DNA of 64,000 nt from Antedon mediterranea. Lineage: Eukaryota; Echinodermata; Crinoidea; Comatulida; Antedonidae. Both the position numbers and the translations under genes were made by a program. Shown one piece after another: positions 1 through 64,000 of this stretch. The stretch spans positions 12,434,922-12,498,921 of the forward strand of contig NC_092678.1 in NCBI RefSeq assembly GCF_964355755.1, in the 5' to 3' direction. The notes under the pieces are model-generated. The model was not told the origin of the DNA. It was given only the letters and a program-made list of their open reading frames with translations, and did not search any database. How positions within the stretch are numbered: position 1 is the first letter of the stretch; the number at the start of each line of letters is the position of its first letter.

Positions 1-465
1 GTTTCCATGACCAATAGAGCATAACATATGTTTTACATCGCTTACCCAACAATTACTATTATTTTGCGCTTTACGAAGTTGAGATTTATAACATTTCTTC
101 GCATATTTGTCCTTGTTCATATTTACTAGTCTTACCCAATAACGGATAACATTGAGTACACTTTAGATTGATAAAGAGAATCGTCCACATTCTCCTCTAA
201 TTGAAACATTTGTGGCTGATTTCCCGACCCCTAAAACATATCTACAGAAATTATTTTGAATATCATCAATTTTTTTGTTGTTTAGTTTTCCCCATATTTC
301 ACTACCACACAGTATAATTGGGTTTATTTTAACATCAAATAAGTAGTTCCAAATATTCACTGGTAAATGTCCATATTTCTGATATACAATATTTTTGAGT
401 GAGAAAAGTGCTTTATTAGCCTGTGTATTATTTTGTTCTCTTGCCTTTTCCCAATTTCCTTTTTT
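1..465 (-). pseudogene. LINE retrotransposon, C-terminal ORF2 fragment
   Basis: The minus strand reads as the C-terminal part of a LINE polyprotein, downstream of the reverse transcriptase. It has the typical run KNIVYQKYGHLP, then CGSEIWG, DDIQNNFCRYVLG, and then a segment around RYWVRLVNMNKDKYAKKCY. The frame is broken by a stop near 163, so it is decayed. It continues past the left edge of the window and is cut at its upstream side near 465. The family is recognised from the pattern; the clade is not resolved. Confidence 0.7.
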
Positions 466-609
466 TTTCTCTTTCGTGGGGCCAACCCACTTTTATTTCA
501 TTCTTCATATTACACATTGTAGTTATATATAGAAATTGTATAAAATGTCATTAAAAAAATGTTTTAAATATATATATATATATAAATAAAAATTAAAATA
601 ATAATGAAA

Positions 610-2492
610 CAATTAAAAATTAATACATGCAATTTTAAGAATACAAGTTAATAATTTTCTTTTTACGTTACCCCATTTCTTTTTTGCCTTGTTTATGTTA
701 CAAGCATATAACAAGTTCCAGACGACTTTTGATCTAATTTTTGAATGCTTTTCTAATGATTTAATAAAATTTGTTTTATAAATACAAAAAGTAAACAATG
801 ATAATAATTCATTGACATTTTCACTTTTTGTTCCAATAACAATGTCTAGCCAATCATGTACGGTTTCTTCAAGTGTATAGCATTTTAGAATCATGTTGTT
901 GAATTTTGTCCATACTTTTTGGATACTTTTACATTTCAAAAGCATGTGCTTGTCTGTCTCAATTTCGTTTTGGCAGTGTTCGCACATTTCTTCAGGAGAT
1001 ATTTTCCATATCTTCATTCGTTGTTTACATGCCAGAATCCGATGTAGCAGTTTAACATTAAATTGTGCTACTTTTGTTACATGTTTCATGCTATAGACTT
1101 TTTTTTAACCATATTTCATTCCACTTAAAGTTAAATTTCTAAATTCTGTTTCCCATTTCGATTGACAAAATGGAGTAATAGATATATTGTTGATAATGTG
1201 TTTATAATAAAATTAATTTTTATACTTTTTACAATATATTGTTTGTATTTCTTGTTTGTCTTTTTTTTATTGTTTATAATTATTTTCCTCCAATTTGAGG
1301 GAATTGCATTTACAATCTTAAAATATACAATTATTCCAGTTTGTTGCTCTGAAAGGGTGGGTATCAATTCTGTCGGAGTCATTAATCTGTGATTAACTAT
1401 TTTATCTGTTATTGTTTTATACCCTGCTTGTATCCAACTTTTAAAATATAATGTTTTTCAACTTCATTTACATTTTGCGGGTATGTAATACTTATATTGT
1501 TAAAATACACTAACACTTTTAACATTTCTTTATAAAATTCAGGCATACATTTTAGGTCTACATGACTTTCAAAATTGGGTTCACTAGTATTGACAGTATA
1601 ATTAAATGGATACATATAATGTTTTGGTAAATATTTCCATTTACCTGGGTCAGGGCTTAACAATTTCTTAACCCAACTAAGTTTTAACGAACTAACCATT
1701 GTGCTAAGATGTACCATATTATTTAGACCACCTCCTAATATTGAATTTATGGGTTTTCTTTTTATTATTTCTCTTTTTTTACCCCACAAAAATCTATATA
1801 ATACCTTTTCTACTTTTGGGAATACATATATAGGCACATTTATGACACTAGCATTATATATAAGTTGGGAAATTGCAAATGTTTTTATAATAATTATTTT
1901 TCCAAAAAAAGAAAGGTTTCTTTTTTGCCATAATTGCAATATCTGACAAGTTTAGGGATTTTTTCATTCCAGTTCTTTTCTTCGCACACTCTTTTATTGT
2001 GTCGACATATATCCCTAAGAATTTAACTGGATTCTTCGTCCATGTTAGATTAAAAGGTGCTGTTTCATTGTTTTTGCTGGAACCAATCCACATTCCTTTA
2101 GTTTTTTCTTTATTTAATTTTAATCCAGATATATTACAAAAAACCTCTATTTCTTTCAAAAGTGTTTTTAAACTAGTCTCGTCTTGTGTAAATAAGACGG
2201 TGTCATCTGCTAATTGACACATTTTAACAGTACTTTCATTTACATTATCTATATTACATGGTAACATAATGCCTTTACATAGAGGATTATCTCTAATAAT
2301 AATAATATTATTATTATCCATTATTTCAACAGCAAGTGTGAATAAAAGAGCAGACAGTGGACATCCTTGTCTTACTCCACTTTCCATCTGAAAACTTTCA
2401 GGTAGCCATCCATTATTTTCTATAACTAGATTGCACGCTCGCGTACCATCTAGGTATACTGCTGCTATGCCAAACCTGGACAGCTTACTCAC
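610..2492 (-). pseudogene. LINE reverse transcriptase to zinc-knuckle tail (L1/Tx1-like), frameshifted
   Basis: Three overlapping minus-strand frames form one LINE ORF2 C-terminal half. At 2492-1854 the reverse transcriptase shows GVRQGCPLSALLF and the catalytic LADDTVLF box (DD of the YADD-type motif), followed by KLNKEKTKGMWIG. At 1939-1409 the frame continues with the post-RT region (SQLIYNASVINVP, FLWGKK). At 1089-613 there is a CX2CX8HX4C knuckle (CEHC...H...C). Two frameshifts separate these blocks, so it is not functional. The 5' part, including the endonuclease, is missing. The order and the CCHC tail fit the L1/Tx1 group, which is an inference. Confidence 0.8.
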
Positions 2493-2593
2493 TTATTGGG
2501 CGAACATAACACGTATACACGGAGATCAAATCTTCAGTCGGGACACCAAACCGTTTGAGAAGTGATAGCATGTATAGTCGTCGACTACTTTTA

Positions 2594-2809
2594 CTAATAA
2601 TAATCATTAAAGTGGTACTGCCAGCTAAGATTGGACTGGACAGTCAGGCCCAGAAGCCTGGTCTCAGACACCACCTCGCGCTCCACCCCAGCGATTTGAA
2701 GGTGAGGAGGGTTAGGCGGTTCCTTCATAAAACAAACCTGCATAACCTTACTGGGGTTGAGCTCGAGGCGGTTGTCCGTTGCCCAAGCATCCAGATCCTG
2801 AACATCCAC
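2594..2809 (-). pseudogene. LINE RT fragment (CR1/Rex-like)
   Basis: A 71-residue minus-strand frame has the post-catalytic RT signature: LDAWATDNRLELNPSK, then TRLLGLTVQSNLSWQYH. This matches the usual WA..N.L.LN..K and LG+..D..L.W..H blocks of jockey/CR1-like RTs. It is more GC-rich than its surroundings and truncated on both sides. It abuts a Penelope end at about 2815. Confidence 0.65.
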
Positions 2810-2814
2810 TCAAA

Positions 2815-2874
2815 TTTGGCTATCCAGCCACTGATACCCACAGCATTGTCATATTTTCAGTTATTTGCCTTTTG

Positions 2875-2925
<51 letters not shown>

Positions 2926-3000
2926 CACATTTTCTTGCACTGATGAAGGACTAGTGTTGCTCGAAAGCTCTGTTAACTTTTCTGACTGTTATCATCAAAC
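2815..3000 (+). mobile_element. Penelope-like element terminal junction
   Basis: Positions 2815-2875 match the end of the PLE 3' region seen at about 20,878, 23,735 and 25,053 (CCAGCCAC.GATACCCACAGCATTG, then TTTGCCTTTTGGAT-like text). After an (AT)n run, 2940-2993 matches the segment that normally lies just upstream in those copies (CTGATGAAGGACTAGTGTTG, CTCGAAAGCTCTG). The two blocks are therefore in swapped order. That is what a head-to-tail PLE junction would give. Confidence 0.55.
2876..2921. repeat. (AT)n microsatellite
   Basis: An uninterrupted run of about 22 AT dinucleotides lies between the two halves of the Penelope junction. Confidence 0.95.
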
Positions 3001-3043
3001 TATTATTATGTATTTTGTCTCATGTCTAATGGTGACATCATTA

Positions 3044-3730
3044 TCATTTGAGAATGTTGTGCTTGGCGTAATCAACTATATTTGGTCTATGCCATCTCCT
3101 ATGCGACTCAAGGTTAGCTTTGCTATTATAAATAGTACCGCACTCTGGACATCTGTATCTCAAATAAACAATTTTTGGACAATTATGATTAGCAAGAGAT
3201 AGTGGTTCGTTAAAATATTCCTTACATAACTGGCAGACTATTTTTCTGGTTTTAATTTTAGTCATGTCTTCAATCTGTAGATCCTGAACGTCATTATCTT
3301 CAATAATGATAGTACCATTTATAAACGAGTTTTTTGACTCAGTTGCGTATGGTAACTCAGGATATGTTGTCCCGTTGACTATTTGAGATGTTGTAAGAGC
3401 ACCGTCTGTTATTGAAATGTGTTCTTGTGTCGTGTTTTGTTGCGTGGATGGTACAGCAGACACGTCAGAGAAAACATAGTTTGATGATTTAGATACATTT
3501 AATTTCCATGGAAATGACTTGTCAGTCGTTATCGTCGTATGGGTCACATGCTGACTATCGAGTGCAAATATTTTGTTGTATATAGCGTAACGACGAATGA
3601 TATTCTCTGAGCAAGCGCTAGACACTTTTTTCTTTTTTTCTTCTTGATCTTTATGTACTTGATCTTGAAAACTTGATCTGTAGGTAACACATTTCCTCTG
3701 TTTTCGTCTAACAAGAAATCCTTTAGGCAT
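3044..3730 (-). CDS. INSM/insulinoma-associated-like SNAG zinc-finger repressor, short
   Basis: The likely start is the ATG at 3730-3728, because it opens with MPKGFLVRRKQRK. This is a SNAG repressor motif of the INSM type; SNAG must be at the extreme N-terminus, so an open extension upstream to 3880 is rejected. The protein is 228 residues. A low-complexity middle is followed by two C2H2-type fingers near the C-terminus: CQLCKEYF...H.C and YRCPECGTIY...LESHRRWH. Both closely follow INSM1 fingers 1 and 2. INSM proteins act in the nucleus in neural and endocrine differentiation and normally have about five fingers. Here the frame stops 12 residues after finger 2, and a Penelope end begins about 50 bases beyond. 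It could be a truncated gene, or a first exon whose donor I cannot see. Confidence 0.8.
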   Translation of the reverse strand: MPKGFLVRRKQRKCVTYRSSFQDQVHKDQEEKKKKVSSACSENIIRRYAIYNKIFALDSQHVTHTTITTDKSFPWKLNVSKSSNYVFSDVSAVPSTQQNTTQEHISITDGALTTSQIVNGTTYPELPYATESKNSFINGTIIIEDNDVQDLQIEDMTKIKTRKIVCQLCKEYFNEPLSLANHNCPKIVYLRYRCPECGTIYNSKANLESHRRWHRPNIVDYAKHNILK

Positions 3731-3880
3731 TATGATTTTCAAAAATACAGACAAAACGAATACAAATGTCCAATATTCAAAAAATAGAAGGAAAAGTAAA
3801 CAATGCTTTAAGCTGTACGTGTGTTTTAAGCAGCTGCTGACTAAATGTGTCATTAAAGATAACATTAAACTCAAAAACAA

Positions 3881-5829
3881 AGAGTCGTATTGGCAGCAAT
3901 TGGTATGCTGATAAATATCTCCTCAATCTATTTAGTAGAAATACAGTGTTTGCCATAATATTTTACGATACTATATACTATACTAGCCAACATAGTTTGG
4001 ACTCGTACTTTCGATCTAGTCGATTGCGTGGATATGTTGGTTTGTTACATTGTAAAATAGGATGTTTCCATGTATAGTACTTGCTTTGTTACTTGGCAAA
4101 ATCAAATTTTTCCAACTATAGTACTTGGATGGTTGGATATACAGTATATACTGTATATCTATTAAACATTATTAATGCATTAATTGAAATTACGACGACG
4201 GGACCCTTATATTATAATTTGTTGGTATGATGACGTTATTAAATTAAAAAATGAAGATGACATTTTCAGACGGTAATGATTTAGCAAAAATATGAAAGAT
4301 TTGGAAACAAATTGAACACGATGCGCGATCTTTTAATTTGTATAAAAAATGATGTAAATCAGCCTGTTAATGGCGATGATTTGCTGTTGGTATGGAATAA
4401 AATAAAATATAAAAAAAAATAAATATAATATATAAAACAAAATAATTTTTTTCAGTTTTACTGGCCATATAATAACGTCACAGCATCCAATATGCCTAAA
4501 AGTTATTTACAATTACATTCATTTTTTTTTAAAACCCGGTTTCCTAAATGTTGTTATGTCCTTTTGTGTCAAAAAATAAATCAAAAGATTGCACAGAAAA
4601 TATTAACTGGAAATTACTGCAGCTATTATGACTGTGCATTTGGTTTACTCTCTCAAAACCAGACTTAACTTAAGTTCCAAAAGTCCCAAATTCTTTCTTA
4701 CCATTAAAACACATTTTGGAATTCCAGGCTTCCAGAAAACCAGAAATAAAAAAAATAAAATTCTCAGCTTAAATACAGTATCATTTGCAGCACATAATTG
4801 TCAATAAATAACTGTTACTTATTTGACTGTAACTGATTGACTTGGGTGGAGCAAAGCAGTCTATTTGGATGGTGTTCAAGCAGTAACCAATCTATAATGT
4901 GTGTATGTGGCAAATTTTAATGTTAACATTTTAACAATATGTCTATAAAATTGTTGTGGGCATGCAACTGTAATAATTCTGAATGCAGCACTTAATTAAT
5001 TAAATGGCACATTTAAGTAAGTCAAAAAGACCAAAATGTTTATGTAATGTTATTTTTTGATTATGAAAGTGCAACATACAGTTCAATGCATTATTCACTC
5101 ATGATATTATTTACCAATACATCAATAAATATTAATTGGTTAAAAAGTATTTAAATATGATATAATTTAATAGCATTGACCAACAAAAACGTGAAAGTCA
5201 CCAGCAGTTATATCTACTTGTATTGTTTATAAGTTCAATAAACTAGTTGTACTATGCTCATCTTTCATTAAATGCGTACATTTTGAATATCATGAATTGA
5301 TTTTAACAATCACAGGAGTGTGTAATCTTAAGAATTATTAATATATTCAAGACTTAAAATATATTGTCCCCCATATACATAATCAAAAATGAATATTAAT
5401 AAAATCAGACCCTAAATAGTCCATTTTGCAATATTACATTTTTCAAAAAAATCCCAACGAAGACCTATAATGCTTATAATGCTGATAATGCATTTGCAGC
5501 TCTATTGTGGAAAAATTTAAATTTTTTCTAATTCAACTCATGATACACATTCTATCGAAGGTGTCAAACCCCTTTTTAATTTTTTTCCCATCTTACTTTT
5601 TTTAAGTGCTTTGGGGCTATACACATTCGACGTGCCTATGCAAATATTGCCGTTATATTACACACGCATAGGCTTTCAGCTTTGACCCAATGTATATAAA
5701 TTATTTATATTTTATTTTTATAGTATTTTATTAATTTGAAATTAAAATGTTATGTTTCAAAGAAGAATCAATTTTATTTAGTTACCAGAGAAAAAGATTG
5801 ATAGAGATGGCAGCAGAAATATTACTTAC
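3881..5829. other. AT-rich non-coding stretch with a dispersed repeat
   Basis: I see no convincing coding exon here. The segment at about 4,690-5,215 is a diverged inverted copy of sequence at 59,270-60,080. Shared blocks include CAGTATCATTTGCAGCAC, AATAACTGTTACTTATTTG, TTGGGT.GAGCAAAGCA and CCAACAAAAACGTGAAAGTC. It is therefore a dispersed repeat of unknown type. Confidence 0.6.
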
Positions 5830-5874
5830 TTTACTATTATTGCCTCGTATTTCAAGAGTATCACCTCCAAACCG
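5830..5874 (-). CDS. candidate 45-nt exon, extracellular protein
   Basis: On the minus strand a TTCTAG acceptor is followed by 15 open codons (RFGGDTLEIRGNNSK) and a good GTAAGT donor. Its phase (0-0) continues correctly from the exon at 6,130-6,272, 255 bases upstream. It is short, so it is weak on its own. The matching phase is the main support. Confidence 0.35.
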
Positions 5875-6129
5875 CTAGAACATATCATATTTAGGTAAAG
5901 CTAGTGGGATTCTAGTTAAATTTATCCGTACGGTAAACTGTATACAACAGGAATTACGTATCGTGCATGTTTAATGAGAGTTGGTAGGGTACAAGTAAAG
6001 AAAACCAGGTTGATATTGTTAAAGATTAGTTAAATGAAAATAAAAAACTATATTATAAGCATGTATTCAAGTTATGTCTATCGTCAAAGTGCCTTAGATA
6101 AGCACTTTCACGATAATAAAGATATATAC

Positions 6130-6272
6130 CTTCATATTTTCAGCTGTAAGGGTGACTGTAAAGTCTGTTCCGGATGTCAATCCAGTAGTATTGATGAAGA
6201 AGCCCGTCTTCACTTTGTCTCCTGCTCCATAGTAGAATGTTGAATTGTTATCGTTTGCGCTCACATCAATAA
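6130..6272 (-). CDS. candidate exon, extracellular beta-sandwich-like segment
   Basis: On the minus strand an AAATTAAG acceptor is followed by 143 nt ending at a GTATAT donor (phase 1 in, phase 0 out). The translation contains NSTFYYGAGDKVKTGFF and INTTGLTSGTDFTVTLTAENM. It has the alternating hydrophobic pattern and T/V-rich strands of a fibronectin III or similar extracellular beta-sandwich domain, plus N-glycosylation sequons. I do not recognise the gene. No further exons are evident nearby except the 45-nt candidate at 5,830. Confidence 0.5.
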
Positions 6273-6640
6273 CTTAATTTTACAGTAAAACAAATGTATT
6301 AATACATTTAAAATGTTTACGATTAGCTAGAAAAAGATATGATTGCATACAATTGTACATAACGCGATTTCAAAGCATTTTCCACTTGTGTTTAAATTTG
6401 CAAATTACCAAAAAACAAAAATGTTCTAATAACTTTTTTGTCGGATTTTAAAATAAAAGTTTCAAAAATAATTACCTGGACAACCGTAGAGTTTCATTCT
6501 TACCAGCTATGTATCTTATATGGATAAATTCGAATGTATCGAGCATTTACAGGAGAATAAAAACAATTGATAACGACACTGTGTCCATCAAAATTTCCCG
6601 GAAAACGCTACAAATAAGATGTACAGATATCAGTTTAGCT

Positions 6641-6956
<316 letters not shown>

Positions 6957-6984
6957 ATATATTCTTGTTACTAAAATAAAACAA

Positions 6985-7388
6985 AAAGAGAGATAGAGAG
7001 AGAAATTTAGTAAAACGCTTTCAATATTCTTAATAGTATTGAATTACGTCCCCGCAAAACTATGGTACAATTATTTCCTAATGTTTTAATTGAACCATTA
7101 AAAAAATATGATAGTAATTACCTTAAACATCATTCTGTTCTTTGTACTAACAAATTATCGATTTATGCAAAACTATGCTAAGAGTGAGAGATAGAGAGAG
7201 ATAGAGAGAGAAATTTAGTAAAACGCTTTCAATATTCTTAATAGTATTAAATTACGTCCCCGCAAAACTATGGTACAATTATTTCCTAATGTTTTAATTG
7301 AACCATTAAAAAAATATGTTAGTAATTACCTTAAACATCATTCTGTTCTTTGTACTAACAAATTATCGATTTATGCAAAACTATGCTA
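6985..7388. repeat. Tandem duplication of a roughly 200-bp segment
   Basis: The text from AGAGAGAAATTTAGTAAAAC to TTATGCAAAACTATGCTA occurs twice, at about 6,998-7,180 and 7,206-7,388, with only a few substitutions. AGAGATAGAGAG-rich spacers precede each copy. The near-identity indicates a recent duplication. Confidence 0.9.
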
Positions 7389-8044
7389 TTAATACTAAAA
7401 TCTAGTTACACTATCGAAATAATATTACGTTGCTAAAACAAACAATACAAATTTATGAATTACTGCCACTGTAAATTATATAATACACCGTTTGTCTATA
7501 TTGCCAATGTTCCTATTTGTTAACATTTCCGGAGGAGGTTAAGTACATAATAATAATAATAATAAGGACATCATTCATTGATTCCGATTTACGTACTTAA
7601 AAAAACATTCTTTAAAAATCTTAAATATTCGGACCAAATTACTTATTTCTTAATTACATATCGGAATTGATCAAACAAATGCATATGTACTATAACAGCC
7701 TCTACTGTTGGGCGTAGGTTTTCACTTGAACGATCAAATAAACAATCTCAGACAACTTGTAACGCATCAAACACTTTTATTCAATTCTCAATTGGCAACT
7801 TCCCGATGTGATGAAGATCACGATAATGACGCTGATCAGCTATTGAATAAAGACTGACTTTACTGATGGTGATGATGATAATGATGATGGTTTCAACAAG
7901 AAACAAAAGATAATAACATGTTTGTATTATAACAAGCATTTACGTTTAAATAACTCTTACGGAGCTCCAAATATAACAATAACAAACACTTCCGTGTAAA
8001 TAGCTCTTGTATAGAGCCGTGCTCAATCAAGCGGAACAAGCACC
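7389..8044. other. Non-coding stretch, no gene seen
   Basis: AT-rich sequence with (TAA)n near 7,549 and a GATGATGATAATGATGATGG run near 7,872. No exon or element boundary was recognised. Confidence 0.5.
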
Positions 8045-8053
8045 GTCCGCATC

Positions 8054-8954
8054 GCGATTTTTTTTTTCGTACATAAGTTGGGGACCCCTCATGAAACGTC
8101 ACAAAAATAAACATGAATAATTCATCAGTTACATTTGTTGTTCCGTGTGCACCCAAGCGTATAGCAACAAGAAGTGATTACACGAACAACTGCGATACGA
8201 TTCTTTCTACAGTAGGCCTAGGATTCACGTGATTACCTTCGCGCAATATTCTTCACACAAAATGTGTCGAGTCGAGGCTAATCGACAGCTAGGCAAGACA
8301 TTAAACTAAGTAGTAATTCATTGGACATAGCCCAAAGAAAGCTTAGACCCACAAGAATAAAGAATGTGTATAATTTGTGTACTGTATTTTTTTAATTCTG
8401 CTATTTTATTATCAAACAATATGCATGAACTCAAAGGAACTTTAAAAATGCGCGTATATGAACACATGGGATGGGAAGATTAGACCCACGAGAATAAAAA
8501 ATGTATTTTTGTGTAATGTTTAATGTTTAATTTTGCTGACTTATTACTCGGATTGTGTCATACCTAACACACACACGTCACACACATACACACCGTACCC
8601 ACACAGCTACTACTAGAATAGACATGGGTTTAGAGACTAATAATTAGGCCTATAGTATTAATAGAAACTATAATTTTAACACGTAATTCTTTAGTAATAA
8701 ATTATATTAAAAACACCATAAACAAAAGCTGATTATTTCGACAATCCACAAAACGCCGCTATTCTTCTATGAAATCGCACGCCGCAACAACAGCGGAGAT
8801 AGGCCTAGAATCGTACCGCACTTGTGTAATCACTTCTTGTTGGTATACGCTTGGGTGCACACGGAACAAGAAAATTTAACTGATGAATTATTCATGTTTA
8901 TTTTGTGACGTTTCTTGAGGGGGTCCCCAACTTATGTACGAAAAAAAAAATCGC
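8054..8954. mobile_element. Foldback DNA transposon with about 170-bp TIRs (MULE-like, non-autonomous)
   Basis: The ends are inverted copies beginning GCGATTTTTTTTTTCGTACA and continuing through AAGTTGGGGACCCC, AATAAACATGAATAATTCAT and CCGTGTGCACCCAAGCGTAT, about 170 bp with a few differences. The element is 901 bp. It is bounded by identical direct repeats GTCCGCATC at 8,045-8,053 and 8,955-8,963, a 9-bp target duplication. Long TIRs plus a 9-bp TSD fit Mutator-like elements (inference). There is no transposase. The interior carries a diverged direct repeat (about 8,345 and 8,482). Confidence 0.8.
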
Positions 8955-8963
8955 GTCCGCATC

Positions 8964-9528
8964 ACTGGATTTCATCCCATGACAACCGCGGGATAATTGC
9001 GAACGTTACAACATTATACATGAACATGCTTTCAATCTTGGCCACAGATAGGCCTACACTCCACGCACCATTTAGACGGCGTTCAGAGTCAAATTTATCT
9101 ATAATATACCTTCAATCAACTACTGCATTAATCATAATTTCTTATTATTATCACAATATTATTCATTAGATGATTAAAACTTACGTTTGTTTCTCTTCTA
9201 GATAGACCTACGCATAGAACACATTATCTTTGTGAGCGGACATATTAGACAACCTTTAATTATAGAGGGCGCTAAACTAAAAATGAGCCGTAACATGTAC
9301 TACAATAAGCATACTTACCTTCTTTCAAATTACCACCACTAATTCAAAATATATAACAAAGTATTTTGTCTTACTTTCTTACCATCGTTAACTATTGTTT
9401 TTTCAAATTAAATAACAACTCCATTGTCTTACTTCCTTACCATTGTTTACCATTGTATTAATTATATTAGGATCAAATAATGTCATCCCCTTAAATGCCC
9501 TCTACGGGGACTGGACCTACATACTTTA
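8964..9528. other. Non-coding flank
   Basis: No coding exon was recognised between the foldback element and the LINE that starts at about 9,530. The last 200 bases before the LINE contain a diverged direct repeat (TTACTTTCTTACCATCGTTAAC / TTACTTCCTTACCATTGTTTAC). Confidence 0.4.
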
Positions 9529-9529
9529 C

Positions 9530-10276
9530 TACTCAAAACTAACGTTAACAATTACCGTCCCATTTCTGTTCTTTCTATTTTTGCCAAAATCTTTGAACGT
9601 ATAATTTATGATAGGACGTATTCCTTCATTCAAAAACACAACATTCTCTTCGAGAATCAATACGGTTTTTTGTAAAGGATACGATTCAGCAATGGCCCTC
9701 CTACAACTCACTAATAATATTGTGGATACCTTTGAAAACAATAAATTTGCTACTGGTATTTTCATAGATCTTTCAAAGGCATTTGACACCCTAGACCATT
9801 CAATACTTTTAGCTAAATTTCAAAATGATGGTATTCGCGGAATCACTAACAATCTCTTTAATAGTTATCTTTCAAACAGACTTCAATGTACACAAATCAA
9901 TCATGTTTCCCCCAAATTCCTTCCTATATCTCATGGTATCCCCCAAAGTTCTTTACTTGGTCCTCTACTTTTGTTACTTTACATTAATGATATTAACCCA
10001 TCCTCTAATAAATTTTCCTTTTTGCTTTACGCTGATGATACCACCGCCCTTTATACCAATAAGAACTTTCAGTCACTTGTTGAAACTGTTAATCAAGAAC
10101 TTATCAATGTTTTTAATTATTTTTCAGCAAATAAGCTTTCAGTTAATACCAAAAATTAATGTTGTGCAGTTTTATTTCGAAATTCAAACAAGCATATTTT
10201 TTTGGTGCATGGACATATTGAAATTAACAAATTTATAATTAAACAATTCAACAAAACAATACCAAATTTTTGGGCG
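9530..10276 (+). pseudogene. LINE reverse transcriptase, first half (jockey/CR1-like)
   Basis: The plus strand encodes NYRPISVLSIFAKIFERII (RT block 1). A one-base frameshift at about 9,605-9,670 follows, then IFIDLSKAFDTLDHSILL, HGIPQSSLLGPLL and the catalytic FLLYADDTTALY. These are the ordered RT motifs of the jockey/CR1 superfamily. The usual G in PQGS is replaced by S. The reading frame is interrupted after NFLG by a TTAA transposon at 10,277 and resumes at 13,486. Confidence 0.85.
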
Positions 10277-10534
10277 TTAAAGCAGAAATGTCAACACCTA
10301 TTTGAGTATTTTTTATGATTGTTTAGCTATAATAAAATATATATTAGGTTTTTCGAAATTTTTTATGTAATTTTTACCGCTAAAATCGACGTTTGAAAAT
10401 ACGATTTTTCTGACCAGTCAGCGTTTAAAGAGCCAACTCATTAACTTTACAGTCGTGACGTCATATCGGGTTTCGCTATCTTCCCTGAAAACCATCACGC
10501 TGGATGAGTACATGAAAAAGCCAATCCTCGCAAA

Positions 10535-10708
10535 ATGTATTCCGATTCCGAAGAAGAAACTTTTTCGTTAGAAATTCAGCCATACCAATATGAGCCTTTG
10601 AGAAAGGCTGGGGAATTTGAAAATTATTCTTCCGAAGAGGAAGAAGAAGACGATGTTGAGGCAGAAGGAAGGGAGGAAAGAGAAGGAAATTTAACATTAT
10701 ATGTTTAA
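10535..10708 (+). CDS. candidate first exon of transposon-borne P2X7-domain protein
   Basis: An ATG at 10,535 opens a 57-codon frame beginning MYSDSEEETFSLEIQPYQYEP and becoming very acidic (a run of E and D near residue 36). It ends in TAA at 10,706-10,708. A GT at 10,703 could act as a donor. It lies upstream of, and in the same orientation as, the P2X7-type exons at 11,321 and 11,801. I infer that it is their N-terminal exon, but no intervening exon that would set the phase was found. Confidence 0.5.
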   Translation: MYSDSEEETFSLEIQPYQYEPLRKAGEFENYSSEEEEEDDVEAEGREEREGNLTLYV

Positions 10709-11320
10709 ATAGGCTACTCGGGAGGCTACTGTAGCCTATCAATTAGTTAGCATCGGCTCCGTCATAGGCGCGGCCTACGTTATATTTGTTAGTGTTTAAA
10801 TACCGATCGTAAAACAGTCTTTAAATCTTCATTATTGCTGTTTTTATAATAAAATCATTTTAATACTGTATTATTCGTTAGCTAGCTAAGTACTGTTATG
10901 TGTAGCCTTTTCACAATTGTGATTCTACCCGACTGCCTCGGACAACACCAAAAAAAAAATAAAAATCACGGCCATATACATTATGCGGCCAGCGAGGAAG
11001 GTGGTGAGAAAGACATTTTGTTTTGGATCAAATTTGTTGATTTTAATAGGCATTTGAGTAAATTTACTGTAATAAAATGTAATTATTTTTTCGTAATTAT
11101 AGGCCTGCTACACTCTATAATACTAAGGCCAATACTAATAGGCTAGCCACAGTAATAGGCTTTATTCTATTTCTACTAGGCTAGCTACAGAAGCCTAGCT
11201 TTTGTTTGGGCTTTTTCGGTGGGATTGGGAGGACCTTGCTTATATTGATTTTCATTTATTAATTAGTTTAGTAACAGTATAAAGTATATATTTGAGTGCT
11301 GTAATGTTGATTCTATGCAG

Positions 11321-11539
11321 GTGCAAGTGCTCACATTGTACAGCAACAACTGCTGTTGAGTCTGTATGTTGTTATGAGACAGAGGAGATGGTAGAGAAAA
11401 TGGGGGAGCAAGTGGTTGGATGCATAACACAGCATACCGGGTTCAAAAACAACTGTCTGGACCACGATGTTCTTGAAGTGTCCTTCTGGCATTATGTTAA
11501 ACAGGAAGGTCCATTTGACGATGATCATCCAGTGAATCA
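11321..11539 (+). pseudogene. P2X7-type intracellular (ballast) domain, exon A
   Basis: A CTATGCAG acceptor precedes CKCSHC...VCCYETEEMVEKM...CITQHTGFKNNCL, and the exon ends at a GTAAGT donor (phase 2). The clustered Cys pairs, the E..CC segment and the C.T.H..F...CL block are the zinc-binding part of the domain known as the intracellular tail of the P2X7 receptor. There is no channel part nearby, so this is a stand-alone version of the domain. It joins exon B at 11,801 in phase. Confidence 0.75.
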
Positions 11540-11800
11540 GTAAGTTTGAGTAAATACTATATTTGAATTAACGCTCAAATTAATTACGAAACAGTTTGTA
11601 AATATAACAGTATGGTAGTGGAAATCAGATTTTTAATGACAAAACTGACAACATTAAATTAAAAAATTCAATAAACCAACTACCGACCCAAAGGTCCGGC
11701 AAGTTTCGATAAAAACAATGCAACTTCTTGTCTTGTAATGAGACATTAAAGATGGTAAATTTATTTTGTTAACTAATCACAATTTTCTTTATGTTTTCAG

Positions 11801-11960
11801 ACTATATCGCCATGTTGCCTACCGGAGGTTTACAACTTGGATATAGAAGCTACTTGGGAAGGGCAAAAGAAAAATACTTCCGTCTTGCGTAGTGTTAGCT
11901 ATTAGGAATGCATTTCCTGCGCAACAATATGTAGGCTTTAAATATCCCAAAATTCCATGA
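11801..11960 (+). pseudogene. P2X7-type intracellular domain, exon B, with in-frame stop
   Basis: After a TTTTCAG acceptor the exon reads LYRHVAYRRFTTWI, then a TAG at 11,844-11,846, then KLLGKGKRKILPSC followed by VVLAIRNAFPAQQYVGF, ending in TGA at 11,958. The blocks RH.AYR, ILPSC, IR..FP and Y.GF are the C-terminal hallmarks of the P2X7 intracellular domain, in the right order and spacing. The premature TAG indicates that this copy is inactive. Exon phases (2 to 2) match exon A. Confidence 0.8.
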
Positions 11961-12190
11961 CTAATTAGCACATTGTACAGTCACATTGTACAGTTGCATA
12001 GATTGGAAATCCACCAGTTTCACCAACGTTCAGTTCCTACAATTAAAACAATAAACAAAAGAGTTATTTAGTTAAGTTTAGTCATGATTGAGGATAATGA
12101 AAAAAAAGAACATATATAATTACTGTATGTTTCGCCATGTGTATTGTAAGACATGCAAATAAGGACTTTATTACCTTGATTATTAAAATA

Positions 12191-12395
12191 TTATTTAGTT
12201 GGAAAACGAGTACATCTTTTCTTGACCAAGTCTGCTTTGGTTTGCACATATTTTGATTTCACAATATATGAAGTTGAACAGCTTGGAGCAGCAAGATCCT
12301 GCATTTCAGTCTCGACAGGTACTGGGGGCGCATCATCAACTGTCGCAAGTCTTTCTTTTTCTTGCTTTTCAATAATCAAGATTGTCTGTAGAAGT
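12191..12395 (-). pseudogene. THAP-protein remnant, downstream exon
   Basis: On the minus strand a TTCTACAG acceptor is followed by TILIIEKQEKERLATVDD, a proline/threonine-rich stretch, then KSKYVQTKADLVKKRC and a stop. It follows the basic QKRRRRE segment of the upstream exon in phase 0 if the frameshift there is ignored. The sequence ends before any recognisable catalytic domain, so the gene is truncated. Confidence 0.5.
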
Positions 12396-12795
12396 AAAAG
12401 TAACTTGTATTACTATTATTATGCAAATAATATCAAACATGAATAAATTAACTACTGAACCGAATTAGCAATAAAATATAAATAAACCTTCCTGAATTAT
12501 ATTTATTGTAAGTACATAAGCTATTTTATAAAACATATTGTTATTATTTGACATATAATAAATCAAATAATAAAATAGGCCTACTTAAAATTGTTGCATT
12601 ATCAGCACACACCATCTTCTCATTCACATCATTTATATTATAATCCAAACTAAAAAAAGGCATATTATTATTAATCATTAAAATAAGAATGTGTGGAGGT
12701 TAGGCATAGGGCCTGTCCTGTCGATCGAGAGACGTAAATTCGGCGGTGGTGGTAAGCCTAGTTAGTGCAATAATGAAACAGTAAAAACAACACTT

Positions 12796-13170
12796 ACTTC
12801 TCTTCGCCTACGTTTTTGAAAGGCGCCTCTTGGCCTCTACTACTACTAGCAGCTGGGCCTGGGATCTTCTCGGTGGTGGTGCTTTCTGAAGGCAATGTAA
12901 CCTTCGAAGGTATTGCCCCGTCTTTCAATTTCCAATTTACGTTTTCTTTGAATCCAATTTCACGAAATTTAGGTGGGTATTTCGCAAAGTCTTCTTCCAA
13001 GAAGTGCTCCGAACATATCGTTGCGAATTTGCTAGGCTGGAAATTTTTTGGTCTGATGGCGTATCCATGCCTTTCTCAGAGCCGAAGACTTTGGGAAGGA
13101 AAAAAATCCTATATTCCGGTCGCGATTTATTGGTAAAATTAAATGCTGCACAATAATGCATTGTGTTTTG
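12796..13170 (-). pseudogene. THAP zinc-finger domain remnant (transposase N-terminus)
   Basis: Spread over three minus-strand frames are the parts of a THAP DNA-binding domain: MHYCAAFN, then FFSFPKSSALRKAWIRHQ, then ICSEHFLEEDF, then LKDGAIPSK (the usual LK.GA.PS). The order and spacing fit a THAP domain of about 90 residues. A TAG after KKFPA and at least two frameshifts show decay. A GTAAGT donor follows QKRRRRE at about 12,796. THAP domains bind the ends of P and Kolobok-type elements, so this is probably the transposase N-terminus (inference). Confidence 0.65.
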
Positions 13171-13485
13171 ATTTAACACCAACAAAAGTTAACTTTAACA
13201 AAAGTGCCTCAAGAGATTGATTACGTGAACAAAAAAATGCGAAATACAATAGAGAAATACAGTGTCCAACAACTCGTGTGTGTAACTAACCAAGCGAAGC
13301 ACTCGAGATGACGTCACGGAAATATTTCTGCATACGAACTAATTGAATTGCTCGAGTGGCTATTTTAGATTTGCTTTTTCGTGATAACGGCAAAATCTTA
13401 AAAATAACGCTATGGATGAGCCGTTTTTATTAGTGTATTACTTTATATGGATTTTATTAATGTTTTAGTGACATTTCTGCTTTAA

Positions 13486-14460
13486 CATCGATTCAGGTCT
13501 TACATGGAAACCGCATATCAAAGAAATCGAGAATAAGATATTCAAAAATATTGGTATTATTTTTAAACTTTCTTGCTTTATTCCATGCCATATCCTCCGT
13601 ACCCTTTACAGTAGCCTAATCCTTCCATATCTTAATTACTGCAATATTGTATGGTGCAACACCTATCAATCAAACACAAACAGTCTCTTTGTTAAGCAAA
13701 AGAAAGCGGTTCGGATTATCAATGGTGTTCCACCTTTAGCCCACACTGACCAACTATTCTCATCTCTTAAATTACTTAAACTTAAAGACATTAATATACT
13801 CCAACAAAGCAATTTGCTTTATTCTTCAACCACCGGCTTATAACCTCCTAAAATCTGTAATTTATTTCATCCTAATTCTTACCACCATACTTACCCTACT
13901 AGAGCCGCAACCAACTTGCATATTCCCCAACATAAAAAAACATCATTCCAACTCAACATCAGATTCAGTGGTCCCACAATTTGGAATAATTTACCCATCA
14001 ACATCAAGAATTTAACAAATAAGAAAAGCTTTTCATATAATTTTAAACGCCAGTATTATTTCAACTTACGTTCAATAATAAAAAGAAATACAAAATAAAT
14101 AATACGTCTACTCATTACAGTTTGATCCGCTGCCTTTGTTTTGACCCTTTCTGTTTTCGTCGTGTGTTCTGTTTGTGTGTGTATGTCTTGTTTTGTTAAT
14201 GTTGTGTAACCGAATATTAGAAATATTAGTAACTTTACTTATGGCTTTCCCTACACAAGTTTCTCTTGGTTTTACCCTTTGATTGTACTTTTTTTGGGAC
14301 TTTGCCACTTTCATAATTTAAAGAAATTTATTTGTATTTTTTATAGAAACTTCTTTCTTTTAAATTTTTTAATCTCATAATTTATTTGTAAATTGAAAGA
14401 AATGTTTTTTATCGTTATTCTGATTTTGAAAAAAATAAATGTTTACTTGATTGATTGATT
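13486..14460 (+). pseudogene. LINE, second half and 3' tail
   Basis: This resumes the frame broken at 10,276: SGLTWKPHIKEIENKIFKN, YSSLILPYLNYCNIVWCN, KKAVRIINGVPPLAHTDQL. After a frameshift it reads FSGPTIWNNLPINIKN, the usual C-terminal block of jockey/CR1-like ORF2. A non-coding 3' region follows, ending in AAAAAATAAATG and a short TTGATTGATTGATT tail typical of this group. Confidence 0.8.
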
Positions 14461-15344
14461 CATATAGACTCAATACAAGCCTACTGAGTCATCCAGCTTG
14501 TCGATTCAATTGGGTGTTACTTTGTATAAGAATGACTAAAACATACAGTATACGTAAGCATTTTAACCGACCAATCAGAACAGGGTTGGAATCTTTTTTT
14601 GAACTTTGTTTGGGTGATATTTCCGAGCATCCCAATGCTTCTAAAGACGTTGCTTCCGAAGACATGCCGAAGATGACGTTTTCAATTCACTTTTTGGCAC
14701 ATACTGTTTCGTATGTTTATCAGCGTTTCCAACCCTCTTGAAACCATTGTAAGGCGTTCCATGCGATACAATGTCAAAATGTTGGCTACAACATGCATAT
14801 CTGTGGCATTTTAGGTCATTACCTGATATTGCGCTACGAAAGTATTAAGAGTGTCCCCTTAAAGCTATAGTCGTGTACAGCGCCACCTACCGGTGGTGGT
14901 TCCGGGGACATTGCGTCTCGATACATCTAGACTCGTATCTAGATGACTGTCAGCTGCCACTATTTTTCAAATAAAACTGTAACAGGCCAGGCTGTAAAGT
15001 AATAACAAAACTGAGTGAGTAGAAGCCAAACATTCTTATTTTTATCATGAAGGTATCAAATAATGTTACACCTCCATTGTCCGTCTGTCCGGCATTATTC
15101 AGAGACTAGGGGTGGCCCGGTATTTAAACTTGGTGGGTGCAGATCGGTATAATAGAATGAGTTTGTGTAAAAACAGAAAATTCTGAAATTGGACCAATCG
15201 AGCTGAAACTTGGGTAAAGTAACTAAATATTCCTATGTAGAGTATGGAGTTGAGATCTTTGTTTTAAAAATGTATAACATTAAAAAGGCTTTAACTATCG
15301 AATTTTTAATATCAAAACAATAAATTTGTTTAAATGTTTATTTT
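14461..15344. other. Non-coding stretch, no gene seen
   Basis: No supported exon. There are short GC-richer repeat-like pieces near 14,880 (CGCCACCTACCGGTGGTGG) and the palindromic TCTAGACTCGTATCTAGA near 14,927. It is probably old transposon sequence. Confidence 0.4.
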
Positions 15345-15785
15345 ATAATCTATATATAAATTATGGTTAATTCTGACATAGGCGAGCACAATGCAAAAAC
15401 TTCGGTACAAATCTCCGCCTTGGATACGAACCTTATCCATCTCAGATGTACCGCGAAACGTAGATTTGATAACATTAGTTTTCACATCGACGCTATTGTT
15501 CCATATTTCTATGTTAGGAAGATATTATAAAGGGTTTTAAGTTGGCCGTTGGTGCTTGGTGGCGATAGCCATTTTGGTTTTTTGTTTATTTTTCGACCGC
15601 GCGTGTGAAGGTACAGTAGTACATAAAGATCAAATTAAATACATTTATAAAACATAGGAGTAAATTGTTGGAAATAATTATATAAAATTACATTACATCG
15701 AGAGAATTGAAGATAAGAGCTTTTGTTTTGAAATCGAATGAGACCCCGATAGCCGAGTTTTTGAGTAAGCTGCCAGGACTTTATG
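15345..15785 (+). repeat. Dispersed repeat family R1, copy 1
   Basis: This shares ATAAATTATGGTTAATTCTG, TACAAATCTCCGCCTTGG, GATGTACCGCGAAACGTAGA and then GTGTGAAGGTACAGTAG and CCCGATAGC.GAGTTTT with the copy at 51,571-52,235. The central part also occurs inverted at 36,170-36,270. No tRNA promoter or ORF was recognised. Its downstream end is joined directly to the truncated 5' LTR at about 15,797. Confidence 0.75.
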
Positions 15786-15796
15786 CCGAGATACCT

Positions 15797-15893
15797 AAAG
15801 TTTGAATAAAAATTATATATTTGTGTTATATAAATTGGTGTTGCATGTCTTGTGTGTCGAGTCTAAAAAGATATAAGAAGCAACATCACAACA
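15797..15893 (+). mobile_element. Truncated 5' LTR of gypsy element
   Basis: The last 97 bases of the LTR (AATTATATATTTGTGTTATA, GGTGTTGCATGTCTTG, ending CAACATCACAACA) match the 3' LTR end at 19,890-19,986. The first about 250 bases of the LTR are missing. A TGG-initiated primer-binding-site-like sequence follows at 15,894 (TGGTTGCAGCGG). Confidence 0.75.
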
Positions 15894-15929
15894 TGGTTGC
15901 AGCGGTTAAAAAGTAATGAAAATTTCATT

Positions 15930-16310
15930 GGATGCCAAAGAAGCAGTGAAAATCAGAACTTATTGTGTTGGCGGAACGTGTATTGTGTATTGGAAATAAG
16001 CACTGAAAAGCAGAACTGATTGTGTTGGCGGAACGTGTATTGTGTCTGGGAAATAAGCAGTGAAAAGTAGAACTGATTGTGTTGGCGGAACGTGTATTGT
16101 GTCTGGGAAATAAGCAGTGAAAAGCAGAACTGATTGTGTTGGCGGAACGTGTATTGTGTCTTGGAAGGAAGCAGTGAACAGCAGAACTGATTTGTTTGAC
16201 GGAATGTTGTATTGTAATTTTGAAGGAAGCGACGGAAAGCAGAACTGATTGTGTTGGCGGAACGTTGTATATAGTGCTTTGGAAGAAAGCGGTGAAAGTT
16301 GAACTGGGAC
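15930..16310 (+). repeat. Minisatellite in the gypsy leader, about 60-bp unit
   Basis: Five or six imperfect copies of a unit contain GAACTGATTGTGTTGGCGGA and ACGTGTATTGTGTCTGGGAA. They lie between the primer-binding site and gag. Apparent minus-strand proteins here are repeat artefacts. Confidence 0.85.
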
Positions 16311-16648
16311 TAAACATTTGTTGTGTTCGCATCTTTTTGATTTCGCGACGCGGTGAAATTTTGGACTGTTGAACTGAAATGTTAATGTTGCCGAATGATT
16401 TTTGTTATACAAGCAGGGAACTGTATCAAGATTTTAAATTGGTGAACAACATACTTTCTTTAAACTTTAAAGGTAGGGTCTATGAATTTTGTTCCATTAT
16501 ATTTGATTACAGTAAAAGATGCATATTAGATTAAGCATAAATGTTATATTATTTAAATTTAATATTGATGGAAGGTTGTGATAGAATACTAATATCAAAA
16601 ACTCATTAAATTAAACGTGTTAATGGTAATGATATACATATTGTCGAC

Positions 16649-17722
16649 ATGGAAGAAAGTAATACAGTAGATGTTGACTCAAGTAGAGACAAGGTTAATG
16701 ACAGTAGACAACAAAGTAATAAGGTAGTTGTAACTGATAATAACGTGACTCGGGGAATACCAGTGGGTATGTCTACTCAAGAATGGATGCAATTTCAATA
16801 TTAGATATGAAAAGATTAGACGTGGGAAAAGGAAATTAGGATTAAGGAACTCGAAGTACAGAGTAATCAACATCAATCTAATGTAGTTAATGCACATTAT
16901 CAACCTAAATACCTAAACTTAAGGAAGATGAAGATAGATATTGATATATATCTTAGGGCTTTTGAAAACCTAGCAAGGTCTAACAATTGGCCAAGGAAGA
17001 TTTGGGCAGCCAAATTAGCTCCAGAATTAGTTGGTAAGGCTAAGATAGCTTATGCTAGACTTCATGATAAAGATGCGCAGAATTATAATATGCTTAAGCA
17101 AGCAATACTGGATAAGTACGAGATTAGTGCAGAAAGTTATCGAATGAAATTTAGGAGTAGAGTAAGAAATCATGGTGAAGCCATTAAGGAATTGGTGGCA
17201 GATTTAGATCACCAAGTTAATCAATGAATTAAGTTTGCAGGGGTAAATGAAAATGATCCGAAAGGTATAATATAATTATGTATTATGGAACAGGCTATGA
17301 ACAACTTACCAGAAGATTTGAAGGTTTATTTAAGAGATAAGAAATCTAAAAATAGTATTGAGATGGCTAAATTAGGAGATGACTTTATTGTTAATAGAGA
17401 TGGTAGTGCTTACTGGGATAAAGAGACTAAGTATAAATTTCAATCTGATGGACGTGATAGTTTTTATAAAAGATATAACTCCCTTAAAAGTGATAGGAAT
17501 CATGACAGAAGGTCTGATAATGTAAATAATCACAGGGATAAGACTGCTAAACAGAGTCAAGAAGTAGAGAATAATAGTGGGAATCGAAATAAGAACAATG
17601 TGTCACAAAACAATGGGTCAGAAAAGCCGGTACAAAATAGGTACTCATCTGTTAAATGCTATGAATGTGGTAATTTAGGGCATATTGCCAAATACTGCAA
17701 AAAAAAAAAGGTAAAAAAATGA
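16649..17722 (+). pseudogene. gypsy gag with CCHC zinc knuckle
   Basis: Three consecutive frames: 16,649-16,804 (start MEESNTVDVDSSRD), 16,928-17,227 (YLRAFENLARSNNWPRKIWA and DKYEISAESYRMKF, a retroviral-type capsid region) and 17,285-17,722 (LPEDLKVYLRDKK, then the CYECGNLGHIAKYC knuckle, CX2CX4HX4C). Gag forms the particle that packages element RNA. Frameshifts near 16,804 and 17,227 disrupt it. Confidence 0.8.
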
Positions 17723-17820
17723 TAAAGGATTTAAGGGTAAGGGACCTAATCCCAAGTCTGGTTCAGGATTTCAATGTGAGAACCAGATGGATCAAGGCAT
17801 AGATATAGCGGAATGGGAAT

Positions 17821-18136
17821 GGAGAGTACCCTGTTGCCTGGCTTGCCACCTCCCTATAACCAAACAAAAATTGAGGGATATAGTCATCCCATGATCAGGG
17901 TACCAACTTCATGTCAAAGATCATGAAGAACTTATTTAGTAGGGTGCATATAACTCAACTTTAAACAAGTTCTTACCATCCCCAGACTAATGGTTTAATT
18001 GAACGGTTTGATGGGACACATAAGAATATGTTAATATCACTCACAAAGGAACAGTATATAAAGCATGGGATGACTATATCCCTCAATTTTTGTTTGGTTA
18101 TAGGGAGGTGGCAAGCCAGGCAACAGGGTACTCTCC
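17821..18136. repeat. Perfect 73-bp inverted repeat inside gypsy
   Basis: Bases 17,821-17,893 are the exact reverse complement of 18,064-18,136, separated by 170 bases. The right arm is integrase coding sequence in its normal place. The left arm is an inverted copy that replaces the missing protease and integrase N-terminal region. Confidence 0.95.
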
Positions 18137-18821
18137 ATTTCAGCTGCTGTATGGTAGAACTATTAGGGGACCTTTGAGTCTAGTTAGAGAGAAATGGGTG
18201 ACCATAGATAATGAAGCTAAGGATGTAATTGCATATCTTATAGAAATGCGAGAGCGCATTAGTGAATGGATGGGTAACGCCAAAGTTAATATGATTAAAC
18301 ATCAAGATAAGATGAAACAGCATTATGATAGAAATTTTAAAAATAGACAATTTGATGTAAATGATGAGGGTCTGGTATTTTTACCAGAGGGGGCAGGTAA
18401 AATGGACAATAAATGGCAAGGTCCATATAAAGTATTAACAAAAATTGATCAAGTAAATTATCTTATACAAATGCCTGATAAACGTAAAACTAAAAAGGTG
18501 GTTCATGTTGATAGTTGCAAAAGATGGTATGATAGAGACCATGAACAAAGAAGAAAGGAATGTCATTACGTTACTGGACACATCTATGATGTTTATAATG
18601 AAACTGATGATAAGACAGAGATTAGCTCTGAGAGTATTGATGTTATTTATAGAGACTTAGATCTGAAATATTTACAAACACAAACTTGGAAAGATGTTCA
18701 AATATCGAATGAGTTAACTTCTAGACAATTAAGTGAGATGAACAGTACAACATACTTAAGAATCATGCTCATATATTTTCAGATGTACCTGGGAGAACGT
18801 CTTATACATCCCATACTTTAG
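17893..18821 (+). pseudogene. gypsy integrase, partial
   Basis: This begins at the second catalytic aspartate box (DQGTNFMSKIMKNLF), continues with SSYHPQTNGLIERFDGTHKN carrying the catalytic Glu, then ATGYSPFQLLYGRTIRGPL and the GPY/F-type C-terminal block (KWQGPYKVLTKIDQVNYLI). The HHCC zinc domain and the first catalytic Asp are absent. The enzyme would insert the cDNA into the host genome. A stop after VHITQL separates the first motif. Confidence 0.8.
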
Positions 18822-19208
18822 TTACCCCTAATGATATTCCCATTCGACAGAGGGCATACAGAACTCCTCATGCCATAAAGAATAAAATAGAAAAAGATAC
18901 AATCAATGTTGGATTTAGATGTGATAGAATCCACATCAAGTGCTTATGCATCTCGGATTGTGGTAGTATCTAAACCAGGTGGCGATATTAGATCATGTAC
19001 GGATTACAGAGCCTTGAATAAAGTTACTGAGGTTGATCCATATGAAATGCCGAGAATTGACGACATTTTAGATGATGTCTCTAAGGCTAGGTATATTTCG
19101 ACACTTGATTTAACTAATGGTTTTTATCAGATTCCTTTGGACACTGATATCAAGTACAAGTCAGCGTTTGTTACGCCTTTTGGGCAATTTGTATATAATG
19201 TATTATAG
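18740..19208 (+). pseudogene. gypsy reverse transcriptase, partial
   Basis: A leader in one frame (HIFSDVPGRTSYTSHTLVTP, IPIRQRAYRTPHAIKNKIEK) precedes RT blocks in a second frame: SAYASRIVVVSKPGGDIRSC, DYRALNKVTEVDPYEMPRID, STLDLTNGFYQIPLD and SAFVTPFGQFVYNVL. The YxDD active-site block is missing, because the sequence jumps from TFQK directly into RNase H. Confidence 0.85.
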
Positions 19209-19410
19209 TTTGGGATGCAGAACAGTAGTTCTACATTTCAAAAAGTTTGTTATATTTACAGATCATAAATCTTTGAGTTGGTTAGATAAAACAAAGAGAT
19301 CAAATAATAGACTTATGGGATGGTCATTGGCCCTTCAACCATTTGATTTTGAAGTTGTATACAAGAAAGGGATTGTAAACACTAATGCTGATGGGTTAAG
19401 TAGAATGTAG
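19209..19410 (+). pseudogene. gypsy RNase H C-terminal fragment
   Basis: It encodes FVIFTDHKSLSWLDKTKRSN, then LQPFDFEVVYKKGIVN and NADGLSR, the usual end of gypsy RNase H. It is fused to the RT fragment by an internal deletion of several hundred bases and followed by a stop. Confidence 0.8.
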
Positions 19411-19627
19411 ATTAGTTAAGTTTAGTAAATAAAAGGTATTATGCATCTGTAATCAAATACTGGAACTATGTTAGATTCATGACCCAACACTATCATGATT
19501 ATGTGTTTTGTAGATAAGGAGTTTGGTTTTCTTTTATTGTGTGTATATGTTTATATGATTATTTTGGTTTCGTTTGTTATATGTTATGCTGATGCAGCAA
19601 ATGCTAGACTAACACAGTAGTCTAAAA

Positions 19628-19640
19628 TGGGAAATGGGAA
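19628..19640 (+). other. Polypurine tract
   Basis: The purine-rich run GGGAAATGGGAA lies immediately before the TGTTATG start of the 3' LTR, where second-strand priming occurs. Confidence 0.6.
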
Positions 19641-19986
19641 TGTTATGAAGTTATTGTATTCATATACAGTATTGTATTTCTCCATGGTTGTATGGTGTAG
19701 TTCAAGATGTAGGTCATCTTCACACAGTTCTCATATTCATATCTGTTACTTTAGATAACAACTACAGTGTATTGTTGATAATTGTTACTTTGATTAGCAG
19801 GTCCATGTACAAACATGTACAAAATGTTTTGCTACTAGTGCTAAGTTTGGTTGGTGATCTGATGGGAGAAAGACTTCCACTTCCGGTGAAGGTGCCGAAT
19901 AAAAGTTATATATTTGTGTTATATAAATTGGTGTTGCATGTCTTGTATGTCGAGTTTAAAAATATATAAGAGGCAACATCACAACA
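19641..19986 (+). mobile_element. 3' LTR of gypsy element
   Basis: The LTR starts TGTTATGAAG after a polypurine run and ends CAACATCACAACA, giving a TG...CA type LTR of 346 bp. It contains GAATAAAAG near 19,900, a possible polyadenylation signal region. A target duplication cannot be scored because the 5' LTR is truncated. Confidence 0.75.
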
Positions 19987-19989
19987 CAT

Positions 19990-20166
19990 GGAGTAACTAA
20001 TACGATAAACATTAAAGTTAACAGCCTTGAAGAAACAGTAAACGAACTTGATTGTACAGTAAACATGGACTTTAAATCGGTGTATGCTGATCACCATCCT
20101 ATTATGGATGAATTAGACCAGGCGATAGAAAATTTTAATCAGCAAGCTGACGATCTCGAACAATAA
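19990..20166 (+). pseudogene. Coiled-coil-like ORF tail beside the LTR
   Basis: Directly after the 3' LTR an open frame of about 58 codons reads GVTNTINIKVNSLEETVNEL, with ELDQAIENFNQQADDLEQ at its end, followed by TAA. The heptad-like leucine, isoleucine and valine spacing suggests a coiled coil. It has no start of its own, so the LTR insertion may have cut an older coding sequence (host exon or LINE ORF1). The protein is not recognised. Confidence 0.4.
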
Positions 20167-20513
20167 TATTTAATTTATGAAATTATTATTGATTTATTTA
20201 TCTTATATATAAAGTGTTTCCCCAACTTGTTTATTCATAAATTGTTTTCTGAATTTCTTAAATTCATTATTGAAATAATTGTTCTCGTTCATATTTCTGA
20301 TACAGCCTAAACACATTGACCTACTTTTATTTATTTTTTCATTTATTAAATGCTATTATATTATTTTTTATTATTTTATTTTACTAATCCGTCGTATAAT
20401 TACCAGGTTATTGTTGGTGCAGAATCGTAATTGTTTACTCTAGATTTCCTAATTTGTAATCAAAAAGTATGCAAATACATGTTAATTTTACTTTGCATTG
20501 ACATACATTTGCA

Positions 20514-20935
20514 GGAACATACTCCCAGATTGGATAAATTATTCCATTGTCTAGCTACATTTCAGTTTCAAAATTTACAATCATTTAAGCTGTTTTTTAG
20601 TTCTATTCCAAAATTGTTTATATCTACCAAGCTATTGTCTTTGTTTCCTATCCTTACTATCGCCACCCTCTATTCACCAGCATGTGCGTCTTTTGTTGTA
20701 TTTCTTGTATTCCTGTCCACTCAGGCAGCACTTGCCTCATTTATCTATCGACTTTCTCCAAATACTTTCACTTGTACTGATAAAGGGCTAGTGTTGCTTG
20801 AAAGCTCTGCGAACTTTTCTGGCTGTTTTACTTTATCGTCTTGATTTTCGCTTTTTTTTGGTATCTCCATAGAGATCCAGCCACGGATACCCACAGCATT
20901 GACATTTTTTCAGTAATTTACCTTTGGATATGTAC
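20514..20935 (+). mobile_element. Penelope-like element 3' end, copy 1
   Basis: It starts at GAACATACTCCCAGAT, which is the end of the PLE coding region in the copy at 48,484-49,020. It continues with AAGCTGTTTTTTAGTTCTAT, ACTGATAAAGGGCTAGTGTT, GAAAGCTCTGCGAACTTTTC and ATCCAGCCACGGATACCCAC. The sequence just upstream ends TTTGCAG and looks like an intron 3' end. Confidence 0.75.
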
Positions 20936-22245
20936 ATATATAAATCTAAACATTGTAATCTAGATATAAACAAAACATGATATTATGAAAGGATAACATA
21001 AGAAATAATCTTATCATGGTGAAAGTACATGAAAGATGGCGTAAGATAGAGTCAAGATATAGTTTTTTAAACTAATTCTATGTCACTCTTATAATAAAAA
21101 AAAATCATTTCATAATTAATGGGCAGCAGACATACAATTAGATTAATAAAGTTTTAAACATCGGATGTAGAATAACATACCGGTACTTTTTATATTACTA
21201 TTAAGTTTAATGTATGAGTCGACATCAATGCACAAATAATTAATCTCAACGCAGTGAAATGTGTTTACAATTTAGTTTAACTAGGAGTTGCCCATGCTCC
21301 GCACAGTCTGTTTTTGTATGAGGAAGTATAATAAAAAAAACTATCTCTTTCCTGATAAAGGTTACTAAAACAAACTGTAAAATAGGCCATTTTAACATGT
21401 TCATAGACCTAGTATTTCTTCTTTTGTAAGTTACACTATAAGCTGAATGACGGAAAAATGAATACTGGGTATGGAATTTTTATTGTGTTGAAATTTTACA
21501 TTAAATTCACATTTGCTCTGTGAATAAACAAGGGTGAGCATAAGAAACTGACACACAACACATGCATGTCAAACATAAATTGAAGAGAAAACGTACATGA
21601 GATGGATAGGCATTTTATCATGTTCATAGACTTACTTGGTACTTGGTACTAGTTGGATTGTCCTCTTAAGTACTCCACTTGGAAGTCTAACAAAGATGCC
21701 TTGGGGGAGTGCCTTGCCTAATTTGAGATAATCTCTTTGAATTTGTCATTGTTTGGGGCTTCTATTATATCTCTGGGTAGTTTTTAATTTAAATAAATAT
21801 TTGTTTTTGCTGCTACTTCAATTAGTTGGACGGCATTATTACACCTTCGTGGTCTATCTATCTTTGGTAGGCAGGCATATTTTTAATAATTTTATAGAGG
21901 AAGGTAAGCTGGTTTACTTCTCGTCTAGATTCTAACATTATCCAATTTAGTTTGGTTAGCAGTCACACTTTTATTGTGTTGAAATGTTACGTATAAATCA
22001 ATTTGCTCTGTGAATAAGAAATGGTGAAAAAATGTTTGTCTTATTCGCCAAATTGGCATATAATTTATCTCCGCCGGACGTATTAAAAAGGAGTGTGCAA
22101 CAAACCGTGAATCAATCACGTGACCGGAATACGTGATTATCAATTTCGGGGGGATCCAAGTTTCCAACTAAATAAACGCTTTAATTATACAGTGGTTGAG
22201 ACGCGTTTTTATTAGTTATAACATTTTTAAACACCCTCATAAATA

Positions 22246-22380
22246 ATGGACTCTACCAATGTTGATCTGCAGCAAAGAACAACAGATCGCACATTGTACG
22301 ACGTTGTTGAGGTGGTGTTTTTTGGATTTATTGTACAGTACTACGATCCGAATAAGAACTTTTCGCCAAGCAAGTATGGA
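22246..22380 (+). CDS. candidate first coding exon, unrecognised protein
   Basis: The ATG at 22,246 opens 45 codons (MDSTNVDLQQRTTDRTLYDV... ending YYDPNKNFSPSKYG) that close at a strong GTAAGT donor at 22,381. A diverged second copy with the same start sits at 27,001. The flanking 100 bases upstream are conserved between the copies. I do not recognise the protein and no second exon was found downstream. Confidence 0.5.
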
Positions 22381-22450
22381 GTAAGTGTATATGCCTATAC
22401 ATTTAATAAAAATGTACCTAAGATTGTCGTATGCTTTTTTTTTCAAACTT

Positions 22451-23056
22451 GTTATTGTTTATATAGCTGTAATCCACCAGTTCCGGCATGCACAAAATGC
22501 CTCTAGCCTAGGCTCATCCCTACTCCTCAATCGATCGATGTCTCTGGTCCGGTGGGGAATTTTCCTGCGATAAGAAATAGGCCTAGGCAAAATATGGCTC
22601 ATAACGGCCTACATTTTTATGTTATATCTGTAATGCCAGTGTAATTACGTATGGATAAAACAGTATAAATCTCCATATTTTTCATCTGATGTAATATGTT
22701 AACTTGCGTAATGTAGCATATAACGTGAAAATCGTTTATTTTAATATTTATTGTTTTTGGCTTTAAAATGGTAGTTAGTTAGGCCTAGCAGCTCTTTAGG
22801 CCCGGATACGACAAAAAACTAGGTCTACGTTTATTTAATATTCCTTTTTAAACTTTTGTTGAAACAATATTATAGCTAGCGTGAGCAAAGGGTGCTATAA
22901 AAAGTGTTTAAAAGTTTTTTCTTGTATCATTTGTGTAAATTGTTTATTTTTGGCCGGCAACATATTTTTGGTCTGAAAAAAAAAACAATTTTTACTGACC
23001 TATACATTTCTTAGATTTACCAACAACGTGGCCAACACAATATTTTTTTTAGCATT
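22451..23056. other. Non-coding spacer between repeat units
   Basis: No supported gene. AT-rich sequence with GGCCTA-type words, absent from the other two repeat units. Confidence 0.4.
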
Positions 23057-24475
23057 ATTCTACTAATCCGTCGGATAATTACCAGCTCATTGTTGGTGCA
23101 GAATTATAATTATAATTACATCTAGGTTTTGGCACACCTATCATAATTTGTTTACTCTGGATTTCATAATCTTTATTTACATTTTATTTATGTTAAAGGA
23201 AAGTCTTTAAACAATGATTGGGTTCGCTTTTGATAATCCTGGTTTTTTGTTTCATTTTGTATTTGTATGTATTCTGTTGCAATTGTAATGAGCCGATATT
23301 GAATAAATCAAATCAATGTGAAATCAAAAAGTATGTAAATACATGTTAATTTTACTTTGCAGTGACATACAGTTGCAGGAACATACTCTCAGATCAGAAA
23401 AATTATTCAATTGACTACCTACATTTCAGTTTCAATATTAACCACCTTTTAAGCTGTTTTTTAGTTCTATTCCAAAATTGTTTATATCTACCAAGCTATC
23501 GTCTTTGTTTCCTATCCTTACTATCGCCACCCTCTATTCACCAGCATGTGCGTCTTTTGGTGTATTTCTTGTATTCCTGTCCACTCAGGCAGCACTTGCC
23601 TCATTTATCTATTGACTTTTTCAAAGTACTTTCACTTGATGGCTAGTGTTGTCTGAAAGCTCTGCGAATTGTTCTAGTTGTTTTCCTTTATCCTTTTGAC
23701 TTAGCGTTTCGCTTTTTTTTGTATCTCCATAGAGATCCAGCAACAGATACCCACAGAATTGTCGTTTTTTCAGTAATTTGCCTTTGGATATATACATATA
23801 TAAATCTGAATATTGTAATATATTATAATTATATAAACCCAGATGTAAACAAACCACGATATGAAAAGATAACATAAGAAATAATCTTATCAAGGTGAAA
23901 GTACATGAAAGATGGCGTAAAAAGAAAAATTAACATAGGATCATGAGACAGAGGTCAAGACATAGTTTTTTAAACTAATTCTATGTCACTCTGATAATAA
24001 AAAAAAATTACTAAATAAAAATTCATTTCATAATTTAATGTGCAGCAAACATACAATTAACTTAATAAAGTTTTACACATCGGATGTAGAATAACATACC
24101 GGTACTTTTTATATTGCCATTAAGTTTAATGTATGAGTCGACATCAAAGTACAAATAATTAATCTCAACGCAATAAAATGTGTTTACAATTTAGTTTAAC
24201 TAGGAGTTGCCTATGCTCTGCAAAGTCTTGTAAGTTACACTATAAGCTGAATGACGGAAAAGGAATACTGGATATAGAATTTTTATTGTGTTGAGGAGTT
24301 ACGTATAAATCACATTGCTCTGTGAATGAACAAGGGTGCGCATAAGAAACTGACACACAGCACATGCATGTCAAACATAAATAGCAGAGAAAACGTAGAT
24401 GAGATGGATTTAAATACTGTTAATAAGTCGGCATTTTATGCATGTCAACACTTTAGAATATAAAGTTGGTAATCT
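23057..24475 (+). repeat. Segmental repeat unit 2 of 3 (short)
   Basis: It has the same start and internal order as units 1 and 3, with a PLE 3' end at 23,376-23,790. It breaks off before the candidate first exon. A small LINE-like 3' end (TTGAATAAATCAAATCAA) interrupts it near 23,300. Confidence 0.8.
23376..23790 (+). mobile_element. Penelope-like element 3' end, copy 2
   Basis: It matches copy 1 from GAACATACTCTCAGATC through TACCAAGCTATCGTCTTTGT, TGTCTGAAAGCTCTGCGAAT and CCACAGAATTGTCG. It is likewise preceded by a TTGCAG end of an intron-like segment. Confidence 0.75.
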
Positions 24476-24699
24476 AATTGCTGATAATAAGATTATCATT
24501 CATAAGAAATTCATTCATTACGGTATTCTACTAATCCGCCGGTTATTGACCAGCTTATTGTTGGTACAGAATCGTAGGCCTATCATAATTATAACTAGCC
24601 TTTGGCGCCTATCATAATTTGTTTACTCTGGATTTCCTAATTTGTAATTAAAATGTATGTAAATACATGTTAATTTTACTTTGTATTAACATACATTTG

Positions 24700-25110
24700 C
24701 AGGACCATACTCCCAGATCGTCGGTAAAATTATTAAATTGACTACTTACATTTAAGTTTCCATATTAACAACCATTTAAGGTGTTTTTAAAGTTTTATTC
24801 CAAAATTGTTTATATCTACCAAGCTATCTTTATTATTTTCTACCCTTACTATCACACCAGCATGTGCTACTTTTTGTTGCATTTCTTTTATTCCTGTCCG
24901 CTCAGGCAGCGCTTGCTTGATTTATCTATCGACTTTGTCCAAGTACTTCCACTTACACAGACGAAGGGCTTTTTTTGGCCGAAAGCTCTGCGAACTTTTC
25001 TGGCTGTTTTACTTTATCGTTTTGACTTCGCTTTTTTTGTATCTCCATTGAGATCCAGCCACGGATACCCACAGCATTGTCATTTTTCAGAAATTTGCCT
25101 TTGGATATGT
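24700..25110 (+). mobile_element. Penelope-like element 3' end, copy 3
   Basis: It matches copies 1 and 2. The ribozyme-like core reads ACAGACGAAGGGC...GGCCGAAAG, in which GGGC and GGCC can pair with one mismatch. Confidence 0.75.
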
Positions 25111-25261
25111 ACATATATAAATATGAATATTGTAATATAAACGTATATGTAAACAAACCACGATATGAAAAGATAACATAAGAAATAATCTTATCATGGT
25201 GAATGTACATGAAAGATGGCGTAAGATAGAATCATGAGACAGAGGTCAAGAAATAGTTTTT

Positions 25262-25990
25262 AGTCGCGGGGACGTGACTCTATAGTTCACTATGTCGGTC
25301 GGTCGGTCTGTCGGTCTGTCTGTTTGTCGGTCCGGTATCACTATGCGTTTTATCGTTTTCTGACCTTATCTTGATATCAGTTTAATCTAGCTAAGTCAAT
25401 TTTTCACAGTATATTCCTTATGGCCAGGAATAATCGATGTGGTTATGTTTTCACGGTGCGCAATAACAAATTACGCGGTCTACGCACGATTTAACGAAAT
25501 CACGTTTGTAATCATATCTTCACAACCATGAATCAAAATTGAATAAAATTTGGTACTCATAAATTTCAGGGCATAAATCATCATAATGGCAATACAATTA
25601 CGTGCGTAGCGCATGTAACGCATGCGTACGCGCGCTTAAAATTTTCTAAATTTATTTTCGATGAAATAAGAGTACGTTTCAGGCAATTTTAAGCGTTTAC
25701 AAAATTGCCATGAGTGCGCAGATTTTTGCGCCCGCACTGCGCGTTAAATGTTATTGCGCACTCTTTTTGCCCGATTTCTGTTTTCTTGACTTACTTTTGA
25801 ATTCGAATTTACGTTATACGAGCACGTCAAAAGTGACAGGCTACACACATGTAAATTAAAAAAATATAAATGTTTTTAAACATTTCAACATTTTTAAACT
25901 TGTTCAGTAATTTCGGTCAGTTGGTAGGTTGGTCGGTCGGTCGGTAAACACTAATGAGCACGTGACTGCAGCCATATATATGGCCTTGGT
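25262..25990 (+). mobile_element. GGTC-rich MITE family, copy A
   Basis: It starts AGTCGCGGGGACGTGACTC, followed by a (GGTC)n/(TGTC)n tract. The interior has TGCGCAATAACAAATTACGC and CATGCGTACGCGCGCTTAAA. It ends in a second GGTCGG tract and GAGCACGTGACTGCAGCC. The near-inverted ends AGTCGCGTGC...GCACGCGACT are clearest when copies B and C are compared. No ORF, so non-autonomous. Confidence 0.7.
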
Positions 25991-27000
25991 TAAACTAATT
26001 CTATGTCACTCTGATAGTAAAATAAACACTAAATACAAATTCATTTCATAATTTAATGTGCAGCAGACATACAATTAACTTAATAAAGTTTTACACATCG
26101 GATGTAGAATAACATACCGGTACTTTTTATATTGCTATTAAGTTTAATGTATGAGTCGACATCAATGTACAAATAATTAATCTTAACGCAGTGAAATGTG
26201 TTTACAATTCAGTTTAACTAGGAGTTGCCCATGCTCTGAACAGTCATTCTTTTGTTGTTGATAAGTACCGTTTTGGATGAGGAAGTATAATAAAAACTAA
26301 CTCTTTCCTGATAAAGGTTACTAAAAACAACCTGTAAAATACTACCTAATTATTTTTGGCCATTTTAACATGTTCATAGACCTACTATTTCTTCTTTTGT
26401 AAGTTACACTATAAGCTGAATGACGGAAAATGAATACTGGATATAAAACTTTTATTGTGTTGAAATGTTACGTATAAATCACATTGCTCTGTGAATAAAC
26501 AACGGTGCGCATAAGAAAATGACACACTGCACATGCATGTCAAAAATAAATAGAAGAGAAAACGTACATGAGATGGATTTAAATAATGTTAATTGGCATT
26601 TTATGCATGTCAACACTTTAGAGTATAGAGTTGGTAATCTATTTCTGATAATAAGATGTAGAGAATTATTCTTTAACGTACGGTGATTATTACTATAACC
26701 TTATGCTACTACGTTTTTATCTGATGCATACTCTTACCCTGAACGTCCCTACACAATTCTATGTTATTCCCGAGGTTTAAACGTTGTATTTATTAATTAG
26801 GCCAAAGAAAAAAAATTATTCTGTTGGCCACGACCGACCAACCCTAAACTAACGAAAATGAAGGTCTGCTTTTTTTGTGAGCCAACGTGATATTCGGAAT
26901 TTTGGGGGATCCAAGTTTCCAACTAAATAAACGCTTTGATTACACAGTGGTTGAGACGCGTGTTTATTAGTTACCATATTTTTAAACACCCTCATAATTA

Positions 27001-27212
27001 ATGAACTCTACCAATGTTGATCTGCTACAAAGAACAACAGATCGCACATCGCACGAGGTTGTTAAGGTTGTCGGTCGGTCTGTCGGTCTGTCGGTCTGTC
27101 TGTCGGTCCGGTATCACTATGCGTTTTAGCACGCGACTTATAGCTGTTGGCCTTGTTTTGTTTTACTGTACAGTACTACGATCCGATTACGAACTTTCGC
27201 CAAGCAAGTATA
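27001..27212 (+). pseudogene. Second copy of the candidate first exon, interrupted
   Basis: ATGAACTCTACCAATGTTGA and the following 60 bases match 22,246. The copy is then interrupted by a short GGTC-type insertion (27,066-27,150, ending AGCACGCGACTT) and resumes at TACAGTACTACGATCCGA. The donor is altered (AGCAAGTATAGG), so this copy is probably dead. Confidence 0.55.
27066..27150 (+). mobile_element. GGTC MITE, deleted derivative
   Basis: About 85 bases keep the GTCGGTCGGTCTGTCGG tract and the right end AGCACGCGACTTATAGCTG...GGCCTTGTT of the GGTC family. The left end and interior are gone. Confidence 0.6.
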
Positions 27213-27263
27213 GGCCTATACGTTGTACCTAAGATTGTCGTAAGCTCTTTTGTTCAAACTTGT

Positions 27264-27362
27264 TGGTTATCTGCACTTGGCGAATAACCCTTGTTATTGT
27301 CAGGATCTTTTTGTCAGTTATCCGCACTTGGCGAATAACCCCTTGTTATTGTCAGGATCTTT
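27264..27362. repeat. Tandem duplication, about 50-bp unit
   Basis: Two adjacent copies of TATC.GCACTTGGCGAATAAC with CTTGTTATTGTCAGGATCTT. Confidence 0.9.
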
Positions 27363-28250
27363 ATTTTTTCACGCTGCTGCTTTAGCCCGCTACGTCCCAG
27401 GAGGATGACTCATTAATAACCTGAAAGCAAGCAGCAGTTATATATCTAAGGCTGACAGTTTTGCTAAAATGTATACTCGACTATAATTTATAGGTACCTG
27501 CTGCTAGACCCAAAAAACGTCTGGGAAAAGAGTCTAACGGTTGAACGACAAATTCCAAAGCATTTCTGGTATCTATGAGTCCATGATATTATATAATACT
27601 GTAATTCGCTGTCTGATAATCATTGATTTATTATAAAAACTGTCCATGACAGTTTTTGATTGTAATAGGACACTTTACACAAGTATTTAGGCGTGATGAA
27701 GTGAGCCCCTGACAGATAATGTAAGTATTTTTTGCTTGAAATTACATTTTTTCAGGTAAAATAACTATTATGTGACAATAAAAATAAATGAAACATTAAA
27801 AAACAAACTTGAAATAACAAATATTTTTCAGAGGGACAATAGGCTTATATCTTTAAAACTGTTACGTCAATAAGCGTGCAGCGTTTTTTTGTAAGAAATA
27901 TTTCTCTTTCTTCTTTCTTTCATCGAATTTTGTTCGCAGCGTATCTCTAATTCTGGCCAACATAAGATTGTATAACTTTGTCATAAGATTGACCTGTAGC
28001 TGTAGATGTGCAAGAAACTTTGTTATATGACGTTAGAGTCGCGTAGCGTAAGTTACGAATTCATGTGAATATTTTGCCAATAATATGTTGTGACGTCATC
28101 ATATGGCCAGTTGAATAAAAAAAGTCGTATTTTTATATTTTGCGTCATAGGTCCATCACATTTAAAATAGCGTGCATCTATATTTTACGTATTCAAATTT
28201 CTTCTACACGTTAATATGTTGTTGCTGAGATAATGTCCTTCCAAAATTGC
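27363..28250. other. Non-coding stretch with one hairpin
   Basis: No supported exon. AAAAACTGTCCATGACAGTTTTT at about 27,636 can form a 10-bp hairpin. The rest is AT-rich. Confidence 0.45.
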
Positions 28251-28257
28251 TATCTTA

Positions 28258-29345
28258 GTGTTTCATTTTGATCAATCCAATCAAAATATTATTGTTGGTG
28301 TAATCTATAGGACGCCATCTCTAGATACGAATGCTTTTGTTGACGCTTTTGAACTCCTGTTAAATAATTTAGCAAAAACCAACAAAAAAAGTTACTTATT
28401 AGGGATTTTAACTTTGACCTACTTAAACATCAGTCCGATAATCAATCCAACGATTTTGTTAATTCTGTCTTTAGTAATTCCTTTTTACCTATAATCAATA
28501 GACCAACTCGTATTACCTGAACATCAGCAACATTAACTGACAACATATTAACTAATCAAATTGAACCATAAAGTCTATCATGACTTGTCTATAGTGACAT
28601 TAGTGATCATTTGCCCATTTTTAACATTACACCCTTATCAAATATACCAAACCGTCCCAAAAAGCATGTAAGCCCTAATCATAACTACAGAAAATTTAAC
28701 AAAACAAATATTTCAAACATAAAACACGATTTTTCAAACATGAATTGGACTGGATTTTATGGTACGGATGATCCTAATATTGCTTTACTTTCATTTGAAA
28801 CTGAATTTAAACGACTGTATGATAAAACATTTTCCAATTCAAGAGCAGTCTGCATGTAAAAAAATAAAAAATAAAGACCTGGACGACGAATGAACTCTTA
28901 AATTCAATAAAGCATCAACAAAAACTGTATTCCTAATCCCTCCGCTATCCCAATGACAAAAACATTAATGAATATAAACAATTTCGTAACTGCCTTAACT
29001 CTTTAATAAAATTAACAAAACGCGATTATTATGAAAACAAGTTTAAGCAGAAAAAAGATAATATCAAAGGAACATGGACAATTACAAATAGATGCACTAA
29101 ATTTATACACACCCTTTCTGATTTTCTTCCTATTATTTGTGGGTCCCTCAAGGTTCACTGGGCCTCTATTATTTTTATTATACATAAATGATATCCCTAA
29201 TGCCTCGAATATGTTTTCGTTTCTGTTGTATGCTGATGACACAACCCTAATTTACACTGATAAAAATGTAGATTCCCTTTTTAAAATATCAACTGAAAAT
29301 CTAACCAAAATGTTAACATACTTTTCTGCAAACAAACCTTAATCT
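28258..29345 (+). pseudogene. LINE endonuclease-to-RT remnant (jockey/CR1-like)
   Basis: IIVGVIYRTPSLDTNAFVDA is the end of an apurinic-type endonuclease domain. The linker follows (RKFNKTNISNIKHDFSNM), then a truncated RT with TGPLLFLLYINDIPN and the catalytic FLLYADDTTLIYTD, ending at STENLTKMLTYFSANKP. Stops and a deletion between linker and RT make it non-functional. It resembles, but is not identical to, the LINE at 9,530. Confidence 0.8.
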
Positions 29346-29585
29346 AAAGAAGTGTTGTTGTAAGGTGTTCAAATTTTCACAAATACCACTAAATACCAGT
29401 ACTTTCAAATTAAAAATCAATTAATAAATATTGTTGAGAAAACAAAATATCTAAAAGCTTTGGTATCATAAATAGAACTAGCAATTATACTCGACCCAGG
29501 GATAATTAAAATACTTTAACATTTTCCTACCACAATTCTGGTCAATTTACCCCTAACCTAAGCAAACTCCTCACTATCCCCTGAA

Positions 29586-29607
29586 CCCCCCCCCCCCCCC
29601 CCCCCCA
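29586..29607. repeat. Poly(C) tract
   Basis: About 20 consecutive C residues, followed by CACACACAAC. Confidence 0.95.
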
Positions 29608-29951
29608 CACACAACTCTCCCACCAAATCCCCAGACTTTTTGAAATGTAGTTTCAAACTTTTCCGGTACAATTACGATCATTTTGATACCCCATGTATGG
29701 TTACATGCAGAAACAGAAATTTGTATAACGCACAAACATCGAATGTGGGGAAAAGTGGGCCATTTTGACCACATTTTGGGCCCTAAATTGGAGCCTAGAT
29801 GGCGGATGATGTTCATAATAATAGTTTAGAACTTGGCCGGAAAAATTACGGTCATTTTGATGCCCAATAAGTAAGGTTATGTGCAGTAACAAAGATTTGT
29901 ATAACGAACAGACAGACAGACAGACAAACGTACAAACTCTCTCACTTATAA

Positions 29952-30322
29952 TATACCGTAAAACCTCGAAAAGAAGCCCATGGGCTTCTTCTTTTTTTAG
30001 TGCTCTTGGATGGGCTTCTTTTCGAGAGTACTTTTGCAAACTGTAGAGGGGAGCTTCTTTTCGAAATGAATGCTGTAAATTTTGTGAATTTCTACTACAA
30101 TAATGTGTCTTTTGAGACATTTTTTCAACCATGAAATTATGTTTAATATACCAATTAAAAAACAATATAAAAAGCGAAAAAACAGTCCTATGATTCACCG
30201 TCAAATACAATAATTTCGTCATCATCTCAATACAGTATGAGTAGTCTGTCTCGAAATGAAGCCAATAATGGGCTTCTTTTCGAGGTTTAAGCCCATGAGC
30301 TTCTTTTCGAGGTTTTACGGTA
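29952..30322. mobile_element. MITE with CCGTAAAACCTCG termini
   Basis: The ends CCGTAAAACCTCGAAAAGAAGC and its inverse (GCTTCTTTTCGAGGTTTTACGG) form 22-bp perfect TIRs flanked by TA. Further GGGCTTCTTTTCGAG repeats lie inside both ends. It has no ORF. It is inserted within the degenerate LINE. Confidence 0.8.
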
Positions 30323-30324
30323 GA

Positions 30325-30720
30325 TATCATCTTTCATCCCTCAAAACATACTCCGCATTCTTTACTGTTCATTAATCCTCCCTTACTTCACTTACTGTAA
30401 TATTAGTTTGGTTAATACATACCCATCCTACTTAAACAAACTGTTATTGATCTAAAAGAAAACCGTAAGATACATAGTAAATGCTCCTCTCTTATCCCAT
30501 TCCAATCATTTATTTTTTTCATTTGTCTTCTTAAAATTCAGAATATTAATCATCTTCAACAAAGTGTTTTTTTTTTATTCATGGCTAAACTCGATCTTTC
30601 CATCACACTTTGATGATTTATTTAGTATCAATCTTAAATTTCATAATCACAAAACTCGGAGCACAAATCAAATACGTATTCCTTTTTCTATAATTCTTCT
30701 ATAATTGTCCAAAATTTAAG
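30325..30720 (+). pseudogene. LINE C-terminal remnant
   Basis: It continues the LINE of 28,258 after the MITE. Scattered frames read like the region after RT (KQTVIDLKENRK, IQNINHLQQSVFF) and align with the block at 13,550-13,900 of the other LINE. Heavily decayed. Confidence 0.5.
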
Positions 30721-31454
30721 CTCTGCCTTTCTGAATAGTGTAGGCATCGGCCTAGTCTATTGTTAGGTGAGTTATAAAAAATGATGAATGTCGTATTATT
30801 CGTGCAATTATACAGATAATTTATTTTGTTCTGTTCTCCCCTGATTATATACAATTTATATACATAATTTAATTTATATACATTTAATATTCTATGTAAA
30901 TAAATTGAAATGTCAATATTGGTTTATTCCAGTAACTTACACATAATATATAAGGCATGCTCAAAACTTAACCAAGTTTTCAATCTAAATAATCTAAATA
31001 GCTCTACATGTATTACATTATAATACTATGACAAAGTTTGCACGTTTGTTCGCCATATAAATGTAGGCCTACACATCTATGGTGTATCAACACGTTGTTA
31101 TGTAAAAACAGAAATACTGTAGCCTAATTATCAGAAAGTATTACTTATTAGAAATATTACAAGTATCGTTATCATAGCATAGAAATCTAGATTTAAAATA
31201 CATTTCGTAATCAGTCACATAATCTGTAAAGATAAACGGATTTTTCTACAAACAGTTTTAAGTTTAAAATAATCAATGATTACCTACATATAAAAGCCTC
31301 ACAAATTCACATTATAATATTTTGATATTGAAAACTTTCCATAAACAGTATTTGTTGACAAAGTCTAGTTATTGACATGAACTGAACCACGCTTGTTCCG
31401 ATCCTCGCTATTCTACCTACGCTCCAGTGAAGCATGAAGTGAAAGTATAATACA
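30721..31454. other. Non-coding stretch downstream of the FGF gene
   Basis: No exon recognised. It begins where the LINE ends and stops at the polyadenylation signal of the FGF gene. Confidence 0.45.
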
Positions 31455-31460
31455 TTTATT
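31455..31460 (-). terminator. Polyadenylation signal AATAAA of FGF gene
   Basis: AATAAA on the minus strand lies 29 bases after the stop codon of the FGF terminal exon, giving a very short 3' UTR if used. Confidence 0.55.
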
Positions 31461-31489
31461 AATCCAAGTCTGGCAGAAAAAAAGCAAAC

Positions 31490-31756
31490 TTAGCAACATG
31501 GAAACCTATAAATGCCATTGTATATGCCTTTCCTGCTTGATGACATGACTCGACCATTTCTTTTTATTGCAAGAAAACGAGCAGGCTTCATGCTACTGGT
31601 ACTGTTGCTGATGTTTGCTTTACGCATATTACTGTATGCTATACCAACTCTAAATTGTTCAAAAGATTGATATAGCCTGAAACACGAATGTTCAATGTGG
31701 TATTCCCGCCATAAAATATCAAAATTGTTTTGGTTAAGTGTTACATGTGGTGCATT
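31490..31756 (-). CDS. FGF-family gene, exon 3 (terminal)
   Basis: After a TTTCTTACAG acceptor, 88 codons run to a TAA stop. The exon carries the C-terminal half of the beta-trefoil: HSCFRLYQSFEQFRVGIAYS corresponds to the C.F+E..+EN.YNTY region, and PARFLAIKRNGRVMSSSRKG corresponds to the usual (W)YVALN..G..++G block. It enters in phase 0, matching exon 2. The usual HFLPR-type end is replaced by YRFPCC. Confidence 0.75.
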   Translation of the reverse strand, partial: NAPHVTLNQNNFDILWREYHIEHSCFRLYQSFEQFRVGIAYSNMRKANISNSTSSMKPARFLAIKRNGRVMSSSRKGIYNGIYRFPCC

Positions 31757-31851
31757 CTGTAAGAAAAATAATATTACTATCCTTTAAGTCAAGATAAATG
31801 ATACTTATTTCCTAAAATACCACACAAATAAAACAGGATAGTAGTGATAAG

Positions 31852-32293
31852 CTACCGTATTTATTCAAATAAACGAATAAACGCCACCCTCGAATAAACT
31901 CCCCATAGAACATCATTTAATAAACACCCCTTGAATAAAAGGCCGGGCGTTTATTTAGTTCCTCGAATAAATCGCCGCCAGATGCATATATGTACATTAT
32001 TATGTTTTAGTTAATTTCTATGTGTAGTAGAATTCATGTTTGATTTACTTGATCTAAAATTTACCAAGCATTTTTTACTCGTATTTATTTATTACTTCTA
32101 GATTTTAATTGTGTTGTATTTTTCATATATAGAGGGTATTTATTTGATTATACATGTTACCACATTACACCCCATAAAATAAATGCCTACTCCCTCTATT
32201 AAACAACCCAATCCCACGATTAAAGGATCCCCACCCACAAAAAACTCTCCTGAATAGACGCCCGGGGGAGTTTATTTGAATAAACGAGTACAT
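31852..32293. mobile_element. MITE-like element E1, copy 1
   Basis: It begins TACCGTATTTATTCAAATAA and contains GAATAAACGCCACCC. It ends with the inverse GGGAGTTTATTTGAATAAAC. It has the same layout as 52,382-52,700. It lies in FGF intron 2. Confidence 0.65.
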
Positions 32294-32374
32294 AGCTTAA
32301 GCGTGAATGGGAATAGGCTGTATCAAGTATCTGATACGTCGATAAATAACAATTTCGGGAGCCACCAACAACAA

Positions 32375-32465
32375 CAACAAGACCATGTACATGGCTGCTC
32401 AAGTTAGTGTTTACCGACCGACCGATCAACCGTCCGACATAGTGAGGTGTAGAGTCGCGTTGCAC
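32375..32465 (-). mobile_element. GGTC MITE, short derivative
   Basis: Read on the minus strand: GCAACGCGACTCTACACC, then TCGGTCGGTCGGTAAACACT, then AGCAGCCATGTACATGG. These are the two ends of the GGTC family joined with almost the whole interior lost. Confidence 0.7.
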
Positions 32466-32639
32466 AAACTAAAAATGGTGATTAAAGATATTGAGAAAGG
32501 TATGTACTCGATAATACAACGGTGAGTAATTTATGAGCTTATGATGAGATTAGGGCACATTGATGTTAGGTTTTGCATACCCGGCGGCGAAATGAAACCT
32601 AACAACTAGTATTTACAAATTACGCAAGAATTAATTAAA

Positions 32640-33420
32640 TATGTTGTACCCCAATCAATTTTAGTGCTTTTATATAATTGTTTTATTTTGCCTCATATTT
32701 CATTTGCATTAGAAGCTTGGGGTAACACTTATAAAACTCATTTAAAACCAGTATATTTAACACAAAAACGTATTATACGCACATTGACTTATTCTGATAG
32801 ACTAGCACCAACATCATTATTATTCAAAGAACTTAAAATTTTAAATATTTATCAGCAGCATCAGTATTTAATTACTTTATTTGTTCATGATAGTTTACAT
32901 GGTAAATTTCCAGATACAACTCCTAAATATTTTTTGTATATTAATTTTCGTTATTCATCAAGGTCTCAGACTAGAGAAAAGTTGTATGTACCAAAATATA
33001 GAACAAACATAGGACAACATTCCATCAAGTATTCTGGTGCAAAGCTCTGGAATGAAATCCCGGATGATTTAAGGTTTCTAACAAAAAGCAAATTCAAAAA
33101 AGAAATGAAAACATACTATTTGTTTGTATAGTGATATTTATTTATTTTATAAGAGAATTATATTGTATATATTTGAGAGAAAGTGTATTTAAAAAAAAAA
33201 AAAAAATGTTTATGTATATTAATTTTATTTTAGACAAGTAGCCCTTATTTATTTATATAACTATTATACTTCAATGTTTAGGGGCTGAACTTGATTAGTT
33301 TTAACTATTTTTTAGCCCTTCCCTTGATATAATTATTATTATCTGTATATTATTACAATGTTTATAATTTATATTTATGGGTAAATAAAGAAAGAAAGAA
33401 AAGAAAGAAAGAAAGAAATA
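32640..33420 (+). pseudogene. LINE 3' end with (AAAG)n tail
   Basis: An intact 155-codon frame from 32,664 gives the C-terminal part of a LINE ORF2: YNCFILPHISFALEAWGNTY, QKRIIRTLTYSDRLAPT, GAKLWNEIPDDLRFLTKS. A short AT-rich 3' UTR and an AAAGAAAG tail at 33,384-33,418 follow. It is a 5'-truncated insertion in FGF intron 2. The open frame suggests a fairly young copy. Confidence 0.85.
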
Positions 33421-33474
33421 AGATAAGAGTTTGTATTTAAAATGTTAGCATAATTAGCAATAGTAACTATTTTT

Positions 33475-34172
33475 AGTCGCGTGCAACACGGCTCTACAGC
33501 TCACTATGTCGGTCGGTCTGTCGGTTGGTCGTTCGGTTAACACTAACTTGTATATGGCATTATCTTAATATCAGTTTCATCTAGCTAAGTCAATTTTTAA
33601 GAGTATATTCCTTATCGCCAGGACTCGACGTGGTTATGTTTTTTACGGTGCGCAATCAAAAATTACGCGGTCTACGCACGATTTAACGAAATCACTTTTG
33701 TAATCATATTTTCACAAACATGAATCACAATTAAATACAATTTGGTACTCATAAATTTCAGGTCATATTTCATCATATATATCGTGTGTAGCGTATATAA
33801 CGCATGCGTACGCGCGCTTAAAATTTTCTAAATTGTCAAATTTATTTTCGATGAAATTAGAGTACGTTTCAGGCAATTTTAAGCGTTGAAAAAATTGCAA
33901 TGAGTGCGCAGATTTTTACACGCGCACTGCACGTTAAACGTTAATACGCACTCTTTTGCCCGATTTATGTTTTACAACCTTTCTTTAATAATGTCATCAT
34001 ATTTGATTCACTTTCCAACTCGAAATTAAGTTATACGAGCACGTTAAATGTGACAGTCTACGCACGTGTAAATTAAAAAAATATAAAGGTTTTTAAACAT
34101 TTTCAACATTTTTAATGCAATTTCGGTCGGTTGGTCGGTCGGTCTAACTGCAACCATGTATATGGCCTTGTT
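33475..34172 (+). mobile_element. GGTC-rich MITE family, copy B
   Basis: It starts AGTCGCGTGCAACACGGCTC, then GTCGGTCGGTCTGTCGG. The interior is closely similar to copy A (CGGTCTACGCACGATTTAAC, CGCATGCGTACGCGCGCTTA). It ends GGTCGGTCGGTCTAACTGCA with GTATATGGCCTTGTT. It lies in FGF intron 2. Confidence 0.75.
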
Positions 34173-34501
34173 ATAAAATACTGTACTATTAAATCACAAG
34201 AAAATAAAATATCACGACATTATTACGCTGCAAAATGAAATGGTGGCTTAGTGGTTTAGATATCATTGTACAAGTTGAAATCCTGTCAGTTGTCAGGATT
34301 TGTGTTGGTACAATCATTGATGTATAGTTAATTAAAGATATATTGACCAAACCCCCACCCCATCCCCCCCCCCCCTTTACAAATTAATTCTGGTTTTTTT
34401 TTAATATGCAGTTTTATTAATCTTCTTCTGCATGTTTTTGGGGGACAATACATTTACTTGTTAACAGTGGTTGTTAATTCTCATTTCAGATTGATACGTA
34501 C

Positions 34502-34608
34502 CTCTCGTACAGAAATCCTTCCATTTGTGTTCATTGATAAGTAACGATTGGTACCAAGACCCTTGATGACAAACAAGTTTGGACCAACAACTGAAACTGC
34601 GAGCCGAA
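34502..34608 (-). CDS. FGF-family gene, exon 2
   Basis: A GTTTACAG acceptor, 107 nt, and a GTACGT donor. The exon encodes RLAVSVVGPNLFVIKGLGTN and RYLSMNTNGRISVRE. This is the core signature of the FGF trefoil (V..GVV.IKGV.S.RYL.MN..G+L). Known FGF genes have a middle coding exon of close to this length. Phase 1 in and phase 0 out, matching both neighbours. Confidence 0.9.
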
Positions 34609-34955
34609 CTGTAAACAAAACGCACATTACTAAAATGATCAATTAAAATAAATTATACAGGAATTTCATTATTTAATACAAGTTAGGCACATTATTAAGA
34701 TACTTTTTTTTATTGAATCTATTTGTCATCTCATTATAAACATAAGATAAAATACATTTATATAAAATAAATACATATTATACATCTTCAAAAATAAAAC
34801 ACAAGGCGGGAATTATGAATACATGAGATGCATTTAACTAAATACCAATGTGGTCCCTAAGATGTGGTCCCTGTGACCGACTGCATTTATTACGTTATAC
34901 ATGTCTTTGAAAAAATCTATGATAATATTCAACAATATGTTTGCTATTTATTTAC

Positions 34956-35256
34956 CATGGTTGTCTCTACAATTCCGTGTACCAGTAACACGTCCGTCGG
35001 GTCCAATCCGAAGAAAATATCCTGTACTTGAAAATAACTTTATACTATGCACGTTGTCGTTTTGATGTATTTCTGTGTAGTTTAAGTCGTCTTTTAGAAT
35101 TTCAGCTTGATCTTTTTGGTAGTTTAAATGATCGTAATACAAAGTTTCATTAAAATCAGTTTCAATATTGCTTTGAGCCAGTTGACATTTGCCAGTCTGC
35201 ATCGTTAGAATCAAAGAACAAACCCACAGCAAACGTATCTTCTTTACTGAAGGCAT
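34956..35256 (-). CDS. FGF-family secreted growth factor, exon 1
   Basis: The first ATG is at 35,256-35,254 (MPSVKKIRLLWVCSLILTMQ), a good signal peptide: a basic start, a hydrophobic core, and probable cleavage after TGKC. After a variable N-terminal segment with NETLYYD and NYTEIHQN glycosylation sequons, the FGF core begins: SIKLFSSTGYFLRIGPDGRV and TGTRNCRDNH. It ends at a GTAAAT donor in phase 1. Spliced to 34,502-34,608 and 31,490-31,756 it gives 224 residues, normal for an FGF, which signals through FGF receptor tyrosine kinases and heparan sulphate. The first strand (LFSSTGYFLRI..DG.V.GT) is most like the FGF7/10 and FGF9 type, but the subfamily is not settled. Confidence 0.88.
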
Positions 35257-35615
35257 TATACAGCAGTATGACAAACCTATAAAAGTATAGAGCTTGTATA
35301 CACAATGTTTTTTTTTCTTATTGCAAGTGCTTATACGTGATTGGTTGCTTTTTATAGAAATGCTAAATGCAGGGCTTTCAATTTTTCAAATAAAACAAAT
35401 GTGAAGATTGACCGTGTGGGTTATTCATTTGGCAAGTGAATACTCTCTTTTAAGTAGCTATGTGAAACTAATTGTGTTGCGTAGCACTGTGTAAATTATA
35501 TATAAATCATACTGTAAATTCTAGAAGCAGTGCTCATATTCGGAACATGATCTCATAATCGCGTCGAGCATAGCTCATTCGCGAAAGTTCCGTATTTTTT
35601 AGTTTTATGAAAAAA

Positions 35616-35687
35616 TGTCTCTGGCGGGATTCGAACCTGCAACCTCTCGCTTACAGGGCGAGTATCATACCACTAGACTACAGAGCC
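35616..35687 (-). tRNA. tRNA-Thr (anticodon UGU)
   Basis: The minus strand folds as a cloverleaf. The acceptor GGCTCTG pairs with CAGAGAC with one mismatch at pair 2. A-box-like TAGTCTAGTGG; anticodon stem CTCGC/GCGAG around loop CCTGTAA (anticodon TGT); B box GGTTCGAATCC. One A-C mismatch occurs in the T stem. A TTTTTT run follows directly, as a Pol III terminator. It lies 360 bp upstream of the FGF start on the same strand. The two mismatches leave some chance of a tRNA pseudogene. Confidence 0.7.
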
Positions 35688-35699
35688 ATATATGGTATT

Positions 35700-36165
35700 T
35701 TCACAGATTTTCACCCACCAGATACATTCTCTCATGCAACAAACGCCCTCACAATCAGTAGAGGCCTAACAAGTCAGAATTTTAACTTTAATTCGCAACG
35801 GTTTTTAGAAATAATCTCGTCGAGCATAGTTCATTGTGTAGGCCTACACATGTACACATATACCTCCATGGTTCACGTAAAAGTAAAGGCCTTCAATAAT
35901 AGTTAAATTACTAAAACAAATTGTAGTTCACGTAAAGTAAATGCATTTAATCAACATAATTGATTAGTTGAATATCTAAAACAAATTAATTGCAGTAGGC
36001 CTAGTTCACGATACGTTGAACCACTAAAATATTTGTATTTAATATTGAATGTCGCCACCAACGGCCATTTTGCTGGATGTGAACAACAGCGCGATTGTGT
36101 GAAAATAACCCTGTGATATCCACAAATTTTGCTAGGCAACGCTAAATTTTGTCGTAAAAGAAAAA
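35700..36165. other. Non-coding repeats upstream of the tRNA
   Basis: No exon. TCGTCGAGCATAG occurs here (about 35,816) and at about 35,560, on both sides of the tRNA gene. Confidence 0.4.
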
Positions 36166-36169
36166 AATG

Positions 36170-36270
36170 GAACAGAAGCGTAGTACTGAAAACTAATGTT
36201 ATCAGATCTACGTTTCGCGGTACATCTAAGATAGATAAGGTAGGTATCCAAGGCGGAGATTTGTACCGAA
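36170..36270 (-). repeat. Dispersed repeat family R1, copy 3 (inverted, partial)
   Basis: Reverse complement of GATGTACCGCGAAACGTAGA and TACAAATCTCCGCCTTGG, shared with 15,345 and 51,571. Confidence 0.75.
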
Positions 36271-37309
36271 GTTTTTAAAAATGGCATGTTGCACAAGAAA
36301 TTATGCGCGCACGCGAATTTGAAAATTGAAAAAATGCGACAAATCAATTTTCTGTACGTTTCTGGTTATTTTGAGCATTTCAAAATTCTCAATATTTTTG
36401 GCGTATTGCGCACATTTTTTTCGCGCATCGCACGTAAGTAACGTAGAAATGTTTACCTTGATTTCAGCTCTTTACCTCTTCTGTTCAATTCTATTCATTT
36501 CCATGAACTTCAAATGCATAATAACAACACAGGTGCACGTCAAAGTTTAAAATCGTGCGCTCGGAATTAATTCAAATTTATGTCAAAATATACCGTACCT
36601 ATTTTGGATCTATTATAGCTCCTCGGGGTGAAAGGTGACCAATTGTTGTAATTTATTATGGAACAGTTGTAGATATGAAATTCATATAAAATATTGGTCG
36701 ATCGGATGTGGTGACCTCATCATATTGCCACCGGAATTTAAATAAAAATATTTTTCTCTGTTTCTTCATAGATCACCACATCAAACAGAGCGCATTGCAC
36801 TCATGCATGCTCTATTGTATTCTAAAATTGTTGATATGCTTGTTGTTAATCAATTATCTATCGTATGTGTTACCGCCATTTTATTTTGGTGATGTCATAA
36901 AATTTGAAACGTGGGTCACGAAATTTCAACTATACAATATATATAAATAATTATAGCTCCTCCAAATAAAAAGTAACCTTCGTGTTTTCAACTGCCATGG
37001 AAGCTGTTGAATCCTAGATATGAATTTATGTAAAAATGTTTCATATCGGATGTCGTTACGTCATCATAATGTTTAGTCTTTTTTTTAATTAAAAAAGTAG
37101 TATTTTTATAAGTTTCCTCATAGTTTAACACATTCAAATGAGTGCGTATCCAGGTCTACGTACCAGATTTTCCTCCAAAATGTTAATACATGTTGTTGAT
37201 AGACGATGTCTTTCGAAACTTTTATCTTCATGTTTCATTTTAATGACTTTATCATGGTAAACCTTAGAATTTAATTGTGTCCCGTTTTTTTCACCTATGT
37301 ACAGTCACA
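36271..37309. other. Non-coding old repeats, no gene seen
   Basis: AT-rich, with CGCGCACGCG-type pieces like the interior of the GGTC MITE family. No supported exon. Confidence 0.4.
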
Positions 37310-37830
37310 TATGTAAGAAAAACTAGCTCCAGCTCGATATTTGTGCCAAAATAGATTTTATTGGCTAACTTTGTTATTTTTGAGTTGCTGAATTAAAAAA
37401 AGTTAGGTGCCATTTTTTTCGACCATTCCTTCAGCCGCCATTTTGTATTTCAAAATGTCCGATATTCTACACTGAACTTTGTCATCCATGGTATCATCGG
37501 AAAGGGAATGTAATACTGATAATTTTATCCCATTACAACCATATCAAAAAAGTTACATAGTTATTTAACAATAAAACAAATCACGTGACCCAAAAAGGTC
37601 AAAAGGTCAACATTTTAATTTTCTCAAATACTTTACTGTTTGGTATCGTAGGATAGCTTTTTTTTAAATTCTGAATACAGTTTTACTAATATCTATTCGA
37701 TTTTCCTTTGTTTATTGTCATAATTTTACAATTATGTAAATAAATTGTTTTTAAATGTACAATAAAAAAGTCTCCTTTGTATTAAGATAAATACGTTTTT
37801 TTATTGGTTTTACCGTAATTCATTCAAATG
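37310..37830. repeat. Large inverted repeat, left arm
   Basis: Matches the reverse complement of 39,476-40,175, with about 85% or better similarity by eye. Shared blocks include CTCGATATTTGTGCCAAAAT, TTCAGCCGCCATTTTGTATT, GAAAGGGAATGTAATACTGA, TCACGTGACC and TACAGTTTTACTAATATCTA. Its inner end has GTATTAAGATAAATACG. Confidence 0.85.
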
Positions 37831-39475
37831 TTGGTAACATTTATCTGGTTATAATAACAATTTCAGTGTGTGAAAATACTTTAGTATAAGTTAAGTTTAA
37901 CTATCAAGATCCTCGATATGCCCGGTTTTCGCATTGCAAGTACAGTAAAAAACAAGATCAAACAACCATTGCTTTGCAGGTTGCGACGCAAACATGATCT
38001 TGGAGGTAAAGTAATTGATTGTAGTACCTTTTATTTGAGCAAGTTCATACAACTACTACAGCAAAAACGTAACAGTAAAAGTAATTTAGGTTTTTCTTAA
38101 TTCTGCTAGTTAATGTAGTTTTATTTATAACTATATCCAGTGCAGTGGCGTCTATGTTGTTTTTTCAAACATGGTTTTCTGCCAATAGCATGGTTGCTTG
38201 TTGTAAGCCTAGGCCTATATATATAAAGTAAATCGATAAAAAAGTTGTTGCTTATTTAAATTAATTTATGTACACATTCTTATATTATATATATTGGATA
38301 TTTGTGTGACCATAAAGGCAGGATAAAAAACAACTCATCTATACTGTGTATAAGTAGTCGAATAATCTTCCACTGTTCCAGATGATAACACAATTGATTG
38401 AATATACAATTAAATCGGTGGTATATGCTCATACACATAAGAATATAGATAATAATAATAATAATTCAAAACGCACCGATGACTGAAAAGCCGATTACAT
38501 CCCCTACCGGTGTGTGGTCGCACTTGAAATGCAGTAAAAGTACCGTAACAAAATTAAAATACACATTTATAAAAGGGAATTCAATAACTGAAATCGTTAC
38601 ATACGGTACATATTTATAAAGTGTCTCTGTAGTTAAAATATTTCGTTTTTCTAAAACTAATTTGAATATTATTGCTGGAAAGCGGATTTTGTTTCCCTTC
38701 TTTCCGATAAGTTCTTAAAGTTAAGTTACCACAAACAAGTATAGTTTGATTAATTATTCTATGTGACTTTTAATAATAACAACGTATATCTTGAAAGATA
38801 TAGTTAGGATTTATAGTTAGGATTTATATTGCGATAATCACAAACCATACGTAAAAATCAAAGGGATCTTTTAGACGTTAAAAACACCGTAATTCGTTTC
38901 TTTACAATATCGATTGGTATTTTGTAAAGGTAGTAAAGGCAGCAATAGGACACTGACTTTTCTTTATTTCGTGCTAATTGATCTTATTTTTTTTGTCTTA
39001 ATTCTTAAGATTTTTTCACTGTATAATAATATGAAATGCAAACATTCTGTTTGCTGCACTTAATCTGACGTTCAAAGAGAAAGAGAAAGGCATGCCAATT
39101 AACATTGGCATTGTGCACAGATGGCTTTAAATTGTTTGGTACCCGCTTTGACAAAAATACAAATGATACCATTCCCCGTAGCATTTTTTTATTTTTACGA
39201 AAAACAGAAATGTAAACTACTAAAAATAAAATAGATTCAGAATTTAAAAAGCTATCCTACAAAAAAAAAAAAAAAGATGTGATTTGACAACAGTTTATTT
39301 CACCTTTGTTCACGGACTATAGTTATTTTGATTTTGAATTAAATAACTCGGAAACTTGACATTGAAGTTAAGTGTAATCCAGTACCGTAGCCTACAGTAC
39401 TTATTCAGTATTAAGATAATATATAATATAATATAAAACATCTAAATGGACAATGACAAAGTAGAAAAAAAATCA
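37831..39475. other. Spacer between inverted-repeat arms
   Basis: No recognisable gene. An open frame of 60 codons at 37,918-38,100 (MPGFRIASTVKNKIKQPLLC) has no family features. Near 39,230 a further fragment of the arm (CAGAATTTAAAAAGCTATCC) is present. Confidence 0.4.
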
Positions 39476-40175
39476 AACAAACATTTGAATAAATTGTAAA
39501 ACCAATAAGAAAACCCGTATTTATCTTAATACGAAGGAGACTACTTTTTTCATTGTTAAATGAGTATAGCAAAGCATTTAATGAATAGGCAAACTGCCTT
39601 AATATGTGACATGTTTCGAGAAACTATTCTCGTCATCAGAAGAACAGAAAACAACGCCTAAAGTATACTTATATACCAATAGGACAGGTTGTATGTAAAT
39701 AAGAAAGTAATTAGCATGATAAAACAACAAGGAACATTTAAAAACAATTTATTTACATAATTGGAAAATTATGACAATAAACAAAGTAATATAGAATAGA
39801 TATTAGTAAAACTGTATTCAGAATAAAAAAATCTATCCAACGATACCAAACAGTTCAGTGTTTTGGTGAAATTGCATTTGACCTTTTGACCTTTATTGGT
39901 CACGTGATTTGTTTTATTTCGCAATTACTACGTAACTATGCGTTTATTGATATATGGGTGTAATGGAATAAAATAATCAGTATTACATTCCCTTTCCAAT
40001 GATACCATGGATGACCAACTTTAGTGTGGAACGTCGGCCAATTTCAAATACAAAATGGCGGCTGAAGAAGTGGTCGAAAAAAATGGCACCTAATTTTTTG
40101 GGATTCAGCATCTCAAGAATAACAAAGTTAGCTAAAAAAAATCTATTTTGGCACAAATATCGAGCTGGAAGACAT
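39476..40175. repeat. Large inverted repeat, right arm
   Basis: Inverted counterpart of 37,310-37,830, interrupted at about 39,555-39,745 by an insertion that carries a hammerhead-like motif. Confidence 0.85.
39604..39640 (-). ncRNA. Hammerhead ribozyme motif, Penelope type
   Basis: The minus strand reads CTGATGA, then CGAGAA-TAGT-TTCTC (stem II and loop), then GAAAC, then ATGTC followed by ACAT. CUGAUGA, GAAA and a GUC-type cleavage site with a very short third stem are the invariant core of the hammerheads found in Penelope-like elements. It sits in a roughly 190-bp insertion within the inverted-repeat arm. Confidence 0.65.
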
Positions 40176-40552
40176 AATAACCCGTACTATATGCTACACT
40201 GTATGTAGTGTGACTGTATACAGTATTAAAATGTGACAAAATAGATAGTATTCAACACCTACTTTGTGTGATAGGGTACATACCACCGGCACACAGAGCT
40301 ACACCACACTGGGCAGGGTCTAGGTGGGTGGGAATAATGAAATCAGATTATCTCTGCATAATAAATGATCCATCCAATGTTTGATTTACGGAGAAGCTAG
40401 CCCATCATATCAAAACGAGTTTTCATGTTCTTGAGAAAAATCCCACAAAATGTTTCCCAGACTAATAGGCTTATAAAATAATTTCTAGCCTTCAGAAACT
40501 TTCGTCATCACATCATCAACACTTCGCTTCGCGATAATGTGCCCAGGTAGCG
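40176..40552. other. Non-coding stretch, no gene seen
   Basis: No exon or element recognised between the inverted repeat and the truncated GGTC MITE. Confidence 0.4.
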
Positions 40553-41092
40553 ATTTTTTTTTTCGTACACAAAATTACTCGGTCTACGCACGATTTAACG
40601 AAATCACGTTTGTAATCATATCTTCACAACCATGAATCACAATTAAATAAAATTTGGTACTCAAAAATTTCAGGGCATAAATCCTCATAATGGCAATACA
40701 ATTACGTGCTTAGCGCATGTAACGCATGCGTACGCGCGCTTAAAATTTTCAAAATTTATTTTCGATGAAATAAGAGTACGTTTCAGGCAATTTTTAGCGT
40801 TTACAAAATTGCAATGAGTGCGCAGATTTTTGTGCGCGCACTGCGCGTTAAATGTTATTGCGCACTCTTTTTGCCCGATTTATGTTTTCTTGACTTAATT
40901 TTCAACTCGAAATTACGTTATACGAGCACGTCAAAAGTGACAGGCTACGCACGTGTAAATTAAAAAAATATAGATGTTTTTAAACATTTAAAAATTTTTA
41001 AACATGGTCAGTAATTTCGGTCAGTTGGTAGGTTGGTCGATCGGTCAGTAAACACTAATGAGCACGCGACTGCAGCCATCTATATGGCTTTG
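40553..41092 (+). mobile_element. GGTC-rich MITE family, copy C (left-truncated)
   Basis: The interior and right end match copies A and B (ACTCGGTCTACGCACGATTT, CATGCGTACGCGCGCTTAAA, GGTCAGTAAACACT, GAGCACGCGACTGCAGCC). The left end is missing. In its place is GCGATTTTTTTTTTCGTACA, the terminus of the foldback element at 8,054. Confidence 0.75.
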
Positions 41093-41454
41093 TTTACTCT
41101 CACTGCGGTGTGTATATTGTCAAAACAATAAAGATAAATAAAGAGTTGTTTCATCATTGTCGCAAGTGAAGGAAAGCCTCATCATCAGATCATCACTCAT
41201 CAGAATACTTTTTTTGGCGATCGCAAAATGATCATTATATAGAAAAATGAGAACAAATTTAAGTTCAGATAATTTAGCGTTTTTGTTAGGTTGATGACAA
41301 CTTTGACCAACATTGTAACTTATGAACTATTGTAAGGTCGCCTCTTTTAAAAATTGGGTTTGATGGAGTGAATATCAACATAATCGTTACAACAAAAAAT
41401 GGGGAGACATACAACGTGACTGGTTGTATTACTCTGGATGACTTATAACAACTT
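41093..41454. other. Non-coding stretch, no gene seen
   Basis: AT-rich, with short GATAAATAAAG and TCATCATCAGATCATCA runs. No exon recognised. Confidence 0.4.
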
Positions 41455-41685
41455 TTCAGCTTGATATCCAGATGTCCTAACCATTAGACCACTGGGGCTT
41501 TCATGGTATTGTTCGAACTCGATTGGATAGCGAATCTTTATATACACATTCAGAGTTCGAGTCTCGGTTGGGGCGACTTTTTCTCATTCTCACAGATTTC
41601 GTCATCTTTATCGTTTCAAATTAAATAATTAAATTTCAGTATATTACCGGGCGGTTTAGAATTAATGTTCTTTGCCTGATTTGTT
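41455..41685. mobile_element. tRNA-derived SINE, rearranged copy
   Basis: It shares CCTAACCATTAGACCACTGG and GGCTTTCATGGTATTGTTC (minus-sense tRNA 5' half) with 49,261-49,310. It then has the 3' half in the opposite orientation (GAGTTCGAGTCTCGGTTGGG, GCGACTTTTTCTCATTCTCA). It ends in ACCGGGCGGTTTAGAA, as in the other copy. The two halves of the tRNA-like region face each other. Confidence 0.6.
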
Positions 41686-41959
41686 TATACACAGCAAAAT
41701 TCTGATTCTTGTTTTAAGAAAAAAAAAACTTGTTTCAAGCAAAATATTTCTTGAAACAAGTAAATTTTGACTTGTCCGTATTTCAATACTTTTTGGCTTA
41801 CCAAGAATCGTAAAATTCTTAACAAGAATCACACAAATTCTTATCAAGAAAATTATTCTTACCAAGAAATAATACTTTAAGAACAATATTCTTACCAAGA
41901 ATTTAATTGCTTTTTTCATTCTTGTTTTAAGCAGTATCTGCCTTAAAATAAGTAACAAT

Positions 41960-43030
41960 TTATCGATTTTTTAAAATAGAATTCTTGTTTCAAGCAATAT
42001 TTTTCTTAAAATAAGTAAGAATATTCCGATTTGTATTTTTTTTGAATTCTTGTTTCCAGCAATATATTTCTTAAAATAAGTAAGAATATTCCGATTTGTA
42101 TTTTTTTGAATTCTTGTTTCAAGCAAGATATTTCTTAAAATAAGTAAGAATATTCCGATTTTTATTTTTTGAATTCTTGTTTCAAGCAATATTTTTCTTA
42201 AAATAAGTAAGAATATTCCGATTTGTATTTTTTGAATTCTTGTTTCAAGCAATATTTTTCTTAAAATAAGTAAGAATATTCCGATTTGTATTTTTTTAAT
42301 TCTTGTTTCAAGCAATTTTTTTCTTAAAATAAGTAAGAATATTCCGATTTGTATTTTTTGAATTCTTGTTTCAAGCAAAATATTTCTTAAAATAAGTAAG
42401 AATATTCCGATTTTTATTTGTAGAATTCTTGTTTCAAGCAATATTTTTCTTAAAATAAGTAAGAATATTCCGATTTGTATTTTTTAGAATTCTTGTTTTA
42501 AGCAATATTTTTCTTAAAATAAGTAAGAATATTCCGATTTTTAATTTTAATATTCTTGTTTCAAGCAATATATTTCTTAAAATAAGTAAGAATATTCCGA
42601 TTTGTATTTTTTGAATTCTTGTTTCAAGCAATATTTTTCTTAAAAAAGTAAGAATATTCCGATTTGTATTTTTTGAATTCTTGTTTCAAGCAATATTTTT
42701 CTTAAAATAAGTAAGAATATTCCGATTTGTATTTTTTGAATTCTTGTTTCAAGCAATATATTTCTTAAAATAAGTAAGAATATTCCGATTTTTATTTGTA
42801 GAATTCTTGTTTCAAGCAATATTTTTCTTAAAATAAGTAAGAATATTCCGGTTTGTATTTTTTAGAATTCTTGTTTTAAGCAATATTTTTCTTAAAATAA
42901 GTAAGAATATTCCGATTTATATTTTTAGTTTTCTTGTTTCAAGCAATATATTTCTTAAAATAAGTAAGAATATTCTGATTTTTATTTGTAGAATTCTTGT
43001 TTCAAGCAAAACTTTTTTTAAAATAAGTAA
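41960..43030. repeat. Left subterminal minisatellite, about 61-bp unit
   Basis: About 17 copies of a unit with GAATTCTTGTTTCAAGCAAT, TTTTCTTAAAATAAGTAAGA and ATATTCCGATTTGTATTTT. Diverged and inverted copies continue to about 43,250. Minus-strand open frames here are artefacts of the unit. Confidence 0.95.
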
Positions 43031-43259
43031 ACAAGAAGTCTATCAAATAAAAACCAGTAAATGTTTACTTATTTTAAGAAAAGTATTGCTTGAAACAAGA
43101 ATTCTATCAAATTAAAATTCATAAATTCTTACTTATATTGGGAAAAAAATTGCTTGAAACAAGAATTCTATAAAACATAAATCATTAAAAATTTATTTTA
43201 AGAACGATAAATGAATACTCATTTTAAGTAATATTTTACTTAAACAAATAAATTCAAGA

Positions 43260-45495
43260 ATGTTATAAAACATAATATTAACAATACTGTTATTTTCATT
43301 AAGAACTACAATTTACATGACATTAGGTACAATAATATATACAACTTCTTTAAAACAAACTTGTTTTTATTAATAATAAAATGCCATCAAAAGAAAACTT
43401 AAAAACATTAAAATGGTAAAATACAAATTTCGTAAAATTCTTCTCCCGCACCTGGGCTTTAAACTATTAGGTGTCTTTAAATTTATTAATGTATACTAAT
43501 GATGATTCAACAGCCTTTGTCAAGTGTACAGGTGTGTTTTCATCACAAATCACTAACTGTTAAAGGATAGTGAGGCCTACTTCTTTTCATTTTGGATAAT
43601 CGAAATCCAGAAGGTAAAAAGTGGAGAGGAGAGTAACTAGAGCCTCATCTAATTTTGCTTTCTTTGTAGTTAGAATTGTTTGCTAAACTTTAATGTAGGC
43701 CATTTCTGTGTCCAAAAGCAATACCGGCATATTACCTGATCGGCGTGAAGACCAGGATTCTGGATCTTTATTCATGTTCCTAAAAATGAAAAGAGATTAA
43801 TATAGTTTTAGTTATTACTGTATTTAAAATATGTGTAACATCATCAACTAATTGGGTACGGTGTGGTTTTAGAGTCCTATATCTGGGGCGGTAAACACAA
43901 AAACATGACGCAATATTAGAACGGTGGTAAGAATAATTTTACATTATAAGACATAAGGGTGGGTGGAATATGCATTTGAACTTTTTAATCACAAACTTTG
44001 CCCTGTTTATACCGATCCCAAAGACAGGCCTGGCTGTATCTATTATTTTTAGTTAAATTATTAGGGTCTAAATTTATTTTTAATATTACTATTTAGGAAG
44101 ACAATACGCAAAACGGTGCTCAATCCTGATTGATGTTTTTATTCCGTATCAATGTTTATAATAACAATCATACAATTAAATGTAAATTTTGTTTAATTGT
44201 TTGATTTTAATAAATTATTGTAAACATAGTATATACCTCGAATTTTAAGCTAAGATAAATTTAATTTTAAAAAAACACTTTAAGATATTTTTTTTTAATG
44301 TACATAATGTTACTTGTATTTTAAATTTAAAAAAAAACTAAATACCTTCAAGGTCGGCAGACTTTTTTTGATGAGTTTTTCCCAACAAATATGTTTGACA
44401 GATTTGACAACATATGGGTTATCTTTGAACCTAACCAAAAATAACAAATTGAAAACATTATATTATATAAATTTATTTAAATGAGTGGAATAATGTATGG
44501 ACATAAACTTGATATACTGTAGCTCAAATTTTTAATAATGTAGCCTACAGTTTTGTAGGTGGTCAATGTAAAAGGAAGGGGAAAGGGTGGGCTGGCCAGG
44601 AGAGCATTAATATGTCAAAAATTAATATTCATAAGTCATTTATTTAATTTTAGTTGTCAAAGGGAGGAGTGCATGACACCAAGCTGTTAAAAATACGTAC
44701 ACAATATGTACACGTATTTTCCTCACTACCATTGGTCCATTATAAAAATATTTATGAATAGATAAAAGTACAAAAACATACACTGTACTTACCAGATGGA
44801 GGACTGGTGTTTCTCTTTAAAATACCAAAATAAACTATATTATTCTCTTTGGAAAAATTTGCTAAGCACTTTTTTAAAAAGCTTTCTTTTGTATTTCATT
44901 CCTCTTTGCCTAGTAATAATTAGTATCCTTCGAACTTCTTCAATTACCTAACAAATAATTTAAGATATTGTAAATAACACTGTTTTTTAAAAAGAAATTT
45001 AATATAACAATTTTAGTTATGCAGTACGTATGTTTTTTGTTTGTTTTTTTAGTATGTTTTTTTAAAAATTTAGAGTTAAAAACATTAAGTTTCAATATCG
45101 ATGTGATCACTTCGGGGATTACTTAGTGTGTACAATTAATTAAATATAAAGAAGTGTTTTTAAATGTCATTATATTTCTCATTGGAATATGTGTATATAA
45201 TATAATCCTTCGTAGATATTTCATGGCTACATTACAAAATAACTGTTACATTATCTATTATTAGGCCTTCCTTATACCTAGCTGAAATAGGTCCGACAAT
45301 ATTTGTCCCCTCTGTCAATGTCTGAACTAAAATGCTAAGCTAAACCTATACACCTGTCCGTCAGTACAGGCATAGTAGGCTAGCCTAGACCTACTAGTTC
45401 CAGGCCTACAGTATTACTAACTAGGAAGGAGCCTAGCAGCCTAGGCTAGGCCTAGACTGCTGGCAGATTGAAATATAATTATTAGGCCTACGAAC
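43260..45495. other. Interior of the 6.8-kb transposon, left part
   Basis: No confident exon. On the minus strand a short acceptor-donor segment at about 43,738-43,783 (NKDPESWSSRRS) and a frame at about 44,834-44,941 (VIEEVRRILIITRQRGMKYK) are possible exon pieces. Their phases do not connect, so I do not call them. Confidence 0.3.
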
Positions 45496-45562
45496 CTGTT
45501 AAAATGTTGGCCACTTCTTCATCTATTTCTCGGATCTTCAACAAAGCGTCTTTCTTCGACAT
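45496..45562 (-). CDS. candidate small exon inside the 6.8-kb transposon
   Basis: ATG at 45,562, then MSKKDALLKIREIDEEVANI and LT, ending at AACAG|GTTCG (phase 1). It is highly charged and helical in character. Support is only the start, the open frame and the donor. Confidence 0.3.
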
Positions 45563-45956
45563 TATATTAGACTAATCTTACTAGGCCTATTGAAGCATTT
45601 AATATATAAATTGCGATGAAAGGTGTCTTTTACTTACAAACTCTACATTTTGAATTACTTTAAAAAACCGTTGGCCATGATCCCGCCGGGAGCTAGGTCA
45701 TCGACCACACACAGTGTTGTTTTTAAACTATAACCAACAATTTATCGCTGGCCTTTTACCCAGAATGTATAAGGTCATTATACTGCTCAACGTTAAAGCA
45801 TGGAGGTATAAACCTCCATGGTGGTTAAAGCAAATCTATAAAACGTCTGGACCAACAGTAATACGACAGACAATAATAATGACACATGTTTGTTGCAGTC
45901 CGAAAAAAAGCGATAAGTTGGTGCCAGTAAACTGAAGTAGGTACAGTATTTGCTAC

Positions 45957-46091
45957 CCTATTTGCTAAGGCATTATAATTCAATTCATGGAAATACTCCG
46001 AATTTTCGAGTAACATGTGGAATTGGTGGTTCGCTGCCCGACAAGCTTTGGAATTTACAATTCGTTTTACAAGCATGTCATAAGACGCCAT
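45957..46091 (-). CDS. candidate first exon inside the 6.8-kb transposon
   Basis: The ATG at 46,091 lies in a good context (AAAATGGCG) and opens 45 codons (MASYDMLVKRIVNSKACRAA, then HMLLENSEYFHELNYNALAN) up to AGG|GTAGCA. No family recognised. It could be part of the element's own gene or chance. Confidence 0.35.
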
Positions 46092-46939
46092 TTTAAGGAC
46101 GAGTATAACAATCGGCAACCTCCTGCAGTTGACGATGGAAACATCAGTATATAAGTATGCCTGGAGAAAACGAGGATGCCAATTGAGGATGAAGTAGAAC
46201 TAGGCCTAGACTAGGAGACTGACGAAGTTAATGAAGAAAAAAACTATTATAACGGGGATGATTTATCAACTGACGATAGTAGTTAGTGATAATTCTAGTA
46301 TTGTTATACTGTTAATGATTGTTTAATATTAATTATCTTGTTGATGCTCAGCAAGAAGGCCTACTACTAACTAGAGGATGAACAAGCAGATAATAGTATA
46401 AAAAATGCTGATTTCTTTCTACTAAAATTAAAGGAGAGAAACAAGATTCCACAGGTAAGCCATTTTGCTTTAAAATTACAACAATTATGCATTTTAAACT
46501 ATTTTTTATTAGAGAAATACGTCTATTTCCTAGGCCTTGCTGGTACTGTTATTTTATACAGGACTATTAGCTATAGTAACTATAGGACTTGGGTACTAGG
46601 CCTAGGCCTAGGCATTATACACTCTAAGTTTATGTTGCATTTTTTTGTGACCAATTTCATTGTTACAAATAACATTTTTTTTGTTAGGCTGCATAGCTCC
46701 CCAACTAAAGCACAACTTAGTCTTTAAACATATTAAAACTTGAATATAAAAAATATTAAATCAATATTATTTTCTTTAGGTTGCAGTGCAATCGATTATT
46801 CAAAGCACAAACAGTTTGATTACCCAGATTCTTTCATCAGTTGAAACTGAAGTGCTAACTGCTCTACCGTTGTGTGAATATAAGGATGACAATCTATTTT
46901 AAGTAAAACATTTCTCAAAATAAGTATTTTTCAGAATAT

Positions 46940-48430
46940 TAAAATAGAATTGACTTCAATTCAAGCAAAAATAGTCTTGATAGGATATAGTATGATATTG
47001 ACTTCTTATCTTAAGTAAAACATTTCTCAAAATAAGTATTTTTAAAAATATTGCGAATCTCAATTTAAGCAAAAATAGTCTTGAGAAGATAGTATGATAT
47101 TGACTTCTTATTTTAAGTAAAACATTTCTCAAAATAAGTATTTTAAAGAATATTGCGAATCTTGATTCAAGTAAAAATAGTCTTGATAAGATAGTATGAT
47201 ATTGACTTCTTATTTTAAGTAAAACATTTCTCAAAATCAGAATATTGCGAATCTGAATTCAAGCAAAAATAGTCTTGATAGGATAGTATGATATTGACTT
47301 CTTATTTTAAGTAAAACATTTTTCAAAATAAGTATTTTTTTAAATATTGCGAATCTCAATTTAAGCAAAAATAGTCTTGATAAGATAGTATGATATTGAC
47401 TTCTTATTTTAAGTAAAACATTTCTCGAAATAAGTATTTTTAAGAATATTGCGAATCTTGATTCAAGTAAAAATAGTCTTGATAAGATAGTATGATATTG
47501 ACTTCTTATTTTAAGTAAAACATTTCTCAAAATAAGTATTTTAAAAAATATTGCGAATCTCAATTTAAGCAAAAATAGTCTTGATAAGATAGTATGATAT
47601 TGACTTCTTATTTTAAGTAAAACATTTCTCAAAATAAGTATTTTTAAGAATATTGCGAAACCTAATTTAAGAACCTTTGTCTTACCTAGAAAAATATTTT
47701 TTGTTTTAAGTAATTTTTAGAATTCATCAATCTTGATTTAAGAAAAATTATTCTTGATAGGGATAAATATAATATTGATTTCTTATTTTAAGTAAAATAC
47801 TTTTCAAATTAAGTATTTTCAAATCTTGTTTTAAGCAAAACTATTCTTAATAAGAAGAGAATGATATTGACTTCTTATTTTAAGTAAAATATTTCTTGTA
47901 ATAAGCATTTTCAAGAATATTGCGAATCTTGATTCAAGTAAAAATAATCTTGATAAGGGTAGTGTGAAATTGACTTCTTATTTTAAGTAAAATATTTCTC
48001 AAAACAAGTATTTTCAAGACTATTGCAAAACCTAATTTAAGAAACTTTGTCTTACCTAGAAAAATATTGATTGTTTTAAGCAATTTTTATAATTCATCAA
48101 TCTTGATTTAAGAAAAATTATTCTTGATAGGGATAAATATAATATAGATTTCTTATTTTAAGTAAAATACTTTTCAAACTAAGTATTTTCAAATCTTGTT
48201 TTAAGCAAAACTATTCTTAATAAGAAGAGAATGATATTGACTTCTTATTTTAAGTAAAATATTTCTTGTAATAAGCATTTTCAAGAATACTGCAAAACTT
48301 AATTTAAGAAAATGTGTCTTTTCTAGAAAATTATTTCTTGTTTTAAGTAATTTTAAATCTTGACAAGAAAAAAAATACTTATTTTAAGAATTTTTTCTTA
48401 AAACAAGATTTTTTTTTCTTGCTTAGAATT
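46940..48430. repeat. Right subterminal minisatellite, about 103-bp unit
   Basis: Repeated TATGATATTGACTTCTTATT, TTAAGTAAAACATTTCTCAA and GCAAAAATAGTCTTGATAAG at about 103-bp spacing, regular to about 47,650 and then more diverged. Open frames on the minus strand are repeat products. Confidence 0.95.
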
Positions 48431-48483
48431 TCAAATTTTGCTGTGTATAGATATATATTTATATACAGTCCACAGAACGTCTC

Positions 48484-49020
48484 ATGACTATTTTTCCGGA
48501 ACCACCCATTATTGCATTTCGTAGACCTCCCAACCTTCGTGATATATTAGTCAGATCCAAATTTAAGAGTGAAATTAACTCTCATGACAGCCAAAATTTG
48601 GGCAGTCACCTTTGCGGCACATCTTGCAAAACTTGTTCATTGGTTGATTCTACTGAAAAATTTGAGATTAACCAAACTGGCCGCATTTTTCGGATAAGAC
48701 AATCAATTAATTGTCTAACCAAAAACGTCATTTATCTCATATACTGTAATATTTGTGGCAAACAGTACGTCGGAGAAACAAAAAACACTCTCCGTATGAG
48801 AATGACACAACATAGATCAGCTATCAAAACATTAAAGCTTGATCAACCTGTAGCCGAACATTTTAATTCAGCTGGTCACTCGATTGAAAATTTCAGAGTT
48901 ATTGCAATAGGCCACAATGTAATGGAGCGACAAAACTCGCAAAGACAAAGAAAACCACTGGGAATTACTACTTAAAACCACAAAACCTTTTGGACTTAAC
49001 ATTAGGAACATACTCCCAGA
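48484..49020 (+). pseudogene. Penelope-like element, GIY-YIG endonuclease fragment
   Basis: EPPIIAFRRPPNLRDILVRS and the cysteine-rich HLCGTSCKTC lead into the GIY-YIG nuclease: VIYLIYCNICGKQYVGETKN, then TLRMRMTQHRSAI. PLE proteins combine a telomerase-like RT with this nuclease; only the C-terminal part is here. A one-base frameshift near 48,945 moves the true tail into another frame (ENHWELLLKTTKPFGLNIRN, ILPDR, stop at about 49,027). It is 5'-truncated 36 bp beyond the right end of the 6.8-kb transposon. Confidence 0.85.
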
Positions 49021-49140
49021 TCGGTAAAATTATTCCATTGACTACCAACATTTAAGTTTCAATATTAACCACCATTTAAGCTGTTTTTTAGTCTCATTCC
49101 AAAATTGTTTATATCTCTACCAAGCTACCTAACAATGCTG
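49005..49140 (+). mobile_element. Penelope-like element 3' UTR, copy 4
   Basis: It follows the coding end above and matches the starts of copies 1-3 (GAACATACTCCCAGATCGGT, ACCATTTAAGCTGTTTTTTA, AAAATTGTTTATATCT). It ends in CAATGCTGTGG, an inverted scrap of the usual CCACAGCATTG end. Confidence 0.75.
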
Positions 49141-49159
49141 TGGATATATATATATATAT

Positions 49160-49520
49160 AACTAATTAATTTGAAACGATAAAGATGAGGACATCTGTGA
49201 GAATGAGAAAAAGTCGCCCCAACTGAGACTCAAACTCGGACCGTCTGCTTGATATGCAGTTGCCCTAACCATTAGACCACTGGGGCTTTCATGGTATTGT
49301 TCAAACTCGATCGGATAACGACCCTTTAACATTCGGCGTGGTACGGCGGAACAGCACTAGTCCTCAGTTGTACACACGCGCACCAGAGATCAAATTGATA
49401 CGCCCTCATCTATAATTCAGTATATTTATTCACTAAGTGGGATCTCGAGAGATACTTTTATAATATATATAAACACAACAGGCATAGAAAAAAATTCCAA
49501 ACCGCCCGGTGATACACTGT
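49160..49520 (-). mobile_element. tRNA-derived SINE
   Basis: The minus strand has a tRNA-like core (49,215-49,286), a preceding unique region (GTTCCGCCGTACCACGCCGA) and ends CACCGGGCGGTTTGGAA. It is shared with the rearranged copy at 41,455. A TTTTT run follows the core. Repetition of both flanks marks it as a mobile family rather than a tRNA gene. Confidence 0.65.
49215..49286 (-). other. tRNA-like core of the SINE
   Basis: GCCCCAG pairs with TTGGGGC at the acceptor; A box TGGTCTAATGGTTAGGGC; anticodon loop ATATCAA (apparent anticodon ATC); degenerate B box GTTTGAGTC. An A34 Asp anticodon is not normal in animals, so this is probably not a working tRNA. Confidence 0.65.
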
Positions 49521-49698
49521 ATATATATATATATTGTGGGATCATGGACTAAAGATAAAAAAATGAAATTTTTAGTTGACAAAACTTATACTGATATCAA
49601 AGGGCGAGTTATATCATTTCAAACGATATTTGAAACTGTTTGGGAAACAAAACTATTTAATAATTATTTATCCTGATACGATGTAAAAATATACATAC

Positions 49699-49985
49699 CC
49701 CACCACCTTCAGCGTCAATAAAGTTAGTTCCATCGATGCCATATTTGATGCTGTATTTCGAGACTGATCCTCGACTACCTCCTTGAGTCGCCACTTGGGT
49801 TATATACGTTATGCTACCAAGATCAACTTGAATCCATTGACTGATATTGGCTGTAGCTGGTGACCAAGACTTATTGCCATGTAGCCTTCCATGATGGGCA
49901 GAAACATTATCGTAGGAACTTGATGCATTCATCTGATTATCAGGGATGTCATCACTCTCAATTCCTAGACTCCTATCGCATGATT
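49699..49985 (-). CDS. F5/8 type C (discoidin) domain exon
   Basis: A TTTAAAG acceptor, 287 nt (phase 1 in, phase 0 out) and a GTATGT donor. The translation is most of one F5/8 C domain: SCDRSLGIESDDIPDNQMNA, then SWSPATANISQWIQVDLGSI, then ITQVATQGG and YSIKYGIDGTNFID. The Cys near the start, the LG(I/M)E, WIQVDLG and V.TQGR-type blocks are the family signature. These domains bind lipids or glycans on extracellular and receptor proteins. No other exon of this gene was found in the window, and it is opposite in strand to the mosaic gene at 53,323. Confidence 0.85.
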
Positions 49986-50749
49986 CTTTAAATAAAATAA
50001 TAATTATATACTTTATAAAGTCTTGATTCTCTTATTTTTAGAAGCGATTTTTGCATGGTTAACATTTTTAATGTAAACATTATTGAACTAATTTAACTCA
50101 ACCTAATAGTGACAATTTTCTATAAATAAATTTTAAAAAGATCAGTCTTGTAAAATGTTTTTTTTAAAATAAAATTGCTATTCGTTCAGGTGAATTAAAA
50201 CTAAAACTGCAAAAGTCGTATCGTCTTGGTAATAAATGCAATATTGAAACATAACTTTCTTTCAATATTTTAAATTTAAGTCTATTTAGATGAGCATTAA
50301 TACATGTTTGGCATATTTCCTCTCCATATCCACAGTATGGAACATACTTGTACTTGGTACAAACACAAACGTGTTACAGGCGTTATGAATGGCTAAAATC
50401 ACTCAAAACCAAGAATGTAAATGTGACATAAATTTCTATTGAATGAAACGTACTGCTATTTCTTAAACTTATAAAATTTAAATTAAATCTTTAGGGGTTA
50501 TAATATGCCTATAATTTTACATTAATTATAAAAATTTCTGGTTAAATTTGATTCAGATCTTAGAAATTTGACTTTTCAATGGCTTAAACTATAAGAGACA
50601 CACAACAACATTTAAAGATAAATGTGATGATAAAGATAAACCATAAAAAAGCAAAATATATTTAAATATTTTCTAATTCATTTTGTTCTACAGGAAAATG
50701 TATATTTATAGTGGATCGTTATCGTCCTAATAACAAATGAAATTTAATT
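49986..50749. other. Non-coding stretch, no gene seen
   Basis: AT-rich intron-like sequence on the upstream side of the F5/8 C exon. No repeat or exon recognised. Confidence 0.4.
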
Positions 50750-50759
50750 TTGTTTCAGC

Positions 50760-51012
50760 ATTTATTAATCTAAAATATAACAGAAGGCCCTCATACCTTT
50801 ACTCATATGCAGTATTATCCAAAGAAAAACACAGACAATTGTCCAACAAGCCATTATTAAGTTATCAAAACTATCCGCAGTTAATCGACATTGTCCAATC
50901 CGTCGAAAAAAAACCCCGAATGCTTTACGTCTATAACAATTTCGCTTTGACACACGTAATGATTTGTGTCGATATTTTAACTTATAACAGTTATAGTGTT
51001 ATGTGTGAATAA
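50760..51012 (+). CDS. candidate terminal exon, unrecognised
   Basis: A TTTTGTTTCAG acceptor at 50,759 is followed by an 83-codon open frame (FINLKYNRRPSYLYSYAVLS, then KPLLSYQNYPQLIDIVQSVE) to TAA at 51,010. The length is notable in such AT-rich sequence, but there are no domain features and no upstream partner exon. It could be chance. Confidence 0.3.
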
Positions 51013-51439
51013 GAAATGTCATATTCTTAATGAATTTTAATTATTATTCAAGGTTAAATGTGGCAATTGTATTATTAATAAATTAAATCAATATTAAATA
51101 AAAATAGATAATTTATTCAGAGTCACACAATTTCAATAAAACGATACTTTTAATTCATAACACACCCTATAATCATATTTCATAGTTTTTAATTTAATGC
51201 CATATGGGAGTCAGAATAATACTTATATTGTACTATGTTGAATAATGAGTTGATGTTGTTTTGATATTAAATAATTATACTTTCATGAGAGCGGCATTAA
51301 ACTTGCTCAAAAAACCAAAACGTGCAAGGTAATACAGAATTTTGTATTATTCATTGCCACAGGTTAATTGGATGGCAACCCTTTTCTTCTAGTACAAATA
51401 TTGACAATGTAAAATTAGCTAAAGCTTGGAAGTTCCTCT

Positions 51440-51539
51440 AGAGACGCAATGCAAGGAACGAGCTGACCAATGAATTCGAATAACCCACCGCTTGTGATTG
51501 GTCAAATGAGGTTGCATTACGTCGTTATGTTGCGTCTCT
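51440..51539. repeat. 100-bp foldback sequence
   Basis: AGAGACGCAA at the left is inverted as TTGCGTCTCT at the right, and inner GACCAAT is inverted as ATTGGTC. It is probably a tiny foldback transposon. Confidence 0.6.
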
Positions 51540-51570
51540 CTATTAAGATTGATGTGTGATGTCTTTGCAT

Positions 51571-52235
51571 CTATATATAAATTATGGTTAATTCTGACAT
51601 AGGCGAGCACAATGCAAAAACTTCTCTACAAATCTCCGCCTTGGATACCTACCTTATCTATCCGAGATGTACCGCGAAACGTAGATTTGATAACATTAGT
51701 GTGCACGCCGACGCTATTGTTCCATATTTATATCTTAGGAAGATTTTATAAAGAGTTTTTTAACAACATTTATGATTTCAACATTGGATTTTCCTCTCAA
51801 TTTCAATTCTTCCCGGTCAAAGTAATTTCCGGGTTTAAGATAAGTTCAACTTAGTTTCAAATATTTTCTCTCTTTTATACACAAGGGAGCAGTTAAAATA
51901 ATAGATTTGACCTTAAAGGTGACTGGAAACAGGCACTTTCCATCAATCAATACAGTGTCCCTTTAGAAGACGAAAAAAAAAATTGGCCATTAATCATAGC
52001 CATTCAGTTTTTTGTTTATTTTAAAACATACCACACGTGTGTGAAGGTACAGTAGTTAAATAATAGGAATTATACTGCAAATTAATAAAGATCAAATTAA
52101 ATATACGCCATAAAGAATCAGAATATATTGTGGGAAATAGTATTATAAAATTACATAGGGAGATTTGATAAGACATTTTTCGAGTGAAATCCCGATAGCT
52201 GAGTTTTATTGAGTAAGCTTGCAGGAATAACTGTA
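51571..52235 (+). repeat. Dispersed repeat family R1, copy 2
   Basis: It aligns with 15,345-15,785 at both ends, with a roughly 200-bp extra segment from about 51,770 to 51,990. It ends CCCGATAGCTGAGTTTTATT and GAGTAAGCTTGCAGGA. Confidence 0.75.
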
Positions 52236-52381
52236 GGCTATCTTCCTGTGTCCCGTTAGGACCGAGATGTCTGCCCATGTTGCAAGCCGTAATGCCGTAA
52301 TGTCTTCTTTCTTGGGCCCACTCTGTCACGGCAGTTAGTTTCAAAAGATGATTAAATTAAATAATGTATTAATAATTATTA

Positions 52382-52700
52382 GGATGGTATTCATTTGAAT
52401 AAACGCCTCTCCAATAAAACATCACTTTGAATAATAACCCCCCCCCCCCCCACAACCCAACTATCTAATAAACGTCCATCCACATATTTATAATAACACA
52501 ATTATACTATTTGTAGTAGAATTCACCGCACTGTTATCTGCAATTTACCAAAAATTTGTTATTCTTTTTTACCACTTTTCATATCTATGAGAGGATTTCA
52601 TTTGATTATAAATGTTACCATATTATTAGAACTAAAAAATTTAACATACGGTATATCCCTCGAATAAGCACCTCCCTCAAATGACCTCCGCCTCCCCAAA
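52382..52700. mobile_element. MITE-like element E1, copy 2
   Basis: TATTCATTTGAATAAACGCC at the start, then a run of 14 C, GTAGTAGAATTCA, ATTTGATTATAAATGTTACC and a closing CCCTCGAATAAGCACCTCCC. Same order as 31,852-32,293, but more decayed. Confidence 0.55.
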
Positions 52701-53322
52701 GGGCCCTACCAAACAATAAAAACTATACTTTAAAATGTTATTAATCATCTAAAACACTGTGAAACAAAGTAGTTTAGTTTTACGAATGTCAAGCATTTTC
52801 AATAATGGTAACCGACAGAAAATGTATAAGGAGAACATTATCATTCCGAGAACCATCGTCTACACTTCCTAGAGGGGGAGCGAGCGAAGCGAGCTCACCC
52901 TCTAGTTAAACAAATTAAAAGTAAACGTTACAGTAATCAAAAAACGACCAAGCATCCCGATATGTCAAAAACATCCCAATATGTCAAAAAACCACTCCAG
53001 AGCCATCAATACTACAAAAGCCATCAAATCCCACTTAGTACAAAAAAAATATTGTATTGTTTGGAAATTAATTATTAATATCGTTTCTCTCTTTCTTGGT
53101 TATTTCTATACTTCTTCATTAACCTTTTCTATCCATTGACCTAATCAAGTTCCACCATGAAACATAAAGGCGCGTTAAACTCTAACCTGGATTAAATAAA
53201 TGAAGGAATTATTGAATTATTTATTATAATTATGCAGTGAAACAATTCATTAGCTGACTTATTACTGCCTTAACTGTAAAAGAGTTATTGTTAAATTGAT
53301 ACATTTATTACATTTTTTACAG
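52701..53322. other. Intron-like stretch before the EGF exon, with one hairpin
   Basis: CTAGAGGG (52,869) and CCCTCTAG (52,905) bracket a GAGCGAGCGAAGCGAGCTC core, a strong hairpin likely to be a transposon end. No exon recognised; the signal peptide of the downstream gene was not found. Confidence 0.45.
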
Positions 53323-53466
53323 ATAACAGTGCAACAAATCCTTGTAGAAATGGAGGCATTGTTGTTCAGCCTTATGAAATGATTTTTGAAATTCAAACTG
53401 TAACCGATGACTTTTATTGCGCATGTCCACCTGGTTTCAGAGGTCCAACTTGCACAGGAAAAATTG
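53323..53466 (+). CDS. Mosaic extracellular gene, EGF-like exon
   Basis: A TTTTTTACAG acceptor, 144 nt, phase 1-1, and a GTTTGT donor. It encodes one EGF-like domain: NPCRNGGIVVQPYEM, a central insert, then FYCACPPGFRGPTC. It lacks one Cys of the canonical six in the exon as read; the first Cys may come from the preceding exon. Symmetric phase-1 exons are typical of shuffled extracellular domains. This is the first exon I can see of a plus-strand gene continuing to 57,206; the start and signal peptide are not found. Confidence 0.75.
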
Positions 53467-54228
53467 GTTTGTTACTTTTACATTTGATTTTTATTCAATG
53501 TTTATGCATTGTTGTGAAAAACCTACACCGCCACACAGAATACTAATAATAAATTGGAAAAACCTTGATAATAATGAAATGTCCTGCCATTATAATTAGA
53601 TTTTTTATTTGTTAAATGAAATATCTAAAACATTTATAAATTTTTTTAGGATTATAATTTATAGAACTACTATTAGCTATTTATATTGTCATGCAATTGC
53701 TTTTTTTTTTGTATTTGACAAGTTCTTTTACTTCTTTTTCTGATCCCAGAAACAGTTCTTATTTAATTGTACTATTTTAAGTTATTGTAATTAATGTATG
53801 CTGTTTTTATTTCATGAAATGTTTCTAAATAAATGTTGTTGTTGACAATATTATAAAATAATGAGGTTTTCATGGAAAAGTAACAATCAAATTATAATGT
53901 TACTCTTCATAATCAAAGCCATGCAAAATAGAACAGCATTAGTAACTGTTTTTGTACACAGGAACAACAGCGTTATTGAATTCCTGTATTCATTTTAATT
54001 TAAAATTGTTTATATTTTGAATTGATTCTAAAAAGTACTCTGCATAATATTCTGCAATCTTTATGACATTTTCATGTAGGCTAAATACCATTAAAGAAAA
54101 AATTGTGTTGGCATACGATTAAGCTAATGTATTTTATATTGCACGCATTTCTTCACAGTTCTACCCTTTCAGTAGCGATTTATTGATTTATCTTGTTTTT
54201 AAATATTTGATTTAATTACTTTTTATAG

Positions 54229-54348
54229 TTAAATGTGGTCAAAATGAATTCAACTGTGAAAGTGGTGAGTGTATCTCACTTAGCAAGATGTGTGATAATG
54301 TGCCGTATGACTGTGCAGATAATTCTGATGAACCAGACGAATGTCAAA
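54229..54348 (+). CDS. Mosaic extracellular gene, LDL-receptor class A exon
   Basis: A TTTTATAG acceptor, 120 nt, phase 1-1, and a GTGAGA donor. A complete LDLa repeat: KCGQNEFNCESGECISLSKM, then CDNVPYDCADNSDEPDEC. All six Cys and the calcium-binding D..D.SDE motif are present. LDLa repeats bind ligands through the calcium-ordered acidic face. Confidence 0.92.
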
Positions 54349-54609
54349 GTGAGAACTATTCATTAGCCTGTTTAGGTTTTCTATTTTAACGGTTATCAAA
54401 CTCTAACATTACCTTTTTTCACAAACTATTACATTTTCAAAGCCGGTCTTTAAAAGCATTCGCCAAGTAAAGCTTTATATATATATATATATTCATTATC
54501 AATAGAATTGTATTAGATACAAAATGTGGATGATAGTGTAGAAAAGTAAAGTCATCTAATGCATTTTATCAAATATGGCTAACGCATATATATTATTTTT
54601 ATATTTAAG

Positions 54610-54764
54610 ATAAAGAATGTGACGATTTGTTGCAAATTTTGGACAATATGACAGCAATATGCGGTGAACTTCAACAACTTCACGGCTTTCCGGCGATAGA
54701 AAGTTCGAAAAATCTATTTAATTTTAGATTTGATTTCCCAGAAGCTAAGAACATGATAGCAAGG
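54610..54764 (+). CDS. Mosaic extracellular gene, exon 3 (unrecognised region)
   Basis: ATTTAAG acceptor, 155 nt, phase 1 in, phase 0 out, GTACGT donor. It encodes ECDDLLQILDNMTAICGELQ and FNFRFDFPEAKNMIAR. The family is not recognised. Phases connect exactly with both neighbours. Confidence 0.75.
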
Positions 54765-55438
54765 GTACGTACATAATCAATTTAATTAACTTGACTTAAG
54801 CCAATATGAATATTTATTACTAGAAATTGCAAAGTGATTTTTGATTGATTGAATATTATTCTTTATTTTTCACACAAATCTCTATAAAAAAAAGTGTGAA
54901 AATAGGATAACCATAAGCAAGCAAAGCTTTTAATCTGTGGCACCCTTAACTTTACAAATACATTACAAAAATGTTTTCATGTAGTAAATAAATTATTAAG
55001 GAAAATACAACGTACTATACTATATGTATACATCACAGGCACAGAATATATATGGAAATGTAGTTAATTAATTTAAAACGAAGTTCGAAGTTTGAAGCAG
55101 ATGTATATCAATCTACAAATATTCTCTAAAAAAATATTTAAACGGCGGCTCCAGCCTACTTGAAGATAGAGGGGAATGAAGTTGCAATCTGTGCCGAACA
55201 ATTCGCTCATGATGATCTGTACAGTCGCGAAGTACTATGTTAGCACAACGTGTTTTGATGACGCAGGGCCCTCCTAAAGACACAAATCGCATTTCGATTA
55301 CATTAATGTTGTCTTTTTATGTTATTTGAAATATTTTTCATTATTTTGTTTAAAAAGTTGATAACTACAATAAAACTGCAAAATGCGCTGCAATTTACCT
55401 GTTAAGTTACTTTAATAAAAACATGTTTTGTTTCATAG
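54765..55438. other. Intron between mosaic-gene exons 3 and 4
   Basis: Spans GTACGT to CATAG. Contains no recognised exon. A GC-richer piece near 55,140-55,290 looks like an old repeat. Confidence 0.6.
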
Positions 55439-55555
55439 GTCGGAGTTAATATATCTGCATACATTGGGAATGAGATTGCAGAAGACGGAACACTGTTTGT
55501 AGCCTTACTTTCACCTGATCCGACAGTCATTATCATTCCAGTTATTCATTTCAGG
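55439..55555 (+). CDS. Mosaic extracellular gene, exon 4
   Basis: TTTCATAG acceptor, 39 codons, phase 0-0, GTAAGA donor: VGVNISAYIGNEIAEDGTLF, then PDPTVIIIPVIHFR. Beta-rich and not recognised. Confidence 0.75.
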
Positions 55556-56126
55556 GTAAGAAAAATTGTTATCATAATATTATTCTTAATTATTAGTATT
55601 CATAATAAAGTACTTTCTCTAAATTGCTTTCAACTAAAGAATATTAATGTTTTCAATTTCGATTAAGGTAAGTAAGTAGTAATACAAATATATTTCATCC
55701 CTTATTTATATATTAACACTTTAAATAGAAAAAATTCTGTAACTCCAACTAATAAAATCTTGATGAGATCATGTTGATGATCATTACATATTGATATGAT
55801 AGTTTTAAACATTGATATATGTATTATAAAAAGTGATAATTAAAATTAATAAAATAAACAAATCATGAACCAAACATAAATAACAAATTAGCAATTAACA
55901 GAAAACGCCTGGGAAAAGTTTGACCTAGGAAAAGTTTTAAATATTGAATCATAAGTTTGTTTTATATTATTATAAAACTTATTAGTGGACTCTCTGATTA
56001 CATATTGAAACTTGTTTTTTTTTTTCTTTTAATACCAGAAATAACCCTTTCTTCTATCATAATCATTGTTTATGGAATATTCAACATTTTAGGTACTTTT
56101 GTTTACATCATAACAAATAATTTCAG
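55556..56126. other. Intron between mosaic-gene exons 4 and 5
   Basis: AT-rich, no exon or repeat recognised. Confidence 0.6.
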
Positions 56127-56442
56127 GTATATCTCAAAGACGATGAAACATTCTTCGAAAAAAACCTGACTGATCTCCACAATTTCGAACAAAATGGCCA
56201 GCTTGTTTCGTTATCCTTTCTTCCTGATAGCGGTGGAGAACACAAATTACTTTCACCGATCACTTGTTTGAGTCAAGATGAACAATCTTGCATAACTCTC
56301 ACTATAAGGTCATTTATATCAGACTGTAAGGATGTATGTATTGATAGATATGCAGAATGGGTACGAGCAAGTGAAGATAAATATAATTGTGAGATGACTT
56401 CAATAGATAGTGTTATTGACGAGTTGTATGGCAAGTGCATCG
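56127..56442 (+). CDS. Mosaic extracellular gene, exon 5 (cysteine-containing unknown domain)
   Basis: TTTCAG acceptor, 316 nt, phase 0 in, phase 1 out, GTATGT donor. It encodes VYLKDDETFFEKNLTDLHNF, then a region with Cys in CLSQDEQSCITLTI, DCKDVCIDRYAEWV, YNCEMTSI and YGKCIG. Together with exons 3 and 4 it forms a domain of about 195 residues whose family I do not recognise. Confidence 0.8.
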
Positions 56443-56744
56443 GTATGTAGAACAATGAAATTAATATTTTTAATTTTGTGTTAACATTTTTTTTTAATTA
56501 AATTTTTAAACATTTAATCGTTATCAAAATAATTATCAAAATAATTATAATTAATAATTCTTTACCATTCTGATATTGTGAAATACGAAACCAGAGAAGA
56601 ATTAGTATAAATAATTGTGCTAATTTTTAACAGCACAGCCTAACTAATTATTATTAATGCATTATGAATATGTAATAAGTACAAATATTGCATCGTATTT
56701 TTTTCAAATACCATTGCATATTATCATTATCATTTACAATTTAG

Positions 56745-56940
56745 TTGCACCAATCATTACGTCAGTCAGTAGTTCAATGAACATCAATTCAGAAGAAAGT
56801 GTCACATTGTATTGTGTAGCGTCTGGAGTTCCAGCAGCGATTGTTCAATGGGGGAAATTCACTGAAGCAGATAAATACGTACCAGTTACAGAGCCATCTA
56901 CTAGACAAGCAGTTTACGAACTAATGGATTTGTCAGCAAC
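56745..56940 (+). CDS. Mosaic extracellular gene, Ig-domain exon, first part
   Basis: AATTTAG acceptor, 196 nt, phase 1 in, phase 2 out, GTAGGC donor. Immunoglobulin I/V-type start: ITSVSSSMNINSEESVTLYC, then VPAAIVQWGKF. The first Ig Cys and the core Trp are present. Confidence 0.85.
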
Positions 56941-57138
56941 GTAGGCATAATTAGTTTTTATCATTATCTATTGAACATCCTCATTCTTTCTTTGATTCGT
57001 CTTTCGGTCGGGCTTTTAAGTATATGAATCATGCAATACCAGAAAATATAAACACCTAAAAACAAGGTAATATTGTCTTCTTTTTTTCTCAGATCTTATT
57101 TTTTAAAATAAACTTTAAGGTGTGTTTTTGTATTAAAG

Positions 57139-57206
57139 GTATGTTTGCCGTGTTTGGAATATCGCAGGCACAATTCTCAGTGAGACTGTGGTTATTTCAT
57201 TACAAG
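57139..57206 (+). CDS. Mosaic extracellular gene, Ig-domain exon, second part
   Basis: TTAAAG acceptor, 68 nt. It completes the Ig fold with YVCRVWNIAGTILSETVVIS (Y.C plus N.AG). A GTAAAT donor (phase 1) at 57,207 would continue the gene to the right. Reading through instead gives LQGK and a stop at once, so a short isoform ending here is possible. No later exon was found. Confidence 0.8.
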
Positions 57207-58519
57207 GTAAATAAATGATCGGATAATAGAATATTAAATATAACATGCATGATTCCTACCTTACAATGTATACTATGACCACTCAATCCCATCTGATCTT
57301 TTTTCACATTATCTTCTAAAACTTCCACTGAGGGCATGTCATAGTTATTGTTTTCTCAAGTAAAATTGTTTTCTGCTCTCTTTTTTTACTCGGGGTACCC
57401 GAGTCTAGGACTTACTCATTTTCTCCTCCATCTGGACACTATTAAGTAAAAAGTGCGATTTATAAAGTACTACTCCTCCCTTATTCGTTGTAGTATTGAG
57501 CTGGGATTTGGCATGAATATACTACAGCGACATGTCCTCAAAGCTATAGAGCCGGATTTTTTATTTGTTAATTAATTGTTTAATTAAGAAGCCACAATGT
57601 GTGACATACCACACAGCGTTATGTTGTTATATGCGGCTTCTTGTACTAATAATTGGAATTTACCACGTATAGAAAATAGAAACATTGTTGTTTCTATGAT
57701 GCACATTAACAGAAGGTATACTTTTGTTAAATTTCATCGAAGAATGTAATTTATGATAAAAATTAGAATGTTGTAAATGTAAGTTGTAGACAAATAAGTT
57801 TCTCAGTGATTGGCCGTACAAATTTGCCACACAAAGAAATACATAGCGAACTAATGTTCATTATTATATTTATTTTTAAAGTTCATAGCATTCTTTACAG
57901 TAATGAGATTTTAAACGTGATACATGCGAAATGTAATTATAATAATCGTTATATCCCACTACATAAATCCGAATACAAATACATTATTTAAATAATACTG
58001 TATATCTAAAATCCAAAGTTAAATTTCAAACAAAGAGACCAAAAATAATTCCAAAAAAACATTTTAAAGTCACATATTGTTCACTTTGACCAACAGTTGG
58101 ATCGAAAAAAAAATATTACTTGAAAACTTAAATTTAACAGTTTATTTTGTCTCCTTTTGTAGTGAAATAATTTTGTTTGGGATTTTTTATTCTACGGAAG
58201 TGAATGTCTTAATTCTTTCATGATTTTGGGTGATAATGCATTTTTAAGTTTTGCGTACACGATTATTTCTTAAGATTATACACTCTTTCATTGTTACAGT
58301 ACTTTATGATATTCAAAATGTACGCATTTACAGAGGAAAGGTTAGACTTGTCCCAAATTCTTTTTTATATAGTTCACCAGTCGGCATTTCGATGTTACGA
58401 GCTCAAATAGGATACGTATAAAAAGCCATATGTGCCAAAATATTTATCTTTTTACTAATAATAAGTCAAAACCCTTTCTAGAACCCAGACTAAGGAAAGA
58501 TAACATACTGCAGTAAAAC
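57207..58519. other. Non-coding stretch, old repeat pieces
   Basis: No exon recognised. The palindrome CTCGGGGTACCCGAG at about 57,390 and the piece GACATGTCCTCAAAGCTATA look repeat-derived. Confidence 0.4.
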
Positions 58520-59260
58520 TAGTGCATTGAACTTATAAACAGTACAAGTAGTTGCTGGTCTCCAGCAATTGGTACATGTTTGTGAAGAGTTTTCGTAAGA
58601 GAATGATGTTTTATTTAATGATAAGAAATCTTTTTGTATGTGCTTCTGTCCTCGTACTTGCAAACTTGAAGGTAATTCTATTACTAAACTTTTTGGTAAA
58701 AAATTTGCTTATATTGAGAAAGGTACCTACCTTGGTCATATTCTTATGTGTGATTGCAGTGATGAGGCTGACATTCAAAGTCAGTACAGATCTTTGTGTA
58801 TTAGAAGCAACTCACTCAATCGCAAATTTATGAAATGCTATTACCAATGTTAAATGTTGTCTCTTTAGATCTTACTGTATTAATATGTATTGTGCTGCCC
58901 TTTGGTGTACGGTAACTATCGTATGAAAAATATTAGATCTCTTAATGTATGTTACAATAATGCTCTGTGCCGTATATTTAATGTCTCTAGAAGTAGTAGT
59001 GCCAGTGCAATGTTTATTGAACATGGTGACCCTTCCTTTAATGAGTACATGCGAAAATCTACCTATGGAAGTTTCATGCAACGTATGTTGAATAGTGGTA
59101 ACATCCTTGTTGCTTGTGTTTGCAAAAATATGCTCCATAACTCCAAAATGTATTGTAGATGGAGAAGCATTCTATATACTTAAGTTTAGAGCTTACGATT
59201 TTTGTTTTGTTTATACGTTTATTAATATGGATGATATTTCCGAAATAAAAAGAAATTGAA
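58520..59260 (+). pseudogene. LINE ORF2 C-terminal remnant and 3' end
   Basis: Shifting plus-strand frames read CKLEGNSITKLFGKKFAYIE, YLGHILMCDCSDEADIQSQY and IRSNSLNRKFMKC (the post-RT region). They continue with CYNNALCRIFNVSRSSSASA and MFIEHGDPSFNEYMRKSTYG. A short 3' end with AAATTGAATTGAATAA follows. Several frameshifts make it inactive. Confidence 0.7.
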
Positions 59261-59269
59261 TTGAATAAC

Positions 59270-60080
59270 TGCTGATGACTTTCACGTTTTTGTTGGTCAT
59301 TGGACTGTATTATGCACTTTCAGATGCAAACAATAAAAAGACGTTTATACGAATAAATACGGTATTTAAATGTACTGTGAAAAGGGTGATTAAGTAATGC
59401 ATTCAACTGTTATGCCCATAACAATTTTATAGACACATCGTTTATTTATTTATTTATTTATTTTCAATCTTTCTACATAGCAAAAAAACAAACATATAAG
59501 TATAACAGGGGAGTAGCGGAAAAGCAAAAGTATAAAACTGTCATCTTGTGATGTGCTTGACCAGCTCCTGTCAACTTGAACGATACAATAAAACCGACAT
59601 TTAACAAATTTAGAAAAATACATAGAAAATATGGTATAATAAAATGTTAACAAAAGTGTAATAAAAATGCAATTGCTATCTGAACAATCTGATTGTGTAA
59701 AAGTTAAAAAGTCTGATTGTATAAAAGTTAAAAATTCTGATTGTATAAAAGTTAAAAATTATGATTGTATTAAAGTTAAAAATTCTGATTGTATAAAAGT
59801 TAAAAATTCTGATTGTATAAAAGTTAAAAATTCTGATTGTATAAAAGTTAAAAAGGTAAAAATTCAAAGTAGGTACAATCATGTTAATAAAAATATGAAC
59901 AGTTAAAAATCTATAAAATGTTGCTCTAAACTGTGTTTAAACTTAAAAAACGACTCTTCATTTAAATTAAATTTACATTTTAACATTAAAATTTGCCAAA
60001 AATACACAAATTAGAGACTGCTCATTGCTTTGCTCAACCCAAGCAAATAAGTAACAGTTATTTGGTGAAAATTTCGTGCT
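59270..60080 (-). repeat. Dispersed repeat, inverted partner of 4,690-5,215
   Basis: Shared blocks at both ends (GACTTTCACGTTTTTGTTGG and GTGCTGCAAATGATACTG) match 4,690-5,215 on the opposite strand. The middle has been replaced or enlarged by a minisatellite. Confidence 0.6.
59688..59855. repeat. 24-bp minisatellite, 7 copies
   Basis: Unit TCTGATTGTATAAAAGTT plus AAAAAT. The frame SDCIKVKN is a by-product of a 24-base unit. Confidence 0.95.
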
Positions 60081-60211
60081 GCAAATGATACTGTTTTTAT
60101 CTTTTTTTAAATTTTACTTTTTGTCGACATTTTGTTTGAATCACATGACCTAAATAGTAAACAAATGAATAGTGATCTAGTTTATACATGTGACCTGAAT
60201 ATATAAACAAG

Positions 60212-60820
60212 ATATCGCTAGTCACTACGTGTCACCAAATATCGCTAGTCACTACGTGTAACCAAATATCGCTAGTCACTACGTGTCACCAAATATCGCT
60301 AGTCACTACGTGTCACCAAATATCGCTAGTCACTACGTGTCACCAAATATCGCTAGTCACTACGTGTCACCAAATATCGCTAATCACTACGTGTCACCAA
60401 ATATCGCTAATCACTACGTGTCACCAAATATCGCTAGTCACTACATGTCACCAAATATCGCTAGTCACTACGTGTGACCAAAAATCGCTAGACACTACGT
60501 GTGACCAAATATCGCTAGTCACTACGTGTCACCAAATATCGCTAGTCACTACGTGTCACCAAATATCGCTAGTCACTACATGTCACCAAATATCGCTAGT
60601 CACTACGTGTCACCAAATATCGCTAGTCACTACGTGTCACCAAATATCGCTAGTCACTACGTGTCACCAAATATCGCTAGTCACTACGTGTCACCAAATA
60701 TCGCTAGACACTACGTGTGACCAAAAATCGCTAGACACTACGTGTGACCAAATATCGCTAGTCACTACATGTGACCAAATATCACTAGTCACTACATGTG
60801 ACTAAATATCGCTAGTCACT
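60212..60820. repeat. 27-bp minisatellite, about 22 copies
   Basis: Unit ACCAAATATCGCTAGTCACT plus ACGTGTC, very uniform in the middle and decaying at the right end. Because 27 is a multiple of 3, it gives long open frames (SPNIASHYV) that are not evidence of a gene. Confidence 0.95.
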
Positions 60821-61187
60821 AATTGATCTAGTTATTATATATGTGACAAAATATCAACAATCTAGTTACGATTTGCGATTGAATATAAATGACCTAGTCA
60901 TCATATGAAACCAATTACCAACAATCTAAACCAAGTACACAGCCTACAACTGCTGTGATTTTCGGCCAACATTTTCTGTTCCACTTTTTGGTTGGGATCT
61001 AGTTTTTGACAGAAAGCAACATAATAACATTTAGGAAAGTGGGTTAAAAAAAAGGAATGTTGCTGTATTCTTTTTTAATGTGATTGATTGACTTGAACAT
61101 TTGTTATTTGTTGTACTTTACAATGGTCATGCGTTAGTGCAGTATCTTAATGAAGTATTTGGCCAATAAACATCTTTTTTAATATTG
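60821..61187. other. Non-coding stretch
   Basis: No exon recognised between the 27-bp minisatellite and the seryl-tRNA synthetase stop codon. The first 100 bases are decayed minisatellite. Confidence 0.45.
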
Positions 61188-61333
61188 TTATTCTAGTTTC
61201 ATGTCTTCAATCTTGGCAGAGACATCTTCTGTTTTTCCTTTTTTCTTTCCTCCTTCTTTTTGTTTCTTCTGTTTCTTTCCTTGTTGTTCTTCAATTGGTG
61301 CTGATTTAGTGAATTTAATTAATTCTTTCAAGC
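61188..61333 (-). CDS. SARS1: Seryl-tRNA synthetase C-terminal exon
   Basis: TTATTGCAG acceptor, then LKELIKFTKSAPIEE and the lysine-rich tail GKKQKKQKEGGKKKGK, ending DMKLE and TAA. Animal cytosolic SerRS ends in just such a basic extension after an L.E.I.FVK.APIE block. The intron before it joins in phase 1 using a GTGAGG donor. The basic tail is thought to aid tRNA binding and nuclear import. Only the last two exons of the gene are present here. Confidence 0.8.
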
Positions 61334-61564
61334 CTGCAATAAACACAACACCATATACATGAGCTACATATACAATATTTATATACAAAAAACAAATTAT
61401 CTTAGTTTCAACTCCTGAAGAATAACAATCGGTACACTCTACAAAGTGCTGAAATCAAACTATAATGAAACCAGACATGGCTACAACGACTCAACGTATG
61501 CAAACAAAATGTCTTTGGAGGGTTTGTTTTTCTTTTACTTAAACAAAATTAATTTTTACCTCAC

Positions 61565-61657
61565 TAGGCACAAATGGTCGTAGAACTTCTGGAACAACAA
61601 TGCCCTCTTCAGTTTGATTATTTTCTAGTATACAGCAGATGATTTTGTAAAATATGA
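61565..61657 (-). CDS. SARS1: Seryl-tRNA synthetase penultimate exon, 5'-truncated
   Basis: KIICCILENNQTEEGIVVPE and VLRPFVPS correspond to the end of the class II catalytic core (the E..Q...G...VPE.LRP motif). Homology is lost upstream of KIICC in repetitive AT-rich DNA, and no acceptor fits there. The rest of SerRS should lie at higher coordinates, but that space holds the plexin gene. It is therefore probably a partial duplicate or a rearranged gene end. Confidence 0.75.
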
Positions 61658-61689
61658 ATAATATTAAAATACCTAAGTGCATACAATAT

Positions 61690-61845
61690 TTAATGATATT
61701 TTAATATTAATATATGTTATATATTTTAATATTAATATAATGTTATATATTTTAATATTAATATATGTTATATATTTTAATATTAATATATGTTATATGT
61801 TTTAATATTAATATATGTTATATATTTTAATATTAATATATGTTT
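61690..61845. repeat. AT-rich tandem repeat, about 25-bp unit
   Basis: About six copies of TATATTTTAATATTAATATA with TGTTA, just upstream of the truncated SerRS exon. Confidence 0.9.
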
Positions 61846-62167
61846 AACTGCACTGCACTTCTCATCTGATATTATAACAATTTCATCAGATCTTTAAGTG
61901 TTTTATTTAACTGGGTTTGTCAATTTGGGAAACTAAACTGATTTTATGCAACTTTACTACAATTTAATAATTTAGTTGCTTGTATTGTATAGAATTTATG
62001 AGTATGAAATGTCTAAGAAATGCACATACAGAATAGTACATAAATGTGAAGTTTACTGTTTATATTTGACTACAATGTTGTACAAATTATGAGCATTGAG
62101 CATGGCACAAAGTAAGGACGTAAAACATTGAGTACAGTGATAAAGTGACTTGCAACATAATTACTGT
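61846..62167. other. Intergenic stretch after plexin
   Basis: No exon recognised. Confidence 0.45.
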
Positions 62168-62299
62168 TTAATGAACATAAGGATTTTTAGAATTTTGACT
62201 GGTAGATGATTCTTCGTTAGGTTCTGCAAAGACGCTCCGCAACTGACGTAAATTGCGTTGTGTTTCATATCCCTCGTCTTGCTGGAGAAGACTTGTAAG
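62168..62299 (-). CDS. Plexin-like gene, terminal exon
   Basis: TTTTAATACAG acceptor, then LTSLLQQDEGYETQRNLRQL, RSVFAEPNEESST and a stop after NPYVH. It matches in layout the last helix region of the plexin cytoplasmic GAP domain (L..L..D.....+L...L..V). Entry in phase 0 from the exon at 62,729. Confidence 0.6.
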   Translation of the reverse strand, partial: LTSLLQQDEGYETQRNLRQLRSVFAEPNEESSTSQNSKNPYVH

Positions 62300-62728
62300 C
62301 TGTATTAAAACAAACACAACATTATGTGAGGTTCAGTTTAAGAAAAAGGACAAACATTTTTATTGCATCGAATTATGAGGAATTCTGAACGCAAAAGGCC
62401 TTCATTTACAGCTGGTAAATTATCATAGAACCTGATCAAAATTGTATAACAAAAGGGTGTCAGCATCAACTTTGGTGTGTGACCATGTTATGATGAATAT
62501 AAAGAAAGAACAGGCTTATGAAAGATATCATTCAGGGAAGTACTGTATACAAAAAACTGTTAAAATAATTAAGAATGTGTCTTGATGTTAGAATTTGGAA
62601 AAGTCACAGAACTGATAGGAAGAGAAGCTACAATATCAAAACACGGATTGGTTTTTAATGGATTGCAAAGAAAATAAAAAATACATAAAAAAAATGTTTG
62701 GCTGTTCCATTAGAATATTGAAACTTAC

Positions 62729-62795
62729 CTTATCTGTGTGGTCTTTTAGATAGGTGAAAAGGTGCTCAAGTGTACTGGTTCGGCTAAAAATATCT
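62729..62795 (-). CDS. Plexin-like gene, penultimate exon
   Basis: ATTTCAG acceptor, DIFSRTSTLEHLFTYLKDHT and DK, GTAAGT donor. It corresponds to the helix before the plexin C-terminus (NT..AL..+..Y...Y.D). Its start needs a different phase from the end of the 62,906 exon under simple GT-AG reading, so a small exon or alternative site may be missing. Confidence 0.55.
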
Positions 62796-62905
62796 CTGAA
62801 ATTCTATTTTTAAAATATAAATTCATTAAATTAAACTCACAAAACTTTTATTTTAAATATTCTGGAAATGTTTGAACAACATATAAAAAAAACTATTATT
62901 CTTAC

Positions 62906-63043
62906 TTTGCCAGAATTGTGTAGTTCTTGGACAAAGCTTGCACGCTGGAACTCCGCTGTCTGAACCTTCTTATAGAAATTGTCAACAAGACTTCTGTAGT
63001 GTGGCATTTCTTTTGTATACAGCAAACGGTTTACTTCAGATTC
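62906..63043 (-). CDS. Plexin-like gene, cytoplasmic-domain exon
   Basis: TTTCAAAG acceptor, 46 codons, phase 0-0, GTAAGA donor. ESEVNRLLYTKEMPHYRSLV then DNFYKKV follows the plexin signature K(D/E)S..N+LLY.+(D/E)IP.Y+..V..YY..I, near the end of the intracellular RasGAP-like domain. Plexins are semaphorin receptors whose cytoplasmic domain acts on Rap GTPases. Upstream exons lie beyond the right edge. Confidence 0.7.
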
Positions 63044-63766
63044 CTTTGAAATAAAATAAATACATCGAATAAAATCCTAATTTTGAAAATTTGGTTGCTC
63101 TTGACATAAAGTAATTAATTAAAAAACAATGAACATATAATATAGTTATTAAAATAAAGTAATGAGTATTAATCTATTCATAAAACACATTGCCTTGACA
63201 TTTGTGGCGATAGTTTGAAGGTAAAATGAACAAAACAAATGTATACAATTAAAAACAAACAAAAACTATAATAAAACCATAAAAACATTGCATTGACATT
63301 TTGGGAAAGAAAAAAAAAAACAATAATATATGAAATAAAAAACGATATTGAAATAAATTAATGAGTATTAATTTATTCATAAAACAAATTGCCTTGACAT
63401 TTGTGGCAATAGTTTGAAAATTAAAATGAACAACAACAAAAACAATGTATAAATTTAATAACCAAAAATAAACCATAAAATAAAACCATAAAACATTGCC
63501 TTGACATTTTTGGCAAGAAAAAAAGCCAATAATATATGAAATAAAAAACGAAACACAAACCATACAAATAAAACTATAAAATCATTACCTTAATATGTTT
63601 GGCAATTGTTTGAAGGTAAAAAAAATGTATGATTTATTGTTTGTATCAGTAACCACTGCTGCTATTTACTATGGGTGCTTAAGTACAATATTTCCTAACC
63701 ATAACTAGCGGCAGATGTATATAGATTTTTATCAGATCAATAAAGGATATGTATCGTTGGCTCATT
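63044..63766. repeat. Plexin intron with imperfect tandem duplication
   Basis: Blocks GCCTTGACATTTGTGGC.A and ATAATATATGAAATAAAAAA recur at about 190-bp spacing between 63,190 and 63,600. Confidence 0.7.
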
Positions 63767-63767
63767 T

Positions 63768-63965
63768 TCAACACCATGTTGAACGATACTGGTCCCTGGC
63801 AGTGAACCTACTAGGCCTACAACACCATGTTGGACGATACTGGTCCCTAGCAGTGAACCTACTAGGCCTACAACACCATGTTGGACGATACTGGTCCCTG
63901 GCAGTGAACCTACTAGGCCTACAACACCATGTTGGACGATACTGGTCCCTGGCAGTGAACCTACT
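63768..63965. repeat. 51-bp minisatellite, four copies
   Basis: Unit CAACACCATGTTGGACGATA, CTGGTCCCTGGCAGTGAACC, TACTAGGCCTA, nearly identical between copies. It ends next to a plexin splice donor. Confidence 0.95.
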
Positions 63966-63968
63966 TAC

Positions 63969-64000
63969 TTTTGTGAGTTGTATTTTCTTTGGTGAGCAAG
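63969..64000 (-). CDS. Plexin-like gene, exon running off the window
   Basis: The minus strand from 64,000 reads (C)SPKKIQLTK up to a GTAAGT donor in phase 0. Joined to the next exon it gives LTK|ESEVNRLLY, the LGKDSP.NKLLY-type junction of plexins. Confidence 0.5.

Follow-up and report, generated by a model that had tools for sequence, protein, structure and literature searches.

A 64,000-nucleotide stretch of the Antedon mediterranea genome (here called the window) carries, at positions 10281-13481, a 3,201-bp element that we identify with high confidence as a decayed, non-autonomous DNA transposon related to the Kol0 lineage of the Kolobok superfamily, with KolX as its accessory gene. The element's coordinates proved exact on re-check. 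Kol0 elements encode KolX, a protein with the ballast fold of the P2X7 receptor, which matches P2X7 476-595 and has seven cysteines; P2X7 itself is traced to a P2X4-like gene that became fused to KolX (Kojima and Bao 2022, PMC9587614; here and below, from the available portion of the text). The link between P2X7 and KolX is therefore already published, and the suggestion in an earlier note on this DNA that a transposon could have given a P2X receptor its tail, while in agreement with that paper, is not new. What the present analysis adds is a census in a single genome, the description of families that retain KolX without a DDE gene, and a weakly supported affinity between the P2X7 tail and one sub-lineage of KolX. 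It provides independent support, from a genome of 354 Mb (18 contigs), for the published view of the P2X7 ballast domain as a transposon gene.

Table 1. Features of the element and of its insertion site (window coordinates).
Feature	Position	Strand	Remarks
Host non-LTR retrotransposon reverse-transcriptase gene	9605..14098	+	RVT_1; decayed, split by the element
TTAA target duplication, left copy	10277..10280	.	sequence
Left terminal inverted repeat, AGCAGAAATGTCA	10281..10293	+	5' AG, fits Kolobok 5'-RR
Putative KolX exon 1 (MYSDSEEE...PYQYEP..., acidic)	10535..10690	+	open frame with start, no clear splice donor; placed by layout
KolX / P2RX7_C exon 2	11321..11539	+	6 of 7 zinc cysteines; donor GTAAGT next
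KolX / P2RX7_C exon 3 (ILPSC..IR..FP..YVGFKYP)	11801..11960	+	TAG at 11844
Downstream piece, probable THAP-gene exon	12191..12385	-	open frame after AG acceptor; no family match
THAP-domain exon	12794..13161	-	frameshifted; F in place of the second zinc cysteine; other copies show the C2CH pattern
Right terminal inverted repeat, TGACATTTCTGCT	13469..13481	-	perfect 13-bp match to left end
TTAA target duplication, right copy	13482..13485	.	sequence

The inverted ends match at 13 of 13 positions and have a TTAA on either side, as the earlier note had it (Table 1). The termini read AG...CT, an arrangement found again in two other families of this genome (B and D, below) and conforming to the 5'-RR...YY-3' ends of Kolobok elements. 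The element lies within a reverse-transcriptase gene, whose left part matches RVT_1 at 3.6e-15 (Pfam). When the flanks are joined with one TTAA, they read in frame as FLGVNIDSGLTW, with FLGVNIDSGLTWKPHI in one reading frame. A genome search with the 315 bases of joined flanks returned 37 matches, including the window's own two halves. Three of the 37 cover nearly all 315 bases without interruption (85%, 82% and 82% identity), the remaining 32 being shorter or weaker. One of the three, L069, is an empty site, with the junction GCGTTAA|CATCG and a single TTAA; the other two (L070, L072) are also uninterrupted across the site, but their junction sequence has diverged. The single TTAA of the empty site, together with the TTAA found at eight of nine right ends in the genome (see below), identifies TTAA as the duplicated target. 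The element was thus inserted at a TTAA into a non-LTR retrotransposon.

The octamer TAGGCCTA occurs 22 times in positions 1-64000, against 0.54 expected from base composition. An open frame at 48451-48975 contains YCNICGKQYVGET...MRMTQH, which we take to be the GIY-YIG look of Penelope-like elements; another, at 18024-18821, presumably resembles the end of an LTR-retrotransposon integrase. Four long open frames (15925-16433, 41971-42483, 47237-47716 and 60194-60805) consist of short peptides that recur many times, and look like tandem-repeat DNA and not like genes.

The rightward gene of the element is KolX. Splicing exon 2 to exon 3, across an intron bordered by GTAAGT and TTTTCAG, gives a product that matches the Pfam family P2RX7_C (PF20478) at 3.6e-15 (56.8 bits) and the P2X7 chains in the PDB at 2.6e-7. 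Alignment places in it all seven zinc cysteines of the P2X7 tail; by its sequence, the gene would therefore encode the ballast-fold, seven-cysteine KolX of Kol0 elements. An acidic exon containing PYQYEP probably represents exon 1; this assignment follows from the layout, the piece alone giving no Pfam match. The reading frame is interrupted by the TAG in exon 3, a position at which L024, L026 and L027, that is, all the other copies in which exon 3 was found, have a W codon. Pfam searches in six frames gave no match to the P2X_receptor channel domain anywhere in the element. These results and the orientation of the genes bear out the convergent pair, with a P2X7-tail domain free of any channel, that the earlier note had described.

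The second gene converges on the first, its THAP exon ending 833 bp from the end of KolX. DDE, THAP and H2CH parts are the usual make-up of a Kolobok transposase (PMC6004289, from the available portion). In the window copy the THAP match is weak and broken, scoring 21.5 bits, below the Pfam cut-off of 23.9, and 20.3 bits when read across the frameshift. The THAP domain claimed for this DNA in the earlier note is nonetheless upheld by six other members of the same family, which score 52-59 bits, each with one internal TAA. As the THAP match falls under the cut-off and no DDE domain is present, the sequence of the window copy alone would be insufficient to prove that the element is a Kolobok.

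Further copies were sought with the 17-mer TTAAAGCAGAAATGTCA, which combines the TTAA and the inverted repeat. It occurs 18 times in the genome, against a single occurrence of a reversed-pattern control, and six pairs of matches bracket copies: the window element (L061) and L024, L025, L026, L027 and L028. These two-ended copies measure 3.2-8.7 kb, the longest apparently having been enlarged by inserts, and share a common plan, their main aligned blocks being about 86-99% identical. A pattern for the right end (25 bases without the TTAA, three mismatches permitted) was found in nine places, and its control in none. Eight of the nine are TTAA-preceded 17-mer matches. The ninth adjoins GTAA. A left end is found 8.6 kb away from it on contig C3, with KolX and THAP matches in between, so that this ninth end probably marks a seventh copy of the family. 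As for gene content, THAP sequence is present in six of the six two-ended copies, KolX exon 2 in five and exon 3 in four. A copy lacking the P2X7-domain gene, which the earlier note had named as evidence against its reading, does occur: L028 has neither KolX exon, and we read this as a deletion. L025 lacks exon 3. On the minus strand of L025, element positions 479-1675 form an open frame of 399 amino acids, probably for the most part a nested insert.

Could the two be ordinary host genes, one a domesticated KolX/NANOR-like gene and the other a THAP gene, lying between chance repeats? Stand-alone ballast-domain genes have indeed been described as ordinary genes of animals (Rump 2020, PMC7016195, from the available portion). 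Against this stand the several copies with identical layout and ends, the empty site, and the stop codon, frameshift and lost cysteine of the window copy, which are not marks of a maintained gene. We give the host-gene explanation next to no credence and retain that of a transposon.

The transposon is unlikely to have moved by itself. Pfam (six frames) and NCBIfam (four frames) gave no DDE transposase in the window element; a tblastn query with the DDE sequence of family B (below) found nothing in any of the six copies L024-L028 and L061, and none of the genome-wide matches to this query fell inside the six two-ended intervals. The DDD/E transposase of an autonomous Kolobok is thus missing, in these searches, from the window copy and its five two-ended relatives, and for this reason we classify the element as a non-autonomous relative. 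A partner element, with the ends of the window family and a DDE gene, was not found among the end-bracketed copies. The THAP exons of L024, L025, L028 and the single-end locus L015 have a common CAAFNCTN start that runs into an identical TAA, which points to a pseudogenic master. From these sequences we read the window family as one that was transposase-less and spread in that state. No relatives of it were found in the viral or prokaryote contigs searched. Five contigs of the viral collection gave one exact end match apiece, which we attribute to chance.

The PF20478 search of the genome produced 70 matches, merged into 66 loci, and the THAP search 75. A THAP match lies within 10 kb of 37 of the 66 KolX loci, in convergent orientation in 35, when 0.28 pairs in either orientation would be expected by chance. 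The family B DDE query gave 103 matches in 65 loci. Such a match is found within 8 kb of 34 KolX loci (convergent in 32) and is wanting, over the same distance, at the other 32, which include the window family and family D. Conversely, a KolX match within 8 kb is missing at 32 of the 65 DDE loci. With so many loci unpaired on both sides, the partnership of KolX and DDE is not a strict one.

The DNA of 36 KolX loci (L029-L064, picked mostly by best score) was compared. All except L037 and L060 align over at least 300 bp with at least one other locus, so that the domain, among the compared loci, is repetitive (34 of 36) and not mostly single-copy. The alignments end at TTAA in 5/5 cases in family B, 4/4 in family C, 3/3 in family E (two with a common flank) and eight of the nine shown for family D, the ninth having an extra T. 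Family A had no TTAA at the one alignment end shown. A scan of L060 and L062 for inverted repeats returned no pair; their ends may be outside the locus or decayed. The view that the domain travels as transposon cargo, put forward in the earlier note, is thus correct as far as travel goes, since the domain does move on TTAA/THAP elements: it has 66 loci here, several of them in multi-copy, TTAA-bounded families and about half with a DDE or THAP match close by in convergent orientation. It needs amending as to cargo: the domain belongs to the element's own accessory gene, KolX, and is not a captured host gene.

Family B displays the complete plan: over 5.3 kb, a TTAA is followed by KolX on the plus strand, DDE and THAP on the minus strand, and a second TTAA. 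KolX is here a single open frame of 180 amino acids at one end (1.3e-18), the THAP exon is at the opposite end (8.3e-18), and the DDE exon lies between them on the THAP strand. The terminal repeats have one mismatch in 13. Two 5.3-kb copies are 99.87% identical, and the DDE peptide is identical in five copies. Against Pfam this peptide scores weakly, under cut-off, with MULE (0.0099) and DDE_Tnp_ISL3 (0.022). It contains DTPGHS, TTDRH and DIFH, which we take to be the usual surroundings of D, D and DxxH.

The family B layout also bears on whether the window element might be of piggyBac type, with a captured KolX-like gene. Such an element would likewise duplicate TTAA, and a few piggyBac families do have a KolX-like C-terminal part (PMC9587614). 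In those proteins, however, most of the seven cysteines are missing, whereas all are present here, and the AG...CT termini are of the form that the same source gives for Kolobok in contrast to piggyBac. The window family has a THAP domain, family B combines a THAP exon with a DDE gene in the same layout, and Pfam searches in six frames detected no piggyBac transposase in the window copy. A piggyBac origin is accordingly very improbable, and assignment to Kolobok is preferred.

Family D, a 3.1-kb TTAA element (L043-L055, L067, L068; 13 loci), retains the KolX end and has no THAP match within 10 kb and no DDE match within 8 kb. That KolX exons persist in this family and in the window family without a detected DDE gene might mean that KolX is under selection in transposase-less families, acting in cis or aiding the movement of its own element. 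The substitution pattern argues otherwise. In family D (13 rows, an open frame of 107-110 codons) pN/pS is 0.83; it becomes 1.37 after dropping two rows with a frameshifted tail and 0.81 when all 13 rows are kept but cut to their first 92 columns, these values deriving from few changes in related rows. Family D KolX thus looks to be evolving near neutrality. In addition, the frame upstream of its open frame is broken in both copies inspected, and the TAA common to the window-family THAP exons suggests, as said, that a pseudogenic master was copied. We hold selection on KolX in these families to be improbable, and consider the near-neutral pN/pS of family D a reason to regard the helper as dispensable in cis in reduced families.

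A mechanism may be proposed on these grounds. Copies of the window family would owe their movement to a transposase acting in trans and supplied by a complete Kolobok; with its THAP domain this enzyme would bind the inverted ends, excise the element and join it at a TTAA. KolX would be a native helper of complete elements, perhaps as a cofactor that binds zinc or nucleic acid, and would have ridden along after the DDE core was lost.

How the KolX genes of this genome relate to P2X7 was considered next to the census. The window KolX is 38% identical to the P2X7 tail in PDB 6u9v. Twelve P2X_receptor exon matches fall in two places on C3 (about 4.20 and 6.68-6.72 Mb), all 70 P2RX7_C matches being far from them; the nearest on C3 are 1.7 and 1.5 Mb away, and no channel-ballast fusion was seen in the genome. 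In a small tree, some rows of which were pieced together, the P2X7 tail groups with A1 and A2, though the support for this is not strong (80/74), and the motif SCCxWxIR is common to the three. The nearest BLASTP matches to the P2X7 tail are likewise A2 (74.7 bits) and A1 (71.2), followed by C (68.2), the window family reaching 53.1. At every A-type locus (three of A1 and one of A2, four in all) a DDE match in convergent orientation lies about 1.9 kb away. Sequence likeness thus allows the tentative, still rather doubtful, suggestion that the P2X7 tail descends from one KolX sub-lineage, transposon-linked here as families A1/A2. If true, the donor of the vertebrate P2X7 tail would be traceable to one Kolobok branch and not to KolX at large. 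A census of KolX sub-lineages could reveal which one the P2X7 ancestor captured.

Among known systems, the closest is Kol0, of the Kolobok-1_XT type (PMC9587614), which resembles the elements described here in its TTAA, its 5'-RR...YY-3' ends and a seven-cysteine KolX beside the transposase gene. Kol0 has both genes, as does family B in the present genome, whereas the window copy and its five two-ended relatives have no detected DDE core. The convergent orientation of KolX and transposase was measured here; the available text on Kol0 does not state one. Xenopus Kolobok transposases have THAP joined to DDE, the window copy having the THAP end only; the word KolX is absent from the text of that paper (PMC6004289). 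The C-terminal ballast, or ZCD, of P2X7 and zebrafish NANOR possess the homologous domain, with its seven zinc cysteines and C-terminal GFKYP; unlike the window element, the P2X7 receptor has a channel domain. Finally, the 66 ballast-domain loci of A. mediterranea, many of them partial or broken, contrast with the fewer than 10 genes per species given by Rump 2020 (PMC7016195), which reported no large families and whose text does not contain the stem "transpos". The two linked markers that the legend of its Figure 6 places beside ballast-domain genes across invertebrates might belong, with those genes, to the same transposons. The present data show how abundant the domain can be and provide the convergent gene plan and an empty site.
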